A stretch of 64,000 bases of DNA, taken from NCBI GenBank assembly GCA_019695185.1, contig JAIBAN010000033.1, positions 1 through 64,000 on the forward strand, given 5' to 3'. Origin of the DNA: Blastocatellia bacterium (GTDB lineage: Bacteria > Acidobacteriota > Blastocatellia > Chloracidobacteriales > Chloracidobacteriaceae). Under the pieces are notes generated by a model that did not search any database, was not told where the DNA came from, and was given only the letters and a program-made list of their open reading frames with translations. This document shows, piece after piece, positions 1 through 64,000 of this stretch; within the stretch, counting starts at the first letter, position 1; each line of letters begins with the position of its first letter. The position numbers and the translations under genes are program-made.

Positions 1-2
1 CT

Positions 3-104
3 CATGGGTCCCAGGCACTGGCGGCGCTCGCCACGCTCAAATTAAACCAACAGGTTCAATCCTGGTTCAAAACCGGCCAGATTCAATTCAAGCTCACCCC
101 TTGA
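3..104 (+). CDS. C-terminal fragment of an unidentified upstream protein
   Basis: This frame is open from the window edge to a TGA at 102-104 and would encode about 33 residues ending QIQFKLTP. The stop overlaps the TTG proposed as the clpA start (TTGA overlap), a common sign of translational coupling. Codon third positions look coding-like. There is too little sequence to identify the protein, and it does not resemble the first half of a ClpA N domain. It may not be a gene. Confidence 0.3.
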   Translation, partial: HGSQALAALATLKLNQQVQSWFKTGQIQFKLTP

Positions 105-2338
105 GTGCTTCCAGCCGCACAGGTCGACAGTTTTTCAAGGAAAACGTCACGCCGCTGCCGGAGGAAAAAGAACTGGCACCAGAGGAAACCCCGGCCTTTC
201 GGCGGGTGATTGAATATGCGCTCAGGCAGGCGCAAGGGTCAGGACAACCGGAAATCAACGGCGGCAACATTCTGGCTGCGATGTTCCGGGAAGAGCAATC
301 GTTTGCGGTTTTCCTGCTCAAAAAGCAAGGAGTCGCCCGACTGGATGTGCTCAAGTACCTTTCGCATGGCGTCGGCAAAATTGCTGAATCGGAACAATTG
401 ATGCCTGTCACGCCGGAAAGCACCCCGCTGGAGGATGATGAGGATTTCGACCCGTTGACCGACCCGCTCAAGGCATTTACCACCAACCTCAACGAGCGCG
501 CCGCCGAAGGCAAAATTGACCCTTTGATTGGGCGGCAGCCTGAACTTGAACGGACGATTCAGATTCTGTGCCGCCGCAAGAAAAACAATCCGGTCTATGT
601 CGGTGACCCCGGCGTCGGGAAAACCGCGATTGCCGAAGGGTTGGCCCGCAACATCCACGAAAACAACGTGCCGGATATTCTGCGCGAAGCTGAGGTGTTC
701 TTGCTGGATATGGGGTCGCTCCTGGCAGGCACCAAATATCGCGGAGAGTTTGAGCTTCGCTTCAAGGCCGTCATCAATGCCCTCAAAAAACGGCCCAGGT
801 CCATTCTGGTGATTGATGAAATTCACACGATTGTCAAAGCGGGCGCGGTCGAAGGCGGCATGATGGACGCCTCAAACATCCTCAAACCGGCTTTGGCGGC
901 AGGGGAACTGCGGTGCATTGGTTCGACGACCTATCCCGAATACAAGGCATCGTTTGAACGGGACCGGGCGTTGGGGCGACGGTTTCAGAAAATCGAAATC
1001 GGCGAGCCGACCGTGGCGGAAACCTTTCAGATTTTGCAGGGGCTCAAGAAATACTACGAAGAGCATCACGGCATCACCTATACGGAAGAAGCCCTGCACA
1101 GTGCGGCGGAGCTGGCTGCCAAACACATCAACGACCGTTGCCTGCCGGACAAAGCCATTGACGTGATTGACGAAGCCGGTGCTGCTGTCAAGCTCCTGCC
1201 GGAAAACAAGCGCCCCCAGACCATCACGGCGCACGATGTGGAAATCATCATCTCAAAGATGGCGAAAATTCCACCCAAAACGGTTTCCACCAATGACAAG
1301 GATCGCCTCCGCAACCTGGAAAAAGAATTGAAAGGTGTGATTTACGGACAGGACCATGCGGTGGAAAAACTGGTGAAGGCCATCAAGCTCTCCCGTTCGG
1401 GTTTGGGGAATCCGACCAAGCCCATTGGTTCTTTTCTGTTTTCAGGGCCAACCGGAGTCGGCAAGACCGAACTGGCCAAGCAACTGGCACGGGCGCTGGG
1501 GGTCGAGTTTCTGCGGTTCGACATGAGCGAATACATGGAGAAACACACCGTTTCGCGTCTGATTGGTGCGCCTCCGGGGTATGTCGGGTTTGACCAGGGC
1601 GGACTGTTGACGGATGCCATCAACAAAACACCCTATACGGTGCTGGTGCTTGACGAAATCGAAAAAGCCCATCCGGACCTGTTCAATATTCTGCTTCAGG
1701 TGATGGACCACGCCACCCTGACCGACAACAACGGGAAGAAAGCCGACTTCCGCAATGTCATCCTGATTTTGACGACCAACGCCGGCGCGCGGGAAATGAC
1801 TTCGGAAACCATTGGTTTTTCGGAGAACGCTTCCACCAAAAACAAAAGCCGGGAAGCCATCGAAAAGACCTTCAGTCCGGAATTCCGCAACCGGCTTGAT
1901 GCCTGGATTGTGTTTGAACAACTCGGTTTCGCCATCATCGAGCAGGTGGTGGACAAATTTATCCGCGAATTGGGCGACCAACTGACGGAAAAGCAGGTCA
2001 CGCTCAAACTGCGTCCGGCGGCCCGGCACTGGCTGGCCGAAAAAGGCTATGACAAGCTCTTTGGGGCGCGTCCGATGGCGCGGGTGATTCAGACCCATGT
2101 CAAGGAACGGCTGGCGGATGAAATCCTTTTTGGCGAACTGGAACACGGCGGCGAAGCCGTCATTGATGCAAAGAACGGGGAACTGGTTTTTACCTTCAAA
2201 CCATTGAGTGAACCGGCTCCGGCCAAAGCCAAAACCACCAAGCTGAAGCCCGAATCCCCGGCCAAAACCAAAGCCGTGCCACAAGCCAAAACCAAAGCCG
2301 TGCCAAAAGCCAAAATCAAAGCTAAGGAAAAAAATTAA
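101..2338 (+). CDS. clpA: ATP-dependent Clp protease ATP-binding subunit ClpA
   Basis: AAA+ unfoldase of 745 residues that feeds substrates to the ClpP peptidase in the cytoplasm. Two ATPase modules are visible: Walker A GDPGVGKT at 168-175 with Walker B ILVIDEIH near 235, and Walker A GPTGVGKT at 449-456 with VLVLDEIE near 514. An IGF tripeptide at 571-573 sits where ClpA and ClpX carry the ClpP-docking loop. The N domain holds only the second of the two usual Clp-N repeats (about residues 30-95). The frame is open further upstream to the window edge but has no ATG or GTG, so TTG 101 is the only visible start. The last 35 residues are a Lys/Ala/Pro-rich tail with a repeated AKTKAVP unit. The family call is secure; the N-terminus is not. 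Confidence 0.93.
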   Translation: MSASSRTGRQFFKENVTPLPEEKELAPEETPAFRRVIEYALRQAQGSGQPEINGGNILAAMFREEQSFAVFLLKKQGVARLDVLKYLSHGVGKIAESEQLMPVTPESTPLEDDEDFDPLTDPLKAFTTNLNERAAEGKIDPLIGRQPELERTIQILCRRKKNNPVYVGDPGVGKTAIAEGLARNIHENNVPDILREAEVFLLDMGSLLAGTKYRGEFELRFKAVINALKKRPRSILVIDEIHTIVKAGAVEGGMMDASNILKPALAAGELRCIGSTTYPEYKASFERDRALGRRFQKIEIGEPTVAETFQILQGLKKYYEEHHGITYTEEALHSAAELAAKHINDRCLPDKAIDVIDEAGAAVKLLPENKRPQTITAHDVEIIISKMAKIPPKTVSTNDKDRLRNLEKELKGVIYGQDHAVEKLVKAIKLSRSGLGNPTKPIGSFLFSGPTGVGKTELAKQLARALGVEFLRFDMSEYMEKHTVSRLIGAPPGYVGFDQGGLLTDAINKTPYTVLVLDEIEKAHPDLFNILLQVMDHATLTDNNGKKADFRNVILILTTNAGAREMTSETIGFSENASTKNKSREAIEKTFSPEFRNRLDAWIVFEQLGFAIIEQVVDKFIRELGDQLTEKQVTLKLRPAARHWLAEKGYDKLFGARPMARVIQTHVKERLADEILFGELEHGGEAVIDAKNGELVFTFKPLSEPAPAKAKTTKLKPESPAKTKAVPQAKTKAVPKAKIKAKEKN

Positions 2339-2378
2339 TCCAATCCCGAGCCAGGCTGTTGCGCTGCTTCGCGGCGGT

Positions 2379-2464
2379 TGACTGTAGCTGTGGGTTTCAA
2401 CCCACGGGAACAAACGGGCATGATTTCCCACCGCCCGTGGGTTGAGACCCACGACTACAGTCAA
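2379..2464. repeat. Long imperfect inverted repeat (REP-like hairpin)
   Basis: Left arm 2379-2407 and right arm 2434-2464 are near-perfect reverse complements (TTGACTGTAG, GTGGGTTTCAACCCACGGG) around a short centre. Each arm contains a smaller palindrome, GTGGGTTTCAACCCAC. A diverged copy of the right flank and arm lies inverted at 34625-34672, so this is a dispersed element, not just a local terminator. It fills most of the gap between clpA and the next gene. Confidence 0.7.
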
Positions 2465-2542
2465 TGGTCGCTGACGCGACCGAATTGACGATTCAAATGG
2501 TCAAAGGTTATTCGGTTGGTTCAGATTGAGGAGGCATTTCCT

Positions 2543-3892
2543 TTGCTGAAAAAACTTTGTTTCGCTTTTGTGTTTGGTCTTGGCCTTTTGTTGTTTGGCT
2601 GCGTTCCCAGTGTTGAACATCCACCCTCTGGAGTAAAACCCGACTGGATCCTTTCATACACAGAGGTTGTCGCGCTGAAAACTGAAAACCTGTTGCTGGT
2701 TTCTTCTGATTCTGTGCCCAAAATCATGGCGCTCGATGGGGAAACCCGCCAGGAGCGCTGGCGCTTTGAGTTTCCTTCCACGCATAAACTTCAGATGGTA
2801 CGGCAGCAGGATGGCCTGGTGCTGGTGTCGGCTTCCACGCAACAGGGAGAAGCCTATACGTTGACCTGTTGCGGGCTGGAACCCAGGACCGGGCGCGAAT
2901 TGTGGCGGGTTGCTTCGTGCTGCACCCAGCCTTTGCTCAAGCAAGGTGTCGTCATCGGTCAGTTTGGAACGCAGGAGAGCGGGTTCGATTATACGGCGGT
3001 GCGGACGCAGGACGGGAAACAGCTTTATCAATTTTCAACCAAACCTGCCGCCTGGGCGGCCCGGCATCCCGGCACAACCATTGAAAAACCCTGGTTTACC
3101 GACAATGGAACGGCGGTGGTGGTTTCCCGCACGGAAAAAGGAGCCTATTCGCTGTTTGTGTTTGATTCCCGGACGGCATCCGAACGGGAAGTCCCGCTTG
3201 CAGTCAAAAGTACCAGATTTGACCACTTTTTGGTGAGTGAGACGACCTATTTTCATATCGGGGAGGTCGGAAACAAGGATGAACCCCAGGGGCTGATTCA
3301 GGCTTTCGACCTGCAAACCGGCCAGCAAAAATGGCAGTTCAACCACAAGACTGCTTTTGATTTGCCAATTGGTGTCTGGCCGGAGGCATTTCTGGTCAAA
3401 GATTACAAAGGGATGACTCTGGCACTGGACCCGACGACGGGTGCTATTAAATGGCAAGCCGATTCCAAGTGGGGCAGCAACTGGGATTTGGCTGATGTAT
3501 GCCAGGTTGGGAATCAGGCCCTGTTGTTTCATGGTCTGGCGGATAAACTGGAATGCCTGGACCTTGTAACTGGAAAACAACTATGGGCAACCAAAGTTGA
3601 AAAGACAGGCTCTGCCACCGCCATGAAAGTGCGGGATGAAATTGTCTATGTGTTGACCGAAGTCACCGCTCAGAAAAAATTCGCCCCGGACAGTTTTGCT
3701 CATGTCGAATCAAATCTGCTTACCTTTGACCTGAAGACCGGAGCCTTCATCTGGCGTTACAGTTGTGACACCATCCGCGATTTTGAATTGTTCCGGAACT
3801 GGGTGCTGGTTGCTACCGGAAGTCAGGTGCTGGCTTTGCCCCAACCACAGCCAGGTGCTGGAGGTTTTGCCACCGGGAGTCACACTTCCTAA
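2543..3892 (+). CDS. PQQ-like beta-propeller lipoprotein
   Basis: About 449 residues. The TTG at 2543 is chosen because GAGGAGG (2528-2534) lies 8 bases upstream; it starts a typical lipoprotein signal, MLKKLC then a hydrophobic stretch ending LLLFGC, so Cys is the likely lipidation site. The mature part has repeated blades of the form LDxxTGxxxWxx (GRELWR, GQQKWQ, GAIKWQ, GKQLWA, GAFIWR), the signature of PQQ-enzyme/BamB-like eight-bladed propellers. No catalytic residues for PQQ binding are evident, so a BamB-like scaffolding or ligand-binding role is possible. It could be outer-membrane anchored and face the periplasm. The function is not known. Confidence 0.75.
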   Translation: MLKKLCFAFVFGLGLLLFGCVPSVEHPPSGVKPDWILSYTEVVALKTENLLLVSSDSVPKIMALDGETRQERWRFEFPSTHKLQMVRQQDGLVLVSASTQQGEAYTLTCCGLEPRTGRELWRVASCCTQPLLKQGVVIGQFGTQESGFDYTAVRTQDGKQLYQFSTKPAAWAARHPGTTIEKPWFTDNGTAVVVSRTEKGAYSLFVFDSRTASEREVPLAVKSTRFDHFLVSETTYFHIGEVGNKDEPQGLIQAFDLQTGQQKWQFNHKTAFDLPIGVWPEAFLVKDYKGMTLALDPTTGAIKWQADSKWGSNWDLADVCQVGNQALLFHGLADKLECLDLVTGKQLWATKVEKTGSATAMKVRDEIVYVLTEVTAQKKFAPDSFAHVESNLLTFDLKTGAFIWRYSCDTIRDFELFRNWVLVATGSQVLALPQPQPGAGGFATGSHTS

Positions 3893-4017
3893 AAAAACGA
3901 ATGGCAGAGAACCGGGCCAAGTGGCATACTTGCATGCACATCAAAAATTACAAATTTCTGTTCAACCTGTCCGACAGGAAGGTTATTTCTGTCCAAACGG
4001 GTTGATTTCAGGTGAAA

Positions 4018-4281
4018 ATGAGCGAACCGTCAGCCGCAGCCGTCCCCACGTTTGAACAATCTTTGGAGGAACTGGAAGCCGTCGTCCGGCAGCTTGAATC
4101 CGGAGACGTTCCCCTTGACCAGGCCCTGGAGCTTTTTGAGCGCGGGGTCAAACTTTCCCGTTCCTGCCGCGAACGATTGGATACCGCCGAACGGCGGATC
4201 GAAATTTTGTTAAAAGGTCCGGACGGCTCCCGCACGGCTGTGCCGTTTGCTGATTCCGATTCCAATGATGAGGACGAATAA
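4018..4281 (+). CDS. xseB: Exodeoxyribonuclease VII small subunit
   Basis: 87 residues with the XseB core: FEQSLEELEAVVRQLESGD, then PLDQALELFERGVKLSRSC and an EILL segment, forming the two-helix hairpin that binds XseA. ExoVII degrades single-stranded DNA from both ends into acid-soluble oligonucleotides. ATG 4018 is preferred to GTG 4012, though the AGGTGA upstream is very close to either start. The large subunit xseA is not in the window. It sits upstream of the FHA gene and ispA; xseB next to ispA is a common bacterial arrangement. The acidic tail (DSDSNDEDE) is slightly longer than usual. Confidence 0.92.
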   Translation: MSEPSAAAVPTFEQSLEELEAVVRQLESGDVPLDQALELFERGVKLSRSCRERLDTAERRIEILLKGPDGSRTAVPFADSDSNDEDE

Positions 4282-4286
4282 GGGTC

Positions 4287-5258
4287 GTGGATTTGGTCGA
4301 AGTCACCATCACCCATCTTTCCGGACGGCGCGCCGGGGAAAGTGTGTCCTGTCGCACCTGGCCTGCCTCAATTGGCCGGGCACCGTCAAACACGGTCCAA
4401 CTGGGAACCCATGACACCAGGGCATCGGCCCGCCATGCCGAATTGCAGTACGACGGCAAAGACCTCTACATCCAGGATTCCAACAGTACCAATGGCACCT
4501 ATGTGCGCGGGCGACGGGTGACCCGCGAGAAACTCTTCAGCGGTGACGTGGTTGAATTTGGGGTGGGTGGCCCGCAGTTGCGGTTTGATTTTATTGTGCG
4601 GGTCAGTCAGCCGCCGCCGGTTCAACCAAAGGCAGTTGCGGCTCCGGTGGTGGCCGCACCCCAGGTCCCTTCAGCTCCGGCCCCAGCCCCGGCCCCGGCG
4701 GCGGTTCTTCCGGAACCCAATCCGGTGGCCCTGCCTTCTGCCCACGCCGGGACCCCCATTCTGGCCAAGTATCCGGCTGCCCCGGTGTCGGCGGCAGCGC
4801 CACTGGAAGATTTCGTCGGAAATGCACCTTCGGAAACCTCACATCTGGGGACACGTGAATTCCCGCTGCAACAACGCAATCGGTTTGTACTGCTCGTCAT
4901 CGGGCTGCTGCTGGTACTGACCGGAATTGGTTTGGCTGTTGCCCAAATGCTGGTGTGGGTCCTGCCGGTAATTTTTATCGGCTTGTTTCTGATGTTCACC
5001 GGCTGGAGCTTTTCCAGGGTCAATATCACAATTACCGCTCATGGAATCGAATATCAGGGAGTCTGGCGGCAAATCTCGATTCCCTGGAGTGATGTCACGT
5101 CGTTGCAGGCCGAAAAAAGCAAAACACGCGTGCTGACACATTTGGTCTACACGGTGAAAAGCCCGAAACACACCATTACGTTTTCCGCCAATGGCTTTGC
5201 CGGAGGTCTGGAACTGGCTCAGTTGCTGGCCCGCCGGGCCGGGCGAAAATGGGAATAA
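4287..5258 (+). CDS. FHA-domain membrane protein
   Basis: 323 residues. Residues about 10-105 form an FHA phosphothreonine-binding domain with the diagnostic set GR (IGRAPSN), SARH and NSTNGTYV. A Pro/Ala-rich linker follows (about 115-150), then two adjacent hydrophobic segments (about 195-245), and a C-terminal region (ITITAHGIEYQG to the end) that resembles a small PH-like domain. The FHA part is therefore probably cytoplasmic and anchored to the inner membrane, reading out Ser/Thr kinase signalling. GTG 4287 starts 5 bases after the xseB stop, so the two are likely co-transcribed. The specific partner is unknown. Confidence 0.75.
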   Translation: MDLVEVTITHLSGRRAGESVSCRTWPASIGRAPSNTVQLGTHDTRASARHAELQYDGKDLYIQDSNSTNGTYVRGRRVTREKLFSGDVVEFGVGGPQLRFDFIVRVSQPPPVQPKAVAAPVVAAPQVPSAPAPAPAPAAVLPEPNPVALPSAHAGTPILAKYPAAPVSAAAPLEDFVGNAPSETSHLGTREFPLQQRNRFVLLVIGLLLVLTGIGLAVAQMLVWVLPVIFIGLFLMFTGWSFSRVNITITAHGIEYQGVWRQISIPWSDVTSLQAEKSKTRVLTHLVYTVKSPKHTITFSANGFAGGLELAQLLARRAGRKWE

Positions 5259-5400
5259 GAACATTTGGCGATTTTCCATCCGCGATTGTCAGTTCCACGA
5301 TTTCGCTCAGGCGGATGGATATTTCCTCGCACATCCTTGAATTCATAAGTTTCAAGATGGACATGACACTGTAAAAAATGATAATTCCGCTTCTTGAAAG

Positions 5401-5544
5401 GACTGAGGACTGAGGACTGAGGACTGAGGGCCAAAATCAGGACTGATGATTAAGGGTCGTTTTCTGTTTCTCAGCAGGATTTTAATCCACTGAGTTCTCA
5501 TCTCTGGTTAAATTGCTCAGTCCTCAGTCCTCAGTCCTCAGTCC
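5401..5544. repeat. Paired inverted GACTGAG heptamer arrays
   Basis: Four GACTGAG units at 5401-5428 and their reverse complement (CTCAGTC, four units) at 5516-5544, separated by about 87 bases of non-repetitive sequence. The right array ends 18 bases before the ispA ATG. The rest of the roughly 300-base gap (5259-5400) holds no gene that I can see. Confidence 0.9.
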
Positions 5545-5562
5545 ATATCACTCACTATCTTT

Positions 5563-6474
5563 ATGTTTACCCCTGTTATGACGTTTTCACTGAAACAATA
5601 TTTCGCCACCCGTTCAGAAGAAATCAACGCCTGTTTGGACCGCCTGCTGCCAACGGTTGGAACCCCTCCGTCTCTTTTGCATGAAGCCATGCGCTACAGC
5701 CTGTTTGCCGGAGGCAAGCGTCTGCGCCCGATTTTGGTGCTGGCTGCCGGAGAAGCCCTGGAAGGGAATCGGGAGTACCTGCTGCCCGTCGGGTGTGCAT
5801 TTGAAATGCTGCATACCTATTCGCTCATCCATGACGATTTGCCTGCCATGGACAACGACGATTTACGGCGCGGCATGCCCACCTGCCATAGAAAATTTGG
5901 TGATGCCGTGGCGATTCTGGCCGGTGATGCGCTGTTGACCCGCGCGTTTCAGGTTCTGGCTGAACTTGAGGTTCCGCCCGTTTTGCTCGAACGAAAAGTG
6001 CAGGTCATCGTGGAACTGGCCCAGGGCGGCGGCACGGTTGAAGGGATGATTGGCGGCCAGATGGCCGACATCGCCGCCGAAGGCAAGGCCGTTGATGCGG
6101 AAACGCTGGCCTATATTCACCGGTCGAAAACCGGGGCCTTGATTCGGGCTGCGGTGGTGTCTGGCGGGTTGATGGCCGGAGCCAGCGAAGCGGAAATTGC
6201 CACCTTGCGCCGTTATGCCGAGTGTATCGGATTGGCGTTTCAGATTGCCGATGACATTTTGGATGTAACTTCCACGGCTGAGGCGTTGGGAAAAACACCC
6301 GGCAAGGATGTTGCCGCCGGGAAAGCCACTTATCCGGCGCTTTTCGGGTTGGAGGCTTCACGTGTCAAAGCCCAGGCATTGGTTGATGAAGCAGTTGCCC
6401 TGGTGGAACCGCTCGGACGCCAGAAGGAAATATTGGTTGCCCTGGCCCGTTTTATCGTCGAACGACCTTCATAA
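5563..6474 (+). CDS. ispA: Polyprenyl (farnesyl/geranylgeranyl) diphosphate synthase
   Basis: 303 residues of the trans-isoprenyl diphosphate synthase family, which condenses isopentenyl diphosphate onto allylic diphosphates. Visible landmarks are GGKRLRP, the first aspartate-rich motif HDDLPAMDND at about 90-99, GDALLTRAF, the SKTGALI segment, and the second aspartate-rich motif FQIADDILD ending at 234, followed by GKTPGKD. The residues before the first motif (MLHTYSLI) fit a short-chain, FPP-type enzyme but do not prove product length. ATG 5563 is used; ATG 5578 is an alternative. Neither has a clear Shine-Dalgarno, because the upstream region is a heptamer array. Confidence 0.92.
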   Translation: MFTPVMTFSLKQYFATRSEEINACLDRLLPTVGTPPSLLHEAMRYSLFAGGKRLRPILVLAAGEALEGNREYLLPVGCAFEMLHTYSLIHDDLPAMDNDDLRRGMPTCHRKFGDAVAILAGDALLTRAFQVLAELEVPPVLLERKVQVIVELAQGGGTVEGMIGGQMADIAAEGKAVDAETLAYIHRSKTGALIRAAVVSGGLMAGASEAEIATLRRYAECIGLAFQIADDILDVTSTAEALGKTPGKDVAAGKATYPALFGLEASRVKAQALVDEAVALVEPLGRQKEILVALARFIVERPS

Positions 6475-6509
6475 CCCGAACCAGGGTGACGCAGGCGTTT
6501 TTTGGTAAA

Positions 6510-6549
6510 TGGCACATGGTTGGAAGCGGCTCTTGCTTACCATGTGCCA
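6510..6549. repeat. Inverted repeat TGGCACATGGT / ACCATGTGCCA
   Basis: Perfect 11-base arms at 6510-6520 and 6539-6549 around an 18-base loop, in the leader of the TPR-thioredoxin gene. Similar TGTGCCA / ACCATGTGCCA words recur at about 60278-60298. It could be an RNA hairpin or a dispersed palindromic element. Confidence 0.6.
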
Positions 6550-6587
6550 GACACCTTTCACTGTACTCTTTTAGAAAGGGAGCCCGA

Positions 6588-8753
6588 ATGAAACGATCAC
6601 GACTCACCCTGATTCTGTGGGGAGTGGCGTTGGTCGGTGCCTTTGGTGGGAACATCCCCATCTCTGCACAGACTCCGAAAAACCCACCGCCTCGGATTGT
6701 CATCAAAAATCCTCTTCCAACAGAAACCAAACTGCTCATCCAACAGGTGGATGAACTGATTAACCAAGGAAAACTGGATGAAGCTGTTGCCGTGGCCCGC
6801 AAGGCGCGCGAGGTATCGTCCAACGCCCTGCCGGCCCATTTGATCTATGTCCGGGCTCGCATGGTCCAAAGTTCTGACCCGGTTGCACTGGTCGAAGAAT
6901 ATCGTGCCAAAATGATGGCCGAGCCGGAAAACCCACTGTATCCATTGGTATTGGTGCAGGGAGCTTTTCTGGCGATTGTAGTTAAGGAAGAAGAACGGTC
7001 CCGTCTGCTGCAAAAAGCGGCTGACCTGGCTCCGGACTGGTCCTGGGGGCAATTTGCAGCCGGACAGTTGCTGGAAGCCAAAGGTGATAAACCGGCAGCC
7101 CTGGCGGCTTATCGCAAGGCACTTGAACTGGAGCCGGAGAATTCCGCACTGGTCGAGCGTCTTTCCTGGTTTCTGCTGGCCGGAAAACAGTTTGACCAGG
7201 TCATCAGCCTGAATCAAAAACTGGTGCAAGGGGATCCGGCGCTGTATTCGGCCTACACCCAGATGTGGCGGGCACAGTTGGGAAAAGCCGCCAATGCACC
7301 AGAAACAGTCCAACAGGTTGAAAAAGAATTGGAGGCGCTGATTGCCCGTGCGGACCGGTCTCCTGCATTTTTACAATTTGCCGCCAATTCTTATCGAAAC
7401 CTGCTCAAACGCGGGGATAAGGCCAAACCTTTTGATGAGGAACTGAAAAGCAAATATCCCGATTGGGGGAAATACAGCGGGTTTGCCTATACGGCAGCCC
7501 CCAATCTCACCGGGCTGATGCGTCGCTATATTCTGGCCGGGCAGCGAAACGTGGCCTTTCGGCAGATTGCCGAAGCCGCCAAAATACCGGACCTTGCGCC
7601 CCGGATAGCTGCTCTTGAGGCATTGGACAAAGAGCCGCTGGATGACGAATTACGGCTGTACTGGGCGGAACAACTGGCAAACGCCTATGCCCAGGCCAAG
7701 GACATTGCCAAACTGGAACTGCTGGCACCAAAGATTGTGAAACTGGACCCGGAAGATATCGGGGTCTATGAACTGGTGGCCCGGACGATGCTGGAGCACA
7801 AGAGCGATGCCCGGCGGGTGCTCAAATATGCTGAAATGCTGACGGCGGCAACCACGTCTTTCAGCCCGGCCAAACGACCGAAAAGTTACGACGAAGCGTC
7901 CTGGAACGAGGATTTCGGCGCAGCCGAACAGCGGGAGGCCTTTGACCAGCGCCGGGGAAATTACCTCTATGTGCTAGGTCAGGTCCAGGCGGAACTGGGC
8001 AACCTTCCAAAGGCTGAAACCACCCTGCGGGAAGCGATTGCCGCCAATTCCTCGGTCGCTGCCAGATTCCAACTGGGAGAGACGCTGGAAAAACTTGGTA
8101 AACCAACGGAAGCTGCGCAAGCTTACGCCGATGTCATAGCCGAAACTGGCGGGGTTCCTGCCAATACCTCTCTGGCAAATCTGGCCGGAAACCTCAATCT
8201 GGGCGGGAAAGCTGCGCTGGCTTTGCAGGGGCTTGAAAAGAAAAACCCGAAAATCAATGGCCAGTCGTTAATGACGGCGGCCCTGGCCGCCAAAAAGGAA
8301 CGCATCCGGGTTGGCCTGCGCAAAAAATTCATCACCGAAGAACCCAAAGACTTCGAGGTGGCCAATCTGGCCGGGACCAAAGTCAAACTTTCCTCGCTCC
8401 GGGGAAAAGTGGTCCTCATGAATTTTTGGGCCAGTTGGTGAGGGCCCTGTCGTGCGGAGTTTCCGCACCTCGTCGCCCTCTATGATAAGTTCAAATCCCA
8501 AAACGTCGAGTTTCTGTCCATCAACGTTGAAGAAGACCAGGACGCCGCCCGTGCTTTTGTAGAAAAACAGAAGCCCGGATTTCCCGTGTTTTTGGCCCAA
8601 ACGGTAGGCCAACAATATGAAGTCCGAGGCATTCCCCACACGGTCTTTTTTGGCCGGGACGGCAAACTGCGCTTCCGCGAAATCGGGTTTGACCCCCGGG
8701 ACGGGGAAGAACAGTTCACCATCATCCTGGAGGAACTGCTCAAGGATAAATAA
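6588..8753 (+). CDS. TPR-thioredoxin fold protein, probable selenoprotein (in-frame TGA at 8439-8441)
   Basis: ATG 6588 follows a good AAAGGGAG and starts a Sec-type signal peptide (MKRSRLTLILWGVALV...). About 560 residues of TPR-like helical repeats follow, then a TlpA/AhpC-like thioredoxin domain beginning near DFEVANLAGTKVKLSSLR. At 8439 the frame reads N-F-W-A-S-W-TGA-G-P-C-R-A-E-F-P-H. The TGA replaces the first cysteine of the expected WCGPC motif, at residue 618. Reading through gives a complete thioredoxin fold, including the cis-Pro loop GIPHTVFFG, to TAA 8751-8753 (721 residues). A bacterial-type SECIS hairpin lies just after the TGA. Selenocysteine insertion is the best reading; a nonsense mutation or base-call error is the alternative. 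It is likely a periplasmic redox protein. Confidence 0.85.
8440..8480 (+). promoter_or_regulatory. SECIS-like hairpin for selenocysteine insertion
   Basis: Apical stem GTGCGGA (8452-8458) / TCCGCAC (8462-8468) with loop GTT, or a six-pair stem with loop AGTTT. A lower stem GAGGGC (8440-8445) / GCCCTC (8475-8480) is joined by a symmetric six-base internal loop. The loop starts 17 bases after the TGA and carries G at its first position. This fits the bacterial SECIS rules as I know them (apical loop 16-37 nt from the UGA, G in the first two loop positions). SelB binding is inferred. Confidence 0.7.
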
Positions 8754-8784
8754 GGTATTTCCCATTTGGACAAAGGCACAAAAC

Positions 8785-8820
8785 GAAAGCCCGCCAGTTT
8801 CCCGGCGGGCTTTCATTTTT
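8785..8820. terminator. Rho-independent terminator between convergent genes
   Basis: GAAAGCCCGCC (8785-8795) pairs perfectly with GGCGGGCTTTC (8804-8814) around an eight-base loop, followed by ATTTTT on the plus strand. The minus strand has GTTTTG after the stem. It lies between the selenoprotein stop (8753) and the minus-strand lolA-like stop (8860) and probably ends both transcripts. Confidence 0.85.
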
Positions 8821-8859
8821 GACTTTATCCAATCACAGACGGGCAATTACAGATACTGC

Positions 8860-9564
8860 TTAGGTGCTGACCTTTTTCGCGTTGCCGTAGTTGACCTTGA
8901 ACTGATTGTCGGAAATCCCCGGATTGACCCGCAACCGCGTCAATCTGACTTCCGTGTAGTCCCGGTTCTTTTCAAAAAACACCTGTTTGGCCGGAAGCCA
9001 GGTTTTATGGTCAATCCAGACTTCAATCCGGGCAAATTTGATTTCGGCGGTTTTGGGCGTGAGGGTCAGGTGGGTTGCTGCCTGGCCATCCACTGTTTCA
9101 TTGCCGACCAGGGAGATATTGAACCGTTCACGCAACTGAGCGGCTGCATTCAAAACCGTCAGCAGGTCAAAGCCGCCGCTTTTTTTGGCAATCTGCGAAA
9201 GGCCGGTTTCAAAAACCGTTCCCTGTTCGATTTCCCAGAGGAGAGCCTTGTTTCCATCCACGGAAAGCACTTTCTTTTGCGGGCGGGAATAGTCAATCCG
9301 GACTTTGCGTTGGGTTCCGGGTTTGTAAAGCAGGGTGCCTGCCTGTTCAGGGTCTTTAATATTGAGCTGGCCGTTGGTTCGTTGGTGGACAATTTCAGCT
9401 TGCAGGCTGGTCAGGCTGCGGCTGGTGGTTTCAATTTTGGTGAGGACCGAATTGAGTTGTTCTTCTCCGCCGCTGGCCTGGGCCACGGTACAATTGGTGA
9501 GCATGGCTGGGGCCACCAGCCCTAGCATCATAAAAACAAGAATCAAAACCGAATAACGTTTCAT
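8860..9564 (-). CDS. LolA-like lipoprotein carrier / outer membrane lipoprotein-sorting protein (copy 1)
   Basis: 234 residues with an N-terminal signal peptide (MKRYSVLILVFMMLGL...). The mature part is LolA-like: an N-terminal helix (LNSVLTKIETTSRSLTSLQA), then beta strands with GTLLYKPGTQRKVRIDY and LLWEIEQGTVFET, and a C-terminal strand pair ending FKVNYGNAKKVST. LolA-family proteins carry lipoproteins or lipids through the periplasm in a half-barrel cavity. A second copy lies immediately upstream on the same strand (9648-10316). GAGGAATT precedes the ATG. It appears to be the last gene of a six-gene minus-strand cluster with ABC transporter genes. Confidence 0.75.
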   Translation of the reverse strand: MKRYSVLILVFMMLGLVAPAMLTNCTVAQASGGEEQLNSVLTKIETTSRSLTSLQAEIVHQRTNGQLNIKDPEQAGTLLYKPGTQRKVRIDYSRPQKKVLSVDGNKALLWEIEQGTVFETGLSQIAKKSGGFDLLTVLNAAAQLRERFNISLVGNETVDGQAATHLTLTPKTAEIKFARIEVWIDHKTWLPAKQVFFEKNRDYTEVRLTRLRVNPGISDNQFKVNYGNAKKVST

Positions 9565-9647
9565 AATTCCTCAAAAGACTTTGAATTTCTGCTTAATGTG
9601 GGTTCAAGTGACAGCGCGCTTTGAGTCCTGAAGACAAAATTATTGAT

Positions 9648-10316
9648 TCAGGTGTTTATCTTTTTGGCATTGCCGTAGTTGACCTTGAATCGATTGTCTG
9701 AAATATCTGAATTAACCTTCAAATTGCTGATCTTGACTTCGGTATAATCCTGGTTCTTTTCGTAAAAAACCTGTTTAACGGGGAGCCACGTCTGATGTTC
9801 AATCCAAACTTCAATGCGGACCATTTTGATTTCAGCATCTCTGGGTGTCAGAGTTAGGTGAGTAACTGGTTGATTGTCAACAACATCGTTTCCGGCAAAC
9901 GCGATTTTGAACTGTTCCCGAAGTCGGACCGCAGCCTGCAAAACCATCAAAAAGTCGAAAACTCTCCGCCTCTTGGCAGTTTGTGAGGTTTCATAGACCA
10001 AACCTTGCTCAACTTCCCACAGGAGAGCGTCGTCCCCATCCAATGCCAGTACCTTTTTCTGAGGCCGGGAGTAGTCAATTCGGATTTTGGGCTGTACGCT
10101 TGGTTTATAGAGCAATGTTCCAACCTGTTCCAGGTCTTTGATGTTGAGGTTTCCGTTGGTACGGCGGTGGGTAATGGTAGCTTGTAGGCTTGTCAGGTTA
10201 CGGTTGGAAGTTTCAATTTTCTTAAGAATCGAGTTGAGTTTCCCCTCGCCGCAATTTGACAAGGGAGCCGACCCTGACATCAATAACAAAAGAATCAAAA
10301 TCAAACTATGTTTCAT
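9648..10316 (-). CDS. LolA-like lipoprotein carrier (copy 2)
   Basis: 222 residues when started at ATG 10316 (MKHSLILILLLLMSG...), a compact signal peptide; an upstream in-frame start at 10337 would lengthen it by seven residues. It is a close paralogue of the 8860-9564 product, sharing LTSLQA, RTNGxLNIKD, GTLLYKP, RIDYSRPQKKVL, ALLWE, THLTLTP and the FKVNYGNAKK ending. A recent tandem duplication is likely. The hydrophobic-cavity carrier role is inferred from the fold family; whether each copy handles a different cargo cannot be told. Confidence 0.73.
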   Translation of the reverse strand: MKHSLILILLLLMSGSAPLSNCGEGKLNSILKKIETSNRNLTSLQATITHRRTNGNLNIKDLEQVGTLLYKPSVQPKIRIDYSRPQKKVLALDGDDALLWEVEQGLVYETSQTAKRRRVFDFLMVLQAAVRLREQFKIAFAGNDVVDNQPVTHLTLTPRDAEIKMVRIEVWIEHQTWLPVKQVFYEKNQDYTEVKISNLKVNSDISDNRFKVNYGNAKKINT

Positions 10317-10344
10317 AGTTCCGAAAAAAACTTCCAATGGTCAC

Positions 10345-10722
10345 TTAATCAAACCAAACCCGATACCCCACAATGGTACCACTTCGGCTGTCGGTGAGCA
10401 CTTCAAAGTGCCGCACGGTCACAGGCCGACCGAGGTTGCGCAGTCCCGCGCTTTCCAGGGATTTCTGCAACGTGTCTGCCGGAGGCACATTCTTGATGTC
10501 ATCGGCAGTGATGAGAACCGGCTTGCTGTTCAGGTTGGGGACTGCCCCGGTGGATGAAGCCGCAGGGGATTTCGTTGCGCGTGGTTTTCGTTCATCAAAA
10601 AACGAGGTTGGGATGAAAAAGATAAAGGCCAGAATGGCAACACACATCACGTCGTACTGCCAGGTTCCCCGTTCATAATGCCAGAACCAAATGGCGCGAA
10701 AAAATCCGATGATATGGCCCAT
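10345..10722 (-). CDS. Small membrane-anchored protein of unknown function
   Basis: 125 residues. A short aromatic-rich N-terminus (FFRAIWFWHYERGTWQYD) is followed by one membrane segment (about 24-42, VMCVAILAFIFFIPTSFF), a basic Ser/Pro-rich linker and a soluble C-terminal region that includes VLITADDIKNVPPADTLQ and ends GTIVGYRVWFD. A strong GGAAGGG precedes the ATG. It lies between the ABC ATPase gene and the LolA-like genes, all on the minus strand, so a role at the inner membrane in the same process is plausible. I do not recognise the family. Confidence 0.65.
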   Translation of the reverse strand: MGHIIGFFRAIWFWHYERGTWQYDVMCVAILAFIFFIPTSFFDERKPRATKSPAASSTGAVPNLNSKPVLITADDIKNVPPADTLQKSLESAGLRNLGRPVTVRHFEVLTDSRSGTIVGYRVWFD

Positions 10723-10793
10723 GATGTTTCCCTTCCTGCGAATGGTGTCAAAGCGTCAATCTGAAAATGGCAGATGACCTGCCCCCTTGCTTT

Positions 10794-11537
10794 TCATTTT
10801 CTGGCCGAGACAATCTCCTCAGTGGTTTCAAAATTGTGGCGCAACACCCGGCTGTCAAGAACCTTGCCGTCTTTCATCCGAATCAACCGTTGGCCCACCT
10901 CGGCAGCCTCGGCGTTGTGGGTAATCATGATGACGGTCTGACCCAGTTCCGTATTCAACCGGGTCAGCATATCGAGCACAATTTGCGAATTTTCACTGTC
11001 CAGGTTACCGGTCGGTTCGTCCGCCAGCAGAATTGCCGGGTGATTGATAATGGCGCGGGCCAAAGCCACCCGTTGCTGTTCGCCGCCGGACAGTTCAATC
11101 GGTTTGTGGTGCAGCCGGTCTTCAAGCTTGAGCAGTTTCAAGATATGACGGCGGCGCTTTTCCTCTTCGGCATGGTCGCGGACGGAACCGCTGTGGCGAA
11201 TATATTCAGCCAGTTTGATGTTGCCTTCAGCCGTCAGGGTCGGAAACAGATTGAAACGCTGAAACACGATACCGATTTTGCGCCGCCGGATGTCCGTCCG
11301 CTGGGCATCAGTGACGGAAGCCAGGTCTTCGCCATCAATCACCACGTTGCCGCTGGTTGGCTTGAGCAGGCCGCCGAGAATGTGCAGCAGAGTTGATTTT
11401 CCCGAACCCGACTGACCCATAATCGAGACAAACTCGCCTTCCTGAATTTCGAGATTGACTCCGCGCAGGGCAGGAACATCAATCTTTCCGACCCGGTAGG
11501 TCATGGCGACATTGAGAGCTTGGACGATGGTCTTCAT
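10794..11537 (-). CDS. ABC transporter ATPase (LolD/MacB class)
   Basis: 247 residues with Walker [11 protein letters not shown]-loop [11 protein letters not shown], signature [14 protein letters not shown], Walker [13 protein letters not shown] and the H-loop ITHN. The DEPTGNLD box and size are typical of the LolD/MacB/FtsE group, which drives mechanotransmission rather than substrate passage. The partner permease is the next gene upstream on the same strand (11624-12712). The ATG is preceded by AAAACTC-type repeats and no obvious Shine-Dalgarno. Together with the LolA-like genes downstream, this suggests lipoprotein release from the inner membrane. Confidence 0.88.
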
Positions 11538-11547
11538 AAAAAATTTT

Positions 11548-11625
11548 GAGTTTTGAGTTGTTCGTTTTGAGTTTTGAAAGCTGGTGTGAAGTTGAGTTCA
11601 TGCAAAACTCAAAACTCAAAACTTT
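11548..11625. repeat. Paired GAGTTTT / AAAACTC arrays
   Basis: GAGTTTT-type units (with small variations) at 11548-11578 and the inverted AAAACTC array at about 11600-11623, separated by about 22 bases. The pair fills the gap between the ABC ATPase and permease genes; its right end touches the permease stop codon region. Confidence 0.85.
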
Positions 11626-12712
11626 ATTCATAGCTGAGTGCTTTGACGGCGTCCTGGTTGGCGGCTCGTACTGCCGGATAGAGTGCACCCAGCAGGCCGC
11701 TTCCAATACCAATCAGGGCGGCATAGAGCATCCACCGGGGTTCCAGTTCAACCTGGAGCGAGGTAAACCGCATGATGCCGATTTTAAGCATAAATGCGGC
11801 GGCATACCCAAGCAAAACTCCGGAAATGCAAATCAAAAGTGCTTCCTGTTCGATGACCCGGACAATAAATCCCTTGGATGCCCCCATGGATTTCAGGATT
11901 CCGATTTCTCTGGTGCGTTCCATGATGGTGGTGTACATGGCCAGCAAAATAACCAGCAGGCTGACAATGACAGCCAGTCCGATGACCACTTTGAGAAAGG
12001 TATTGAAAGCCGGGATGCCTTTTTCGTAAAGCTGTTTCAGGTCTTCAAGCGGCATCAGCTTGTTGTCGGGCAGTGCCTGATTGATACGAGCGGCAACGGT
12101 CGCGGTGGATTCACCTTTGGCGCACTTGAGATAAATCATGGTACAGCGGTCAGGTGAGGAAAGGATTTGTTGCAGGCTCGAAAGCTTGATTTTGATACGG
12201 GAACCGCTGGGCGGGGAAAAAATACCGGCAATCCGGAACTTGCGGCTGAAAATGTCCACCGTGCTGCCAACCGTAACTTTTTTCTGCCGGGCATAAACTT
12301 CATCCACAATGACATCCAGGTCTTCGGTCAGAGGCTGGCCCTGCTGGATGTGAATGCCCGACATCTGGGAGTAGGTCGGAAAATCAATTCCTTCCAGAAT
12401 TTCAAAGCCGATTCCGGTCTTGGTTTCTTTCAGATACTGCCCCACGGGAGACACCAGTCCCACTCCCGGAACCTCCTGCAACTTTGGCACATACTGTGTC
12501 GGAAGGGTCAGGGAAGTCGTGGTCAGGCTGAAATCACGGTAAAACATGAGGTCCGCGCCGACGCTTGACTCACGGGTCTTGCGGTCATTTTGCATACCGT
12601 TGACAAGACCGGCAAACATCATGACCAGGACCACCCCCAAAGCCACCCCGATGATACTGACGGCGGTCCGGGTGGGGCGTTGTTTGACGTTAGCGACGAC
12701 GAGACTGTCCAT
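11624..12712 (-). CDS. ABC transporter permease, FtsX/LolC-E/MacB type
   Basis: 362 residues with the four-segment layout of the family: one membrane helix near residues 18-40 (AVSIIGVALGVVLVMMFAGL), a large extracytoplasmic domain, then three helices (about 240-350) with the FtsX-like signature MERTREIGILKSMGAS and a C-terminal LGALYPAVRAANQDAVKAL. It pairs with the ATPase at 10794-11537. As the only permease in the cluster it would act as a homodimer, like LolF of other bacteria, if the Lol interpretation holds. DevC/MacB-like export of another substrate is the alternative. Confidence 0.82.
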   Translation of the reverse strand: MDSLVVANVKQRPTRTAVSIIGVALGVVLVMMFAGLVNGMQNDRKTRESSVGADLMFYRDFSLTTTSLTLPTQYVPKLQEVPGVGLVSPVGQYLKETKTGIGFEILEGIDFPTYSQMSGIHIQQGQPLTEDLDVIVDEVYARQKKVTVGSTVDIFSRKFRIAGIFSPPSGSRIKIKLSSLQQILSSPDRCTMIYLKCAKGESTATVAARINQALPDNKLMPLEDLKQLYEKGIPAFNTFLKVVIGLAVIVSLLVILLAMYTTIMERTREIGILKSMGASKGFIVRVIEQEALLICISGVLLGYAAAFMLKIGIMRFTSLQVELEPRWMLYAALIGIGSGLLGALYPAVRAANQDAVKALSYE

Positions 12713-12722
12713 ACTTTATATT

Positions 12723-12848
12723 GGGTTCAGGGTTCAGGGTGTTGCAGTCTTGAGAGTCTTGGGAGTCTTGAGAGTCTTGGGAGTCTTGGGAGTCTTGGGA
12801 GTCAAAAAAGATTCTCAATTCTCAATTCTCAATTCTCAATTCTCAATT
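12723..12848. repeat. Three adjacent tandem-repeat arrays (GGTTCAG, CTTGGGAGT, AATTCTC)
   Basis: GGTTCAG-type units at 12723-12740, six CTTGGGAGT nonamers (two with AGAG variants) at 12746-12803, and five AATTCTC units at 12814-12848. Three unrelated unit families sit side by side between the permease and lipoprotein genes, with hardly any other sequence. Confidence 0.9.
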
Positions 12849-12870
12849 CAAGAGGCCCTGGACCCTGTTG

Positions 12871-13926
12871 TTAATTTTCCGAGGCTTTGGCCCGGACTTG
12901 GTTGGCCTGGGCATCCAGGTCGAGCACATGCAGGTTTTCATCGTTCTGCACAGTGAAAACATCGGCTGTCATCTGCTCGGAGTTGACTTCAGCCTGCCGA
13001 TAGACCACACGCAAGGCATAGCCGTCGTGGGGACGGGAAATTTTAACGGAACGGGGCATGGGTTGCGGCTGTCCGTTCGGTCCGGAGAATCCATCATATT
13101 CGGCTTCGGTGTTGAGGGTGCCGTTTTCTTCAAACAACTGGAGCCGGACGAATGGGGTTCCGGGACGGGTTCGGTCAAACCAGTAACAATGCGAAGGAAC
13201 CATGCGTCCGTCCGGCAATCGGTGGGTGACATAGAGCACATAGTACGTCCGCATGACACGTTTGGCCGGAACCTCCATTGACAGGCTGCCGTCACTTTTT
13301 CTCACCAAATCCGCTTCGTCCTGCCGGGACTCAATCACAAACGAACTGTATTCGGCATGGTTGACCGGAATTGGTGGCACGAGCAGCGGCAGGGCCAGAT
13401 GCTGGGGCCGCAACTTGGAAAAGGTGCTGACATCCTTGGCCGAAGGGTCGTTGACCAGCTTTTCGGTTTCAGAGGCGTATTGCCGATTGTTCGAGCCCCG
13501 AATGAAGCTCCGTTTGTCAGTCGGGTAAAACACAGCCACCGCAAAACGCTCTCCGTCTGAGCCCATATCCGCAATTCGGCCAATCAAGGTGGCGTCCACA
13601 ATCAACCGAATATTCTGTGGTCGTTGCAGCACCAGCTTTCCTTCCGCAGTGGGATACACCTTGCCTTTGCCCAATCCCGACTCTTTATAATCGGCAAACT
13701 GGAGTGAAACCGAGGATTTAATTTGGGTGATTTCCTGAAGACTGTTGATGCGGGTGACCAAATCAGCCGAAGTCAACGGTTTTTGAACCGGAAGCTCAAC
13801 CGGCAGATTCACCCGTGACGTCACACAGCCCGAACCCAAACCGGTTAAAACCAGAATTGAAAGCAAAAAAAAGGAGCGCACCAGACTCCGCCGACGGGAA
13901 TTCCCGTCCTGTAAATCAGAAGCCAT
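12871..13926 (-). CDS. Lipoprotein of LolA/LolB-like (DUF4292-like) type
   Basis: 351 residues from ATG 13926 (GTG 13953 has no ribosome site). The N-terminus is basic, then hydrophobic, ending GLGSGC, a lipobox, so it is a likely lipoprotein. The mature domain has strand patterns such as GKLVLQRPQNIRLIVDATLIG and a conserved DMGSDGERFAVAVFYPTDKR, reminiscent of LolA/LolB-fold proteins of the DUF4292 kind. It is the first gene of the minus-strand cluster with an ABC permease, ATPase and two LolA-like carriers. An outer-membrane acceptor role (LolB-like) is attractive but inferred; the C-terminal 120 residues are unassigned. Confidence 0.65.
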   Translation of the reverse strand: MASDLQDGNSRRRSLVRSFFLLSILVLTGLGSGCVTSRVNLPVELPVQKPLTSADLVTRINSLQEITQIKSSVSLQFADYKESGLGKGKVYPTAEGKLVLQRPQNIRLIVDATLIGRIADMGSDGERFAVAVFYPTDKRSFIRGSNNRQYASETEKLVNDPSAKDVSTFSKLRPQHLALPLLVPPIPVNHAEYSSFVIESRQDEADLVRKSDGSLSMEVPAKRVMRTYYVLYVTHRLPDGRMVPSHCYWFDRTRPGTPFVRLQLFEENGTLNTEAEYDGFSGPNGQPQPMPRSVKISRPHDGYALRVVYRQAEVNSEQMTADVFTVQNDENLHVLDLDAQANQVRAKASEN

Positions 13927-14145
13927 CCGAAGTACCTGCCGCTGCAAAAACACTTTGAAAGTATAGTTGCCGAAAAGTTTTTTGAATGTGCCGAAAACAA
14001 AGCCGCAAAGCTACCAAGTGAGCGCAGACTTGTCAACGACTGGACAGCGGTCCGTGGTCCGCTGTTTTCAAGTGACCGAATCGGGAAATGATTTAACTGA
14101 AACCGTGAAAAGCTGAAAGCTGATTGCTGAAAGCCAGCAGCTCTT

Positions 14146-16182
14146 TCAAATCCGCTTAAACCCTCGTTCTATTTCATGCATGTCAAACCGGAGCAAAACC
14201 GGGCGACCATGCGGGCAATTGGTAGGATTTTCGGTTTTCATCAATTCGTCAATCAACCAGGTCATTTTTTCCATGTTGAGTATCATATTGACTTTGATGG
14301 CCGCCCGGCAGGCCAATCCGGCAGCAATCTCACGCTGAAAATACTCCAGCGCGAGGGACCGGTTTTCCGCCTCGACCACATCCAACAGCTCCAGCAGGAG
14401 CGTGCGGGCTTCCTCTGCATCAAGTTCCGCCGGAAGCGCCCGCAGGGCAATCGTCCGGGCAGAAAGCTGCATAACGTCAAAACCGTTGGCTTCAAGGTCA
14501 GCATTGACCGCTGCAAAAGCAGCTCCCTGAGCCGGTGTCAAATCAAGTGTTTCGGGAATGAGCAAAGCCTGGGAAACAACCGTCCGATTCATGAGCCGGC
14601 GGAGATGTTGCTCAAACAGAACCCGTTCATGGGCCACGTGCTGGTCAATCAGAAGCAACCCTCGTGCATCGGTGGCAATGATATAGCTGTCGTGCATTTG
14701 TCCCAGAATCCTGACATCGGACCGTAATTCCCGGCTTTCAGGAATAAAATCCCGAACTTCCGACCGGGCCCGGCGATAACCGGCGCAGACTCCCCGTCCG
14801 GCTTTGGCTCCGCTTCCGGCGGCCCGGACAAACCGTTCCGCCACCTCGGCAACCGAGGGGTCAATTTTGGGCTGGGTCAAAAAAAACGGAGCCGGTTGAG
14901 TTTCCTGTGGCGGCGAAGGGGAGCTTTGGGCCGGGCCAAGCCTGGGCTCAGGCAAGGGCTGAGAGCTAAGGACTGAGGGCTGGGGATGATGCTCCGCAGA
15001 AAGACGCTCGGCTGGCTGAAATTCGGCCTTGAAGTTCCGGTCCAGGGCTGCAAATGCGGCTTTGAAGTCAGTAGCCGGAGCCGCTGGCTGGCCCGTTTCG
15101 GGTTCCGGTTGGAGAGGGGAGGAACCCCCTTCGAGGGGCAGGGAAGCCGGCGGGTGAAGTGGTTCCTGCAAGCCGGGAAAATGAGCAAACGGTTTGACCA
15201 CCCCCAGCGCCAGTTTGACTCCGTCCCGTACCGTGTCATGCACCAGTGAGGAATGCCGGAAGCGGACCTCGGTTTTTTGCGGATGGACGTTGACATCCAC
15301 TTCTTCGGGTGAAAGCTCGACAAAGAGCATCACCGAAGGGAAAAACCCAGGTGGCAGAATGTTGCGATAGGCTTCGGTGACGGCCCGTCCAATCAATCGG
15401 TCTTTGACATAACGGCCATTCACAAACAGGTATTGAGCGTCACGGGAGGCACGTTGTTCCTGCGGACGCGAGACATATCCCCGCACGGTCATTCCGTTGT
15501 GCTCATAGTCAACCTTGACCAATTCACCCAACAGTTTTTCACCAAAAAGCTGATAGGCCCGGTCACCGAGGTCCGTGACCGGGGAAACGTTGATGGTTTC
15601 GCGCCCGTTGTTTTTCAGGATGAAGGATTTGTCCGGATTGGCCAGCGCATAATGCGTGACGAGGTTGGTGATGTGAAAGCTCTCGGTGGCCTCTGATTTC
15701 AGGAATTTACGGCGGGCCGGAATGTTGAAGAACAGGTCCCGAATGGTGATTTCCGTTCCTCCCGGCCAAGCTGAATCACGCACGTGTTTAATGCGCCCAC
15801 CTTCGATTTCAAGTTCCGTTCCGGCAATTTCATCCCGCAATTTGGAACAGAGCGTAATGCGGGCTACGGAAGCAATTGAGGCCAGCGCTTCGCCGCGAAA
15901 ACCAAAGGTGGTGATGGAGTTCAAATCAGTGACGGTGCGGATTTTGCTGGTGGCATGCCGTTCAAAGGCCAACAGAGTGTCATCGCGGGTCATCCCTTCG
16001 CCGTCGTCACGGACCCGGAGCAGGTTTTTCCCACCTTGTTCGATCTCGATTTCGAGCCGCATCCCGCCTGCGTCAAGCGAGTTTTCCAGCAGTTCCTTGG
16101 CTACGGAGGCAGGTCGTTCAACCACTTCGCCCGCTGCGATTTGGTTGGCCACAATATCTGAAAGTAAACGGATTTTGGACAT
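14146..16182 (-). CDS. mutL: DNA mismatch repair protein MutL
   Basis: 678 residues. The GHKL ATPase N-terminus is complete: IAAGEVVERPASVAKELLEN, DDGEGM, RHATSKI and GFRGEALASI. A Pro/Ser/Gln-rich linker (about 340-440) leads to the C-terminal dimerisation domain. That domain carries DQHVAHERVLFEQ, close to the DQHAxxExxxxE metal-binding motif of endonuclease-active MutL, plus ACRAAIK and CPHGRP, which complete the metal site. So this MutL is probably a nicking endonuclease, as expected in bacteria lacking MutH. Part of the linker (plus positions about 14955-14986) is encoded by degenerate GACTGAG-type repeats. Confidence 0.95.
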   Translation of the reverse strand: MSKIRLLSDIVANQIAAGEVVERPASVAKELLENSLDAGGMRLEIEIEQGGKNLLRVRDDGEGMTRDDTLLAFERHATSKIRTVTDLNSITTFGFRGEALASIASVARITLCSKLRDEIAGTELEIEGGRIKHVRDSAWPGGTEITIRDLFFNIPARRKFLKSEATESFHITNLVTHYALANPDKSFILKNNGRETINVSPVTDLGDRAYQLFGEKLLGELVKVDYEHNGMTVRGYVSRPQEQRASRDAQYLFVNGRYVKDRLIGRAVTEAYRNILPPGFFPSVMLFVELSPEEVDVNVHPQKTEVRFRHSSLVHDTVRDGVKLALGVVKPFAHFPGLQEPLHPPASLPLEGGSSPLQPEPETGQPAAPATDFKAAFAALDRNFKAEFQPAERLSAEHHPQPSVLSSQPLPEPRLGPAQSSPSPPQETQPAPFFLTQPKIDPSVAEVAERFVRAAGSGAKAGRGVCAGYRRARSEVRDFIPESRELRSDVRILGQMHDSYIIATDARGLLLIDQHVAHERVLFEQHLRRLMNRTVVSQALLIPETLDLTPAQGAAFAAVNADLEANGFDVMQLSARTIALRALPAELDAEEARTLLLELLDVVEAENRSLALEYFQREIAAGLACRAAIKVNMILNMEKMTWLIDELMKTENPTNCPHGRPVLLRFDMHEIERGFKRI

Positions 16183-16457
16183 AATGGGGAAAAATCAGGG
16201 CGCAGAGTTGCCCAAAGTCAAATTGAAAGAAACGTGTTGGGTTTCCGTACCCGGCCAGAGTATCAGGAAAATTTGAAAATAGCCCAGCGGAAGGCCCTGG
16301 GAAACCGGTGATTTTTTCCGGTAACAAACTGGTCCAGGCAACCGAAATCCAGGGTGTCAGCGTCTGTAAGGCCACACAAACACAATTCAAGTCACAGCGG
16401 AAGTCCAAGGCTGGCAATGCCGGAAGAACCCTCCTCAGGAAATAAAGGTTATAAAAA

Positions 16458-16487
16458 TTGACAGGGCTTTTCGCCGGGTGGTATAAA
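16458..16487 (+). promoter_or_regulatory. Sigma-70-like promoter for the MltD-like gene
   Basis: TTGACA (16458-16463), an 18-base spacer and TATAAA (16482-16487). It lies about 140 bases upstream of the 16626 start codon. It is the clearest promoter in the 440-base gap between divergent mutL and the transglycosylase gene; I see nothing else in that gap. Confidence 0.65.
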
Positions 16488-16625
16488 CGGCTCAAGGCAC
16501 TCATCTGGCGTCTCTTCTCATTTCTCGCCGGCGCATAATCAAAATGAGTTTTTGCCTGTTTCTCTTCAAAAACGGTGCAATTTATACTTGGAAATTTCTG
16601 AAAGCGAAGGAGACTTCCGCAGTCT

Positions 16626-18188
16626 ATGTCCTTTAAGACTCGTCTTTTTCTTACTCTGTCTGCTGTCGGTGCGGTTACCTGTCTGACACCTGCGGCTTAC
16701 GCGCAAACACCAGCTCCGGTAAAACAAGCCCCTCCAGCAGTTTCCACTGTTTCCGATCCGGCCCAAGGGTATATTGCGAAAGCCAGGCAACAGTATAAGC
16801 AAGGCGAAACCCTGTTTAAGGACGGCAAACACGACGATGCCCGCCTGCTCTTTGACCAGGCTGTAGACACCTTGCTCGCCGCCCCTGCCGAAGTCCGCAA
16901 CAACCAGGATGTGCAGGTGTTTTACTTCGAACTGGTCAATCGGATTCACATGTTGCAGTTTGGGGCCACACAGGAAGTTGCCCAATCCGATGAGACCCCG
17001 TCGCCCTTGGATGAACTGGCTTCGATTGACATCAACAAGGAAAACGTCAAATCCGACGGCAAGCTCGACACCTCCCGCTTCGATTTCAAATTCACCGTGA
17101 CCCCCGAAGTTTTCAAATTCATCAACTTCTACACGACTGGCCGAGGCCGTACGACCATGGAACATGGCTTGGCCCGTTCCGGCAGATATCGTGAAATGGC
17201 AGAGCGGATTTTTGCCGAAGAAGGCGTGCCCCGTGACCTGATTTGGCTGGCACAGGTGGAATCGGTCTGGCAACCGTCAGCTCTGTCCTGGGCTGCCGCC
17301 AAAGGCATCTGGCAGTTTATTCCGGCCACCGGGCAGCGTTTCGGGTTACAGCAAAACGGTTGGATTGACGAACGTGTCGCCCCAGAAAAAGCCACCCGTG
17401 CAGCGGCCCGCTATTTGAAGTTCCTGAACAACTACTTTGCCGGTGACTGGCTGCTTGCCATGGCTGCCTACAACAGCGGTGAAATGAACGTTGAACGGGC
17501 GATTGCCAAATGCGGTTATGCGGATTTCTGGGAACTGCATTCGCGCAATCTGTTGCCGAATGAAACCAAGAACTATGTGCCGGCCATTCTGGCGGTTTTG
17601 GCCGTTGCCAAAGAGCAAAAGAAATACGGGTTTAACGTCACTCCCGAACCAACCTGGAAATATGACACCTTCACCCTTAACGACCAGGTTGATTTGGGTG
17701 TGGTTGCCAACCTGCTCAATGTTCCGGTTGATACGGTTCGTTCGCTCAATCCCGAACTCAAACGGGGTGTGACTCCGCCCAACTCCTTTGACCTTAAACT
17801 GCCGCATGGCAGCCGCAGCCAGTTTGAAGTTGCTTTCGCCCAACTCCCGGCGGAACAACGGATGAAACGGCCTGCCGCTGCTGATGACGATGAGGACGAA
17901 GGGGATGATGTGCAGGTTGCCGCCGCCCGTCGGGCTACTCCTTCGTACAAGACTGTCATGGTGAGTTACAAAGTCCGCCGGGGCGATACCTTGGCGCGGG
18001 TGGCTTCCCGTTACGGTGTGTCGGTCAAGGATGTGGCCAAGAAAAACCGGATGAGTTCCCACGCCGAACTCAAAAAAGGTCAGGTTTTGGTGGTGCCGGT
18101 GGTGCAGAAAGCCGGTGGCAAATCGCGCTACAGCACGCGCCCGGTTTCCCGCAAGCAGGCCGCCCGTCATCATGGCCGCCGCCGTTAA
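16626..18188 (+). CDS. Membrane-bound lytic murein transglycosylase, MltD-like (SLT + LysM)
   Basis: 520 residues with a signal peptide (MSFKTRLFLTLSAVGAVTCL...AYA). A TPR-like stretch (about 45-115) precedes the SLT domain (about 180-330): the catalytic glutamate is in AQVESVWQPSALSWAAAKG, followed by GIWQFIPATGQRFGL and MAAYNSGEMNVERAI. A LysM domain is clear at about 440-490 (YKVRRGDTLARVASRYGVS), and the tail is Arg/His-rich. The enzyme cleaves peptidoglycan glycan strands to 1,6-anhydro ends in the periplasm. It lacks an evident lipobox, unlike E. coli MltD. A promoter lies upstream and a terminator downstream, so it is probably monocistronic. Confidence 0.9.
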   Translation: MSFKTRLFLTLSAVGAVTCLTPAAYAQTPAPVKQAPPAVSTVSDPAQGYIAKARQQYKQGETLFKDGKHDDARLLFDQAVDTLLAAPAEVRNNQDVQVFYFELVNRIHMLQFGATQEVAQSDETPSPLDELASIDINKENVKSDGKLDTSRFDFKFTVTPEVFKFINFYTTGRGRTTMEHGLARSGRYREMAERIFAEEGVPRDLIWLAQVESVWQPSALSWAAAKGIWQFIPATGQRFGLQQNGWIDERVAPEKATRAAARYLKFLNNYFAGDWLLAMAAYNSGEMNVERAIAKCGYADFWELHSRNLLPNETKNYVPAILAVLAVAKEQKKYGFNVTPEPTWKYDTFTLNDQVDLGVVANLLNVPVDTVRSLNPELKRGVTPPNSFDLKLPHGSRSQFEVAFAQLPAEQRMKRPAAADDDEDEGDDVQVAAARRATPSYKTVMVSYKVRRGDTLARVASRYGVSVKDVAKKNRMSSHAELKKGQVLVVPVVQKAGGKSRYSTRPVSRKQAARHHGRRR

Positions 18189-18212
18189 GAATTTTACTTT
18201 TGGGAAAAAGAG

Positions 18213-18250
18213 AAGAGGTGAGGAACTGGAAAGCTCCTCACCTCTTTTTC
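18213..18250 (+). terminator. Rho-independent terminator after the MltD-like gene
   Basis: AGAGGTGAGGA (about 18214-18224) pairs with TCCTCACCTCT (18235-18245) around a ten-base loop and is followed by TTTTTC. It lies 25 bases after the stop codon. Confidence 0.88.
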
Positions 18251-18315
18251 TTTCGTTGCGAGAACAGCCTTTGGGCTGAAAACCAAATGGCTGTCGAAAC
18301 GCTGTTTTCCAAATA

Positions 18316-18918
18316 TTACGCCAACGCCTTGGCCAGATTGGCGGCTGCAAATTCCCAGTTGACCAGATGGTCAAGGTAGGTTTGCAGGAAATCCGGACGG
18401 CGATTCTGGTAGTCCAGGTAATAGGCATGTTCCCAAACGTCACAGGTCAGCAATGCGATTTGACCGCCGGTCAGAGGCAGCTCTGCATTGGGAGTTTTGG
18501 TGACTTTCAAATCACCGTTGTCAAGCACGAGCCATGCCCAGCCGCTGCCGAATTGGGTGATACCGGCTTGTTTGAACGCATCTTTGAAGCCGTCCAGGCT
18601 GCCGAACGCACTGTTGATACGGTCGGCCAAGTCTCCGGTCGGAGCACCACCACCGCCGGGCGTCATGCTGTTCCAGAAAAACGTGTGGTTCCACACCTGG
18701 GCCGAATTGTTGAACAGTCCGGCGTTTTTGTCCGTCCACGCAGCCACAATGATTTCGTCCAGCGATTTGTCGGCGTGCGGCGTGCCGTCAATCATTTTGT
18801 TCATGTTGTCAACATAGGCTTTGTGGTGTTTCCCATGGTGGAAATCAAACGTGTTAGCCGAAATATGCGGTGCCAACGCATCTTTGGCGTAAGGCAGTGC
18901 AGGAAGTTCGAATGCCAT
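18316..18918 (-). CDS. sodB: Superoxide dismutase, iron type
   Basis: 200 residues from ATG 18918, preceded by GGAGAC; the upstream in-frame extension has no support. All Fe/Mn SOD landmarks are present: FHHGKHHKAYVDNMN, NSAQVWNHTFFWNSM, GSGWAWLV and DVWEHAYYLDYQN, which supply the three His and one Asp metal ligands. The AQVWNH glutamine is typical of iron enzymes, where manganese enzymes usually place it later. There is no signal peptide, so it is cytoplasmic. It disproportionates superoxide to peroxide and oxygen. Confidence 0.95.
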   Translation of the reverse strand: MAFELPALPYAKDALAPHISANTFDFHHGKHHKAYVDNMNKMIDGTPHADKSLDEIIVAAWTDKNAGLFNNSAQVWNHTFFWNSMTPGGGGAPTGDLADRINSAFGSLDGFKDAFKQAGITQFGSGWAWLVLDNGDLKVTKTPNAELPLTGGQIALLTCDVWEHAYYLDYQNRRPDFLQTYLDHLVNWEFAAANLAKALA

Positions 18919-19028
18919 AAGGTCTCCTGAGTTGTGGTTGATGAAAAATGAAATGTGGTTTGATGGTGCGGCCCTTTTATACTTGAGCCTGTCAAAGTTG
19001 GCTATCTCTTTTCGCGGAATTGGAATCC

Positions 19029-19176
19029 AGGGTTCAGGGTTCAAGGTTCAGGGTTCAGGGTTTTGAAAAGCCTGACAACCCAGGTTCTCCTTGAAAACCA
19101 GCTCAAAATCAATAGCTTGAGAATGGCTTGCCGTGGCTTTCGCTTTGCAAACCCTGAACCCTGAACCCTGAACCCT
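19029..19176. repeat. Paired GGTTCAG / CTGAACC arrays
   Basis: GGTTCAG-type units at 19029-19063 and the reverse complement (CTGAACC) at 19151-19176, with an 87-base unrelated spacer. The right array is directly followed by the ATG of the XPB-like gene at 19177. Confidence 0.9.
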
Positions 19177-20538
19177 ATGGAAAAAGTCCTTCGTTTTGAC
19201 CGTGGAACCCTGGTGTTGGAAGGATTTTCGGACCTGCCTGCCGGATTGGACCGCTTTTTTGAGTTCGATGCACGGGTGGATGCCTTCCGGTCCTCCTGTG
19301 AGCAGTATCAGGAAATTGTAAAGCGGTTGAAGGGGAAAATCAGCAGAAACCAGGCTCCCCGTTACAGCCGGTTTTCGCTGAATCAGGCGCTTGAATTTGA
19401 CCTGTATCCGCACCAGCAGGAAGCGCTGGAGCGTTGGAAAACCAATGACGGACGGGGTGTGGTGGTGCTTCCCACCGGAGCCGGAAAGAGTCTGGTTGGC
19501 GTGCTGGCTTTGGCCTGGGCCGGGCGGAGCGGTCTGGTGATTGTTCCGACGATTGACCTCATGCACCAGTGGTTTGGGCTGCTCCGGGCGGCGTTTCCCG
19601 ATACGGAAGTGGGACTTCTGGGCGGTGGCTATCATGATTCGAATGAATTGATGGTGGCCACCTACGATTCCGCCGCCCGGCACATGGACCGGCTGGGGAA
19701 TCGCTTTGGAATTTTGATTGCTGATGAAGTTCACCATTTACCCGCTGGCTTTTACCGGAACATTGCCGAGTTTTGTCTGGCTCCCTTTCGGCTGGGTTTG
19801 ACTGCCACGCCGGAGCGGGGCGATTTCCGCCATGCTGATTTGGACCGGTTGATTGGTCCAGTGGTGTATCGCCGCGAAGCCGTCGAACTGGCCGGGGACG
19901 TGCTGGCACCTTACGTGGTCCGGCAGATATATGTTGAGCTTTCCGCGCTGGAACGGGCTGATTATGAAGCCGCCCGCCTCCGCCGGGACGAATATCTGCA
20001 AAAAATCGGGGTTTCCCTGCGCAGTCTGGACGGCTGGCAACGCTTTGTCATGCTTTCCGCCCGAACTCCCGAAGGCCGTCAGGCCATGCGGGCACACCAG
20101 GAGGTCCGGCGGCTTTCCAACGCCGCACCTGCCAAACTGCGGGCGCTGGAAATGATTCTGGCCGAACATGCAACGGCCAAAACGGTGATTTTTACCGAAG
20201 ACAACGCCACCGTATACGAGCTTTCGAAGCGGTTTCTGGTTCCTTCCATCACCCACCAGACACCGGTCAAAGAACGGCAATCCATCCTTGAATCCTTCAA
20301 AAGCGGGGAATATCGGGTGCTGGCAACCAGCAAGGCGCTCAACGAGGGCGTGGACGTACCTGATGCCGCAATTGGCGTGATTTTGTCGGGCAGCGCCGTG
20401 CAACGTGAATTCATTCAACGATTAGGGCGGATTTTGCGCCGCTCAGAGGGAAAACAGGCCGTTCTCTATCAGGTTGTCACCCGCCGCACCCGCGAAGAAC
20501 ATGCTGCCCGGCGGCGGCAAGAGCCTTTACAGTTTTGA
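19177..20538 (+). CDS. XPB/Rad25-type superfamily 2 DNA helicase
   Basis: 453 residues. Motif I is VVLPTGAGKS (about 97-106), motif II ADEVHHL, motif III LTATPER, and motif VI EFIQRLGRILRR. The N-terminal 80 residues before the Walker A fit the damage-recognition-like region of short archaeal and bacterial XPBs. XPB uses ATP to open DNA, in archaea together with the Bax1 nuclease. Here a Bax1 (DUF790) gene follows directly on the same strand, so a helicase-nuclease repair complex is strongly suggested. The start codon abuts a CTGAACC repeat array with no Shine-Dalgarno. RadD-like alternatives are less likely given the neighbour. Confidence 0.88.
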   Translation: MEKVLRFDRGTLVLEGFSDLPAGLDRFFEFDARVDAFRSSCEQYQEIVKRLKGKISRNQAPRYSRFSLNQALEFDLYPHQQEALERWKTNDGRGVVVLPTGAGKSLVGVLALAWAGRSGLVIVPTIDLMHQWFGLLRAAFPDTEVGLLGGGYHDSNELMVATYDSAARHMDRLGNRFGILIADEVHHLPAGFYRNIAEFCLAPFRLGLTATPERGDFRHADLDRLIGPVVYRREAVELAGDVLAPYVVRQIYVELSALERADYEAARLRRDEYLQKIGVSLRSLDGWQRFVMLSARTPEGRQAMRAHQEVRRLSNAAPAKLRALEMILAEHATAKTVIFTEDNATVYELSKRFLVPSITHQTPVKERQSILESFKSGEYRVLATSKALNEGVDVPDAAIGVILSGSAVQREFIQRLGRILRRSEGKQAVLYQVVTRRTREEHAARRRQEPLQF

Positions 20539-20540
20539 GT

Positions 20541-20685
20541 TCCGCCTTGAGGCGGCTGTTCTGAGTTCCGCCTTCAGGCGGCCAATAAGTAAAGGTAAAA
20601 GGTAAAAAGGTAAAAGGTAAGGATTCCTGATTTTTTCCTTTTTCGTTTTTTGAGACAGCCGCCTGAAGGCGGAACTCAAAACTTG
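20541..20685. repeat. Palindromic GCCGCCTGAAGGCGG elements and AAAGGTA array
   Basis: Two copies of GTTCCGCCTT(G/C)AGGCGGC (20541-20557, 20563-20580), then an AAAGGTA-like tandem run (20588-20622), then an inverted copy GCCGCCTGAAGGCGGAACTC (20660-20680). The same palindrome recurs at 30334-30387 and 44038-44090. This fills the gap between the helicase and nuclease genes. Confidence 0.8.
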
Positions 20686-20697
20686 GAACTTGTTGAA

Positions 20698-21876
20698 ATG
20701 CTTACGAGTGACCTTCTTCAATTTGTGAACCGGGGTGGTGTTGCCTATCCGACTTTTCTGAAAGGCCAGCGCGAAGCCTGGGCGGAAAAAGTGCTGGAGG
20801 TCATCACCGCCCACCTGCAAAAGAGGCGGGGAGAGTTACAGGACGCGCTCAAAGTGCTGGAGGGTGATTCCCCCGACTACCGGTTGGTGCGGGCTTTGGC
20901 GCATCTGGCATTGGAAAAGGCTGATTTCACCATCATGGCTCCCATTGAACCCGAAATCCTCCGGCGCGAAGCTTTTACCCAGGCCGCCGGGACAGGGCAC
21001 GGCCCGCGTGCAGTTGGTGTGATTGTACGGGAACTGGCGGCCAGGTATGAGCTGGCGGCGGAAGTTATACCGGAAATGCTCTACGCTGATTTGCCGGAAA
21101 ATCAGATACTGGTGAGTCTTCCGGAACTGACGCCGAAAATGCTGGTTGAGCGGTACAATCTGGCCCAGGCCCAAGGGCTTCTTTATTACGCCAATCAGTT
21201 GGTGATTACCGCGCACCGCAACGTTCCCGGCGAGTACCGGAGGTTATTTCACCGTATCAAGTTTTATGGGCTGATGTATGCCGTCGAGGGCAACCTGGAT
21301 GATGGTTACCGGGTGTATGTGGATGGACCAGCCAGCATTCTCCGGCAAAATCAGAAGTATGGCGTCAAAATGGCGGCATTCCTTCCCGCACTGCTCAATA
21401 TTTCAAAATGGGAACTGGAAGCCAACCTCTTTGTCAAAGGGAAGTCGGCTCGCTACACGGTAACTTCAGACGCACCCTTGGTGTCGCATTATCCGAAACC
21501 ACCCGAATTTGACAGCCTGCTTGAAGCCTCGTTTGTCGAACGCTGGAACAAACTGAAAACACCCTGGTCACTGGAACGCGAAGTCGAAATCATTGACCTC
21601 AAAGGAACGGTTTTCGTGCCTGATTTTGCCGTCCGGCATCCCGACAGCCGGGTGGCTCATGTGGAAATCGTCGGGTTTTGGCATCCGGATTACCTGCGGC
21701 GCAAATTCGATAAGGTGAAACGGGCGGGAATGAAAAACTTGATACTGGCGGTTTCCGACCGGCTGAAAGTCACCGACGACCATCTGGAGGGCGTGCCGGG
21801 ACCGGTGATTTTCTTCAAAGGAAAAGTGGACCCCAAGGCCGTGCTTGAAACCGTTGAAACCATGGAAGGGGAATGA
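20698..21876 (+). CDS. Bax1-like nuclease (DUF790), partner of XPB
   Basis: 392 residues from ATG 20698; the 16 in-frame codons upstream are repeat-derived and are excluded. The protein matches the DUF790/Bax1 layout: an N-terminal helical region beginning MLTSDLLQF, a central LVERYNLAQAQGLLYYA segment, HRIKFYGLMYAVEG and GYRVYVDGPAS. A C-terminal restriction-endonuclease-like core contains VFVPDFAV followed by HVEIVGFWHPDYLRRK, resembling a PD-(D/E)xK pair. Archaeal Bax1 binds XPB and cuts at the edge of a DNA bubble. Its position right after an XPB gene supports the same pairing here. Confidence 0.85.
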   Translation: MLTSDLLQFVNRGGVAYPTFLKGQREAWAEKVLEVITAHLQKRRGELQDALKVLEGDSPDYRLVRALAHLALEKADFTIMAPIEPEILRREAFTQAAGTGHGPRAVGVIVRELAARYELAAEVIPEMLYADLPENQILVSLPELTPKMLVERYNLAQAQGLLYYANQLVITAHRNVPGEYRRLFHRIKFYGLMYAVEGNLDDGYRVYVDGPASILRQNQKYGVKMAAFLPALLNISKWELEANLFVKGKSARYTVTSDAPLVSHYPKPPEFDSLLEASFVERWNKLKTPWSLEREVEIIDLKGTVFVPDFAVRHPDSRVAHVEIVGFWHPDYLRRKFDKVKRAGMKNLILAVSDRLKVTDDHLEGVPGPVIFFKGKVDPKAVLETVETMEGE

Positions 21877-21879
21877 CAG

Positions 21880-21973
21880 TCTTGGGAGTCTTGGGAGTCT
21901 TGGGAGTCTTGGGAGTCAAGAATCTTTCATCACCCTGTCACCCTGTCATCCTGTCATGCTTTGGACTCCCAAG
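21880..21973. repeat. Composite repeat: CTTGGGAGT array with CACCCTGT-type array
   Basis: Four CTTGGGAGT nonamers at 21880-21918, then (C)ACCCTGTC-type octamers at 21931-21958, then one inverted GACTCCCAAG at 21964-21973. The same two unit families occur together at 26201-26333. The nonamers begin 4 bases after the Bax1 stop, and the inverted unit touches the dacB stop region. Confidence 0.85.
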
Positions 21974-21974
21974 A

Positions 21975-23591
21975 TTATTTCCGAACTGTTTCCGCCACTT
22001 TCTCCCCTTTTTCCGGCAAACCGTAATTGGCCAAGGCTTCACCGAGCAGGTTACCGGCGGCTACGCCATCCGTCCGGCTTTGCGTGAGGTTGTTCGAAAT
22101 AATGCTGAACACCAGAATGTCGCCATTGGAAGCCGTCACATAGCCCGACAGCGAACTGACATCATCCAGGGTCCCGGTTTTAGCCCGGAGGTTGTTTTCC
22201 GCTTTGGTCTTGCCCATGCGCCCGCTGAGGGTGCCGTCCACGCCCGCAATCGGCAGCGAGTCAAGATAGGCTGCAGCATAGGCGTGCTTGTGCATGTAGG
22301 TGAGCAGCTTCACGGTTGATTCGGGCGAAATGTAATCCAGTCGGGAAAGTCCCGAACCATCCCGCAGGCGCAGCACCGAGGTGTTGCATCCGGCCCGTTT
22401 CAACAGGTCCTCAACCATCAAACAACCGGCTTCGTCGGCGTCTTTGTCTTTCGGGCCAAATTGTTTGCCCACCTGCCGGAGCATCAGTTCGGCATGCAGG
22501 TTCTGGCTGTGTTTGTTGACGACTTTAATCATCTCCGCCAGAGCCAGCGAATCCCAGCCGGTCAGTTCCTTCACTTTGTTGAAGTCAATCGGCTGCTGCT
22601 CGCGCCAGTTGGCATCGGCCCGCTTGATTTGTCCGTCAATCTGGACACCGCGTTTGACCAGCATTTGTTTGAACAGCGAAGCAGTAAACAGCGCCGGGTC
22701 ATGGATGGCCAGATTGGCGGAAAAGCCTTCATCACCGACCGGAAAACTGCCCCAGACCTCAAACACATTGTCAGCCAGCCCGCGATGAATCCCGACCTTA
22801 CGCTCGCCCTTGCCGCTGTAGGTCACCGTCCGATTGATGATGGTCACCGTCGGCGTCGGTGGAAAAACCGTGATTTGACAGGTGTCGCCAGCGGATTTTC
22901 CGGGCACCAGCGAGAGCCGAATCTGGTTGTCGTTCGAAGAGAGGGCACTCACCGCCGTGCCGTAATACCATTGCAGGTCGTTCCATTCCCATCCGTTCCC
23001 CAGCGGAGCCGCCCGGAAATAGCTTTCGTCTCCCACCAGGTCGCCGGTGATGCGCTTGACGCCTGCCGCCGCCACTGCATCCGCCATTTTTTCCAGCGGG
23101 GTCAACGTTGGGTCGTTCTTCTTTTCGTTGAAACGGCTGGAAAGATTGGGGTCGCCGCGTCCGTAGAGAATCAAATCACCTTGCACAATACCGTTGGCAT
23201 CCGGCGGTGCTGCGTAAACGGAAGTCCGGATGCGAAAATCCGGGCCAAGTTTATCCAGTGCCGCCGCCGTGCTGTAGAGCTTCATATTCGAAGCCGGTTG
23301 GAACACTTTCATGCCATCCACATCGGCCAGAATCTGACCGGTTGAAAGCGATTGCACCCGAATTCCAACCCGTCCGGCAGCCAATGCCGGACGCTGGGCA
23401 ATGGACTCCGCCAGGGTCTGCAAAGGAGTGGCAGGCCGGGCCACTGCCACCGGAGCAGGCGGTGGTGCCACAGGGATTTTTCCGGGGGCAGCCGGTTCCT
23501 GGCCATGAACGGCAGGCAATTGGGTTCCAATCACAGCGGCCAGCACCAGACACAAGCTGGCCGCACTCCAAAACCGGGACGAGCTTTTCAA
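21975..23591 (-). CDS. dacB: D-alanyl-D-alanine carboxypeptidase/endopeptidase (PBP4 family, S13)
   Basis: 538 residues from TTG 23591, chosen because AAGGAG lies 7 bases upstream and the result is a normal signal peptide (MKSSSRFWSAASLCLVLAAV...). The three active-site motifs of peptidase S13 are visible: SNMK in FQPASNMKLYSTAAALDKLG, SQN in NKHSQNLHAELMLRQ, and KTG in LRAKTGTLDDVSSLSGYV. A long insertion lies between the first two, as in PBP4. It trims or cleaves cross-linked peptidoglycan peptides in the periplasm. A Pro/Ala-rich linker follows the signal. The neighbouring gene on the other strand is divergent. Confidence 0.92.
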   Translation of the reverse strand: MKSSSRFWSAASLCLVLAAVIGTQLPAVHGQEPAAPGKIPVAPPPAPVAVARPATPLQTLAESIAQRPALAAGRVGIRVQSLSTGQILADVDGMKVFQPASNMKLYSTAAALDKLGPDFRIRTSVYAAPPDANGIVQGDLILYGRGDPNLSSRFNEKKNDPTLTPLEKMADAVAAAGVKRITGDLVGDESYFRAAPLGNGWEWNDLQWYYGTAVSALSSNDNQIRLSLVPGKSAGDTCQITVFPPTPTVTIINRTVTYSGKGERKVGIHRGLADNVFEVWGSFPVGDEGFSANLAIHDPALFTASLFKQMLVKRGVQIDGQIKRADANWREQQPIDFNKVKELTGWDSLALAEMIKVVNKHSQNLHAELMLRQVGKQFGPKDKDADEAGCLMVEDLLKRAGCNTSVLRLRDGSGLSRLDYISPESTVKLLTYMHKHAYAAAYLDSLPIAGVDGTLSGRMGKTKAENNLRAKTGTLDDVSSLSGYVTASNGDILVFSIISNNLTQSRTDGVAAGNLLGEALANYGLPEKGEKVAETVRK

Positions 23592-23724
23592 CGCGGAACT
23601 CCTTTGAAAACGTTTTGAATTGTTTGTTTTAAGTTGTTTGGATTGAATTATGAATTTTTTCAATTCGACCGACGTTAGACGCGTGTGATGAAACAAACGT
23701 TAGCACAAGCCGGGAGAAGCGCAA

Positions 23725-24150
23725 ATGGACGATTCCAAAATCACAATCCGGCGGGAAACCCTGCCGGTTCGGTGCGAAATCTGCCATCAGGTAGACCTTT
23801 TCAACCCGGAAACGGGAGTTTGTGACCGGTGTCAGTGGGTGCGGGTGACCCATCCGGTGGTTCATTCTGAATTTCCGTCGGTGAGGACTTCCTCTTCAAC
23901 TTTTTATTCCGGATTGGTCGTTGTTCGACGGCTCTTTCTGTTTGCCGGATGCACCCTGCTGGTTTCCGTTTGTGCTTTTGGTCTGAATGTCTATTTCCAA
24001 AATTTTGAGGTTCTGGTTTTTTTAGGAGCCTTTTCGATGTTTGTAACTCTGATTGTGGTAACGGTCGCTGTATTCACAACGATTATTTTGATTGCAGGGG
24101 CCTTTTTCGATTGGTTTGATGATTGGACGAATCGCCAACGAAACCTGTAG
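23725..24150 (+). CDS. Zinc-ribbon membrane protein, RCEICHQ family (paralogue 1)
   Basis: 141 residues. The N-terminal 40 residues hold the family signature: TIRRETLPVRCEICHQVDLF, NPETG, CDRC, giving two CxxC knuckles about 15 residues apart, a likely zinc ribbon. Two or three hydrophobic segments follow (about 68-90 and 95-130), and the tail is charged. It is the first of three tandem paralogues on this strand; four more lie on the opposite strand at 45250-47078. GGGAGAAG precedes the ATG. I do not recognise a named family. A cytoplasmic ribbon tethered to the inner membrane is likely. Confidence 0.75.
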   Translation: MDDSKITIRRETLPVRCEICHQVDLFNPETGVCDRCQWVRVTHPVVHSEFPSVRTSSSTFYSGLVVVRRLFLFAGCTLLVSVCAFGLNVYFQNFEVLVFLGAFSMFVTLIVVTVAVFTTIILIAGAFFDWFDDWTNRQRNL

Positions 24151-24167
24151 GTCTTGAGGGTTGCGCC

Positions 24168-24626
24168 ATGTCTCGAAAATCAAGTCTGATTCTCCGCAAA
24201 GAAACCCTGCCGGTCCGGTGCGAAATCTGCCATCAGACGGACCTTTTCAAACCCGAAACGGGAATTTGTGAGCGTTGCCAGGGAGTTGCGTCAGCCAGCC
24301 CAGTCACGAATGAATCACCAGCGGATGTTCCCCGTGCGGCTGCTCTTCGCTGGAGAATTCGAGTTTTTCGACCACTGGCACTGGGAGCATTGCTGGTGGG
24401 CGGCGTGTTGGCTCTGGTTGGTGACCACTATTGTCGGTTTCCGGACCGCAGTCATGGTGGAGAGCTTCCCGGATTGGCTGATGAAATATCAGGTTTGATG
24501 TTTTGTATTGGGGCTGTGCTGATTTTTCTTTTGGCTTCGATTTGGGGAGGGCTATGGGCTTCTGCCAGTTGGCACTGGGCGCAATATAAAAAACAATTTC
24601 TCCAAGGGAATCGGGATCAACAATGA
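24168..24626 (+). CDS. Zinc-ribbon membrane protein, RCEICHQ family (paralogue 2)
   Basis: 152 residues from ATG 24168, which follows TTGAGGG. The signature is nearly identical to the first copy: LRKETLPVRCEICHQTDLF, KPETG, CERC. The rest diverges: a Pro/Ser linker, one membrane helix at about 66-82 (LALGALLVGGVLALVG), a short loop with GGELPGLADEIS, and a second helix at about 108-130. It starts 17 bases after paralogue 1 ends, and its stop overlaps the next start (ATGA), so the three genes form one operon. The function is unknown. Confidence 0.73.
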   Translation: MSRKSSLILRKETLPVRCEICHQTDLFKPETGICERCQGVASASPVTNESPADVPRAAALRWRIRVFRPLALGALLVGGVLALVGDHYCRFPDRSHGGELPGLADEISGLMFCIGAVLIFLLASIWGGLWASASWHWAQYKKQFLQGNRDQQ

Positions 24627-25036
24627 CAGAACAAAAACTGGTTGTCCGCAAAGAAAACCTGCCGGCTCGGTGTGAAATCTGCCATCAGGCGGACAGGTTT
24701 GACCGGCAGTCCGGGATTTGTACACGGTGTCAGACCGTGGCGGTGGAATTACCGCAAGAGGCCCTGGAAAAGCCGGTTTGGGTTCCTCTTCAACCTCATC
24801 CTGGTGTCCGCCGAGCTTTTATTTGGTTGTTTGTTTCGTCTCTGATTTGTGTGGCAGGTTGTACTATTGGAGAGTTTTTGATGGTGAGTCCTATTTGGAA
24901 GGACATGGGGGTTTTGTTATATCTGGCTGGGGGCTTGGCCGGTGTGTTTTCCTTGGCTTGTGCTCTGGGTTTGGGGCTTTATTGGTTATTACAGGGCCTC
25001 AAACTCGTTTGGAGAGAATTGATTGATACTCTGTAA
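24623..25036 (+). CDS. Zinc-ribbon membrane protein, RCEICHQ family (paralogue 3)
   Basis: 137 residues. The start overlaps the previous stop by four bases (ATGA). The ribbon reads VVRKENLPARCEICHQADRF, DRQSG, CTRC. Two strongly hydrophobic regions (about 65-90 and 95-122) follow a short linker. Only the ribbon and its spacing are conserved among paralogues; the membrane parts share hydrophobicity rather than sequence, which suggests that the ribbon is the functional constant. I see no catalytic motif. Confidence 0.73.
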   Translation: MTEQKLVVRKENLPARCEICHQADRFDRQSGICTRCQTVAVELPQEALEKPVWVPLQPHPGVRRAFIWLFVSSLICVAGCTIGEFLMVSPIWKDMGVLLYLAGGLAGVFSLACALGLGLYWLLQGLKLVWRELIDTL

Positions 25037-25073
25037 CCCAGACTGAAAACAGATTAGGCCAACACCTAACACC

Positions 25074-25115
25074 CAAAACTCAAAACTCAGAACTCAAAAC
25101 CCAGAACTCAAAAAT
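25074..25115. repeat. Degenerate AAAACTC array
   Basis: Four to five AAAACTC/CAGAACTC-type units between the third zinc-ribbon gene and the mltG stop codon. Unlike most gaps it has no inverted partner within the same gap. Confidence 0.75.
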
Positions 25116-25119
25116 TCCT

Positions 25120-26193
25120 CTATTTCCCAATCTTTCCTTGCGCCACCAGCCGCCGATATTCAGCCACAGCCGTCTCATGTTCAGCCTGGGTGCGGGAAAA
25201 GCGATGCTTGCCGCCTTCGCCCAGAACAAAAAACAAATATTCGGTCGTGGCCGGGTACAGGGCTGCCTGCAACGATTTGCGTCCGGGCGAGGCAATCGGA
25301 CCCGGTGGAAGTCCAGTCACGAAATAGGTGTTGTAGGGGGAAGTCGAACGCCGGTGGGCTGGATTGTTGACATTGCCATCCCAGGTTTTATCAACCATTG
25401 CGCCATACATAAACGTCGGGTCGCATTCGAGGCGCATTCCTTTTTTCAAACGGTTATGGATGACGCTCGAAATCAAAGGCCGGTCTTCGTCCACTTTGGC
25501 TTCTTTTTCGATAACGGAGGCAAGAGTCACCGCCTGGCGGACCGTTAAACCCAGTTTGGTGGCCTGTGCCCGCATTTCCGGAGTAAAAACCTCGTGGAAA
25601 TGTTTGACCATCAATCCAACAAGCTGGGCATCGGTGGTGCGCCGGGTGAAGGTGTAGGTATCGGGAAAGAGATAGCCTTCCAAATTGGTGGCCTTGGGGT
25701 CGAGGTCGGAAATCAGTTCCGTTTGTCGTAAGGCGGCTTCCGGCGAAAGACCGGTTGAGGTTTGGCCGGACTCGCGTTCTTCCAGGATTTCCGCGACCTC
25801 AAACACGTTCAGTCCTTCGGGAATCGTCAATTGCTCCATGACGACTTGCCCGCGTTGCAGTTTGTCAAGCACCTGAAGCGGCGTAATCGGTGATTCAAAT
25901 TTGTAATCCCCGGCCTGAAGGGGCCGTCCTTCCCGTTTCAAGGCGAGATAGGCCAGTAACGGGAAGCGGTTGGAAAGAATTCCTTCGCTGGAAAGGCGGA
26001 CCAGAATGCCACGGGTTCCCAATCCGGGTTCCAGGGTGATGATTTTCTCAGCGGCGTTATGGGCCAACGGCGTGGTGAGGTTGGCATACACCCAAAAGGA
26101 CAAACCTCCGGCTATCAAGAGAAAACCAAAAAACAGGGAAGGGAGAAGGCGACGTGATTTTTTTCGGGGAGCTGCGGAAAAAGGTTTGGCCAT
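25120..26193 (-). CDS. mltG: Endolytic transglycosylase MltG (YceG-like)
   Basis: 357 residues from ATG 26193. Upstream in-frame codons are translations of the CTTGGGAGT repeat and are excluded. An N-terminal membrane anchor (about 19-40, LLPSLFFGFLLIAGGLSFWV) is followed by a LysM-like region and the YceG domain: LEGYLFPDTYTF, the catalytic glutamate in LASVIEKEA, SSVIHNRL, and SPYNTYFVTGLPPGPIASPG. MltG cleaves nascent glycan strands at the inner membrane and so sets glycan chain length. The region before the ATG is repeat with no Shine-Dalgarno. Confidence 0.93.
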   Translation of the reverse strand: MAKPFSAAPRKKSRRLLPSLFFGFLLIAGGLSFWVYANLTTPLAHNAAEKIITLEPGLGTRGILVRLSSEGILSNRFPLLAYLALKREGRPLQAGDYKFESPITPLQVLDKLQRGQVVMEQLTIPEGLNVFEVAEILEERESGQTSTGLSPEAALRQTELISDLDPKATNLEGYLFPDTYTFTRRTTDAQLVGLMVKHFHEVFTPEMRAQATKLGLTVRQAVTLASVIEKEAKVDEDRPLISSVIHNRLKKGMRLECDPTFMYGAMVDKTWDGNVNNPAHRRSTSPYNTYFVTGLPPGPIASPGRKSLQAALYPATTEYLFFVLGEGGKHRFSRTQAEHETAVAEYRRLVAQGKIGK

Positions 26194-26200
26194 GGCAAAG

Positions 26201-26333
26201 TCTTGGGAGTCTTGGGAGTCTTGGGAGTCAAAACCCTGACAGGGTGACAGGGTGACAGGGTGACAGGGTGACGAAGTGCTGACAGATTCCTGACTCCCAA
26301 GACTCCCAAGACTCCCAAGACTCCCAAGACTAT
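26201..26333. repeat. Composite repeat: paired CTTGGGAGT arrays enclosing an ACAGGGTG array
   Basis: Three CTTGGGAGT units (26201-26229), about four ACAGGGTG octamers (26236-26272), and four inverted ACTCCCAAG units (26291-26333). The combination matches the composite at 21880-21973, with the octamer array in the opposite orientation. It lies between mltG and the upstream gene. Confidence 0.9.
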
Positions 26334-26338
26334 TGTTT

Positions 26339-26800
26339 TTAACTATGCTGAATCTTTCCTTGCAACGACGTATCAACCATCATGGGCGGATTTCCATCGC
26401 CAAAGAAAAATGAATCCATTGCCGCCAACAGGAATTTTTGCGCCTGGGGGTCAATCGGATTCAGTCCGAAGTGATTCATCAGAACGGTTTGCTGTCCCAG
26501 CCATTTTTTCCAGCAATCGGTGCAGGAGGTTTGTTGGATTTTCTGCGCGCCTTCGGTCCGGAAGGGAATCCGTTCGATTTGCTTCATTTCATCCAGGCAG
26601 GAATAGCGAAACGTGTTGCCCTCGTGCTTTTTGACGAGTCGCAGTTGGATGAGGTCATCCAGCGCGCCGGTGACCTCTTTTTCCTTAAAACCGGTAAAGG
26701 CCGCCAAATCCGCGACATTCATCGGGCCTTTTTCCTTGAGTGCCTGCACCACCCAGCGGGCTGTGCCTTTGGTTTGAACGCATAAAGTTTCGAGTGCCAT
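26339..26800 (-). CDS. Winged-helix-like protein with C-terminal metal-binding-type cysteines
   Basis: 153 residues from ATG 26800, preceded by GGATAG. Residues about 10-65 look like a winged helix-turn-helix of the MarR/ArsR kind: ARWVVQALKEKGPMNVADL, FTGFKEKEVTGALDDLIQLR, LVKKHEGNTFRYSC. A CTDCWKKW motif follows near 100, then DPQAQKFLLAAMDSFFFGDG. The upstream extension in this frame is repeat-encoded and is excluded. It may be a transcription regulator; the target is unknown. It lies upstream of mltG on the same strand. Confidence 0.6.
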   Translation of the reverse strand: MALETLCVQTKGTARWVVQALKEKGPMNVADLAAFTGFKEKEVTGALDDLIQLRLVKKHEGNTFRYSCLDEMKQIERIPFRTEGAQKIQQTSCTDCWKKWLGQQTVLMNHFGLNPIDPQAQKFLLAAMDSFFFGDGNPPMMVDTSLQGKIQHS

Positions 26801-26814
26801 AAAACTATCCTCTA

Positions 26815-26960
26815 ATTGAGAATTGAGAATTGGGAATTGAGAATTAAAAAACAATCGAAAATGGTTTGATACGGTTATTCCTGCTCTCAGGAAAACCAGG
26901 AGGCGTGGCGAGAATTGCCCTTAAACCCAATTCTCAATTCTCAATTCTTAATTCTCAATT
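26815..26960. repeat. Paired GAGAATT / AATTCTC arrays
   Basis: GAGAATT-type units at 26815-26846 and inverted AATTCTC units at 26930-26960, with an 83-base spacer. The right array reaches the stop codon of the large TPR gene. Confidence 0.88.
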
Positions 26961-29196
26961 ATCCAATATCATACATCGGTGGTGCCTGCCGCAGCCGAAT
27001 CGCAAAATCGTCGCCCGGCTCAATGGCTGCTGATTCGACGGCGGATTTCGGGCCATCCGGCGGCATGGTTGAGAGTTTTCCGGTTTTGCGGACTGCCGCG
27101 CTGTAGGCTTCGTTGGCGGCATTCAAATCGCCGGTCCGATAGAGAATCCGGCCCAGGTCCTGATGCGCTTCGGGAAAATCGCCCTGACGTTGTTCGATGG
27201 CCGTGCGATAGGCAGTGATGGCTGCCGTCGGGTTTCCCTGTTGTGAGAGCGCCCGGCCCAGCCGGTGAAACGCTTCCGGGTAAGTGCCCTGGCGTTGCTC
27301 AATGGCGGTCCGGAATGCCTGCACCGCGCTGGTTGCATCACCAAAGCGCATGAGCAGCAGGCCCAGTTCGTAATAACCGTCAGGAAATGGGTCGCCGTGT
27401 TGAGTGATGGAAGTGGTCATGGCTTTGCGGGCAGCCGCAAAATCACCAATGGCAGTAAAGGCTTTGCTCAAATGAAAATAGGCGCGCGGAAACGGTCCGC
27501 CCATTTCGGCAATGGCCTGTTCAATCGTTTGCACCGCCGTTTCATTTTCCCCGACTTTGAGCTGCACCCGGCCCAGGTCATGGCGTGCTTCCGGGTATTT
27601 CCCGCCCCGCACATGGAGGGCGGTTAAAAACGCCTTGCGGGCAGCATCATAGGATTCGGCGGCAAACCGGGCGAGCCCCAGCCCGCGCCAGCATTCGCCA
27701 TCGGTGGAACGCTGTTCGGTGGCTTTTTCAAAGGCTTTGGCGGCTTCTTCAAACATTCCCTTGCGGAGCAGGGTGACCCCGAAATTGTGATAGGTCGCCA
27801 CGTCGGTATCGCCGTTGTCAATGGCTTTCTGATAGTGGGACCGGGCCAGTTCAAGGGCTCCCCGGCGGGCCAGGGCATTGGCCAGATTGCGATGGGCCAC
27901 CGCGAAATCCGGCTTCAGGGTGACGGCCTGCCGATAGGCTTCGGATGCCCGGTCAAATTCGTTGCGGACATAATACAGATTGCCCAGATTGAAATGGGCC
28001 AGCGGATACGGCACGGTCGCGCGTTTGAGGGTTTCCTGCAAGATTTCAAAAGGTTCATTGTTGCGGCTGGCGACAAAAAACTTGCCTCGTTCAAAGAGGG
28101 CCACGCCCAGATTATGCCGCGCCCGCAAGGATTCCGGGTCCACGGCCAGGGCTTCGCGGAAATACTGGATGGATTCGTCCAGTTTGCCTACATCGCGCAG
28201 CACCAGCCCCAGGTCAATATAGGCTTGAATAAAATTCGGGTCACATTCGATGGCCAACTGGAGTTCCGATTCAGCCCGGTTCAAATCACCCATCTCATAA
28301 AAGACCTGCCCCAGGTCATGATGGAGGATGGCGTTGCTGTCATTGGCGGCAATCGCTTTCAGAAAACAGGTGGCGCTGCGTTCCAAATCCTTGTTGTGGC
28401 GGGCAATCCGGCCCAGTCCCAGCCAGGCTTCGGAGGATTCAGGTTCCTGTTTGACCACTTCGTTGTAGCAGGTTTCAGCTTCCCTGATATTTCCCGCTTC
28501 AAGTTGAATTGTTCCCAGGGCAGTGCGGGCTGAAACCAGCCCTGGGTCACACACAAGCGCCTGCGCAAAGGCGGCAATGGCGGTTTCCGGATGGCCCAGC
28601 GTGTATTGAATGCTGCCCAAATGGACGTAAGGCCAGGGTTGGCGGGGGTCGCGGCGGCTGGCTTCTTCAAAAGCAATCGTGGCTTCGTCAAGCCGGTTCA
28701 ATTGTTTGAGCAAAATACCCCGGCTGTAATGGGCAGAGGCAAAGTCGGGGCGTCCGGCCAGGGCCCGGTCAACTTCCACGAGTCCTGCTTCAACTTGGTG
28801 GGACTGAGCCAACGCCATGCCCAGATTCAAATGGGCTTCGGGAAAAGCGGTTGCACGCGTGAGAATTGCCTGGCGGTAGGCTTCAACGGCGCGATTAAGG
28901 TCTCCGTGGCTCATACAGGCAATGCCCAACTGAAACCACGCTTCGGAGGCATCCTGCGGATGGGCCGCAATCGCCCGTTCAAACGATTCAATGGCACCGT
29001 CAATTTCGCCTTTGGCGAAATGTTCCTGGCCGATGGCGAGCAGGCTTTGCTGCGAAGCCGGGTCAGCCTGTGGTTTACCCTGGTTGGCCGGTTTGCGTAA
29101 ACTGCCCGAATCAATCACGGCCTCGTTCTCCTCGTCGAACTTTAATTGGATTCCCCAGTGAATGGATTTCATTTTATTGTCGTGTCTGCCGCGCAT
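26959..29196 (-). CDS. Large tetratricopeptide-repeat protein
   Basis: 745 residues, almost all of it TPR units of about 34 residues, with the usual W-LG-Y-A-A-P pattern (for example AWFQLGIACMSHGDLNRAVE, AHFNLGNLYYVRNEFDRASE, YYELGLLLMRFGDATSAVQA); I count roughly eighteen. There is no signal peptide or membrane segment, so it is probably a cytoplasmic scaffold. The start could be ATG 29196 or ATG 29172 (MKSIHWG); neither has a ribosome site, and 29196 lies at the edge of a GTAAATG array. No enzymatic domain is visible. Confidence 0.82.
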   Translation of the reverse strand: MRGRHDNKMKSIHWGIQLKFDEENEAVIDSGSLRKPANQGKPQADPASQQSLLAIGQEHFAKGEIDGAIESFERAIAAHPQDASEAWFQLGIACMSHGDLNRAVEAYRQAILTRATAFPEAHLNLGMALAQSHQVEAGLVEVDRALAGRPDFASAHYSRGILLKQLNRLDEATIAFEEASRRDPRQPWPYVHLGSIQYTLGHPETAIAAFAQALVCDPGLVSARTALGTIQLEAGNIREAETCYNEVVKQEPESSEAWLGLGRIARHNKDLERSATCFLKAIAANDSNAILHHDLGQVFYEMGDLNRAESELQLAIECDPNFIQAYIDLGLVLRDVGKLDESIQYFREALAVDPESLRARHNLGVALFERGKFFVASRNNEPFEILQETLKRATVPYPLAHFNLGNLYYVRNEFDRASEAYRQAVTLKPDFAVAHRNLANALARRGALELARSHYQKAIDNGDTDVATYHNFGVTLLRKGMFEEAAKAFEKATEQRSTDGECWRGLGLARFAAESYDAARKAFLTALHVRGGKYPEARHDLGRVQLKVGENETAVQTIEQAIAEMGGPFPRAYFHLSKAFTAIGDFAAARKAMTTSITQHGDPFPDGYYELGLLLMRFGDATSAVQAFRTAIEQRQGTYPEAFHRLGRALSQQGNPTAAITAYRTAIEQRQGDFPEAHQDLGRILYRTGDLNAANEAYSAAVRKTGKLSTMPPDGPKSAVESAAIEPGDDFAIRLRQAPPMYDIG

Positions 29197-29263
29197 GGTA
29201 AATGGTAAATGGTAAATGGTAAATGGTGTTTACCCTGTTTTTTCACCATTTACCATGCACCAT
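29195..29263. repeat. GTAAATG array with partial inverted partner
   Basis: Four GTAAATG heptamers at 29195-29226 and a shorter inverted CATTTAC/ACCAT run at 29245-29275. It separates the TPR gene start from the oxidoreductase stop. Confidence 0.82.
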
Positions 29264-29283
29264 TGCCCATGGCTGCCGCACAT

Positions 29284-30294
29284 TTATTCTGAAACTTTGA
29301 CAATCAGCTTGCCTTGGTTGGACCCATCGAACAGCCGATTGACGGCTAGCGGAGCCTGTTCCAGTCCTTCCACCACGTCCACCCGGTATTTGATTTTGCC
29401 TTCAAGGAACCAGGCTCCCAGCTTGGCCATGGCTTCGTCAGTCCGGTTCAGGTAATCGAGGACAATGAACCCCTCAATCCGGGCGCGTTTCATCAAAAGC
29501 TGGACAAAATTGTAAGGTCCGGGAACCGGTTCGGTGGCATTGTATTGGGAAATCAGACCGCACAGCACAATTCGGGCCTTGAGATTGATTTGACCCAGCA
29601 CCGTATCCAGAATCTCTCCGCCCACGTTGTCAAAATAAATATCAATCCCGTTGGGACAATGGGTCTTCAGGGCTTTGGCGACTTTTTCGGTTTTGTAATT
29701 GATGGCCGCGTCAAAGCCGAGTGTCTTGGTAATCCATTCGCATTTCTCGTCGCTGCCGGTGAGCCCGACCACGCGGCATCCGACAATTTTACCGATTTGC
29801 CCGACCAGTGACCCGACTGCTCCGGCAGCAGTCGAGACGACCAGCGTTTCACCTGCTTTGGGAAGTCCGATGTCAAGCAAACCATAGTAGGCCGTCAGGC
29901 CGATATGGCCGAACAAACCAAAATAAGCCGTGATGGGAATTGCCGGATTGACCGGTAAAACCTGCACCTCTTTGCTCTTGAGCACGACGTATTCCTGCCA
30001 GCCAAACATGCCCTGAACGTGGGTTCCCACCGGAAATTTGTCGTTGCGGGACTCTTCCACTACGCCAATGCCGCCGCCGCGCATGACTTCATTGATTTCC
30101 ACTGCCGGCAGATAGGTGTCAAAGCTGGCCCAGGCGCGATTGGTCGGGTCAAGTGAAAGATACTGGTTGCGCACCAGCACTTCGCCGTCCTGAAGCTCCG
30201 GAACCGGTTGTTCAACCCAGGTAAAATCGGAAGGTTTGAAAGTTCCGACCGGGCGTGCGGCCAGTCGCCATTGATGATTGATTCGTTCGGTCAT
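29284..30294 (-). CDS. NADPH-dependent medium-chain oxidoreductase (CurA / prostaglandin-reductase-like)
   Basis: 336 residues of the zinc-independent MDR group that reduces alpha,beta-unsaturated ketones and aldehydes. Landmarks are YLSLDPTNRAW near the N-terminus, GMFGWQEYVV, GHIGLTAYYGLLDIG, the nucleotide-binding AAGAVGSLVGQIGK (about 153-166), and YFDNVGGEILDTVL. No zinc-ligand cysteines are present. AAGGTGA lies before the ATG. The physiological substrate cannot be read from the sequence; detoxification of reactive enones is the usual role of relatives. Confidence 0.88.
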   Translation of the reverse strand: MTERINHQWRLAARPVGTFKPSDFTWVEQPVPELQDGEVLVRNQYLSLDPTNRAWASFDTYLPAVEINEVMRGGGIGVVEESRNDKFPVGTHVQGMFGWQEYVVLKSKEVQVLPVNPAIPITAYFGLFGHIGLTAYYGLLDIGLPKAGETLVVSTAAGAVGSLVGQIGKIVGCRVVGLTGSDEKCEWITKTLGFDAAINYKTEKVAKALKTHCPNGIDIYFDNVGGEILDTVLGQINLKARIVLCGLISQYNATEPVPGPYNFVQLLMKRARIEGFIVLDYLNRTDEAMAKLGAWFLEGKIKYRVDVVEGLEQAPLAVNRLFDGSNQGKLIVKVSE

Positions 30295-30333
30295 GCGGTT
30301 TCACCTTTTGTTTACAATGTTTGAATTGGGTCA

Positions 30334-30387
30334 GATTCCACCTGAAGGTGGAACTCAAAACTGCCGCCTGAAGGCGGAACTCAAAAC
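30334..30387. repeat. Two tandem palindromic CCGCCTGAAGGCGG elements
   Basis: CCACCTGAAGGTGG then CCGCCTGAAGGCGG, each followed by AACTCAAAAC, which links the palindrome to the AAAACTC heptamer family. The last copy ends at the stop codon of the peptide-binding protein gene. Related copies are at 20541-20685 and 44038-44090. Confidence 0.82.
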
Positions 30388-31959
30388 CTATGGTTTGAGT
30401 GTGACTTCGCGCAAAAAGAAATAGCTTCCGGAAAGCTCCAGGTTGACGTTTTCAATCCGGCTGCTCATGACAGCCACATTGTTGGGATACCAGAGGAACA
30501 CCTGGGGCACTTCCTCGGCGATTTTCCTTTGGGCCAGGCCATAGAGCCGTTTTTGTTCGGCTTTATCAAGCGTTTCCGAAGCCTGACGCAGCCAGCCGTC
30601 AACTTCCTGATTGTGGTAGTGGCTGCGGTTGGCCCCTTCGCTATAGCCCTTTTCCTTGGTGGGAATCCGGGCCGAATCAAACGTGTAGCTTAAAAAGTCA
30701 GGATGTTGGTTGGCTCCGACTGCAATCAGATAGTAGAGCTGAAAGTTGCCGGACCGGACATCCGCCATCAGCGTCTGGAATTCGAAGGATTTGACCTCCA
30801 AATCAATCCCCACCAGTTTGTACTGTTCCTGCAATACGGTGGCAATCTGACGGGAAAGCGCATTGGGCGAGGTTTTAATCTCCAGTTTGATGGCGCGCAT
30901 CTGTGGTCCGTCCCCGTCAGGGTCGGGAAACCCGGCTTCATCGAGCAATTGTTTGGCTTTGGCCGGATTATAATCGAGCTTGGGCAAGTCCTCCGGATAG
31001 GCCCACTGTTCCGGAGGCAATGGCCCGTAAGCAGGCCGTGCCCCGCCGCGATACACGTTTTTGATAATGTCGTCGCGGTTGACCGCATGGGAAAGCGCCT
31101 GCCGGACCTTCACATTTTTCAGAATTGGGTCGTCACAATTGACCCCCAGATACGCCAGATTGGACCCTTTGGCCTGTTGCACTTTGAGTTTTGGATCCTG
31201 GGCCAGTTTTTCTGCCGCATCTGCCGAAAGGTCGGCGTTGAGCATAAACTGGACACCGCCCTGCTTGATTTCAAGTTCCCGCACGGCATTGTCGGGAATG
31301 AACCGGACTTTGAGCTTTTCCAGCTTGGGTGCGCCACCAAAAAAGGTTTTATTCGCCTCCAGGGTCAGGTCGCGGTCTTCGTTGTATTCGGTGACTTTGA
31401 ACGGGCCGCTGCCAATCGGACTTTTGGCGGCGGTGGCTCCGCTGTCTTTCGGAATGATGCCGATGGCGACCAGACTGACCAGCATGGGGGCATTTGGAGC
31501 CGCGCACTTGAAGATAACGGTGTCCGCGCTGGGAGCTTCGATGGATTCAACCTTGATGAAATCACCTTTTTTCGGCGAGGTGAAATTCGGGTCACGCAGG
31601 GAGTCAAAGGTATATTTCACATCCGCTGCCGTCAGCGGTTGTCCGTTATGGAACGTCACACCCGGCTTGAGGTGAAAGGTAAACACCTTGGCGTCAGGGC
31701 TGACCTCAAAGGTCGCCAGTTCCGGAACGATTTCCAGCCGGTCGTTTTTATTGACCAGGGTGTTGAAAATCAACTGATGGAGCCGGGCTGAAACCCCATC
31801 GTTTCCAACGCGGGGGTCAAGTCCGTTGGCTATCGGTGCTTTTTCGGTCGCCATGACCAGCAGATTGGCCGGAGGAGCGCCCCGGCGGCAACTGCTACAG
31901 CCAAACCAGAAGCAGGTCGTCAGCAAAAGGGCGAAGCAAAGGTGGAGGCGATTTTTCAT
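30388..31959 (-). CDS. ABC transporter substrate-binding lipoprotein, family 5 (oligopeptide/dipeptide type)
   Basis: 523 residues from ATG 31959 (TTG 31968 is possible). The signal ends CFWFGCSS, a lipobox. The mature protein follows the SBP_bac_5 plan: LDPRVGNDGVSARLHQLIFN, the ATFEVSPDAKVFTFHLKPGV block, TAADVKYTFDSLRDP, SPIGSGPFKVTEYN, RQALSHAVNRDDIIKNVY and AKQLLDEAGFPDPDGDG. It would capture peptides or similar solutes in the periplasm. The cognate permease and ATPase genes are not next to it, so it is an orphan in this window. Confidence 0.9.
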   Translation of the reverse strand: MKNRLHLCFALLLTTCFWFGCSSCRRGAPPANLLVMATEKAPIANGLDPRVGNDGVSARLHQLIFNTLVNKNDRLEIVPELATFEVSPDAKVFTFHLKPGVTFHNGQPLTAADVKYTFDSLRDPNFTSPKKGDFIKVESIEAPSADTVIFKCAAPNAPMLVSLVAIGIIPKDSGATAAKSPIGSGPFKVTEYNEDRDLTLEANKTFFGGAPKLEKLKVRFIPDNAVRELEIKQGGVQFMLNADLSADAAEKLAQDPKLKVQQAKGSNLAYLGVNCDDPILKNVKVRQALSHAVNRDDIIKNVYRGGARPAYGPLPPEQWAYPEDLPKLDYNPAKAKQLLDEAGFPDPDGDGPQMRAIKLEIKTSPNALSRQIATVLQEQYKLVGIDLEVKSFEFQTLMADVRSGNFQLYYLIAVGANQHPDFLSYTFDSARIPTKEKGYSEGANRSHYHNQEVDGWLRQASETLDKAEQKRLYGLAQRKIAEEVPQVFLWYPNNVAVMSSRIENVNLELSGSYFFLREVTLKP

Positions 31960-31972
31960 AGGGTCCAATGTA

Positions 31973-32109
31973 GGACTGAGGACTGAGGACTGAGGACTGA
32001 GGTAAAATCCAAAACAGGGAATTGGCTAGGCTCCAAAGATGTTCAGCCCAGCAAGCTGAACGACAGGATTGTTTCAAAACTCAGTCCTCAGTCCTCAGTC
32101 CTCAGTCCT
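31973..32109. repeat. Paired GACTGAG / CTCAGTC arrays
   Basis: GACTGAG units at 31973-32002 and inverted CTCAGTC units at 32080-32109, with a 77-base unrelated spacer. The arrays sit directly against the start region of the peptide-binding gene and the nagZ stop codon. Confidence 0.9.
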
Positions 32110-33216
32110 TTAGCTGTGGTTTTCCCGCGCCAACTGGACGGAAATGGTATGTTTGAGGGCAATCAGGCGGTCCACCGCCCGTTGAAAGGCAATGGAATCG
32201 AAAATCGGGGCAGCCGTGGCACGGGCTTTGATTTTCGCAATCCGGTTGATGGAGGTTTCCATCCGGTTTTTGGACAGCTTGCCTTCACTGACAGCCTTGA
32301 CCAGTGCTTCGTGGGCCTCGATGATGCGGGCCGGAGTGTTGCACACCAGCAGCATATCTTCGCCTGCGACCATGGCCTGAACCACCGCATCCCGAAAAGT
32401 GCGGGTGGTGGTGATGGCACCCATTTCCAGGTCGTCGGAAATGGCAAGGCCCTGGAACTCCAGTTTTTTGCGCAGCAGGTCCGTCACGATGTTGGGGGAA
32501 AGCGAGGCCGGAATGCCGGCGTTTCCGTCAAACGTGGGATAGGCCGCATGGGCTACCATCACGCTTTGCAGTTTGGTGTTGAGGCTGCCGAACAGGTCAA
32601 TATAGACCCGCAAATCCTCCGCCATCAATTGGGCCTCGGAGCGTTGCACGACCGGCAGTTTATGATGTGAGTCAACGTTGGAGTCGCCCAGGCCGGGAAA
32701 ATGCTTGCCACAGCCCAGAATCCCGTGGTTTTGCAACCCCTCCATATAGGCACCGGCCAGCCGACCGACCTTGAGCGGATGACTGCCAAACCAACGGTCC
32801 TGCAAGGCGTTGTCCTGGTCTTCCACTACAGCCAAATCAAGCACCGGCGCAAAATTAATGTTAACGCCCAACAGGCGCAGCATGTCGGCGGTGATATGGC
32901 CCAGGTCATAGGCAAACTTGGCATCACCGGTCGCCCGGATTTCCTGGGCTGAAGGCATCGGCTCGGTGATGGTCCGCAACCGGTCCACCCGTCCGCCTTC
33001 CTGGTCAATGCCGATGAGTGGGGTGATTTTGACAAACCGCCGAATATCGGTAGTCAATTCGGCCATCTGTTGCGGGCTTTCCAGGTTACGGGCAAACAAA
33101 ATGACACCGCCCGGCTGAACGGTTTTCAGCAACTGTTGTGTTTCCGGGTCAATGGTTTTGCCGGGAATGCCGACGAAGAGAAACTGTCCGACTTTTTGAT
33201 CGAGGGTGAATGACAT
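32110..33216 (-). CDS. nagZ: Beta-N-acetylhexosaminidase NagZ (GH3)
   Basis: 368 residues of glycoside hydrolase family 3. The NagZ fingerprint GKHFPGLGDSNVDSHHKLP supplies the His/Asp pair, IGIDQEGGRVDRL is the substrate loop, and the nucleophile Asp lies in AISDDLEMGAI. There is no signal peptide, so it acts in the cytoplasm on anhydro-muropeptides from cell-wall turnover, removing N-acetylglucosamine. It fits with the MltD-like, MltG and PBP4 genes elsewhere in the window. The ATG is immediately preceded by a CTGAACC-type array without a Shine-Dalgarno. Confidence 0.92.
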   Translation of the reverse strand: MSFTLDQKVGQFLFVGIPGKTIDPETQQLLKTVQPGGVILFARNLESPQQMAELTTDIRRFVKITPLIGIDQEGGRVDRLRTITEPMPSAQEIRATGDAKFAYDLGHITADMLRLLGVNINFAPVLDLAVVEDQDNALQDRWFGSHPLKVGRLAGAYMEGLQNHGILGCGKHFPGLGDSNVDSHHKLPVVQRSEAQLMAEDLRVYIDLFGSLNTKLQSVMVAHAAYPTFDGNAGIPASLSPNIVTDLLRKKLEFQGLAISDDLEMGAITTTRTFRDAVVQAMVAGEDMLLVCNTPARIIEAHEALVKAVSEGKLSKNRMETSINRIAKIKARATAAPIFDSIAFQRAVDRLIALKHTISVQLARENHS

Positions 33217-33218
33217 AA

Positions 33219-33380
33219 TTCAGGGTTCAGGATTCAGGGTTCAGGGTTCAGGGTTCAGGGTTCTCAAGGGGTTTCAGTTGTGAATTGAGTTCTGAGTTTT
33301 GAAAGCTGACTCAAAACCTCAAACTTCTGATATTCAATAACCCTGAACCCTGAACCCTGAACCCTGAACCCTGAACCCTA
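33219..33380. repeat. Paired GGTTCAG / CTGAACC arrays
   Basis: About six GGTTCAG-type units at 33219-33263 and about five inverted CTGAACC units at 33339-33380. The spacer is 75 bases and contains partial AAAACTC/GAAAGCT words. The TAG stop codon of mtnA (33378-33380) is formed by the last repeat unit. Confidence 0.9.
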
Positions 33381-34430
33381 AGAGGTTTGGGCTTTCGTGA
33401 CCAGTGCCCGCAGGCTCTGGGTGTAATTCGGGCGGGCGACACCACGCTCGGTGATAATGGCGGTGACCAGTTCGTTGGGGGTCACGTCAAAGGCCGGATT
33501 GGCAACCCGGACGCCTTCCGGGGCAATCCGTTTGCCGCCAATATGGGTTACTTCATCCGGTGTGCGGTCTTCAATCGGAATCTGCTCGCCGCTGGCCAGC
33601 GACAGGTCCAGGGTGGAAATCGGAGCTGCGACGTAAAAGGGCAGGTTGTGGCGGGCGGCCAGGGACGCCACCATATAGGTGCCAATCTTGTTGGCCGTAT
33701 CGCCGTTTCCGGCAATCCGGTCGGCTCCGACGATAGCACAGGTGATGCGGCCCTTTTTCATGAAATGCCCGGCCATGTTGTCGGTAATCAGGGTCACAGG
33801 GATATTGTCTTTCATCAGTTCCCAGGCGGTCAGTCGTGCGCCTTGCAGAAAGGGGCGGGTTTCATCGGCAAAAACCTCGATTTTCTTCCCCTGTTCAACG
33901 GCAGCCCGAATCACCCCCAAGGCGGTTCCATAACCGGCAGTGGCCAATGCACCGGCATTGCAGTGGGTCAGGACCGTTGCCCCGTCGGGAATCAAATCCG
34001 CCCCGTTCCGGCCCATCTGGCGGTTGATTTCAATGTCTTCGGTGTGCATGGCCTGGGCTTCGGCCACCAGGGCTTCCCGGATTTCACCCGCTGAGACTCC
34101 GGCGCGGCGCAGTTCGGCAAACCGGTTTTTCATTCGTTCAATGGCCCAGAACAGATTGACCGCCGTGGGCCGGGTGGCTCCGATAACCTGGCAGATGGTA
34201 TCGAAATCCTGTTCAAGTGCGCCAAGGTCGGTGGCCCGACTGTCACGAACGCCAAGGGCAATGCCCATGGCCGCCGCCACGCCGATGGCCGGAGCCCCGC
34301 GTACCACCATCACGCGGATGGCCTCGGCAACATCTTCATAGGTGGCAAAAACCGGGTACAGTTCTTCAACCGGCAGCAGGCGCTGGTCAACCATGCGCAC
34401 GCCTTCGTTGGTCCATTCAAGTGTGATCAT
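33378..34430 (-). CDS. mtnA: S-methyl-5-thioribose-1-phosphate isomerase
   Basis: 350 residues of the aIF2B-like MtnA family: [15 protein letters not shown], the catalytic cysteine in [37 protein letters not shown], and the catalytic aspartate in [19 protein letters not shown]. The enzyme converts methylthioribose-1-phosphate to methylthioribulose-1-phosphate in methionine salvage. No other salvage gene is nearby. The MtnA-specific cysteine favours this over ribose-1,5-bisphosphate isomerase. There is no obvious ribosome site before ATG 34430. Confidence 0.93.
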
Positions 34431-34624
34431 AACCGTGTGGAAACTTCCTTTGGAAACTGTCGGGCCGGCGATGATGGATGTAATGTGGAGGGGTTGTCAC
34501 TCTCAACCGGAATGACAGTGAACCACCAGGAACCGCCAACCGACAAAAATGGCCTGGATCGGCAAAAGTCCGCATATTATCCAGGCCACTCTATGTTTGC
34601 AATTTGTTTTAGTCTGAACAAAAG

Positions 34625-34672
34625 GTCGCGTCAGCGGCCAGTGATTGGAGCCGTGGGTTTGAATGCACGGAA
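34625..34672. repeat. Diverged inverted copy of the 2379-2488 repeat
   Basis: GGTCGCGTCAGCGGCCAGTG followed by ATTGGAGCCGTGGGTTTGAATGCACGG aligns, in reverse orientation, with the right flank and arm of the hairpin at 2434-2488. The rest of the 258-base gap between the VWFA gene and mtnA shows nothing further. Confidence 0.6.
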
Positions 34673-34688
34673 ATCAGGTTCCACACTC

Positions 34689-36008
34689 TCAAGGTTGTGG
34701 CGCATGGGCCGTATATCCTTCACGGGCCCTGACTTTGGCTCCTGGTTCGGAAACCGAAACCCGCACCCGGCGATAGCCCCCGTTATTAAGGGGATTGGTC
34801 GGGTAATAGCCCACGACATACACATGCCGGAGTTCTTCGGCAATTCTCGAAAACAGGCTTGGCAACGAGCCAATCGTATCGTAATCGTAGAGTTCCCCGC
34901 CGGTAGCCCTGGTCAAGTCATAAAGAAACGTGGCCTGGGAAGACTGTGGCGGCGGCATTTGCTGGGGCGGATATTGCCCGGATGGGTTCCGGCCTCCGCC
35001 TTGCCACTGGAATGGTGGCAGGTTCGTTCCCGTCAGAAACGGAAACGGCCAACGGCTGGTGGGGGGATTGCGGCGCGGTTGCGGCGAACGCGGCCACGGG
35101 TTGGGCAGCGGAATTGGAAACGGGAACCGGTTGGGCGCACCATTGGGGGTGATGACGGTTGTATCGCTGGATGGATACCGAATCACATAGGTCAAAATAT
35201 CAGCTTCTTCAACGGCGCGAATGGCCTGTTCCGGGCGAACCCGTCTGCTGGAAGTGTCTTCGCCGTCCGTGAGCAAAATCATGGCCTTGCGGCCTTCGAT
35301 GTTGCGCATGAATTCCGTGACAACCCGATGGACTGCTTCATAAAGCCGGGTACTGCCGCCGGAACGAACCCGTGCAATGGCAAAATGAAGTTTGTTCCGG
35401 TCATTGGTAAAATCACAAAGCAGGTCCAAATCACCGGCAAACGTGAAAATCGCCACCTGGTCGTCTTCCCGAAGCTGGTCAACAAAGGTATCGGCGGCTT
35501 CCTGCATGTCCTGGACGCTCAGGGTGGTGCTGCCGCTGACATCCAGCACAACCGCCACGTGAAAGGGAACCCGCTCCGGTGCAAAAAATGAAATGTCCTG
35601 TTTCACACCGTCTTCAGTGAGCCGAAACTGGTTTTTCTTGAGAAAGGGCAGGTAATGGCCGTTGCTGTCACTCACCACTACGGGGAGGCTGACCAGCGTG
35701 GCTTCAATCTTGAGCGTGTCATCCTGACCCAGTTCCGTGCCGGGCGTGCTTTGCAGCGGTTCCTCATCCTGTCTGGGTAATTGAGGCGGGCTTTTGAGCC
35801 CATCCGACTGGCTGGTTTCGGTTTGATTGGCTTTGGTTGGGGGCGGCGCACTGGAACGGGAACGCCCGGATTGGGCCAGTGCGGCAGTTGAAAACGTCAG
35901 GCTGAACAGACAAACAATGGTCAGAAGGAACCGGCCCCCAAAGGGAAGACATGAATAAGGCTGTGCTGAACGGGTGGATTGTTGTGGGGAAACAGTCAAG
36001 GTGGACAT
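34689..36008 (-). CDS. VWFA-related protein of the acidobacterial type
   Basis: 439 residues with a signal peptide (after GGRFLLTIVCLFSLTFSTAA). The N-terminal strand region (LPVVVSDSNGHYLPFLKKNQ, FRLTEDGVKQDISFF) and the von Willebrand A domain follow the TIGR03436 pattern found mainly in Acidobacteriota. The metal-ion-dependent adhesion site is intact: DVSGST, SGGSTRLYEA, LLTDGED. A Pro/Asn/Gln-rich insertion of about 70 residues (near 270-345) interrupts the domain, before TGGELYDY and the closing YYPTNPL. AGGAGA lies 8 bases before the ATG. It is probably exported and may bind surface partners; its role is unknown. Confidence 0.85.
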   Translation of the reverse strand: MSTLTVSPQQSTRSAQPYSCLPFGGRFLLTIVCLFSLTFSTAALAQSGRSRSSAPPPTKANQTETSQSDGLKSPPQLPRQDEEPLQSTPGTELGQDDTLKIEATLVSLPVVVSDSNGHYLPFLKKNQFRLTEDGVKQDISFFAPERVPFHVAVVLDVSGSTTLSVQDMQEAADTFVDQLREDDQVAIFTFAGDLDLLCDFTNDRNKLHFAIARVRSGGSTRLYEAVHRVVTEFMRNIEGRKAMILLTDGEDTSSRRVRPEQAIRAVEEADILTYVIRYPSSDTTVITPNGAPNRFPFPIPLPNPWPRSPQPRRNPPTSRWPFPFLTGTNLPPFQWQGGGRNPSGQYPPQQMPPPQSSQATFLYDLTRATGGELYDYDTIGSLPSLFSRIAEELRHVYVVGYYPTNPLNNGGYRRVRVSVSEPGAKVRAREGYTAHAPQP

Positions 36009-36066
36009 CGCCGCGTCTCCTGTCAGGAGTGGAAACGCGGCGCTGCACCGTGGTCACCACGTTTCG

Positions 36067-38367
36067 TTACATATTGATAGCTGTGCCGAGCGCCGAGCGC
36101 CAGGCGGATTCCAGTTCGGCCACCGGTTCGTCAAGCACCGGAGTTCCATCCAATGTGACGTGCAGCCGTTCGCCTTCCAAGGTGCCCAGCATCTGAGCCG
36201 GAATGTGATGCTGTTCGGCCAGTTCGAGCAGGGCTGCCAGATTGGCTGCGGTGGTTGTGACGAGCATCCGTGACGGGCTTTCACCGAAAAGCAGTCCGGC
36301 AGTGGAGAGCCCAGCCAGTTTTCCTTCCCTGGGCAGGGTGATCCGGGCTCCCAGGGCTGGACGGCCATGCGTCGAAAAGGTCAGTTCCGCCAGGGCCACC
36401 AGCAACCCGCCGTCGCCAAGGTCATGCGCACCGCTCAGCAAGCTGGCCCGAATTGCCTGGTGGACCACTTCATAGAGCGCCTTTTCGCGTCCGTAGTCAA
36501 GTTGAGGAACGGGTCCCAGCAAACTACCGGTGGCAAATTCAAGGTAGTGAGTGGCCCCCAACTCCTCAAAGGTAGCGCCCAGCAGGACCACTGCATGTTG
36601 CGCACGAATCAAGTTTGGTGAAAGAAGGTAACGGGTATCGTCAATCAAGCCGACGTTTCCAATGACTGGAGTCGGATAGATGCCACTTCCTTCCGTCTCG
36701 TTGTACAGGCTGACGTTTCCGCTCACCACCGGGGTTTCAAATTCGCGGGCGGCGGCACCCATGCCGGAAATCACTTCCCGCAGGGACCACATGACCTCCG
36801 GGCGTTCCGGCGAGGCAAAATTCAGGCAATTGGTGAGGCCAATTGGTGTGGCACCCGTGGCCACCAGATTGCGGCAGCTTTCGGCCACGGCCAGTTCGGC
36901 TCCGCGATAGGGGTCCACCTGACAGTAACGACCGTTTCCATCCAGCGAAATGGCCAGACCTTTGCGGGTTTCCTTGACCCGAATGACGGCGGCATCCGCA
37001 CCGGGGAAAACCAGGGTGTTGGTCCGCACCATATGGTCATATTGCTGGTAAATCCATTCACGGGAGGACAAATTGGCCGAAGTCAAAAGACCCTTCAGGG
37101 TGCTGGCCACCTGTTCCGGTGCCAGTTCGCGGGCCGCCGCCGGCAGGGCTTCGGCAAGGCGGGCCTGAGCCTGGGCCAGGCGCAGCCCCAGGTCTGGTTC
37201 CCAACCGGCGGGAGGTGTGGCCGGTCGTTCGTAGCGCGGGGCTTCATCGGTCAGGTACTTGTTGGGGATTTCCGCCACAACTTCCCCGTGATGCCGAACC
37301 CGCAGCACGCCTTCCTCAATTACAGTCCCAATCACGACGGCGGACAGTTCCCACCGGGCAAAAATTTCCTGAACTTCCCGTTCGCGGCCTTTGTCGGCCA
37401 CCAGCAGCATGCGTTCCTGCGATTCGGACAGCATGATTTCATAGGGCGTCATGCCGGTTTCGCGTTGGGGCACGAGGGCCGTATCAAATTCGATGCCGGT
37501 TCCGGCTCGCGCACCCATTTCGCAACTGGATGAGGTGAGGCCCGCTGCGCCCATGTCCTGAATGCCCACCACGCAGCCGGTCCGCATGGCTTCCAGACAG
37601 GCTTCGAGCAGCAGTTTCTCACAAAACGGGTCGCCCACCTGTACCGTGGGACGTTTGGAAAGCGCCGTGTCGTCGAATTCCGCCGAGGCCATGGTGGCTC
37701 CGTGGATGCCGTCCCGCCCGGTTTTGGCTCCGACGTAGAGGACCGGATTGCCCACTCCACTGGCCCGGCCCAGAAAAATATGGTCTTTGCGCAGAATGCC
37801 CAGAGCAAACGCATTCACAAGCGGATTCGGCGTGTAGCAATCGGCAAAATAGACCTCGCCGCCGACCGTCGGACAGCCAAACGAATTTCCGTAATGGGCA
37901 ATGCCGCGCACCACCCCATCGAGAATCGCCCGATTGCGGGCTCCATATTTCGGGTCATCCAGTTTGCCGAAGCGCAGTGAATTGAGCAGCGCCACGGGCC
38001 GTGCGCCCATTGTGAAAATATCCCGCAAGATGCCGCCGACCCCGGTCGCAGCCCCCTGAAACGGCTCAATAAAAGACGGATGGTTGTGTGATTCGATTTT
38101 GAAGGCAATACACCATTCTTCGCCAATATCAAGGATTCCGGCATTTTCGCCCGGCCCCTGGACGACCCGTTTGCCGGTGGTTGGCAGGTCTTTGAGGTAC
38201 ATTCGGGAAGATTTATAGGAGCAGTGCTCTGACCACATGACCGAGAAAATACCAAGTTCGACCAGATTCGGAGCCCTTCCGAGCAGAGTCACGATTTTGT
38301 CGTATTCGCCTGGGGTCAGTCCGTGGTTTGCAATGATTTCAGGGGTAATCGCGGGGGATTGTGCCAT
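36067..38367 (-). CDS. purL: Phosphoribosylformylglycinamidine synthase subunit PurL
   Basis: 766 residues, the length of the small (Bacillus-type) PurL that works with PurS and PurQ. Characteristic blocks are [19 protein letters not shown]-like [74 protein letters not shown] and [19 protein letters not shown]. It performs the ATP-dependent amidation of FGAR to FGAM in purine synthesis. PurS and PurQ genes are not in the window. AAGGAG lies about 12 bases before the ATG. Confidence 0.96.
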
Positions 38368-38394
38368 GCGGTTGGGAATACTCCTTAGATTTAG

Positions 38395-38533
38395 GGTCCA
38401 GGGTCTGGGGTTCAGGGTTTAGGGTTCAGGGTTCTTGAATACCAGAAAAATCAAGGTTTTGAATTGGCTCTCAATTCTCAATTCTCAATTCTCAATTAAA
38501 AAGATTTTGGACCCTGGACCTCCGAACCCTGAT
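38395..38533. repeat. GGGTTCAG-type array plus AATTCTC array
   Basis: GGTTCAG/GGTTTAG units at 38395-38434, an AATTCTC run at 38468-38500, and a GGACCCTGGACC...GAACCCTG remnant at 38508-38533 that pairs imperfectly with the first array. The gap lies between the purL start and the exported-protein gene. Confidence 0.82.
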
Positions 38534-38608
38534 TTTCAAAAACCCGCAAGTGTAGGGAAACTTGCCCTGTTATGCAAATCATGTTGGGGAAGGTTTGGTT
38601 TTCTTGCG

Positions 38609-38637
38609 TTGACAAGCGCGGGGAAGGCCACTACATT
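38609..38637 (+). promoter_or_regulatory. Sigma-70-like promoter for the TonB-receptor locus
   Basis: TTGACA (38609-38614), a 17-base spacer and TACATT (38632-38637; four of six consensus bases), 85 bases upstream of ATG 38722. I could not identify a clear Zur or Fur operator next to it. Confidence 0.5.
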
Positions 38638-38721
38638 AGCCTGTTTTCCAGAGTTTCCCATCCTATCATTATCTTGGAAAACCAGATTTGCGGCTTTCTC
38701 AAAAAAGAAGCAAATCAGGTA

Positions 38722-39195
38722 ATGCAGGCCATGACATCTCGCCCATTTTCAATCAAGGCCGGTTTGACACCCACGCTACGGATGGCGTGTGTGCTGGCCT
38801 TGTTTGTCACCCAATGGGTGGGAGTGCAGTCACACGTTTTCAGCCACATTGGGGTGGGGCCAAATCCTGTTGCCCTGGTTTTGGCTGAGAATGCGCCGGT
38901 GACGGTCCAGACAGACCAGGGAGCTTCCTCCCTGCTGCCAGACGAGTTCAGCTCGCAGGCTGGAAGTGAGCGACTGCAACCGGAAAACTGTTTGCTTTGT
39001 ACGGTTGGGTCTTTGCTGTACAGTGTTCAGGCGGCCCGACCTGACCATACGCTTTCGGTCCAGGTGCTGCCCCTAGCTTACGTGCCGGTTGGTGCCACCA
39101 TCCTGCAAGGCTGTTACCGCCGGACTCCCGCCCGCGCCCCTCCGATTGATTCCCTCATTCTTCGTCCTTCTGATGTGGCTATGTTGTGCCGGTAA
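38722..39195 (+). CDS. Exported protein of unknown function before the TonB receptor
   Basis: 157 residues from ATG 38722 (ATG 38731 is possible). A basic N-terminus and hydrophobic stretch (about 18-36, TLRMACVLALFVTQWVGV) form a signal peptide. The mature part has several histidines (SHVFSHIG) and a CxxC pair in NCLLCTVGSLLYS, and ends with a Pro/Arg-rich region. The layout recalls small periplasmic DUF2946-like proteins found next to TonB receptors, but the match is not firm. The downstream genes suggest a link to metal uptake. Confidence 0.6.
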   Translation: MQAMTSRPFSIKAGLTPTLRMACVLALFVTQWVGVQSHVFSHIGVGPNPVALVLAENAPVTVQTDQGASSLLPDEFSSQAGSERLQPENCLLCTVGSLLYSVQAARPDHTLSVQVLPLAYVPVGATILQGCYRRTPARAPPIDSLILRPSDVAMLCR

Positions 39196-39305
39196 GGTGG
39201 TGCCAACCATCATAGGTGCGTCATCAGCCCGCTTGGAATTGATGCCACAAGGCGATTCGGATGTTCCCCATGCTGCTGAGATGGGGAAATCGAGGGGATT
39301 TTCTT

Positions 39306-41780
39306 ATGAAATCGTTGGTTGTACCAGCGGAACTGCGCTTGTGCAGCAGTCTCTGCGGTGTATTTCTGTTTTTTATTTTGGGAGTTTCAGCCCCGGTTTG
39401 GGCTTTTGGCCCTGGCAGTCTGGCGGGAAACATTCACGGAAAAGTGATTGACTCATCAGGTGCGCCAATAGCCGGAGCGACCGTCACACTGAGCAATCCA
39501 ATCAGTGGTTTTCAAAAGCAGACCGCTTCTGACAGTGATGGAACCTATTCGTTTTTCAACCTTCCTTACAATCCTTACACCATCAGGGCCGAAGCCTCCG
39601 GTTTTACCCAGACCTCACAGAGTCTTGATATTCGTTCCGCCAACACGCTGGAAATCACGTTGACACTGGCGGTGGGGACGACTTCGGATATCGTGACCGT
39701 TAGTGCCGAATCGGAAAGCCTGCTGGAAACTGATTCCGCCTCAACCAACGTGGATATTGACAAATCGCTCATCAAGCGGTTTCCGGCGGCGACTTCGCTC
39801 CGGGGTATGGAAAGTCTGATTCTTTCCGCCCCTGGATTTATGGCCGATGAAAACGGACGCTTCCACTTTCGCGGCTCACATGGGCAAATTACCTATGTGG
39901 TGGATGGCGTGCAGCTTTCCGACCAGACCACATTGACCTATTCCAACAGTTTCGACCCGAATAACGTCGAGTCAATGGAAATCATTACGGGCGGCATGAT
40001 GCCGGAATTCGGCGGACGCAACGCTGCTGTGGTCAATCTGACGACCCGCTCGGCTCTGGGCACCGGGCGCTCCTTCTTTGGCGATGTGACCTTGGGGGGA
40101 GCCCGTTTCAGCACTGGCGAAATCGGACTCCAGTTTGGTGGTTCCCTGAGCAGCAAGTTTGGTTATTTTGCCAGTCTGGGGGCTTCACGCAGCAACCGTT
40201 TTTCCGACCCGCCCAATTTTGCCAACCTGCACAACACCGGCAACACCCAGCGGGCCTTTGTGCGGTTTGACTATGCTCCGACACAAAAGGACTTTTTCCG
40301 CCTCAGCCTGAGCAGTGGTCGCACGGAGCGGGATATTCCCAATCTTTTCTCCCAGCATGCTGCCGGTCAGGCGCAAGACGCGCTCAACAAGGATGCTTCG
40401 GTCAATCTGTCCTGGCAGCATACCTGGAGCCCCAAAGTCTCGACGGATGTTTCCCCCTACTTCCGGACCAGTGCGGCCCAGCTTTTGGAAAACAGCCCCT
40501 TCAGCACGCCGATTTCCTCGCAGCAGGACCGCCATTTGGGGAATTATGGAATCCAGGCCACGGTGAGCTATGACGAAATTGCTGGTTCCGTTCATAACCA
40601 TTTCAAAGCAGGACTGAATTTTTTCGCCTTTCCGGTGAGTGAAAACTTTAATTTTGCGGTTACCTCGGCGGACTACAATCCGCCTTCAGATGATGCGGAA
40701 GCCTACAATCCGAACTTATTGCCCTATGACCTGACCAGAGGTGGAAACCGCTTTTTCTTCAATGACCGGCGGACAGGCAAACAATATGCGTTTTTCGTTC
40801 AGGATGCGGTGACGTGGCGCGGTCTGACCCTGAGCGGCGGGGTCCGCTATGACAATTACCGCTTTGTCATCAAAGAAGATGCGTTCCAGCCACGCGTCGG
40901 GTTGAATTATTACCTTGCCCGGACGGGGACGGTATTCCGGGCTTCCTACAATCGCCTTTTTTTCCCGCCCTTCAGTGAAAACCTGTTGCTGGCCAGTTCG
41001 ACCCAGGGGGCATCCCTGGTTCCTCCCTTTGTGGTGGAGGCAACCGGCAAGGCGTTGGAGCCGGTCAAGGCCGAGCGGCAGCATGCCTATGAGGTTGGCA
41101 TCCAGCAACGGGTAAAAAACTGGTTCCGGGTTGATTTCAGTTACTGGACCAAAGACGCCAAACAGGCTTCGGACAACTCCCAGTTTCTGAACACCGGCAT
41201 CAATTTTCCGGTTGCTTTTGCGGCTGCAAAATTGCGCGGAGCGGATTTCCGGCTTGATGTGCCGGAGCACCACGGTTTTTCCGGCTATTGGAGCATCGGC
41301 ACGGCCAAGGCCGTTTTTATTCCGCCCTTCACCGGTGGGCTGTTCCTTGACCCCGAAGTGGCGGCAGTGGTCAACGAAGGTCCGTTTCGGATTGACCATG
41401 ACCAGAAAATCTCGTCACAGGTGGGCGTGCAGTACAATCAACGGAAGCAAGGCTGGTGGGTCGGTTTACAAAACCGGTACGATAGCGGGCTGGTGACGGA
41501 AGTCGAAGGCTTGGATGAAATTGCCGCCAATCCGGATTTGGCCTTCGGATTGCAGTTTGTGGATGTCGGCTCCGACCCGCAACGGGTGAAGGGGCGTTCG
41601 GTATGGAACCTGTCTGCTGGTTATGAAATCTTTCGCAACGACGTTCATAAAATCGAATTGCAGGCCCATCTGCTCAATTTCACCAATGAACGCGGGCTTT
41701 ACAATTTTCTGTCAACTTTTGGGGGAACCCATGTCATTCCGCCGCGCACCTATGCGGTGCGGGTGAAGTTCAATTTTTAG
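39306..41780 (+). CDS. TonB-dependent receptor with carboxypeptidase-regulatory-like N domain (Oar-like)
   Basis: 824 residues from ATG 39306, preceded by GAGGGG; signal peptide ending PVWAFG. Residues about 35-125 are a CarboxypepD_reg-like domain (GKVIDSSGAPIAGATVTL, SDGTYSFFNLPYNPYTIRAE). The plug follows (FHFRGSHGQITYVVDGVQLS, GGMMPEFGGRNAAVVNLTT), then the beta-barrel, ending in a C-terminal aromatic strand (TYAVRVKFNF). This domain order is typical of Acidobacteriota and Bacteroidota. It sits in the outer membrane and imports a ligand with TonB energy. With the downstream ABC and DUF3299 genes a metal or metal-complex ligand is plausible. The TAG stop touches a GACTGAG array. Confidence 0.9.
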   Translation: MKSLVVPAELRLCSSLCGVFLFFILGVSAPVWAFGPGSLAGNIHGKVIDSSGAPIAGATVTLSNPISGFQKQTASDSDGTYSFFNLPYNPYTIRAEASGFTQTSQSLDIRSANTLEITLTLAVGTTSDIVTVSAESESLLETDSASTNVDIDKSLIKRFPAATSLRGMESLILSAPGFMADENGRFHFRGSHGQITYVVDGVQLSDQTTLTYSNSFDPNNVESMEIITGGMMPEFGGRNAAVVNLTTRSALGTGRSFFGDVTLGGARFSTGEIGLQFGGSLSSKFGYFASLGASRSNRFSDPPNFANLHNTGNTQRAFVRFDYAPTQKDFFRLSLSSGRTERDIPNLFSQHAAGQAQDALNKDASVNLSWQHTWSPKVSTDVSPYFRTSAAQLLENSPFSTPISSQQDRHLGNYGIQATVSYDEIAGSVHNHFKAGLNFFAFPVSENFNFAVTSADYNPPSDDAEAYNPNLLPYDLTRGGNRFFFNDRRTGKQYAFFVQDAVTWRGLTLSGGVRYDNYRFVIKEDAFQPRVGLNYYLARTGTVFRASYNRLFFPPFSENLLLASSTQGASLVPPFVVEATGKALEPVKAERQHAYEVGIQQRVKNWFRVDFSYWTKDAKQASDNSQFLNTGINFPVAFAAAKLRGADFRLDVPEHHGFSGYWSIGTAKAVFIPPFTGGLFLDPEVAAVVNEGPFRIDHDQKISSQVGVQYNQRKQGWWVGLQNRYDSGLVTEVEGLDEIAANPDLAFGLQFVDVGSDPQRVKGRSVWNLSAGYEIFRNDVHKIELQAHLLNFTNERGLYNFLSTFGGTHVIPPRTYAVRVKFNF

Positions 41781-41870
41781 GACTGAGGACTGAGGACTGA
41801 GGACTGAGAAACCAACTTCCCTTTCAGTTTGGTTCAAAACCTCAGTCCTCAGTCCTCAGTCCTCAGTCCT
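41781..41870. repeat. Paired GACTGAG / CTCAGTC arrays
   Basis: Four GACTGAG units starting the base after the receptor stop codon (41781-41808), and four inverted CTCAGTC units at 41841-41870, with only 32 bases between. The whole 90 bases could fold as one hairpin between the receptor and the ABC ATPase genes. Confidence 0.92.
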
Positions 41871-41881
41871 TGGAACATTGT

Positions 41882-42541
41882 ATGCTGCATCTTTCCAATC
41901 TCACCATGCAGTATCAGGGGCGCGACGGCGGCACGGTTCAGGTGTTGAACATTCCTGAATTTTCCCTGGCCGCCGGTGAGCAAGTGGCGCTGATTGGGGA
42001 AAGCGGGCAGGGGAAAACCACCCTGTTGCATTTGATTGCAGGGATTCTGACCCCGACCAGCGGGAAAATCGAGTTGGCCGGGGTCATCCTGAATAACCTT
42101 TCGGAGGCAGCCCGCGACCGGTTTCGGGCAGAGAAAATCGGCTACATTTTCCAGTCGTTTCATTTACTGCCAGGGTTTACCGCCCAGGAAAATCTGGAAC
42201 TGGGTATTATGTTTGCCGGTCGCGGGGGCGGTCCGGCCCGTGCCAAAGGCTTGCTTCAACAAGTCGGTTTGGCAGAACGGCTGCATTTTTACCCCCGCGA
42301 ACTGTCCGCCGGGCAGCAACAACGGGTCGGAATTGCCCGTGCTCTGGCCAACCAGCCTGTGCTGGTGCTGGCCGACGAACCAACCAGTGCGCTTGACGCC
42401 GGGAATCGTGAAACGGCGCTCCAGCTTATGATTGATTTGTGCCGGGAGCAAAACGCCGCCCTGCTGGTGGTGACCCATGACCGCGCCGTGGCGGCCCGGT
42501 TTCCCCGTGTGGTGGAACTCAAAGACATCAATCAACTGTAG
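41882..42541 (+). CDS. ABC transporter ATPase (LolD/MacB class)
   Basis: 219 residues from ATG 41882 (TTG 41870 is possible). Walker A GESGQGKTT, Q-loop IFQSFHLLPGF, signature LSAGQQQRVGIARA (Ala instead of the second Gly of LSGGQ), Walker B VLVLADEPTSALD and H-loop VVTHD. The permease gene starts 10 bases after its stop. The two genes resemble the ATPase-permease pairs that accompany DUF3299 proteins and are induced by zinc limitation in Pseudomonas (PA4063-PA4066, from memory). No Shine-Dalgarno is obvious. Confidence 0.88.
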   Translation: MLHLSNLTMQYQGRDGGTVQVLNIPEFSLAAGEQVALIGESGQGKTTLLHLIAGILTPTSGKIELAGVILNNLSEAARDRFRAEKIGYIFQSFHLLPGFTAQENLELGIMFAGRGGGPARAKGLLQQVGLAERLHFYPRELSAGQQQRVGIARALANQPVLVLADEPTSALDAGNRETALQLMIDLCREQNAALLVVTHDRAVAARFPRVVELKDINQL

Positions 42542-42551
42542 GCATTTGCCC

Positions 42552-43967
42552 ATGAGAACCGTTCGGGTCATTTACAAGAATCTGCGACAACGCGCGCTGG
42601 CAACCGCCCTCACCAGCTTTTCGATTGCCCTGGGGGTCGGCTTGGTGATTGCCATTACCTGTTTGCGACAGCAGGCTGAAGATACCTTCAACAATGTTGC
42701 GGCTTCGTATGAACTGGTGGTTGGTGCCAAAGGGTCGCCGCTGCAATTGGTTCTCAACACGGTTTACCACCTGGACGTTCCAACCGGAAACATTCCCTAC
42801 GGCTATTATCAACAACTCAAACAGGACTGGCGGGTTCATTACGCCATTCCATTTGCCCTGGGAGACAACTATCACGGGTTCCGGCTGGTTGGGACCGAAC
42901 CGGAATACTTCACCCGGCTGGAACTGCGTGGCGGGGGGAAGGCCCAACTGGCGGGAGGACGGCTGTTTTCCCAGGATTACGAAGCGGTCATCGGGGCTGC
43001 CGTCACGGATTTGGCGCTCAATCAGCAATTTCTGGCGAAACACGGGGTGCAGGATACCCAGGCTTCCGAAGAACACGAACAGCATAAATTCACCGTGGTC
43101 GGCATTCTGAAACCAACCGGGACTCCGCTGGACCGGGTAATTTTCATTTCCCTGGGCAGTGTTGATGAAATCCATCAGCCCGACCCCAACCAGCCGATTG
43201 GTGGAGCCGACCTGATGGATGCGCTGGCCAATGTGCCCGAACAAACCGCCGGAGCACCGGTTCCCCTGACACCCACACATCCCGAACCCCGGCCTGAGTC
43301 ACAGAACACGCAAACAAAAAAATCCGAATCCCACCCGGCCCGCCAGGAAGAGACGCCAGACCACGGACACAAACAGATTTCCGAAGTCACGGCAGTGATT
43401 CTCAAGCTCAAAACACCCCCCTTCATGTTTCAAATGCACCGGGAAATCAATAAAGGACCGGTGGCACAGGCAGCTTTTCCGGCCTTGGAGGCGCGCAACC
43501 TTTTTGCCCGGATTGTGGCTCCCATCAACATGGTGCTCCTGACGGTTTCGGCACTGGTGGGAATTGTAGCCGGCATTTCGATTCTGGTTTCGATTTACAA
43601 CACACTCAACGAACGCCGCCGCGAAATCGCCGTCATGCGTGCCCTGGGAGCCCGTCGCCGGACGATTTTTTCCTGGCTTTTGTGGGAAGCTGCCGCCATT
43701 TCCGCCGTGGGTGGAATCGCCGGAATCGGTTTGGGGCATCTCACCTTGCTTGGATTGCAAAAAATGGCCTACGGTATCAGTGGCATCACGTTGGCACCCT
43801 GGCAATTGATTCGGACTGACATTCCGCTAACCCAATTGGCTTTTTTGAATAAAGTGCCGGGGGAAATTCTGATTGTGGCGGTCGCGGTCGCGCTCGGAGC
43901 CCTGATGGGATTGCTTCCGGCTGTGATGGCCTATCGCACCAATGTTTCAGCCAATTTGACCACGTAA
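42552..43967 (+). CDS. ABC transporter permease (FtsX/MacB type) with His-rich loop
   Basis: 471 residues from ATG 42552. A first membrane helix (about 18-40, TALTSFSIALGVGLVIAIT), a large extracytoplasmic domain (SPLQLVLNTVYHLDVPTG, VVGILKPTGTPLDRVIF), and three C-terminal helices with the family motif NERRREIAVMRALGARRRT. Within the external domain, about residues 240-290, lies a low-complexity insertion rich in His, Glu, Gln and Pro (PTHPEPRPESQ, EETPDHGHKQ), with a further EEHEQHKF earlier. Such loops often bind zinc or nickel. It pairs with the ATPase just upstream. Confidence 0.85.
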   Translation: MRTVRVIYKNLRQRALATALTSFSIALGVGLVIAITCLRQQAEDTFNNVAASYELVVGAKGSPLQLVLNTVYHLDVPTGNIPYGYYQQLKQDWRVHYAIPFALGDNYHGFRLVGTEPEYFTRLELRGGGKAQLAGGRLFSQDYEAVIGAAVTDLALNQQFLAKHGVQDTQASEEHEQHKFTVVGILKPTGTPLDRVIFISLGSVDEIHQPDPNQPIGGADLMDALANVPEQTAGAPVPLTPTHPEPRPESQNTQTKKSESHPARQEETPDHGHKQISEVTAVILKLKTPPFMFQMHREINKGPVAQAAFPALEARNLFARIVAPINMVLLTVSALVGIVAGISILVSIYNTLNERRREIAVMRALGARRRTIFSWLLWEAAAISAVGGIAGIGLGHLTLLGLQKMAYGISGITLAPWQLIRTDIPLTQLAFLNKVPGEILIVAVAVALGALMGLLPAVMAYRTNVSANLTT

Positions 43968-43979
43968 CCACAAGAGAAA

Positions 43980-44104
43980 GTGAGTTTTGAGTTTTGAGTT
44001 TTGGGTTCTGCGTTTACGCGGCTGGGCTTTCAAACAGCCAACCTGAAGGTTGTCATCCAAACCGCCGCCTGAAGGCGGAACTCAGAACTCAAAACTCAAA
44101 ACTC
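43980..44104. repeat. GAGTTTT / AAAACTC arrays with palindromic CCGCCTGAAGGCGG
   Basis: GAGTTTT units at 43980-44003, a CCAACCTGAAGGTTG palindrome at 44038-44053, a GCCGCCTGAAGGCGG palindrome at about 44064-44080, and inverted AAAACTC units at 44082-44104. The array ends 10 bases before the GAGGAGG ribosome site of the next gene. Confidence 0.88.
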
Positions 44105-44126
44105 CATCGGTTTGAGGAGGTTTTCA

Positions 44127-44606
44127 ATGCACCGTGTGACTATTCGTTTTGTGCGGTCCCTGGTCTGTTCCCTGACGTTGCTGCTGTGTCTGGCAGGCAC
44201 AACCCCCGCCGCAAACCCAGCCGGAGAAGGCACTGCCTTGCGAATCCGTGATTTGGCCGGGGTCAAAGTCGCCCAGCAGCAAGTGCAGTTTCCGGCCAAG
44301 GCCGTGGAACTGAATGGGAAAGTCGTCGAAGTCAACGGTTTTATGGTGCCGCTCGGACTCGGTGAAGGGAAACTGAAGCGATTTGTGCTGATTGAAGTTC
44401 CGCTTTCCTGCTGTTTTATGGATGGCCCCGGCATTGACCAGATGATTTTTGTGACGCTGGCTCCGGGCAGGGAAATTGACTCGGCCAGTGATTTTCCGGT
44501 GGCGGTCACGGGGAAACTCGAAGCCGGATTGGTGAAAAATCAGTACGGGCAGGCCGAAAGCCTCTATCGCCTGACGAATGCCAGCGTGCGGAAACTGGTC
44601 AACTAA
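44127..44606 (+). CDS. DUF3299 family exported protein (copy 1)
   Basis: 159 residues from ATG 44127, with GAGGAGG 6 bases upstream. A signal peptide (MHRVTIRFVRSLVCSLTLLLCLAG) precedes a single domain with the family pattern: ELNGKVVEVNGFMVPL, then FVLIEVPLSCCFMDGPG, then IFVTL and VTGKLEAG. The CCF pair and GFMVPL are the recognisable parts of DUF3299. Relatives lie next to FtsX-type ABC genes in metal-responsive operons. The double cysteine could bind metal. A second copy follows directly. Confidence 0.78.
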   Translation: MHRVTIRFVRSLVCSLTLLLCLAGTTPAANPAGEGTALRIRDLAGVKVAQQQVQFPAKAVELNGKVVEVNGFMVPLGLGEGKLKRFVLIEVPLSCCFMDGPGIDQMIFVTLAPGREIDSASDFPVAVTGKLEAGLVKNQYGQAESLYRLTNASVRKLVN

Positions 44607-44612
44607 AGCCAT

Positions 44613-44700
44613 TTGCGATTTGCGATTTGCGATTTTCACTGGACTTTCGCTTGCCTCTTCCAATGGCAAATCGCAAATCGCAAATCGCAAATCGCAAATG
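44613..44700. repeat. Paired GCGATTT / AAATCGC arrays
   Basis: Three GCGATTT heptamers (44613-44636) and four inverted GCAAATC units (44664-44700), with a 27-base spacer that itself contains short inverted words. The array ends next to the ATG of the second DUF3299 gene, leaving no ribosome site. Confidence 0.92.
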
Positions 44701-44705
44701 ATGTT

Positions 44706-45245
44706 ATGAAGCACCCTTTCAAAAAAGCACTTGGTGAAAAGTACATCATGCTCGGCATGATTGTGTGTTTTATTGCGATTGTGGTTGTCAGCGTCTGGCA
44801 GCGCCCGCAGTCAGCGGCCAAATCACCTGTCGGAATGAATGACTTGCAGGTGGAGGGCGGTGTCACGAAGGTTGGGTTTGCCTACATTAAAGATGCCAAA
44901 TATGACTTTACGCCGGGAAAACCAGTCCCGCCGCCGCCAAACACGTTACAAATCCTGGATGGGAAAAAGGTCGAGGTGATGGGGTTTGCCATGCCGCTCT
45001 ACAGCCCCGATGGCAAAACCGAGTTTCTGTTGACCCAATCCGCCAACGGTTGCTGTTTTGGCGCACCGCCTCAACTGCAACACATGATTTTGGTCCGCTG
45101 TGCCAATCCCAACCTCAAAATTGAAGATATTTCACGTCCGGTCAAAGTCCAGGGCGTTTTTTCAGTTGGCGAGGAGAAGGATTCCTACGGGTATGTGACC
45201 AGTTTGTTACGGGTAACGGCGGAAACCGTTCAGCCAGCCGGATAA
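44706..45245 (+). CDS. DUF3299 family membrane-anchored protein (copy 2)
   Basis: 179 residues from ATG 44706; codons before it are repeat-encoded. One N-terminal membrane anchor (about 15-35, IMLGMIVCFIAIVVVSVWQ) holds a periplasmic DUF3299 domain: ILDGKKVEVMGFAMPLYSPD, FLLTQSANGCCFGAPPQLQH, MILVRC. The CCFGAPP motif is the canonical form of the family. Copies 1 and 2 are diverged but co-directional with the TonB receptor and ABC genes. The stop lies 4 bases from the convergent minus-strand gene at 45250. Confidence 0.78.
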   Translation: MKHPFKKALGEKYIMLGMIVCFIAIVVVSVWQRPQSAAKSPVGMNDLQVEGGVTKVGFAYIKDAKYDFTPGKPVPPPPNTLQILDGKKVEVMGFAMPLYSPDGKTEFLLTQSANGCCFGAPPQLQHMILVRCANPNLKIEDISRPVKVQGVFSVGEEKDSYGYVTSLLRVTAETVQPAG

Positions 45246-45249
45246 GCCT

Positions 45250-45726
45250 TCACGACGGTAAATGTTTTTCCCGGTTCAGATGAGCCAACCGGACCACTCC
45301 GCTGGAGGTGGCATTGGCCATCGTCATCATTCCAAAGAAGAGCGTGAAAATAAAGCCGCTGGCGGAGACAAAGCCAACCAGAGCCGCCAGACTCATCAGG
45401 AAGCCTCCAAGCGCCATCAGCCAGGGGTTTTCCGTCCAGACCAGCCGCAATCCAAGAATCCCCACCCCAGCGGAAAGAAGGGCGGTTGCGCCGGTTCCCA
45501 GAAAGAAGGCGGTGGTGGCTCCAATCAAACTGGTCGGAGAGGTTGCCAGCGGATGTTTGGAAACGCTCCGCCGCGTGTGTTCAGGTGTCAGGGAAACCAG
45601 GTTTTCCGGTAGCTCCGCACAACGCTGACAGATTCCCGTCTCTGCCTCAAACTGGTCCGCCTGATGGCAGATTTCGCACCGCACGGGCCGGCTCTGGTGG
45701 CGAATGACAAGCTTGCAGTCCGTCAT
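45250..45726 (-). CDS. Zinc-ribbon membrane protein, RCEICHQ family (paralogue 7)
   Basis: 158 residues. The ribbon is VIRHQSRPVRCEICHQADQF, EAETG, CQRC. Three hydrophobic stretches follow (about 60-80, 84-103, 110-140), and the tail carries basic residues. It is the most downstream member of the minus-strand array and is separated from the others by about 110 bases. It converges with the DUF3299 gene, whose stop is 4 bases away. Confidence 0.73.
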   Translation of the reverse strand: MTDCKLVIRHQSRPVRCEICHQADQFEAETGICQRCAELPENLVSLTPEHTRRSVSKHPLATSPTSLIGATTAFFLGTGATALLSAGVGILGLRLVWTENPWLMALGGFLMSLAALVGFVSASGFIFTLFFGMMTMANATSSGVVRLAHLNREKHLPS

Positions 45727-45837
45727 AAAAACCTCGTTTCAGTTGAAGCAAAAACGGTCAGGAAATAATCAGGAAAGGATAGAGGGATTGTGGTCCTGGG
45801 CGGGCTCTTTGGCAAGCGTGAAACAGTTGAAACACGG

Positions 45838-46224
45838 CTATTTATCCCGTGGTCTCGTCTCGAAATAGTTGGCTGCCACAAACAAGCACACCGTTCCCAA
45901 CACAAAAACCAAAAACCCAAAAAAAGGCAGACCCTCAACGGTATTGTTGGAGCATAACCCAGCAGCAATCAGGAAACAAAACCCAGCCAAAATCAAACAA
46001 CCACTCACGATAAAGCGCCAGCGGAGAGAGCCCTGTGGCTGAAGCGGAGTTGGTGGCAGCATCATTTCCGGCAACGTTGCCAACACGGGTTGGCACCGCT
46101 GGCAAAAGCCGGTTTCCCGATTGAACACATCCGATTGGTGGCAAATCTCGCAGCGGGTGGGGTTTTTTTCCTGCCGGAGCGTGATGGCAGAGGTGCGTTT
46201 GGGATTATTTCCCGCTGTTGTCAT
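45838..46224 (-). CDS. Zinc-ribbon membrane protein, RCEICHQ family (paralogue 6)
   Basis: 128 residues from ATG 46224, which overlaps the end of paralogue 5 by 20 bases; GTG/ATG choices further upstream would overlap more. Ribbon: TLRQEKNPTRCEICHQSDVF, NRETG, CQRC. Two membrane helices (about 68-90 and 98-120) and a short basic tail. The overlap implies translational coupling. Confidence 0.72.
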   Translation of the reverse strand: MTTAGNNPKRTSAITLRQEKNPTRCEICHQSDVFNRETGFCQRCQPVLATLPEMMLPPTPLQPQGSLRWRFIVSGCLILAGFCFLIAAGLCSNNTVEGLPFFGFLVFVLGTVCLFVAANYFETRPRDK

Positions 46225-46633
46225 GGCGGCTTGCCCAGGCATCTCCAATGCTTTTGCAGATTGCTACCAACATTAAAAAGGCAGAGGCAATGACTCCAAT
46301 GCCAAAGGCTGCCAGCCCCAGGAGCAAAGCCAGAATTCCAACATAAAACATGCCTTCAAACCTGGAAGCACTGCCAAATCCGCAACTGGCAAAGGAAATC
46401 AGGAAGCCAAGTCCGGAAGCCAGAAAAATCCGCCCAACCACACCCCAGGGAGTCAGTGAGAAAGTCGCCTGGGGAAAGTTCGGCACTGCGGCGGCAGTCC
46501 GTTGGTGCTCCTCAAAAACCGATTGACACCGCTGGCAGATGCCGGTTTCCGGGTTGAATCGGTCTGCCTGATGACAGATTTCACAGCGGGTGGGCAAAGT
46601 GATATTGCGGAGAATGATTTTAGGTTCTGACAT
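46205..46633 (-). CDS. Zinc-ribbon membrane protein, RCEICHQ family (paralogue 5)
   Basis: 142 residues. Ribbon: ILRNITLPTRCEICHQADRF, NPETG, CQRC; this is almost identical over 25 residues to paralogue 4, so the two arose by recent duplication. Two membrane regions (about 62-82, 88-125). Its start lies 4 bases after the paralogue 4 stop. Confidence 0.73.
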   Translation of the reverse strand: MSEPKIILRNITLPTRCEICHQADRFNPETGICQRCQSVFEEHQRTAAAVPNFPQATFSLTPWGVVGRIFLASGLGFLISFASCGFGSASRFEGMFYVGILALLLGLAAFGIGVIASAFLMLVAICKSIGDAWASRHDNSGK

Positions 46634-46637
46634 GGGT

Positions 46638-47078
46638 TTAGGGCTTGCGCTGATGTTTGGTCATTGGTTTGGTGTCGCGTTGAGATTCCGGAGGGGGCAA
46701 CGCTTGTGAAGTCTGTTCGATGACAGCCTGCCCCATTCCGGCTAAAAAACCAAAGAATCCGAAACCATAAGAAACGATGGTAACCCACTCCAAAAAATCC
46801 TCGCCGGGTTGACCTGAAAAACCTATGCCAGCAGTGCAAGAGCCAAATCCAATGAGCAGGCAAATACCTGCTGCCAGCATGAGTCGTGGCCCGGTAATCA
46901 CATGACTGGGAGGGATTGAAGTGCTCTGGATAGCGTCTTTTGATTGGGGAACAGCCGTGGAAATCTGCTGACATCTGGTGCATCTCCCGGTTTCCGGGTT
47001 GAATCGGTCTGCCTGATGACAGATTTCACAGCGGGTGGGCAAAGTGATATTGCGGAGAATGAGCTTTTGGTCAGGCAT
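46638..47078 (-). CDS. Zinc-ribbon membrane protein, RCEICHQ family (paralogue 4)
   Basis: 146 residues from ATG 47078, chosen for its strong GGAGAGG site and because the ribbon (MPDQKLILRNITLPTRCEIC) then begins at the same position as in the paralogues. NPETG and CTRC follow. Two hydrophobic segments (about 62-83, 95-120) and a polar, basic C-terminus (PMTKHQRKP). It is the first gene of the four-gene minus-strand array. Confidence 0.74.
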   Translation of the reverse strand: MPDQKLILRNITLPTRCEICHQADRFNPETGRCTRCQQISTAVPQSKDAIQSTSIPPSHVITGPRLMLAAGICLLIGFGSCTAGIGFSGQPGEDFLEWVTIVSYGFGFFGFLAGMGQAVIEQTSQALPPPESQRDTKPMTKHQRKP

Positions 47079-47199
47079 GAAAGCCTCTCCCGTCAGGTAC
47101 ATGCTTTTTTCGGTGACCGTACTGAATCCACGTGAGGCTGAGTGTGTCCAGTATAACGCGAGGTCAATCGGCAGGGATGCAAAATTTATGTGCCCACAG

Positions 47200-47228
47200 A
47201 AAAAGTGCGCTCTGTGAGAGGAGCGCAC
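47200..47228 (-). terminator. Rho-independent terminator on the minus strand
   Basis: On the minus strand GTGCGCTC (47228-47221) pairs with GAGCGCAC (47212-47205), followed by TTTTTC. It lies about 35 bases after the stop of the 47265-48164 gene and before the paralogue array, so it separates the two transcripts. Confidence 0.82.
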
Positions 47229-47264
47229 GTTCGGGTTTCATGAAGCAAAGGCGGAAAAGCTCGG

Positions 47265-48164
47265 TCAGTTGGGTTTGACGTAACTTTTGGCAATTGCAAA
47301 GAGATTCATGAGGCGGTTGAATTGGTCTTCGGGAAGCTGGGCTTGATGCAGATTCAACTTGAGGATTTGGTCAAGGTGGTTGAAGGCGAAGGCGTCTCCG
47401 ATGGAAGCCGAAGCAAAGTCATCTGAGCACATCAGCACCATTTGTTGGGGAACAGCCGCGTTTGGGCCGGTGGCTGGCCCGCTGGAATCCGGCATTTCAG
47501 CAATCAAATAATAGGATTGTTCACCCATGATGACGAGATAGAGGTCAACCTCGTCATAACGTCCGACAAAAAGCAGACGGTTGGCATTTTCCAGTTCCGA
47601 GGGCGGCAAGCACAACTTGTTGGAGGCGCTGACCGCTTTGACTTTTTCCCGCACATGCGTGTTGACGAAAACCGGAGCAAAATATTGAACCTCCTCCGGA
47701 GGTTGAATTTTTTTGAAGGTTTCCAGGCAGGCATTGTAGAGCTGAAGGGCTGCATAATACCGGTTGTGGACCGTGGTGTAGCGCGGGTCTTTGGGCATCG
47801 TGCGGTACATTGAATCAACCTGTTCATAGAACACCTTGAGTTGGTCGCCGCATCCTTTCAACTGGCTGGCCACAGCAATGTGGCGATTGCGATATTCTTC
47901 ATATTTCAACTGCCGATGACTGAACGAGGGCTGCCCGGCAGACGTGTTTTCCGTAAGTTGTTGGTTGATTGTGAACAGTTCGCGGTTGAGGGTTTCAAGG
48001 CTGTTCATCAATTGACTGGGTTCAAAGGCTGGTGTTGCGGGTGTTTCTTGAATCAGTCCCAGGGCAACTTGGGCGGATGGCCGGGCGGCAGTCGGATTCA
48101 CCGAAGAGAGTGTGACAAGCAGGCTTGCCAAAGCACAGAGAGACAATGGGTGTTTCGGGTTCAT
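47265..48164 (-). CDS. Exported protein of unknown function
   Basis: 299 residues with a signal peptide (MNPKHPLSLCALASLLVTLS...). A helical, coiled-coil-like region follows (about 50-150, LMNSLETLNRELFTINQQL, YRNRHIAVASQLKGC), then a mixed region with LENANRLLFVGRYDEVDLYL and a C-terminal amphipathic stretch. AGGATG precedes the ATG. I do not recognise a family and see no catalytic motif. The terminator just downstream suggests a single-gene unit. Confidence 0.6.
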   Translation of the reverse strand: MNPKHPLSLCALASLLVTLSSVNPTAARPSAQVALGLIQETPATPAFEPSQLMNSLETLNRELFTINQQLTENTSAGQPSFSHRQLKYEEYRNRHIAVASQLKGCGDQLKVFYEQVDSMYRTMPKDPRYTTVHNRYYAALQLYNACLETFKKIQPPEEVQYFAPVFVNTHVREKVKAVSASNKLCLPPSELENANRLLFVGRYDEVDLYLVIMGEQSYYLIAEMPDSSGPATGPNAAVPQQMVLMCSDDFASASIGDAFAFNHLDQILKLNLHQAQLPEDQFNRLMNLFAIAKSYVKPN

Positions 48165-48424
48165 TTTTGTTCATCCTTTCTGGCCGAACATGAGGGTGAT
48201 TTTCCCCAGGGAACCACCAACAGTAAGGACTCAAGCTTTCATGGTCGTTGCAGCAGTGTTTCAATTGTATTTCTGAATGATTGCGTGAGTGATTCGAAAG
48301 GCGAGGTGCTCAAATTCTAAACGGCAAGGGGGAATCCGGCTAGCTGATTTTCCGGACTTTTCTGTGGATTGAATGGAAAAAAATGAAGCTGAAGGGAAAG
48401 GCCAGGGGCTGGTCGGCTGGAGTG

Positions 48425-48467
48425 TTCCGCCAGTATGGTGCAAAAAATAACAACACACTGGCGGAAG
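48425..48467. repeat. Inverted repeat TTCCGCCAGT / ACTGGCGGAA
   Basis: Perfect ten-base arms at 48425-48434 and 48458-48467, with a 23-base loop that holds an AAAAAATAA run, just before the stop of the 48471-49130 gene on the minus strand. It could be a weak terminator or a protein site. The remaining gap (48165-48424) contains nothing that I recognise. Confidence 0.5.
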
Positions 48468-48470
48468 TTG

Positions 48471-49130
48471 TTACTGGGCTTTGAATTTGACTTTGCCGTC
48501 CTCGACATCCACCGAGAAACTGATTTCTTCCGCCTGACGCTGGGCTTTCAGTTTGTTGGTGTTAAAGATAATCATCTTCTGAAACTGCTCAAACGACGTG
48601 TTGTCAATTGATTCGCCGCATTGAATCTTGGCGGCAATGACACTTTGATAGAGGCGGCGGATGCCTTCCTCCTCCTGTTTGGGGTCGGCAAAAGTCACTT
48701 TGGTTGGTTTGAAAACGGCTCGTGGCTGTTCAGTGTGGATATTGCTGAAGGCATTGTCGAGGTCCAGGTCGAAAGCCTGGTCCTGAATGGCTTCCGCCTG
48801 GGCCACGCGGTCGGCAATGGTCCGGGCCCGTTCATTGGCGGCTGCCTCATATTGGGAGCGGGCGTCGCGGCCTTCTTCCCGTTCCTGTAAGTGCCGTCGC
48901 CACAGTTCCCGAAACGCCGTGTAGCGCGACACAATCTGGTTATAGCGAAAGCGGGTTCCAAAGCGCATGGTCCGGTCATCGCCAATTCGTTTGATTATGG
49001 CCTCGACCCGGTTTTTCGAATCATAAGGCGGGCGTTTGGTGCCTCCGTTGAAATAGATGTCGAATTCGATTTTGAGTTTCCGAATTTCATCTTCAAGGTC
49101 AGTTAATTGTTCGTCAATTGTCTTGGCCAC
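48471..49130 (-). CDS. Coiled-coil protein resembling the MXAN_5187 C-terminal family
   Basis: 219 residues from GTG 49130, with GGAG about 8 bases upstream. The N-terminus is helical (IDEQLTDLEDEIRKLKIEFD) and leads into YFNGGTKRPPYDSKNRVEAI, which resembles the (Y/F)F.G..RPP block of Myxococcus MXAN_5187-type proteins. The middle is charged and helical (RRHLQEREEGRDARSQYEAA); the end is beta-rich (EEISFSVDVEDGKVKFK). There is no signal peptide, so it is probably cytoplasmic. The family match is from memory and tentative. Confidence 0.55.
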   Translation of the reverse strand: MAKTIDEQLTDLEDEIRKLKIEFDIYFNGGTKRPPYDSKNRVEAIIKRIGDDRTMRFGTRFRYNQIVSRYTAFRELWRRHLQEREEGRDARSQYEAAANERARTIADRVAQAEAIQDQAFDLDLDNAFSNIHTEQPRAVFKPTKVTFADPKQEEEGIRRLYQSVIAAKIQCGESIDNTSFEQFQKMIIFNTNKLKAQRQAEEISFSVDVEDGKVKFKAQ

Positions 49131-49318
49131 AGCAATGCTCCACGGGGGAACGGATTGGGTTGCGGGGATTTTCCGACCATGGTCACGGCCACTGTGTCGG
49201 GAAGGTCCGTTTCCGACTTTTATGAATCCTGGCTGATTGGGATATTTGATGAGATTCTTGTTTCCGGTAAAAATACCGAACCAACGGAGGGTCTTTCAAG
49301 GGAAGCAGTTCTAAAAGC

Positions 49319-49458
49319 TTTGAGTTTTTAGTTTTTAGTTTTGAGTTTTGAATGGTTGGGGCAGTGTTGGGGTGGTGATTCGGCTGCAAATCCGGCAGAA
49401 TCTGTTTGTGAAACCTTGAGTTCAAACTGAAAATTCAAAATTCAAAATTCAAAACTCA
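49319..49458. repeat. GAGTTTT-type array with inverted AAAATTC array
   Basis: TTTGAGTTTTTAG/TTTTGAG units at 49319-49352 and inverted AAAATTC/AAAACTC units at 49432-49458, with an 80-base spacer. The right array abuts ATG 49460. The rest of the gap (49131-49318) shows nothing. Confidence 0.85.
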
Positions 49459-49459
49459 T

Positions 49460-49792
49460 ATGCTGATTGCTGTTGCCGGACCTTATTCGGCCCCGACTGC
49501 CGAAGTGCGGGAAAAAAACCTGCTGGCCATGAATCAGGCTGCTGCCGCTGTTTTTGAGCGGGGACATATTCCCCTCATTGGGGTCAATGCGGCTTTGCCG
49601 GTGGTTGCCTGCCTGCCTGAAGAAACCGACCGATACGAGGCAATTATGGCCATTTCCCTGGCTGTGGTCGGAGGCTGTGACGCCCTGCTCTTGATTGGTG
49701 AATCACCGGGGGCAAACCGCGAACGGGACCTGATCCGGGCAAAGGGCTTGCCGGTCTTTACTGCAATTGAACAGATTCCGCCGGTTCAGTGA
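49460..49792 (+). CDS. DUF4406 / nucleoside 2-deoxyribosyltransferase-like protein
   Basis: 110 residues with a single Rossmann-like domain: MLIAVAGPYSAPTAEVREKN at the N-terminus, a helix with FERGHIPLIGVNAALP, then CDALLLIGESPGANRERDLI and PVFTAIEQIP. The GPYS-like start, the CDALLLIGESPGA segment and the late Glu match the DUF4406 branch of the nucleoside 2-deoxyribosyltransferase superfamily. The substrate is unknown. The start codon follows a repeat array without a Shine-Dalgarno. Confidence 0.7.
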   Translation: MLIAVAGPYSAPTAEVREKNLLAMNQAAAAVFERGHIPLIGVNAALPVVACLPEETDRYEAIMAISLAVVGGCDALLLIGESPGANRERDLIRAKGLPVFTAIEQIPPVQ

Positions 49793-49851
49793 AGCGTCAA
49801 GCATGCTTGGTAAATGATGAAAATCACAGTTTTTTCACCATGTCCGATGGC

Positions 49852-50001
49852 CTATTGACCCTTGACCACTCTGGGTGAACCCTGTTTCGCGGGAGCGTGC
49901 GGAAACACGGAAATCAGCGGGAGCACAATCAGAATCAAACTTGTAATACAGACAAAGAGCCGATACATCCATTTCGATTTCAAAAGGCGATTCAGTGTCA
50001 T
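49852..50001 (-). CDS. Small single-span membrane protein (49 aa)
   Basis: Short reading frame ATG 50001 to TAG 49852 encoding MTLNRLLKSKWMYRL and then one hydrophobic helix (about 16-34, FVCITSLILIVLPLISVF) and a basic Gly/Pro tail ending VVKGQ. It is credible because GGGAGGG lies 7 bases before the ATG, the best ribosome site in this 380-base gap, and the composition fits a positive-inside membrane peptide or an uncleaved signal. Function unknown. It lies downstream of the GT9 gene on the same strand. Confidence 0.55.
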   Translation of the reverse strand: MTLNRLLKSKWMYRLFVCITSLILIVLPLISVFPHAPAKQGSPRVVKGQ

Positions 50002-50171
50002 GGATTTGCCCTCCCTGGTGATGCGAACCACGCTTTGTCTTTCTCCAGAGCAAAAAGCATTCCAGTGGTCCGCACACTGGCAAACGGACTTTTCTGTGTG
50101 AAAATCGTGGTTTTAACCGGTTTTGTAGGAGGCAAAGAGGGGAAAAAACCAAAACAAGTGGGGGATTTTTC

Positions 50172-51272
50172 TCAAAACGGGATGGCAGACTCTGGGCGGG
50201 ATTCCCGCCAAACTGCATCAATCGCCAACAAAACCTCATCGGTCGTAACCCGTTTGATACATTCCGGTTCGGGAAAAGCATGGCAGGTGTAACCGGCGCA
50301 TGGGACACAGGGCAATTTTTTGCGCACAACCCGAAATGGAGCAGTGGTCCAGGGATGCCAAACCGTCTCGTTTGAAGAACCGAAAATCACCACCAGCGGA
50401 ACTCCAAATCCAGCCGCAAGGTGGGCTGGTCCGCTGTCATTTCCGACAAACAGGGCGGCTGTGGAAATCAGGGCCATCACTTCGGCCAAGGGCAAATCAT
50501 GCCAGACAGTACAGGCGATGGAGGAGGGAACGGCCTTGCGGACAGCCCTGCCCACCTCCGCCTCAAATGGAGCCACCATCACCACCGGATGCAGCCCCCG
50601 GTGGTGTAAATCGGTCACAACCTGTCCAAATCCTTCGGCTTGCCATTGTTTGCTGGCAAACGCCGCTGCCGGGTGGATGACTGCAAAAGGCCGGGTTATG
50701 CCTTCCTGAGCCAACCGCCGGGCCAGATTGTGTTGTGCCGCCAAGGTCACCTGCAACGAAAGCGCCGGTGTGTCGGAAAGCGGAACACCGCAGGCTTTCA
50801 GGAGGCCCAGTTGCTGCTCGACACAGTGGATTTCGGCTTTTTGCCAGACTTCCTGGGGGGAAACAGGCGAATCCGTCAGCAAAAACCGGGTGTTTGGCAA
50901 TCCATAGCCAATCCGGCGTGGTGCTCCTGAAAGCCGACAGAGCCAAGCCGCCGTAGTCCCCCCATGCAGATTCACAGCCCAATCGTAGCGGTCCTGGCGC
51001 AGTTCCCAAATCAAGCGGGCACGAGCCAGAGTGTCGCTCCAGAACCGGCGCGTCCGATGCACGACCAACAGTTTGTCAATCAAGGGATGGGCCTCCAGAA
51101 CCGGTGCGGAAAGCGGTTCCGTCACCACGGTAAGGGAAACTGCGGGCGACCAGGATTTGAGTGCTTCAAGGACCGGAGTCATCAGAACGGTATCGCCAAT
51201 GGAACGCAACCGGACCAGCAGCACACGCTTCGGAGGCGGAAGCGTCCTGACTGGCGCATCCAGCCCTGTCAC
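50172..51272 (-). CDS. Glycosyltransferase family 9 (heptosyltransferase-like)
   Basis: 366 residues with the GT9/WaaF layout: VLLVRLRSIGDTVLMTPVLE at the N-terminus, YDWAVNLHGG, AVIHPAAAFASKQW, and the nucleotide-sugar site LFVGNDSGPAHLAAGFGVP followed by VIFGSSNETVWHP. A late CVPCAGYTCHAFPEPECI cysteine cluster is common in this family. It probably adds a heptose or similar sugar to lipopolysaccharide core on the cytoplasmic face. GTG 51272 overlaps the stop of the Trm112-like gene (GTGA), so the two are coupled. This supports a diderm envelope. Confidence 0.85.
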   Translation of the reverse strand: MTGLDAPVRTLPPPKRVLLVRLRSIGDTVLMTPVLEALKSWSPAVSLTVVTEPLSAPVLEAHPLIDKLLVVHRTRRFWSDTLARARLIWELRQDRYDWAVNLHGGTTAAWLCRLSGAPRRIGYGLPNTRFLLTDSPVSPQEVWQKAEIHCVEQQLGLLKACGVPLSDTPALSLQVTLAAQHNLARRLAQEGITRPFAVIHPAAAFASKQWQAEGFGQVVTDLHHRGLHPVVMVAPFEAEVGRAVRKAVPSSIACTVWHDLPLAEVMALISTAALFVGNDSGPAHLAAGFGVPLVVIFGSSNETVWHPWTTAPFRVVRKKLPCVPCAGYTCHAFPEPECIKRVTTDEVLLAIDAVWRESRPESAIPF

Positions 51273-51454
51273 GATGGGTACACCTCTGCTTTGGGGCGGG
51301 CTTCTTCCAGCATCATCTGGGGAATTTCATCTTTGATGGGGAAAAGGCGTTCGCATTGGGAGCATTCCAGCCATTGCCGGTCAGCCGTCAAGGTCACGGG
51401 CTGGAGGCAGGCCGGACAGCGGAAGCGAGAGAAATCTTCAGGGCGGATGGTCAT
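51269..51454 (-). CDS. Trm112/YcaR-like small zinc-finger protein
   Basis: 61 residues from ATG 51454; upstream codons are GAGAATT repeat. Two cysteine pairs, CPAC and CSQC, with LECSQCERLFPIKDEIPQML between and after, match the Trm112p/UPF0434 family, small zinc proteins that stabilise methyltransferases or appear beside lipopolysaccharide genes (E. coli YcaR next to kdsB and lpxK). The stop overlaps the GT9 start. The partner is unknown. Confidence 0.8.
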   Translation of the reverse strand: MTIRPEDFSRFRCPACLQPVTLTADRQWLECSQCERLFPIKDEIPQMMLEEARPKAEVYPS

Positions 51455-51455
51455 C

Positions 51456-51620
51456 TGAGAATTGAGAATTGAGAATTGAGAGTTGAGAATTGAGAATTGA
51501 GAGTTGAGAATTCTGCAATTGAATATTTCACACTCTTTGCAAAAAGCCAATTTCATAAATCGGCCAAACTTTTTGTCTGGGTTTGAAAATTCTCAATTCT
51601 CAATTCTCAATTCTCAATTA
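51456..51620. repeat. Paired GAGAATT / AATTCTC arrays
   Basis: About seven GAGAATT/GAGAGTT units at 51456-51513 and four inverted AATTCTC units at 51589-51620, with a 75-base spacer. The array reaches the ATG of the Trm112-like gene on one side and the stop of the MacB-like gene on the other. Confidence 0.92.
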
Positions 51621-52880
51621 TTCATACCGCAACGCATCAATCGGATCCAGTTTTGAGGCTTTGACCGCAGGCCAAAGGCCGAAAATCAAACCAGTCGCAA
51701 TGGAAACAACCAGCCCCACCACCGGAGCCGTGGGCGGCACATAGGAAGGCAAAATCATGGCAACCCCCAGTGAGAGCAGCCAACCGATAAAAATGCCAAG
51801 CAGGCCCCCGATACCGGTGAGTGTGATGGCTTCGATGAGAAATTGCTGGATGATGTCCCGTTGGCGGGCACCGATGGCTTTGCGGATACCGATTTCCTTG
51901 GTTCGTTCGGTGACTGAAACGAGCATGATGTTCATCACCCCGATGCCGCCAATCAGCAGGCCGACGCTCGAAATTGCAATCATAATCAGGAACACGCCGC
52001 CGGTGATTTTACTGAACTGGTCCAGGATGTTATCCGCCGTGCTGATGCCAAAATTGTTTTGGGCGTTAAATGGAACACCGCGCCGCCGCCGCAAGACAGC
52101 GGAGATTTCATCCACTGCCGGTTCAATTTTGCCGTTGTAGGCCATACACATAATAAAATGGTCCTTCAGATGCGGGAACATTTTGTGGATGGTTTCATAG
52201 GGCACATACACCGATTTGTTTTCGTTGTTGGCGTCGTCTTCACCGGCCAGAAAATTGTCCCGTTTGGCCAGCACACCAATCACCCGAAACGGGTAATTGT
52301 CAATCAGAACTTCTTTTTCCATGGCATTGGTGGTTGGAAACAGGGTTTCGGCCACATCCATGCCAATCACACAGACGTTGGCCGAACGGTTGTTTTCCTC
52401 TTCGGTGAAAAACCGCCCTTCGCCGATGTTCGCCACGCCCATCCGTTCGTAGGCCGGCCAAGTGCCCTGCAAGGTGCTGTTGTTCATTTCGATGTCTTTG
52501 TAGCGGATGGGAATCCGCCGGGCCAAGCGTCCGTTCTGGTCCGTAAAATCAATCGGTGAAATGAACAAAGAGACTTCTTTGACCGAAGGACACGAATCCC
52601 GGATGGCCACCGCATCCTCCTTGCTCATCGGTTTGCGCATCCGTTCTTCACGGGTTGGATTGAAATTGAAACCAGGGTCAAATTTATAAATGTAAATCGA
52701 GTTGGTACCCCACTGCTCAATTTCCTTGGTGACCTGAACGTTGATGCCCGACACAAAGGCCGAAATCACAATCACGGTCGAAGTTCCCACCACAACACCC
52801 AAAATCGTCAAAAACGTGCGGAGCTTGTGCTGCCGCAAGGTGTCAAATCCCATCGCCAGATTACTGAGAAATTGGTGCAT
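51618..52880 (-). CDS. ABC transporter permease, MacB/FtsX type (1)
   Basis: 420 residues from ATG 52880 (TTG 52886 is possible). First helix TFLTILGVVVGTSTVIVISA (about 22-45), a large periplasmic domain, three C-terminal helices (about 290-405) with VTERTKEIGIRKAIGARQRD and the terminal PAVKASKLDPIDALRYE. This is the typical MacB/YknZ permease without a fused ATPase. No ATPase or MacA-type adaptor gene is next to it; a second permease of the same type lies upstream at 53474. The export substrate is unknown. Confidence 0.85.
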   Translation of the reverse strand: MHQFLSNLAMGFDTLRQHKLRTFLTILGVVVGTSTVIVISAFVSGINVQVTKEIEQWGTNSIYIYKFDPGFNFNPTREERMRKPMSKEDAVAIRDSCPSVKEVSLFISPIDFTDQNGRLARRIPIRYKDIEMNNSTLQGTWPAYERMGVANIGEGRFFTEEENNRSANVCVIGMDVAETLFPTTNAMEKEVLIDNYPFRVIGVLAKRDNFLAGEDDANNENKSVYVPYETIHKMFPHLKDHFIMCMAYNGKIEPAVDEISAVLRRRRGVPFNAQNNFGISTADNILDQFSKITGGVFLIMIAISSVGLLIGGIGVMNIMLVSVTERTKEIGIRKAIGARQRDIIQQFLIEAITLTGIGGLLGIFIGWLLSLGVAMILPSYVPPTAPVVGLVVSIATGLIFGLWPAVKASKLDPIDALRYE

Positions 52881-52899
52881 ACCCAAACGCTTTCAGCTT

Positions 52900-53259
52900 T
52901 CAGCGGTCAGCCGTCAGCTTTTGAATGAAAGTTGCTAACATCCGTTTCACTTCGACCACTTGGGCCGTAAGACATTGAAATTCCCCAGTTGCCAGAAACC
53001 GGAGGTCATGCGCCAGGAGCAAGTGGTATTCAAGTTCACTGGCTGAACCCATTGCGATTCTCAAAAAGCGTGCCAGTTCAGCATCCCCGCCTCGCCCACA
53101 ACCTTCTGCAATATTTGCCGGTACTGAAGCGGCGGCACGGCGAACTTGACTGATAAGCCCGTAGGTTTCGTCTTTAGGAAATTTGGTTGTTACTTGATAC
53201 ACAGCCAGAGTGAGCTCATGTGACTTCTTCCATACTTTCAACTCATGGAAATCTTTCAT
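52900..53259 (-). CDS. Four-helix-bundle protein (S23/IVP family)
   Basis: 119 residues from ATG 53259, preceded by AAGGTG. The family block MKDFHELKVWKKSHELTLAV, FPKDETYGLISQVRRAAASV and PANIAEGCGRGG is clear. Helices follow (ARFLRIAMGSASELEYHLL). Members were first seen as 23S rRNA intervening-sequence proteins and are common, poorly understood single genes in many bacteria. The last codons (KLTADR) are encoded by GAAAGCTGA-type repeat. Its 5' part is duplicated next door. Confidence 0.9.
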   Translation of the reverse strand: MKDFHELKVWKKSHELTLAVYQVTTKFPKDETYGLISQVRRAAASVPANIAEGCGRGGDAELARFLRIAMGSASELEYHLLLAHDLRFLATGEFQCLTAQVVEVKRMLATFIQKLTADR

Positions 53260-53461
53260 AATCACCTTTGGGTACAAGCTGAAAGCTGAAAGCTAGCGGC
53301 GGCACGGCGAACTTGACTGATAAGCCCGTAGGTTTCGTCTTTAGGAAATTTGGTTGTTACTTGATACACAGCCAGAGTGAGCTCATGTGACTTCTTCCAT
53401 ACTTTCAACTCATGGAAATCTTTCATAATCACCTTTGGGTACAAGCTGAAAGCTGAAAGCT
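53128..53461. repeat. 167-bp perfect tandem duplication
   Basis: The segment 53128-53294 is repeated immediately at 53295-53461. It covers the first half of the four-helix gene, its ribosome site and the (GAAAGCT)n array. The junction lies exactly at the GAAAGCT heptamers, which suggests slippage or unequal exchange between heptamer copies. I see no mismatch between copies. Confidence 0.9.
53295..53426 (-). pseudogene. Truncated duplicate of the four-helix-bundle gene 5' end
   Basis: Starting at ATG 53426 the frame repeats the first 44 residues of the four-helix protein (MKDFHELKVW to QVRRAAAS), then continues for a few repeat-derived residues (FQLSACTQR) to a stop at 53262. It keeps the AAGGTG ribosome site, so a short peptide could still be made. 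It results from the 167-bp tandem duplication. Confidence 0.85.
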
Positions 53462-53473
53462 ATAAGCTATAAG

Positions 53474-54703
53474 CTATTCCGCTCTCATCGCCCGCACCGG
53501 GTCGAGTGATGCAGCCCGCCAGGCCGGGTAAACCCCGGAAAGAATGCCGACCCCGCCTGAGACGGCCAGTGCCATACCCACGGCAATCAGTGGTAACCGG
53601 GTGGGTAAAGGCGTAAAGGTTGCCAGAGCCACGGCAATCAAATAGGCAATCGTGATGCCGATGGCTCCGCCAATCAGGGCCAGAAAGAATGATTCCGCCA
53701 GAAACTGGTTGATGATATGCCGTTTATGTGCCCCCAGAGCTTTCCGGATGCCGATTTCGCGGGTCCGTTCGGTCACGGCCACCAACATGATGTTCATAAT
53801 CACGATGCCGCCCACCACCAATGCAATCGAGGTCACGCCAATGGCCGTCATTTGAATGGTTCCGAAAATTCTTTGGCGCAAGTTGGAAATCATTTCGGTT
53901 GTGATGATGCCGAAATTATCCGGGTCACTGAAATTGACGTGTCGCCGGGCCCGCATCAGCGCCCGCAGTTCGTCCACTGCTTCGGGAATTTTTTTCGGGT
54001 CAGCCACCTGGACATAAACCGCAATCGAGCGCCGTGAGCCGTAGATTTTCTGGTATGTCGAAAGCGGAATATCCACAAATTTGTCCCGCGAGTTGCCAAA
54101 AGCAGAACCAAGTGACTTGGAAATTCCGACCACGGTAAAAACCCGGCTGTCAATCTTGATTTCCTCACCAATGACCTGAGTTGATTTGGGGAACAGTCGG
54201 TCGGCGACTTCTGACCCGATAAAACAGACCTGCCGTTTATGTTCCTCATCAAGGCTGGTGAAATAACTCCCTTGCTGGGCTTCAAGTCGCTGGATTTCCA
54301 TCATGGTGGCGGTGCGTCCGGCAATGGCCACCCCGGTCAGGGTTTCATCACCGCGCTTGAGTTCGACTCCGCCACCGGTCTGGGCACCAATCAGGCTGGC
54401 GGTTTGCATTTTTTCCTGAATGGCTTCCAGGTCGGCGCGTTTGATGTCTTTGTTGCGCCGTTGCGCCCGTTGAAACGTATCCAGACTGCTGAAATCGTCA
54501 ATGCTGTATTTGCGCAACACAATCGCATTGGGGCCGAGGTCTGAGATTTTTTCGTCAACGTAGGAATTAAACCCTTCAATCAGCGACACCACGACAATCA
54601 CGGTGGCGACACCCACAATGACCCCCAGCAGGGTCAGAAACGACCGAAGTTTATGTGCTGCAATCGCCGTCAGAGCAAGTTTGATGGTTTCGAAATAAGA
54701 CAT
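53474..54703 (-). CDS. ABC transporter permease, MacB/FtsX type (2)
   Basis: 409 residues from ATG 54703; GAGGG lies about 10 bases upstream. First helix SFLTLLGVIVGVATVIVVVS (about 21-42), a periplasmic domain with VVGISKSLGSAFGNSRDKFV, and three C-terminal helices with VTERTREIGIRKALGAHKRH and PAWRAASLDPVRAMRAE. It is a paralogue of the 51618-52880 product, with the same strand and orientation and the four-helix gene and its duplicate between them. No ATPase or adaptor gene is adjacent. The pair may form a heterodimer. Confidence 0.85.
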   Translation of the reverse strand: MSYFETIKLALTAIAAHKLRSFLTLLGVIVGVATVIVVVSLIEGFNSYVDEKISDLGPNAIVLRKYSIDDFSSLDTFQRAQRRNKDIKRADLEAIQEKMQTASLIGAQTGGGVELKRGDETLTGVAIAGRTATMMEIQRLEAQQGSYFTSLDEEHKRQVCFIGSEVADRLFPKSTQVIGEEIKIDSRVFTVVGISKSLGSAFGNSRDKFVDIPLSTYQKIYGSRRSIAVYVQVADPKKIPEAVDELRALMRARRHVNFSDPDNFGIITTEMISNLRQRIFGTIQMTAIGVTSIALVVGGIVIMNIMLVAVTERTREIGIRKALGAHKRHIINQFLAESFFLALIGGAIGITIAYLIAVALATFTPLPTRLPLIAVGMALAVSGGVGILSGVYPAWRAASLDPVRAMRAE

Positions 54704-54817
54704 ACCGCATCCCTCAGGCAAGACGCCTTGAAAAATCGAGATGGTACAGGAAGAAGGAGAAAAGCCCCAAACTAATTATGGCAGGTTGGTTTCATGGCTC
54801 ACGTCTTGATTTTTTAG

Positions 54818-54833
54818 CTTCAAAATTTTGAAG
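54818..54833. promoter_or_regulatory. 16-bp perfect palindrome between divergent genes
   Basis: CTTCAAAATTTTGAAG lies between the divergent MacB-like gene (start 54703) and the serine hydrolase (start 54973). A perfect 8+8 palindrome here could be an operator for a dimeric repressor. It carries no T-run or loop typical of a terminator. Confidence 0.45.
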
Positions 54834-54972
54834 GAGTTGTTGGATAGGAACCCTTACGACAGGAATCCGGAATTTGCTCCCATAAATTCCAGAAAAGTTT
54901 CTGATTCCGCTTGAATTGTTGAGAGTACAGGCTTTAGGTTGCACCTTCAATCCTTTGCAACCTGGAGAAACC

Positions 54973-56037
54973 GTGTCTTTGCAGCAACTTTTGACAACGG
55001 CCTGCGAACAGGGCGAAATTCATGGGGCGTCGTATGGTGTGGCCGAACGGGGTACTTTGAAAATCACGGGAAGCGCCGGCACCGTGGCTGAAATCTATGA
55101 TGTGGCCTCGCTCACCAAACCACTTGTCACGGGTTTGCTCACCGCTCTGCTGGCCGAACGTGGGGAACTCGACCTTGAACAAAAAGTAGCCCATTACCTG
55201 CCGGAATTCGCCCTGGCCGACAAGCACGACATCCGGCTTTGGCATTTGGCCACGCATTCCAGCGGATTTCCCGCCTGGCGACCCTTTTACATTCTGGCTG
55301 CCGCGCCTGCCGACGTGGTCCGGGTCATTGCCCAAACGCCACTCAGCTATCCGACAGGAAGCCGGGTAGTGTACAGCGATTTGGGGTTTATAACGTTAGG
55401 GAAACTCCTGGAACGCATCGCCGGCCAGTCATTGCCAAGCCTGTTTGCCCAGGAAGTTACCCGGCCTTTGGGGTTGAACCGGACCGGTTTCAATCCGCCT
55501 CCGGAATGGCACGACCGGATTGCTCCGACTGAAACCGGCAATCAGCACGAACGCGATTTATGCCGCAAAATCGAATGGTCACCGGTTGAAGCGGAAAAAG
55601 TGGCTGCCTACCAAGGTTGGCGTACAACTGAAATTCAAGGCGTTGTGCATGACGGCAATGCCTGGTTTTTGAATGGTGCCGCCGGCCATGCCGGACTTTT
55701 TTCGACCGTCCCGGAGACCTTTCGGCTGGCTTCCCAGTTTTTGCCGGGCAGTCAGTTGCTCAAGCAGGTTTCCTTCAATCTTTTTACTCAAAACCGGACA
55801 CCTGGGTTGGAAGAAGACCGTTCCTGGAGCTGGATGCTGGCCAGTACGAAGGATTCGACTGCCGGCCCGGCCCTTCCGTCCCAGGCTTTCGGACATACCG
55901 GCTTTGCCGGGACAAGTCTGTGGATTGACCCGGTTCTGGAGCGGATTTACATTCTGCTGGCCAACCGGACCTATCCCATTCGGAATTTGAACCATTTACG
56001 GCGGGCGTTTCATGCGCAGGCATTGCAGGAATTATGA
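54973..56037 (+). CDS. Serine hydrolase of the beta-lactamase (class C / PBP) family
   Basis: 354 residues from GTG 54973, chosen because GGAG lies 5 bases upstream and the result (VSLQQLLTTACEQGEIHGAS) matches the family start; TTG 54916 would add 19 residues. The active-site SxxK is in VASLTKPLVTG, the tyrosine motif is YSDLGF, and the KTG equivalent is HTG in FGHTGFAGTSLWIDP. WHLATHSSGFP is also typical. There is no signal peptide, so it is probably cytoplasmic: an esterase, peptidase or muropeptide-processing enzyme rather than a resistance lactamase. Its stop overlaps the next ATG (ATGA). Confidence 0.85.
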   Translation: MSLQQLLTTACEQGEIHGASYGVAERGTLKITGSAGTVAEIYDVASLTKPLVTGLLTALLAERGELDLEQKVAHYLPEFALADKHDIRLWHLATHSSGFPAWRPFYILAAAPADVVRVIAQTPLSYPTGSRVVYSDLGFITLGKLLERIAGQSLPSLFAQEVTRPLGLNRTGFNPPPEWHDRIAPTETGNQHERDLCRKIEWSPVEAEKVAAYQGWRTTEIQGVVHDGNAWFLNGAAGHAGLFSTVPETFRLASQFLPGSQLLKQVSFNLFTQNRTPGLEEDRSWSWMLASTKDSTAGPALPSQAFGHTGFAGTSLWIDPVLERIYILLANRTYPIRNLNHLRRAFHAQALQEL

Positions 56038-56831
56038 ATTTTTTTCCAAACCCATTCACCGCAGAGGCGCAGAGTTTTCGCAGAGTTTTCGCAGAGTTTT
56101 CGCAGAGTTTTTCTTTGGTATTCTCTGCGCACTCTCAACGACTCCTCCGCGTCTCTGCGGTAAGGAAGAAAAAAATTGCTCTCAGATTGGGAAGCCTTCT
56201 TTTGCTTGGAATAGCCGGTGGCAGCCAGTTGTGCCAGGCCCAGACACCCGAAGACCTGCCCCGTGCCAGCAGCCTTCGGGGGCATCAGGTTCCACCCGAC
56301 CTGGCACCGTTTTCAAGTGACATTCGGGCGGCTGTGAATCAGGCCGAAAGTCCCAACCAGCCTACCAGCAAACGATTTGACCCGACCACGCTGAGTGAAT
56401 TCACCCGCCTCAAAAACGCACCGCCCGAAGCATCCGGAACCGGCGGCGGGTCTTCCTTCAAACAGGTGGTTTCAGGTGTTCCGGTGGCTGGCAGTCTGGC
56501 TTTGGTTAAACCATTTTTGTATGTCCCGCCGGAATACATCCGTTCGGTGGAGCAGGTTTTGCGGCTCAATCTGTCGCTCCCGGTCTTTGCCCAGACTATG
56601 AATTCGACGGCAACAGTTGCGTATTCCTTTACAGTCCGGCAAGATGGGCGCATCACCGAAATTGAGCGAGAGCGTTCAACCGGAAGCCCGGCCCTCGACA
56701 ATGCCATTCAGAGTCTGCTGACCAGTGTCAGTCCACTTGATGTGCCGCGCGGGGTGACGCTCAATCCGGCGCAGTCGTCGCAACCGATGGTCCGTTTCAG
56801 GTTTTCACTGACATACCGTCCTTCAAACTAA
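56034..56831 (+). CDS. TonB C-terminal-domain-like periplasmic protein
   Basis: 265 residues if started at ATG 56034, which overlaps the previous stop (ATGA). The first 40 residues are encoded by a dispersed repeat (56056-56165) and are suspect. A hydrophobic stretch follows, KKKIALRLGSLLLLGIAG, like a signal peptide ending in CQAQ. The mature part is Pro/Ser-rich and ends in a domain with ATVAYSFTVRQDGRITEIE, GSPALDNAIQSLL and a final VRFRFSLTY, as in TonB/TolA C-terminal domains. No cytoplasmic-membrane Pro-Lys spacer is seen, so its TonB role is doubtful. The true start may be a non-ATG codon near 56160. Confidence 0.55.
   Translation: MNFFPNPFTAEAQSFRRVFAEFSQSFSLVFSAHSQRLLRVSAVRKKKIALRLGSLLLLGIAGGSQLCQAQTPEDLPRASSLRGHQVPPDLAPFSSDIRAAVNQAESPNQPTSKRFDPTTLSEFTRLKNAPPEASGTGGGSSFKQVVSGVPVAGSLALVKPFLYVPPEYIRSVEQVLRLNLSLPVFAQTMNSTATVAYSFTVRQDGRITEIERERSTGSPALDNAIQSLLTSVSPLDVPRGVTLNPAQSSQPMVRFRFSLTYRPSN
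56056..56165. repeat. Dispersed CCGCAGAGGCGCAGAG element with 12-mer tandem repeats
   Basis: CCGCAGAGGCGCAGAG, then three to four AGTTTTCGCAG units, a short loop and an inverted TCTCTGCG...CGCGTCTCTGCGG arm. A second copy lies at 63424-63505. This copy overlaps the annotated N-terminus of the TonB-like gene. Confidence 0.8.
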
Positions 56832-56839
56832 AAAAGAGC

Positions 56840-59383
56840 ATGAGCACCCCAGAAGTTTTCATTGGGCGAGCCAGGGGGGAACAAACCAGCAAGGCAAAAG
56901 GCAAAAGGCAAACAGCAAAAGGCAGAACCCTTTGGGGAACCCGCCTCTTTCTGTTGTTTTTTTGTCTCAACCTGATGTGTCCGACCACTTGGGCACAGGA
57001 AGCAACACGTAAACGCCGGGTCAATCCGGCACCGCCAGCCAAAAACACGCCAACCGTCCGCGATGGGGTGGCCAGAACTGCATTCAAGGTTCCGGCGGCC
57101 TATTCTTCGGAAGAAACCCATCCAACCAAGCCACCGGTTCTCAGCCCTGAGAAGCGTTCGCAGTCCCCAGTCTCCAGTCCTGAGAAGCGTCCGCAGTCTT
57201 CAGTCCTCAGTCCGCAGTCCTCGAATAGAGGCTTGGGACCGGAAATTCGGATTGGACTGGCGACCAATGCCGATTTTGTTTCCATTACCTGTGACGGTCC
57301 ACTGGCGCGGGTGGATGTGCAAAACGGCTCAGTGGCGGAAGTTGCCGACAATAAAATCACAGTCCAACTCAACACCGGCGAGTCGCGGCGGCAACGGGGA
57401 AAGACGTATCGCGTACAGGTGGCCAGTTTCAAAAAATCGGCTGAGGCCGACGAAACCGCCAAAAAGCTGCGACGCAAGTTTGACGAACCGGTGGTGACCC
57501 GTTTCGACCGCGAGAACCAGCAATATGTGGTGAGCGTCGGAGAATATTCCACGTCTTCCGAAGCACAGACCATGATGGTGCGGGTGCTCAATGCCGGTTA
57601 CCGCAAGCCCTGGGTGGAACGGGACCAGCCAGCCGCCCTCAACGGGCGAAACAAGAACACGCCACGCTGGCAACTGCGCGCCGTGGACCGGGACGGGGAT
57701 GAAATTGCCCGCGATGCGCAAATCATGACGTTTACGGCACTGGATGGTGACCGGGCACCGCTCAAGTATTTGGGCTCCACCTATCGGGGAAAGCTGGAAA
57801 TTTTTCTCAATCGCCGCCAACGGATAACGGTGGTCAATGTCCTGCCGATGGAGGAATACGTTCGGGGCGTGGTTCCCAACGAGTTGTCGCCAAACGCCTT
57901 TCCGCAACTGGAGGCACTCAAAGCCCAGGCGGTCGCGGCCCGGACCTACGCTGTCCGGAACCGGGGAAATTTCTCCGAAGAAGGGTTTGATTTATTGCCA
58001 ACCGCGCTTTCCCAGGTTTATGGCGGACGCTCGACCGAGCATGCCATGACCGACCAGGCGGTAGCCGAAACCCGTGGCGTAGTGGCCACTTACAATGGCG
58101 AACCCATCAACGCGCTCTATACCTCGACCTCCGGTGGGCGGACCGAAAACTCCGAATTTGTTTTTGGAAAACCGGTTCCGTATCTGAAAAGTGTGGTTAC
58201 AGCTCCGCAGGACCGCGTGCGTCGCAACGACCGCTGGATTGAAACGGAACGCAAAACCGAAGCCATCACCGACGCCGAAGGCCGTTCGCTGACCCGTGAA
58301 CTAGCGCTCCTGACCATTGCCGGATTTCAATTGCCGGAACGGGTTTCAGCTTCCTATCTGACTTCAACCGTGAATTCCCGCGAGTGCGAACAATGGGGAG
58401 ACAAACTGTCCCTGCTGGCACGGCAGAAACCGGTCTCCGCGCCACCCCGGACCGTGACCGAACTGGGCGGTTTTGCCCGGTTGGTGACCGAAGCACTCTG
58501 GGGCAGCGAATCGCCTTCCACCCTGTTGACCGAAGAAGACGCCCGTTATCTGCTGGGCAGCGAACAGGCTTCGATTCCGGAAAATTTCCGGGCGGATGTG
58601 GCCTATCTGGTGCGGGAAGGGATAATCCGGCCCTTTAGTGACGGTACCTTGCGCCCGCGCACGACGCTGACACACGCCACGGCTTTGGCGATTTTGGCAC
58701 GGGCGGCAGTGCTGCGGAGCGTTCCCAAACTCGAAAACGGGAATGCCCGTCCATTTTCCGGTGACCGGTTGACGTTGCGGGGTGGCAAGGGGAAAGAGGA
58801 TTTCAGTTTTCCACTCAGTCCCCGCCTGTATCTGTTCCGGAAACTGGGCGGTGAATGGTTCCCCACCTCCCGCACGGAACTCATCGGCGGCGAAGCCGTC
58901 AATTACCACCTCGACAGTCGTGGACGGGTGGATTACCTGGAAATCGCGCCGGTTTTGAACGGTGCAACCAGCGACCGGTTTTCCCAGTTTTCCTGGTGGG
59001 ATGTGGCGTTGACACCTGAAGAAGTCAAAGCCCAGATTGCGAAAGCCAATGTGTTTGTCGGAGAGGTGCTGGACCTGCAACCGGTCAGCCTCGGCGTGTC
59101 CCATCGCGTCGCCCAATTGCGGATTGTCGGGCGCGACCGGAGTGCCACGGTTGACGGCATTCATATCCGCTCGGTGCTGGGCGTGCGCGAGAATCTCTTT
59201 GTCGTTGAGCGCAGTCTGGACGAGCATGGCCGGGTCAAATCCTTCCGGATTCGCGGACGTGGCTGGGGACATGGTGTCGGCATGTGTCAGGTCGGGGCCT
59301 ATGGTCTGGCGGTGGAAGGGTACAGCTACGACCAGATTCTGAAGCATTTCTACAGCGGCGTGCAGATGACAAAACTTTATTGA
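56840..59383 (+). CDS. SPOR and SpoIID/LytB-domain exported protein
   Basis: 847 residues. A hydrophobic segment (about 33-50, RLFLLFFCLNLMCPTTWAQ) is the signal, preceded by a basic stretch encoded by an AAAGGCA run. A Ser/Pro linker (about 100-128) comes from degenerate CAGTCCT repeats. A SPOR domain follows (YRVQVASFKKSAEADETAKK ... YVVSVGEYSTSSEA), then the SpoIID core (VLPMEEYVRGVVPNELSP, LEALKAQAVAARTYAVRNRG, TSTSGGRTENSEFVFG). An SLH-like segment (FRADVAYLVREGIIRPFSDG) and the C-terminal GRGWGHGVGMCQVGAYGLAV complete it. SpoIID cleaves peptide-free glycan; SPOR binds denuded glycan. It probably acts at division sites. This is not evidence for sporulation. Confidence 0.9.
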   Translation: MSTPEVFIGRARGEQTSKAKGKRQTAKGRTLWGTRLFLLFFCLNLMCPTTWAQEATRKRRVNPAPPAKNTPTVRDGVARTAFKVPAAYSSEETHPTKPPVLSPEKRSQSPVSSPEKRPQSSVLSPQSSNRGLGPEIRIGLATNADFVSITCDGPLARVDVQNGSVAEVADNKITVQLNTGESRRQRGKTYRVQVASFKKSAEADETAKKLRRKFDEPVVTRFDRENQQYVVSVGEYSTSSEAQTMMVRVLNAGYRKPWVERDQPAALNGRNKNTPRWQLRAVDRDGDEIARDAQIMTFTALDGDRAPLKYLGSTYRGKLEIFLNRRQRITVVNVLPMEEYVRGVVPNELSPNAFPQLEALKAQAVAARTYAVRNRGNFSEEGFDLLPTALSQVYGGRSTEHAMTDQAVAETRGVVATYNGEPINALYTSTSGGRTENSEFVFGKPVPYLKSVVTAPQDRVRRNDRWIETERKTEAITDAEGRSLTRELALLTIAGFQLPERVSASYLTSTVNSRECEQWGDKLSLLARQKPVSAPPRTVTELGGFARLVTEALWGSESPSTLLTEEDARYLLGSEQASIPENFRADVAYLVREGIIRPFSDGTLRPRTTLTHATALAILARAAVLRSVPKLENGNARPFSGDRLTLRGGKGKEDFSFPLSPRLYLFRKLGGEWFPTSRTELIGGEAVNYHLDSRGRVDYLEIAPVLNGATSDRFSQFSWWDVALTPEEVKAQIAKANVFVGEVLDLQPVSLGVSHRVAQLRIVGRDRSATVDGIHIRSVLGVRENLFVVERSLDEHGRVKSFRIRGRGWGHGVGMCQVGAYGLAVEGYSYDQILKHFYSGVQMTKLY

Positions 59384-59384
59384 A

Positions 59385-59597
59385 GGACTGAGGACTGAGG
59401 ACCAATCTCAAGGACTGAGGACTGAGGACTGAGGACTGAGCCACCTCATATTTGAAGGTTTGGTGTCGTCCAGAGTACAAAAAGGCATCATTCAAAAAGG
59501 ACCGACAGGGACAACTTATCTGAACAAGTATTTTCTCAGTCCTCAGTCCTCAGTCCTCAGTCCTCAGTCCTTGAGATTGGTCCTCAGTCCTCAGTCC
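59385..59597. repeat. 56-bp perfect inverted repeat of GACTGAG arrays
   Basis: Left arm 59385-59440 and right arm 59542-59597 are exact reverse complements, including a non-repeat segment (ACCAATCTCAAG / CTTGAGATTGGT) within the arrays. The spacer is 101 bases and holds one extra CTCAGTC unit (59535-59541). The right arm runs into the TAG stop (59599-59597) of the minus-strand gene. Confidence 0.93.
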
Positions 59598-60232
59598 TAA
59601 TTGGTATCCCTCCCCCGCAACAACTCCACCGGCTGTTTTTCCTTGAGCATTTCAGTGGTGTTTTCCGTCACGGACGGTGGCGGCAGCATGTTTTGCATGG
59701 CGGCATTCTGCCGCAACTGGGCTGTGGTAAAAGAAGTCGGCTGGTCCAACAGATTTGGTTCTTTGGCATGTGGGCGATAATCCGATACCGTCTTGGGCGG
59801 CAACGTAAAAAACAATCCGTTCAGGATGATGCCGATTCCAATAAAAAAGGGCACAATGCCTATCGGCCAGGGAATTTTGTTTTCACCAACGGCGACTCCC
59901 AAAAACAAAAGGAACAGGGTTGCTCCCATCCCAATCAAGGCCATCATGGTGCCGACCCGAAAGCGACGCAGGCGACGTTCTTCAGGTGACTCAAGGAATT
60001 TTTCCAATTCGGGCAGCACATCTTCGGCCAGGCTTTTCAAGTCGTCAACATGATTGATTTCACGGATTTTGGCTGCGACGGCCCGCCCGATTTCGTCACG
60101 GGCGGTGGCTGCCGAATCCGTCACGGAATCCGTTTTTTGCAGGATATTTCGAACCGTTCGCATATCTGAGCCGCAAGCCCGGCAAAATTGACTGGCCTGA
60201 CGTTCCTCGGTACCACAGCTTGGACAAAACAT
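59597..60232 (-). CDS. Zinc-ribbon membrane protein
   Basis: 211 residues. The N-terminus is a double-knuckle zinc ribbon, MFCPSCGTEERQASQFCRAC, followed by a charged helical region (about 30-90, including LAEDVLPELEKFLESPEERR) and two membrane helices (about 94-115 and 122-143). The C-terminus is Gln/Pro-rich and ends in PVELLRGRDTN. The ribbon type (CPSCG...CRACG) is unlike the RCEICHQ paralogues. Function unknown. The stop codon is inside the last repeat unit of the inverted GACTGAG array. Confidence 0.72.
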   Translation of the reverse strand: MFCPSCGTEERQASQFCRACGSDMRTVRNILQKTDSVTDSAATARDEIGRAVAAKIREINHVDDLKSLAEDVLPELEKFLESPEERRLRRFRVGTMMALIGMGATLFLLFLGVAVGENKIPWPIGIVPFFIGIGIILNGLFFTLPPKTVSDYRPHAKEPNLLDQPTSFTTAQLRQNAAMQNMLPPPSVTENTTEMLKEKQPVELLRGRDTN

Positions 60233-60460
60233 ACTGTTTTCGAAGCCTCATTTCATTTGCAATTATTTCATTTGCGATGTGCCATCTACCATGTGCCACT
60301 GAAACAACGATTGCTCCTGGCCTATCCAATCGAAAGGTGTCACAGCGCAAATGGAAAATCGCAAATGGGAAAATGTTGCGCGTTTGAACGGACTCAGGAT
60401 ATGTTGGGTTTCCGGTTTTCTCCACTCCATCTCGGCGAAATTTCCACCTTTTTGAAAATT

Positions 60461-60889
60461 ATGAACGGACAAGCATTCGTTTTGAACGAACGGGCCAAAG
60501 CCCTGGCACATTACCCGCATCTGCGTCGGGCAGGTGGTTTTCTTTTTGTTTCAGGTACCTCGTCGCGGCGGCCTGACAATACCATCGAAGGTGCAACCGT
60601 CAATCCGGACGGTTCGGTGGATCTTGACATTCGGGCGCAAACCAAAGCCGTGATTGAAAACATCCGGGTCATATTGCAGTGCGCCGGGGCGGATTTGGAG
60701 CATCTGGTGGAGGTCACCACCTTTTTGGTGGATATGAAGGATTATCCCGGCTACAACGAGGTTTACAACACCTATTTTGATGCCGAAACAGGCCCGACCC
60801 GCACCACCGTGGCGGTTCATCAGTTGCCCCATCCGCAGTTAGTGATAGAAATCAAGGCGGTGGCGCTTGACCCGGAGGGCCAGGAGTAA
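60461..60889 (+). CDS. 2-aminomuconate deaminase-like protein (RidA family)
   Basis: 142 residues from ATG 60461 (no strong ribosome site; the open frame extends upstream but looks non-coding). The RidA fold is clear: AHYPHLRRAGGFLFVSGTSS, DIRAQTKAVIENIRVILQCA, the arginine in TGPTRTTVAVHQLPHPQLVI, and EIKAVAL at the end. The N-terminal NERAKALAHYPH and SSRRPDNTIEG segments resemble NbaF/AmnD, which removes ammonia from 2-aminomuconate. The neighbouring dioxygenase and decarboxylase genes support this over a generic imine deaminase. Confidence 0.8.
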   Translation: MNGQAFVLNERAKALAHYPHLRRAGGFLFVSGTSSRRPDNTIEGATVNPDGSVDLDIRAQTKAVIENIRVILQCAGADLEHLVEVTTFLVDMKDYPGYNEVYNTYFDAETGPTRTTVAVHQLPHPQLVIEIKAVALDPEGQE

Positions 60890-60900
60890 GGAGGTTGCAC

Positions 60901-61569
60901 GTGACTACTCCAGTCAATTCATTGATTCAAAATGATTTCGATTTTTCCATTCGGGTTCGGGCCTCAGCGGGTCCGGTCGCGCTCCGGCTGCATTCCTCTG
61001 GTTTTGCCACCGATGAGGAATTTGCCGAACTGTGCCGCACCAACCCCGACCTGAGCATCGAACAAAATGCCAACGGAGAGATTGAACTTATGCCGCCAAC
61101 CGGAGGAGAAACCGGAAACCGCAACTCACTTTTGATTATTTTGTTGGGAACCTGGGCTTTGGCGGATGGAACCGGAAAAACATTCGATTCCTCCACTTTG
61201 TTTAAGCTGCCCAATGGAGCCAAACGCTCACCGGATGCGGCTTGGGTACAGCAAAAACGCATCAATGCTTTAACCGACGCAGAGTGCCTGGGACCTCTGC
61301 CGCTTTGTCCGGATTTCGCCATTGAATTGTGTTCACCAACTGATGATGTCAGAGCCTTGCAGGACAAAATGCAGGAATACACGGAAAACGGCCTTGCCTT
61401 GGGCTGGCTGATTGACCCGGACCGGAAACAGGTTCACATCTATCGTTCCGGACAGACTGTCGAATGTTTGGAAAATCCCGAAAAACTTTCCGGCGAATCT
61501 GTCCTGCCCGGTTTTGAACTGGATTTAGCCAGGGTGCTGGCACCGCTGAAAGACAGAATTGAGAATTGA
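60901..61569 (+). CDS. Uma2-family PD-(D/E)xK nuclease-like protein
   Basis: 222 residues from GTG 60901, with AAGGAGG 6 bases upstream (TTG 60895 would leave no spacer). Family features: MPPTGGETGNRNSLLIILLG, KRSPDAAWVQ, the core CPDFAIELCSPTDDVRALQDKM, and GLALGWLIDPDRKQVHIYR. The PDFAIEL...K arrangement matches the PD-(D/E)xK-like Uma2 (DUF820) group. Uma2 genes are abundant in cyanobacteria and Acidobacteriota; function unknown. Its last codons and TGA stop (R-I-E-N-stop) are formed by GAGAATT repeats. It interrupts the kynurenine gene cluster. Confidence 0.85.
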   Translation: MTTPVNSLIQNDFDFSIRVRASAGPVALRLHSSGFATDEEFAELCRTNPDLSIEQNANGEIELMPPTGGETGNRNSLLIILLGTWALADGTGKTFDSSTLFKLPNGAKRSPDAAWVQQKRINALTDAECLGPLPLCPDFAIELCSPTDDVRALQDKMQEYTENGLALGWLIDPDRKQVHIYRSGQTVECLENPEKLSGESVLPGFELDLARVLAPLKDRIEN

Positions 61570-61716
61570 GAATTGAGAATTGAGAATTGAGAATTGTCCC
61601 CCAGGCTTGAAAACAAAAAGTGATTTGTTTTTTCTTGGACGAGCTTCAGGGAAAGTCAAAAGTGCTTGAGCACAAGGGGCAGAACAGTAATTCTCAATTC
61701 TCAATTCTCAATTCTC
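61558..61716. repeat. Paired GAGAATT / AATTCTC arrays
   Basis: Five GAGAATT units from 61558 to 61596, the first of which encode the Uma2 C-terminus and stop, and four inverted AATTCTC units at 61690-61716. The spacer is about 93 bases. The following AAAGGA is an intact ribosome site for the dioxygenase gene. Confidence 0.92.
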
Positions 61717-61728
61717 CAAAGGAATCTT

Positions 61729-62253
61729 ATGGCCAAACTTGCCACGTTGAATTTCAAACAATGGATTGATGAGCATCGCCATCTGCTCAAACCGCCGGTG
61801 GGCAATGCCCAAATTTGGAAGGACCGGGAATTTATGGTGACGGTGGTGGGCGGTCCCAACAGCCGGAAGGATTACCATATTGACCCAGGTGAAGAGTTTT
61901 TCTACCAGATGGAAGGCGACATGACGCTCAAAATCGTCGAGGACGGTGAGCACCGCGATTTGCCGATTCGGGAAGGCGAGATTTTCTTGCTGCCGCCCAT
62001 GGTGCCGCACTCTCCGCAACGAGGGCCAAATACGATTGGCCTGGTGATTGAGCGCATCCGCCGCGAAGACGAACAGGACCAGTTTCAGTGGTACTGCGAA
62101 GGTTGTGGGGCAGTGTTGCACAATGTGGCGGTTCATGTGACCGACATTGTGACCCAGCTCAAACCCGTTTTTGACGCTTTCTGGGCAAACCAGGAAGCCC
62201 GGACCTGCAAACATTGCGGCGCGATAATGGAACCACCTTCACCACCAAAGTAA
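61729..62253 (+). CDS. nbaC: 3-hydroxyanthranilate 3,4-dioxygenase
   Basis: 174 residues from ATG 61729 with AAAGGA just upstream. Cupin metal ligands are seen in DYHIDPGEEFFYQMEGDM (His and Glu) and MVPHSPQR (His). The C-terminal WYCEGCGA and CKHCGA pairs form the rubredoxin-like iron site typical of bacterial enzymes. It opens the 3-hydroxyanthranilate ring to 2-amino-3-carboxymuconate semialdehyde (ACMS). Its neighbours supply the next step (ACMS decarboxylase) and the preceding one (kynureninase). Confidence 0.95.
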   Translation: MAKLATLNFKQWIDEHRHLLKPPVGNAQIWKDREFMVTVVGGPNSRKDYHIDPGEEFFYQMEGDMTLKIVEDGEHRDLPIREGEIFLLPPMVPHSPQRGPNTIGLVIERIRREDEQDQFQWYCEGCGAVLHNVAVHVTDIVTQLKPVFDAFWANQEARTCKHCGAIMEPPSPPK

Positions 62254-62254
62254 C

Positions 62255-62364
62255 GAGGACTGAGGACTGAGGACTGAGTCGTAGAAAAAAGTAGGGCAAA
62301 TAGCCAGACTTTGCCTTGAATCAAGGGTTTAAATCTCAGTCCTCAGTCCTCAGTCCTCAGTCCT
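62255..62364. repeat. Paired GACTGAG / CTCAGTC arrays
   Basis: Three GACTGAG units at 62255-62278, the first base shortly after the dioxygenase stop, and four inverted CTCAGTC units at 62335-62364. The 56-base spacer is unrelated to the other spacers. The array ends 3 bases before ATG 62368, leaving no ribosome site. Confidence 0.92.
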
Positions 62365-62367
62365 ATT

Positions 62368-63387
62368 ATGAAAGTCATTGACCTCCACACCCACATTCTT
62401 CCCGAAAACTGGCCTGACCTGAAGGCCCGTTACGGCTATGGCGGCTGGCCCAGGCTGGAGCACGTGGGACCCTGCCAGGCCAAAATCATGATTGACGACC
62501 GGTTTTTCCGGGCGATTGAGGGCAATTGCTGGGACCCGCAAATTCGGGTCAAGGACTGTGACCAGGCCGGTGTCACAATGCAGGTACTGTCAACCGTCCC
62601 GGTCATGTTCAGCTATTGGGCCAAGCCCCAGGATGCCTATGACCTCTCCCGGTATCTCAATGACCACATTGCTGGCATTGTCCGGCAATGGCCGGACCGG
62701 TTTCTGGGGTTGGGTACCATTCCCATGCAGGACCCGGAACTGGCCATCCGCGAAATGAAGCGGTGTGTCCGCGATTTGGGATTGCAGGGCGTGCAAATTG
62801 GAAGCCACGTCAACGACTGGAATCTGGACCAGCCGGAACTGTTCCCGATTTTTCAGGAGGCTTCAAAAAACAATGTGGCGGTGTTTATTCATCCCTGGGA
62901 TATGGTCGGACGCGAACGGATGCCGCAGTATTTTCTGCCGTGGCTGGTCGGAATGCCCGCCGAAGGCTCGCTGGCTATTTGCTCGATGATTTTTGGCGGC
63001 GTGTTTGAGCGGTTGCCGCAACTGCGGGTTTGTTTTGCGCATGGGGGCGGGGCATTTCCGTTTACCTTGGGCCGGATTCACAAGGGCTGGGAAGCCCGTC
63101 CGGATTTGTGCCAGATTCATATCACACAACCGCCCCGAACCTATCTGCCGCAGATTTACGTGGATTCACTGGTGCATGACCCGGACGCACTCCGGTTTTT
63201 GCTTAAAACCTTTGGTGACAACCGGGTGGTGCTTGGGTCGGATTATCCGTTTCCGTTGGGGGAAGCCGTGCCGGGCAACCTGATTCGTTCAATGGAGGAC
63301 CTGGACGAATCCACTAAAAAGAAACTGCTGTACGGAACCGCCGCCGAATTTCTGGGAATCAAAAAAGAACCGCAGTTTTGGGATTAA
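62368..63387 (+). CDS. nbaD: 2-amino-3-carboxymuconate-6-semialdehyde decarboxylase (ACMSD)
   Basis: 339 residues of the amidohydrolase superfamily. Zinc ligands are visible: DLHTHILPE at the N-terminus (HxH), VFIHPWDMVG, and GSDYPFPLGE (Asp). The FAHGGGAFPFTLGRI segment is an ACMSD hallmark. It decarboxylates ACMS to 2-aminomuconate semialdehyde, steering carbon away from quinolinate and NAD. It is co-directional with the dioxygenase upstream and kynureninase downstream. The start codon directly follows a CTCAGTC array. Confidence 0.95.
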   Translation: MKVIDLHTHILPENWPDLKARYGYGGWPRLEHVGPCQAKIMIDDRFFRAIEGNCWDPQIRVKDCDQAGVTMQVLSTVPVMFSYWAKPQDAYDLSRYLNDHIAGIVRQWPDRFLGLGTIPMQDPELAIREMKRCVRDLGLQGVQIGSHVNDWNLDQPELFPIFQEASKNNVAVFIHPWDMVGRERMPQYFLPWLVGMPAEGSLAICSMIFGGVFERLPQLRVCFAHGGGAFPFTLGRIHKGWEARPDLCQIHITQPPRTYLPQIYVDSLVHDPDALRFLLKTFGDNRVVLGSDYPFPLGEAVPGNLIRSMEDLDESTKKKLLYGTAAEFLGIKKEPQFWD

Positions 63388-63423
63388 ATCGAACTGGTTG
63401 CATTCGTCATGTTTTTTCATTTC

Positions 63424-63505
63424 ACCGCAGAGGCGCAGAGTTTTCGCAGAGTTCTTTATTGTTTTTCTCTGCGTTGCCTCTGCGCCCCCTTGCGCCTCTG
63501 CAGTG
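63424..63505. repeat. Second copy of the CCGCAGAGGCGCAGAG element
   Basis: CACCGCAGAGGCGCAGAGTT with TTTTCGCAGAG at 63424-63452, then a loop and inverted TCTCTGCG...GCCTCTGCG words to 63505. It matches the element at 56056-56165. It lies between the ACMSD and kynureninase genes. Confidence 0.8.
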
Positions 63506-63523
63506 AAAAAATAGAAATCATCC

Positions 63524-64000
63524 ATGATACATTTTCAAAACACTGAATCATTCGCTTTGCAGCTTGACCGCGAAGACCCGTTAGCCGGATTTCGGGAACA
63601 GTTTCATTTCCCGCCGCTCGGAACTGCCGCCGACCCGTTGATTTATTTCTGTGGCAATTCACTTGGACTCCAACCCAAAGGCACCAAAGCCGCCGTGGTG
63701 GCGGAACTGGATGACTGGGCAGAGTTGGGAGTCCACGGGCATTTCAAGGAACGGTTGCCCTGGGTGTCGTTTGAGGAAACTCTGTTGGGGCCAATGGCCG
63801 AACTGGTGGGGGCCTTGCCGGAGGAAATCGCCATTATGAATGGCCTGACGGTCAATCAGCATTTGCTCATGGTGTCGTTTTACCGGCCAACCAGGGAGCG
63901 CTTCAAAATTCTGATGGAAACCGGCGCATTTCCCTCGGACCAGTATGCCGTCCAAAGTCAGGTCCGGTTTCATGGTTTCGACCCGCAGGAGGCCATTATC
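63524..64000 (+). CDS. kynU: Kynureninase, 5' part (runs off the window end)
   Basis: 159 codons from ATG 63524, open to the last base. The N-terminal kynureninase pattern is seen: LDREDPLAGFREQFHFP, IYFCGNSLGLQPKG, WAELGVHGHF, and NGLTVNQHLLMVSFYRPT. The family is PLP-dependent and splits kynurenine or 3-hydroxykynurenine to (3-hydroxy)anthranilate and alanine. The PLP lysine would lie beyond the window. It closes the link from tryptophan breakdown to the 3-hydroxyanthranilate genes upstream. Confidence 0.9.
   Translation, partial: MIHFQNTESFALQLDREDPLAGFREQFHFPPLGTAADPLIYFCGNSLGLQPKGTKAAVVAELDDWAELGVHGHFKERLPWVSFEETLLGPMAELVGALPEEIAIMNGLTVNQHLLMVSFYRPTRERFKILMETGAFPSDQYAVQSQVRFHGFDPQEAII

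Follow-up and report, generated by a model that had tools for sequence, protein, structure and literature searches.

A conserved Cys4 module on dozens of membrane proteins in Chloracidobacterium and its relatives: a possible docking domain for a bacterial ubiquitin-like conjugation system

Why would a bacterium fuse one small and nearly invariant cysteine motif to so many different membrane proteins? The question is raised by three closely packed genes in a Blastocatellia bacterium, found within a stretch of 64,000 nucleotides (contig JAIBAN010000033.1, positions 1 to 64,000) referred to here as the window. The answer that we defend, with slightly better than even confidence, is that the motif forms a cytoplasmic, one-zinc treble-clef docking domain belonging to a bacterial ubiquitin-like protein (Ubl) conjugation system. 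To our knowledge, the bacterial ubiquitin-like systems described so far are compact operons, and their targeting step is poorly understood.

Seven genes of the window carry the module, in two arrays. The first array (23725-25036, forward strand) comprises 23725..24150, which encodes 141 residues with the module at about 23743-23841 followed by two hydrophobic helices; 24168..24626, with 152 residues counted from the ATG at 24168 (a TTG-start frame opens at 24123) and the module at about 24192-24287; and 24623..25036, with 137 residues and the module at about 24641-24739. The start of the third gene overlaps the stop of the second by 4 bases. The second array (45250-47081, reverse strand) is made up of 45250..45726 (158 residues, module at about 45613-45708), 45838..46224 (128 residues from the ATG at 46224, module at about 46084-46179), 46205..46633 (142 residues, module at about 46517-46612) and 46638..47078 (146 residues from its ATG, module at about 46962-47057). 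A preliminary description of this DNA had announced three genes at 23725-25036, seven copies in the window, and an N-terminal cysteine module that hardly varies while the membrane parts joined to it have diverged. The open reading frames were found exactly there, the seven copies were located as three plus four, and the alignment of the seven proteins agrees: M1, R9, P14, R16 to Q22, D24, F26, G31, C33, R35, C36 and one leucine are invariant, the proteins align poorly outside the module, and the hydrophobic helices come after it in each case. At the DNA level, the 15-base motif TGYGARATHTGYCAY has exactly seven exact matches in the window, every one of them inside these genes; when up to two mismatches are allowed the count rises to 12, where shuffled sequence would give 4.2. 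The flanks of the first array resemble D-Ala-D-Ala carboxypeptidase and MltG genes when their translations are read, which had suggested a role in peptidoglycan metabolism; this idea was abandoned, since the copies are spread across numerous contigs with no linkage between them.

The window also contains repeats. Short heptamer tandem arrays occur across it in inverted pairs, 60-150 bases apart (for example CAGGGTT then AACCCTG, or AGGACTG then CAGTCCT), at 5399/5516, 19028/19150, 31972/32080, 33219/33339, 41779/41840, 51456/51588, 59384/59535 and 61555/61689. Arrays of the 9-mer AGTCTTGGG lie at 12746, 21878, 26199 and 26292, the one at 26199 being followed by its inverted copy at 26292, and similar runs are found in other contigs of the genome. 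A perfect tandem duplication of two 167-base copies, 100% identical, occupies 53128-53462 and reflects either a recent duplication or an assembly effect.

How far does the constancy of the module extend? Its consensus, R-C-E-[IV]-C-H-Q-x-D-x-F-x6-C-x-R-C, is shared by all seven window proteins. In an alignment of 152 sequences from the whole order (Chloracidobacterium and relatives), the four cysteines and one histidine never vary; 151 of the sequences retain the D, 150 the R of CxRC, 149 the Q and 147 the preceding R. The gap between the cysteine pairs is equally rigid (CX2CX12CX2C in 152 of 153 sequences), and all 42 copies of this genome agree without exception in nine columns (R C C H Q D C R C). 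Since the residues other than zinc ligands (R, H, Q, D and R) are themselves 97-100% constant in the 152 sequences, the alignment suggests that the module presents one common binding face.

Those 42 good copies were recovered on some 20 contigs by a search of the whole genome (8.33 Mb), joined to partner parts that include two-helix, six-helix or many-helix segments, PuhB/PH-like domains, ankyrin repeats, pilin-like sequences and others. Six members are PuhB/bacterial-PH-like (NCBIfam NF040894, best E 7e-11) and five carry ankyrin repeats, while one has a weak type IV pilin match (E 0.0013) and another looks TonB C-terminal-domain-like by reading, without a profile match. Two proteins bear the module at their C-terminus, behind one helix, and in another copy (L053), whose frame is short, the module is not followed by a helix. 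The idea of a family of two-helix proteins therefore fits the window copies, which do have such a part, but not the genome, where a mobile module sits on many unrelated partners. An exact block of 76 bases common to genes 46205..46633 and 46638..47078 starts and ends inside the module, with unrelated DNA beyond, and the median identity of module DNA over all pairs in the genome is 60%. From these observations, the module appears to undergo duplication or conversion as one piece, independently of the membrane part, after which selection on the protein would preserve it.

The family had further been presented as one without a name that should occur beyond this genome, and both points stand. All 14 genomes of the order encode the module, in 2-46 copies each (42, 16, 46, 38, 17, 12, 4 and seven times 2; 189 in total), Chloracidobacterium having only two. 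Within a phylum sample of 297 genomes, in which the module searches scored part of each genome's candidates, all strong matches fell inside this order, and the next best had an E of 5.5e-6. This last match is a membrane protein from another family of the class (L122:1204-2163, genome G310); its related finger, CPVCHRSDKIDSLSNRCLRC, may be a distant outgroup copy of the module. When 84,980 species were scanned for the single pattern RCE[IV]CHQxD, 57 loci came up; all of them belong to records whose title reads Blastocatellia, Chloracidobacterium or Acidobacteria or whose scaffold name contains Acidobacteria. As far as such searches can tell, the module is essentially absent from other Acidobacteriota. 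Several module-encoding records of the JAAFHI01 series (L063, L065, L066, L068, L070, L075, L079 and others) are titled Actinomycetota bacterium and have scaffold names reading Acidobacteria; the organism name looks wrong. As for known families, neither Pfam nor NCBIfam gave a match above cut-off for the module. The closest was Pfam DZR_2 (PF18912), which matches weakly across the cysteine pairs (11.8-17.9 bits) but does not reach its cut-off of 27 and is matched over only about half of its profile. A sequence search of solved structures gave nothing significant (best E 0.34).

Which partner could such a conserved face bind? One kind of copy is present in every genome of the order: a short protein that has a single helix and ends in the module. 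It is one of the two copies of Chloracidobacterium; in the second (L140:5448-6167) the module is N-terminal and precedes some 200 residues of conserved multi-helix sequence without known family. The gene for the one-helix protein adjoins a Ubl gene in 14 of 14 genomes. An E1 gene is found at the Ubl locus in 13 of them, with E1 first, the module protein second and Ubl third every time, an arrangement that spans two families and seven genera; in the fourteenth (G001), the contig ends inside the module gene and the E1 side is not visible. In the present genome the locus is on contig C34, where the one-helix protein (L038:5484-5798) lies between an E1-like ThiF enzyme (L038:4055-5320; PF00899, E 2.9e-47) and the Ubl (L038:5892-6200; 81 residues, ending NTRGG), and the E2 and JAB genes are side by side on contig C82. 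In the second family (four genomes), E2 follows Ubl in 4/4 and JAB does as well in 2/4.

Ubl, E2 and JAB each occur once per genome in 14/14 genomes. The Ubl is above the Pfam cut-off for Rad60-SLD and below it for ubiquitin and YukD; its profile aligns with ubiquitin up to residue 76, 49 of its 81 positions are invariant, and in all 14 genomes it is a single beta-grasp domain whose C-terminal GG closes the sequence NTRGG, with 0-21 residues after it. No Ubl of comparable strength was found elsewhere in the phylum among 396 sampled genomes, part of whose candidates were scored, and module and Ubl have the same taxonomic range. The E2 stays below the cut-off of Pfam UQ_con; PDB profiles match it to UBE2W and other E2s (best E 3.2e-4), its motif HPHVWPDGK[IV]C has an invariant cysteine, and its AlphaFold model, of low confidence (pLDDT 60.6), is matched to E2s by Foldseek. 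The JAB protein is above the Pfam cut-off and reads ENE...HTHPGFGVFMSGTD in this genome. Taken together, these sequences point to a putative bacterial Ubl conjugation system, with E1, a Ubl ending in GG, an E2 with its catalytic cysteine and a JAB protease with an intact motif. A literature search found nothing linking Chloracidobacterium to a ubiquitin-like operon or to the module; an earlier description of the order's Ubl operon is possible. The window arrays, like most copies, are unlinked to this operon. An HMM built from the operon modules alone recovers 42 of the 42 copies of this genome (worst E 1.7e-11), which argues from sequence similarity that the window proteins carry the same conserved face as the operon module.

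Structure prediction refines this picture. In the AlphaFold model of the third window protein (24623..25036), the module has block-mean pLDDT values of 84-95 over residues 1-40, and the membrane part forms helices 60-87 and 90-136. In the module, C17 and C20 sit in a knuckle; a short hairpin comes next, and then a helix spanning 34-41, the start of which bears the second cysteine pair. A treble clef consists of a zinc knuckle, a beta-hairpin and a helix, two ligands coming from the knuckle and two from the start of the helix (PMC4999995). Because the modelled layout fits this definition, the module is predicted to be a treble clef, rather than the zinc ribbon that had first been proposed. Zinc binding is likewise a prediction. 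Structural neighbours of the window protein are mostly ribosomal uS14-type proteins, themselves treble clefs, at non-significant scores (Foldseek, VIA); no RING, NZF or B-box was among the matches listed, though kinship with these may exist all the same. A RING finger was considered and set aside, for it needs two zinc sites with eight ligands, and the module has four cysteines and one histidine invariant at constant spacing, with no second site. On which side of the membrane does it lie? There are 0.139 Lys+Arg per residue on the module side of the first helix and 0.074 on the other. The module side is the richer one in 88 proteins and the poorer in 18 (p 3e-12, for related and hence non-independent sequences), and proteins with a C-terminal module have the mirror-image pattern. 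Given this excess and its mirroring, the module is predicted to be cytoplasmic in both arrangements.

The proposed docking mechanism can now be stated. The operon module protein would bring the conjugation machinery together on the inner side of the membrane, the likeliest component to be bound being E2~Ubl or the Ubl. Members of the order with large genomes would have added the same module to dozens of membrane proteins of unrelated kinds, the seven of the window among them, and so have turned these into clients of the Ubl system or into E3-like adaptors. This builds on what is seen directly, namely the sequence, the copy number, the gene order, the charge asymmetry across the first helix and the presence of all the enzymes; we infer from it the physical docking and the place of the window proteins as adaptors, receptors or substrates. 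It also gives shape to the earlier suggestion that the ribbon binds a common partner while the membrane part varies: this fits all the findings, and a candidate partner, the Ubl operon, has been located outside the window, the binding being our reading of them. Several facts weigh against the docking domain. The co-occurrence of module and Ubl lies in one clade and so counts as one evolutionary event; Chloracidobacterium runs with two module proteins, which makes the large set dispensable for the system; the fold matches are non-significant; and the window arrays lie apart from the operon. A broader version, offered tentatively and with some doubt, is that these bacteria have an adaptor set on a eukaryotic scale, with a mononuclear treble clef in the place of RING on dozens of membrane proteins per cell, making Ubl conjugation a general inner-membrane regulator in the relatives of Chloracidobacterium. 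If the docking reading is right, it would show a bacterial parallel to the expansion of eukaryotic E3s, on a different zinc finger and on membrane proteins, and would give a function to a large protein set outside every current family model. In any case the module makes the putative adaptors or clients recognizable by sequence: there are 42 in this genome, 46 in a relative and 2 in Chloracidobacterium, which, with so few, is the simplest place to test the question.

Could the zinc site instead only help membrane proteins to fold or cluster, with no tie to Ubl and an incidental place in the operon? N-terminal Cys4 zinc sites with no ubiquitin link are known, such as those of Llmg_0524 and Llmg_0526 of Lactococcus (CX2CX10CX2C; PMC4628341), and most module copies are far from the operon. 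We nevertheless find such a general finger rather unlikely: the invariance reaches well past the zinc ligands, the placement between E1 and Ubl is kept across two families and seven genera, and homologous loci elsewhere have RING and GYF membrane proteins at that very place. The module might also be a degron-like recognition tag, the paralogues being dedicated clients of the Ubl system and not adaptors. One conserved tag on dozens of unrelated proteins is what a common enzyme would call for, and E2 and JAB are indeed single-copy; but the tagged protein with the highest conservation has its gene flanked by those for E1 and Ubl in every genome, as one would expect of a core component more than of a client, and the alignment of 152 order sequences contains no conserved lysine in the module, so that we judge this unlikely. 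Closer to the docking domain, and differing from it in the partner only, is an NZF-like ubiquitin-binding finger that would turn the membrane proteins into receptors sensing free or conjugated Ubl. The compact Cys4 unit has a length similar to NZF, and 49 invariant Ubl positions leave room for a conserved binding face. NZF/RanBP2 fingers, however, have the signature C-x2-4-C-x10-C-x2-C with a preceding tryptophan, whereas the module is a predicted treble clef, not an NZF ribbon, with x12 instead of x10 between its cysteine pairs and no conserved tryptophan; the NZF/RanBP2 assignment was rejected and the receptor role seems to us distinctly improbable. Finally, a c-type haem site at the CxxCH that opens the module, although this is invariant in 152/152 sequences, is scarcely credible, as the second, equally invariant CxRC completes a Cys4 zinc site and the Lys/Arg distribution predicts a cytoplasmic module, c-type haem not being attached in that compartment.

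The docking domain is best appreciated beside the systems already known. Llmg_0524 and Llmg_0526 of Lactococcus lactis are likewise small membrane proteins with an N-terminal Cys4 site for which zinc binding has been shown (PMC4628341), but they lack the conserved HQxD, have CX2CX10CX2C spacing, amount to two genes and have no reported link to Ubl. The Bil and Bub systems share E1, E2, Ubl and a JAB-type protease with the order; in the compact Bil operon, however, BilA has two Ubl domains, beta-grasps in tandem (PMC11354881), whereas the order's Ubl is a single 81-residue domain in 14/14 genomes and is accompanied by a membrane finger protein. The prokaryotic ubiquitin-like operons of types 6a-6e encode Ubl, E1, E2 and JAB together and include, in one type, a Zn-finger protein suggested to recognize targets (Iyer et al., 2006; PMC1779556). 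Type 6d, with an alpha-helical protein and an E2 without the usual histidine, and type 6e, with a poly-Ubl and an inactive E2, were both described without the present module (PMC1779556). The target recognition envisaged here is, by analogy, an idea of the same kind as that made by Iyer et al. (2006) for a different Zn-finger protein.

A telling parallel comes from two loci of another Acidobacteriota family. One (L240, about 5386-11892) reads Ubl, E1, JAB, FHA membrane protein, Prok-RING_1 membrane protein and E2, and in the other (L239, about 4624-11680) a GYF_2 membrane protein precedes E2. We take this locus to be of the type described by Burroughs, Iyer and Aravind in 2011. It resembles that of the order in bringing together a YukD-like Ubl, homologous E1, JAB and E2 enzymes and zinc-finger membrane proteins, and differs in that its finger is a RING (PF14446) and in its additional GYF and FHA proteins. 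Prok-RING_1 (PF14446) was undetected in 14 of the 14 genomes of the order, and the RING and GYF domains sit where the order has the CHQ module. RING fingers are two-zinc treble clefs, so the module may be a substitute for them; its descent from RING would be a conjecture, and its functional equivalence to a RING E3 is put forward as a hypothesis. The order is set apart by the CHQ module, at a position held in that family by RING and GYF, by a Ubl with RGG at its end, and by its dozens of additional module proteins.
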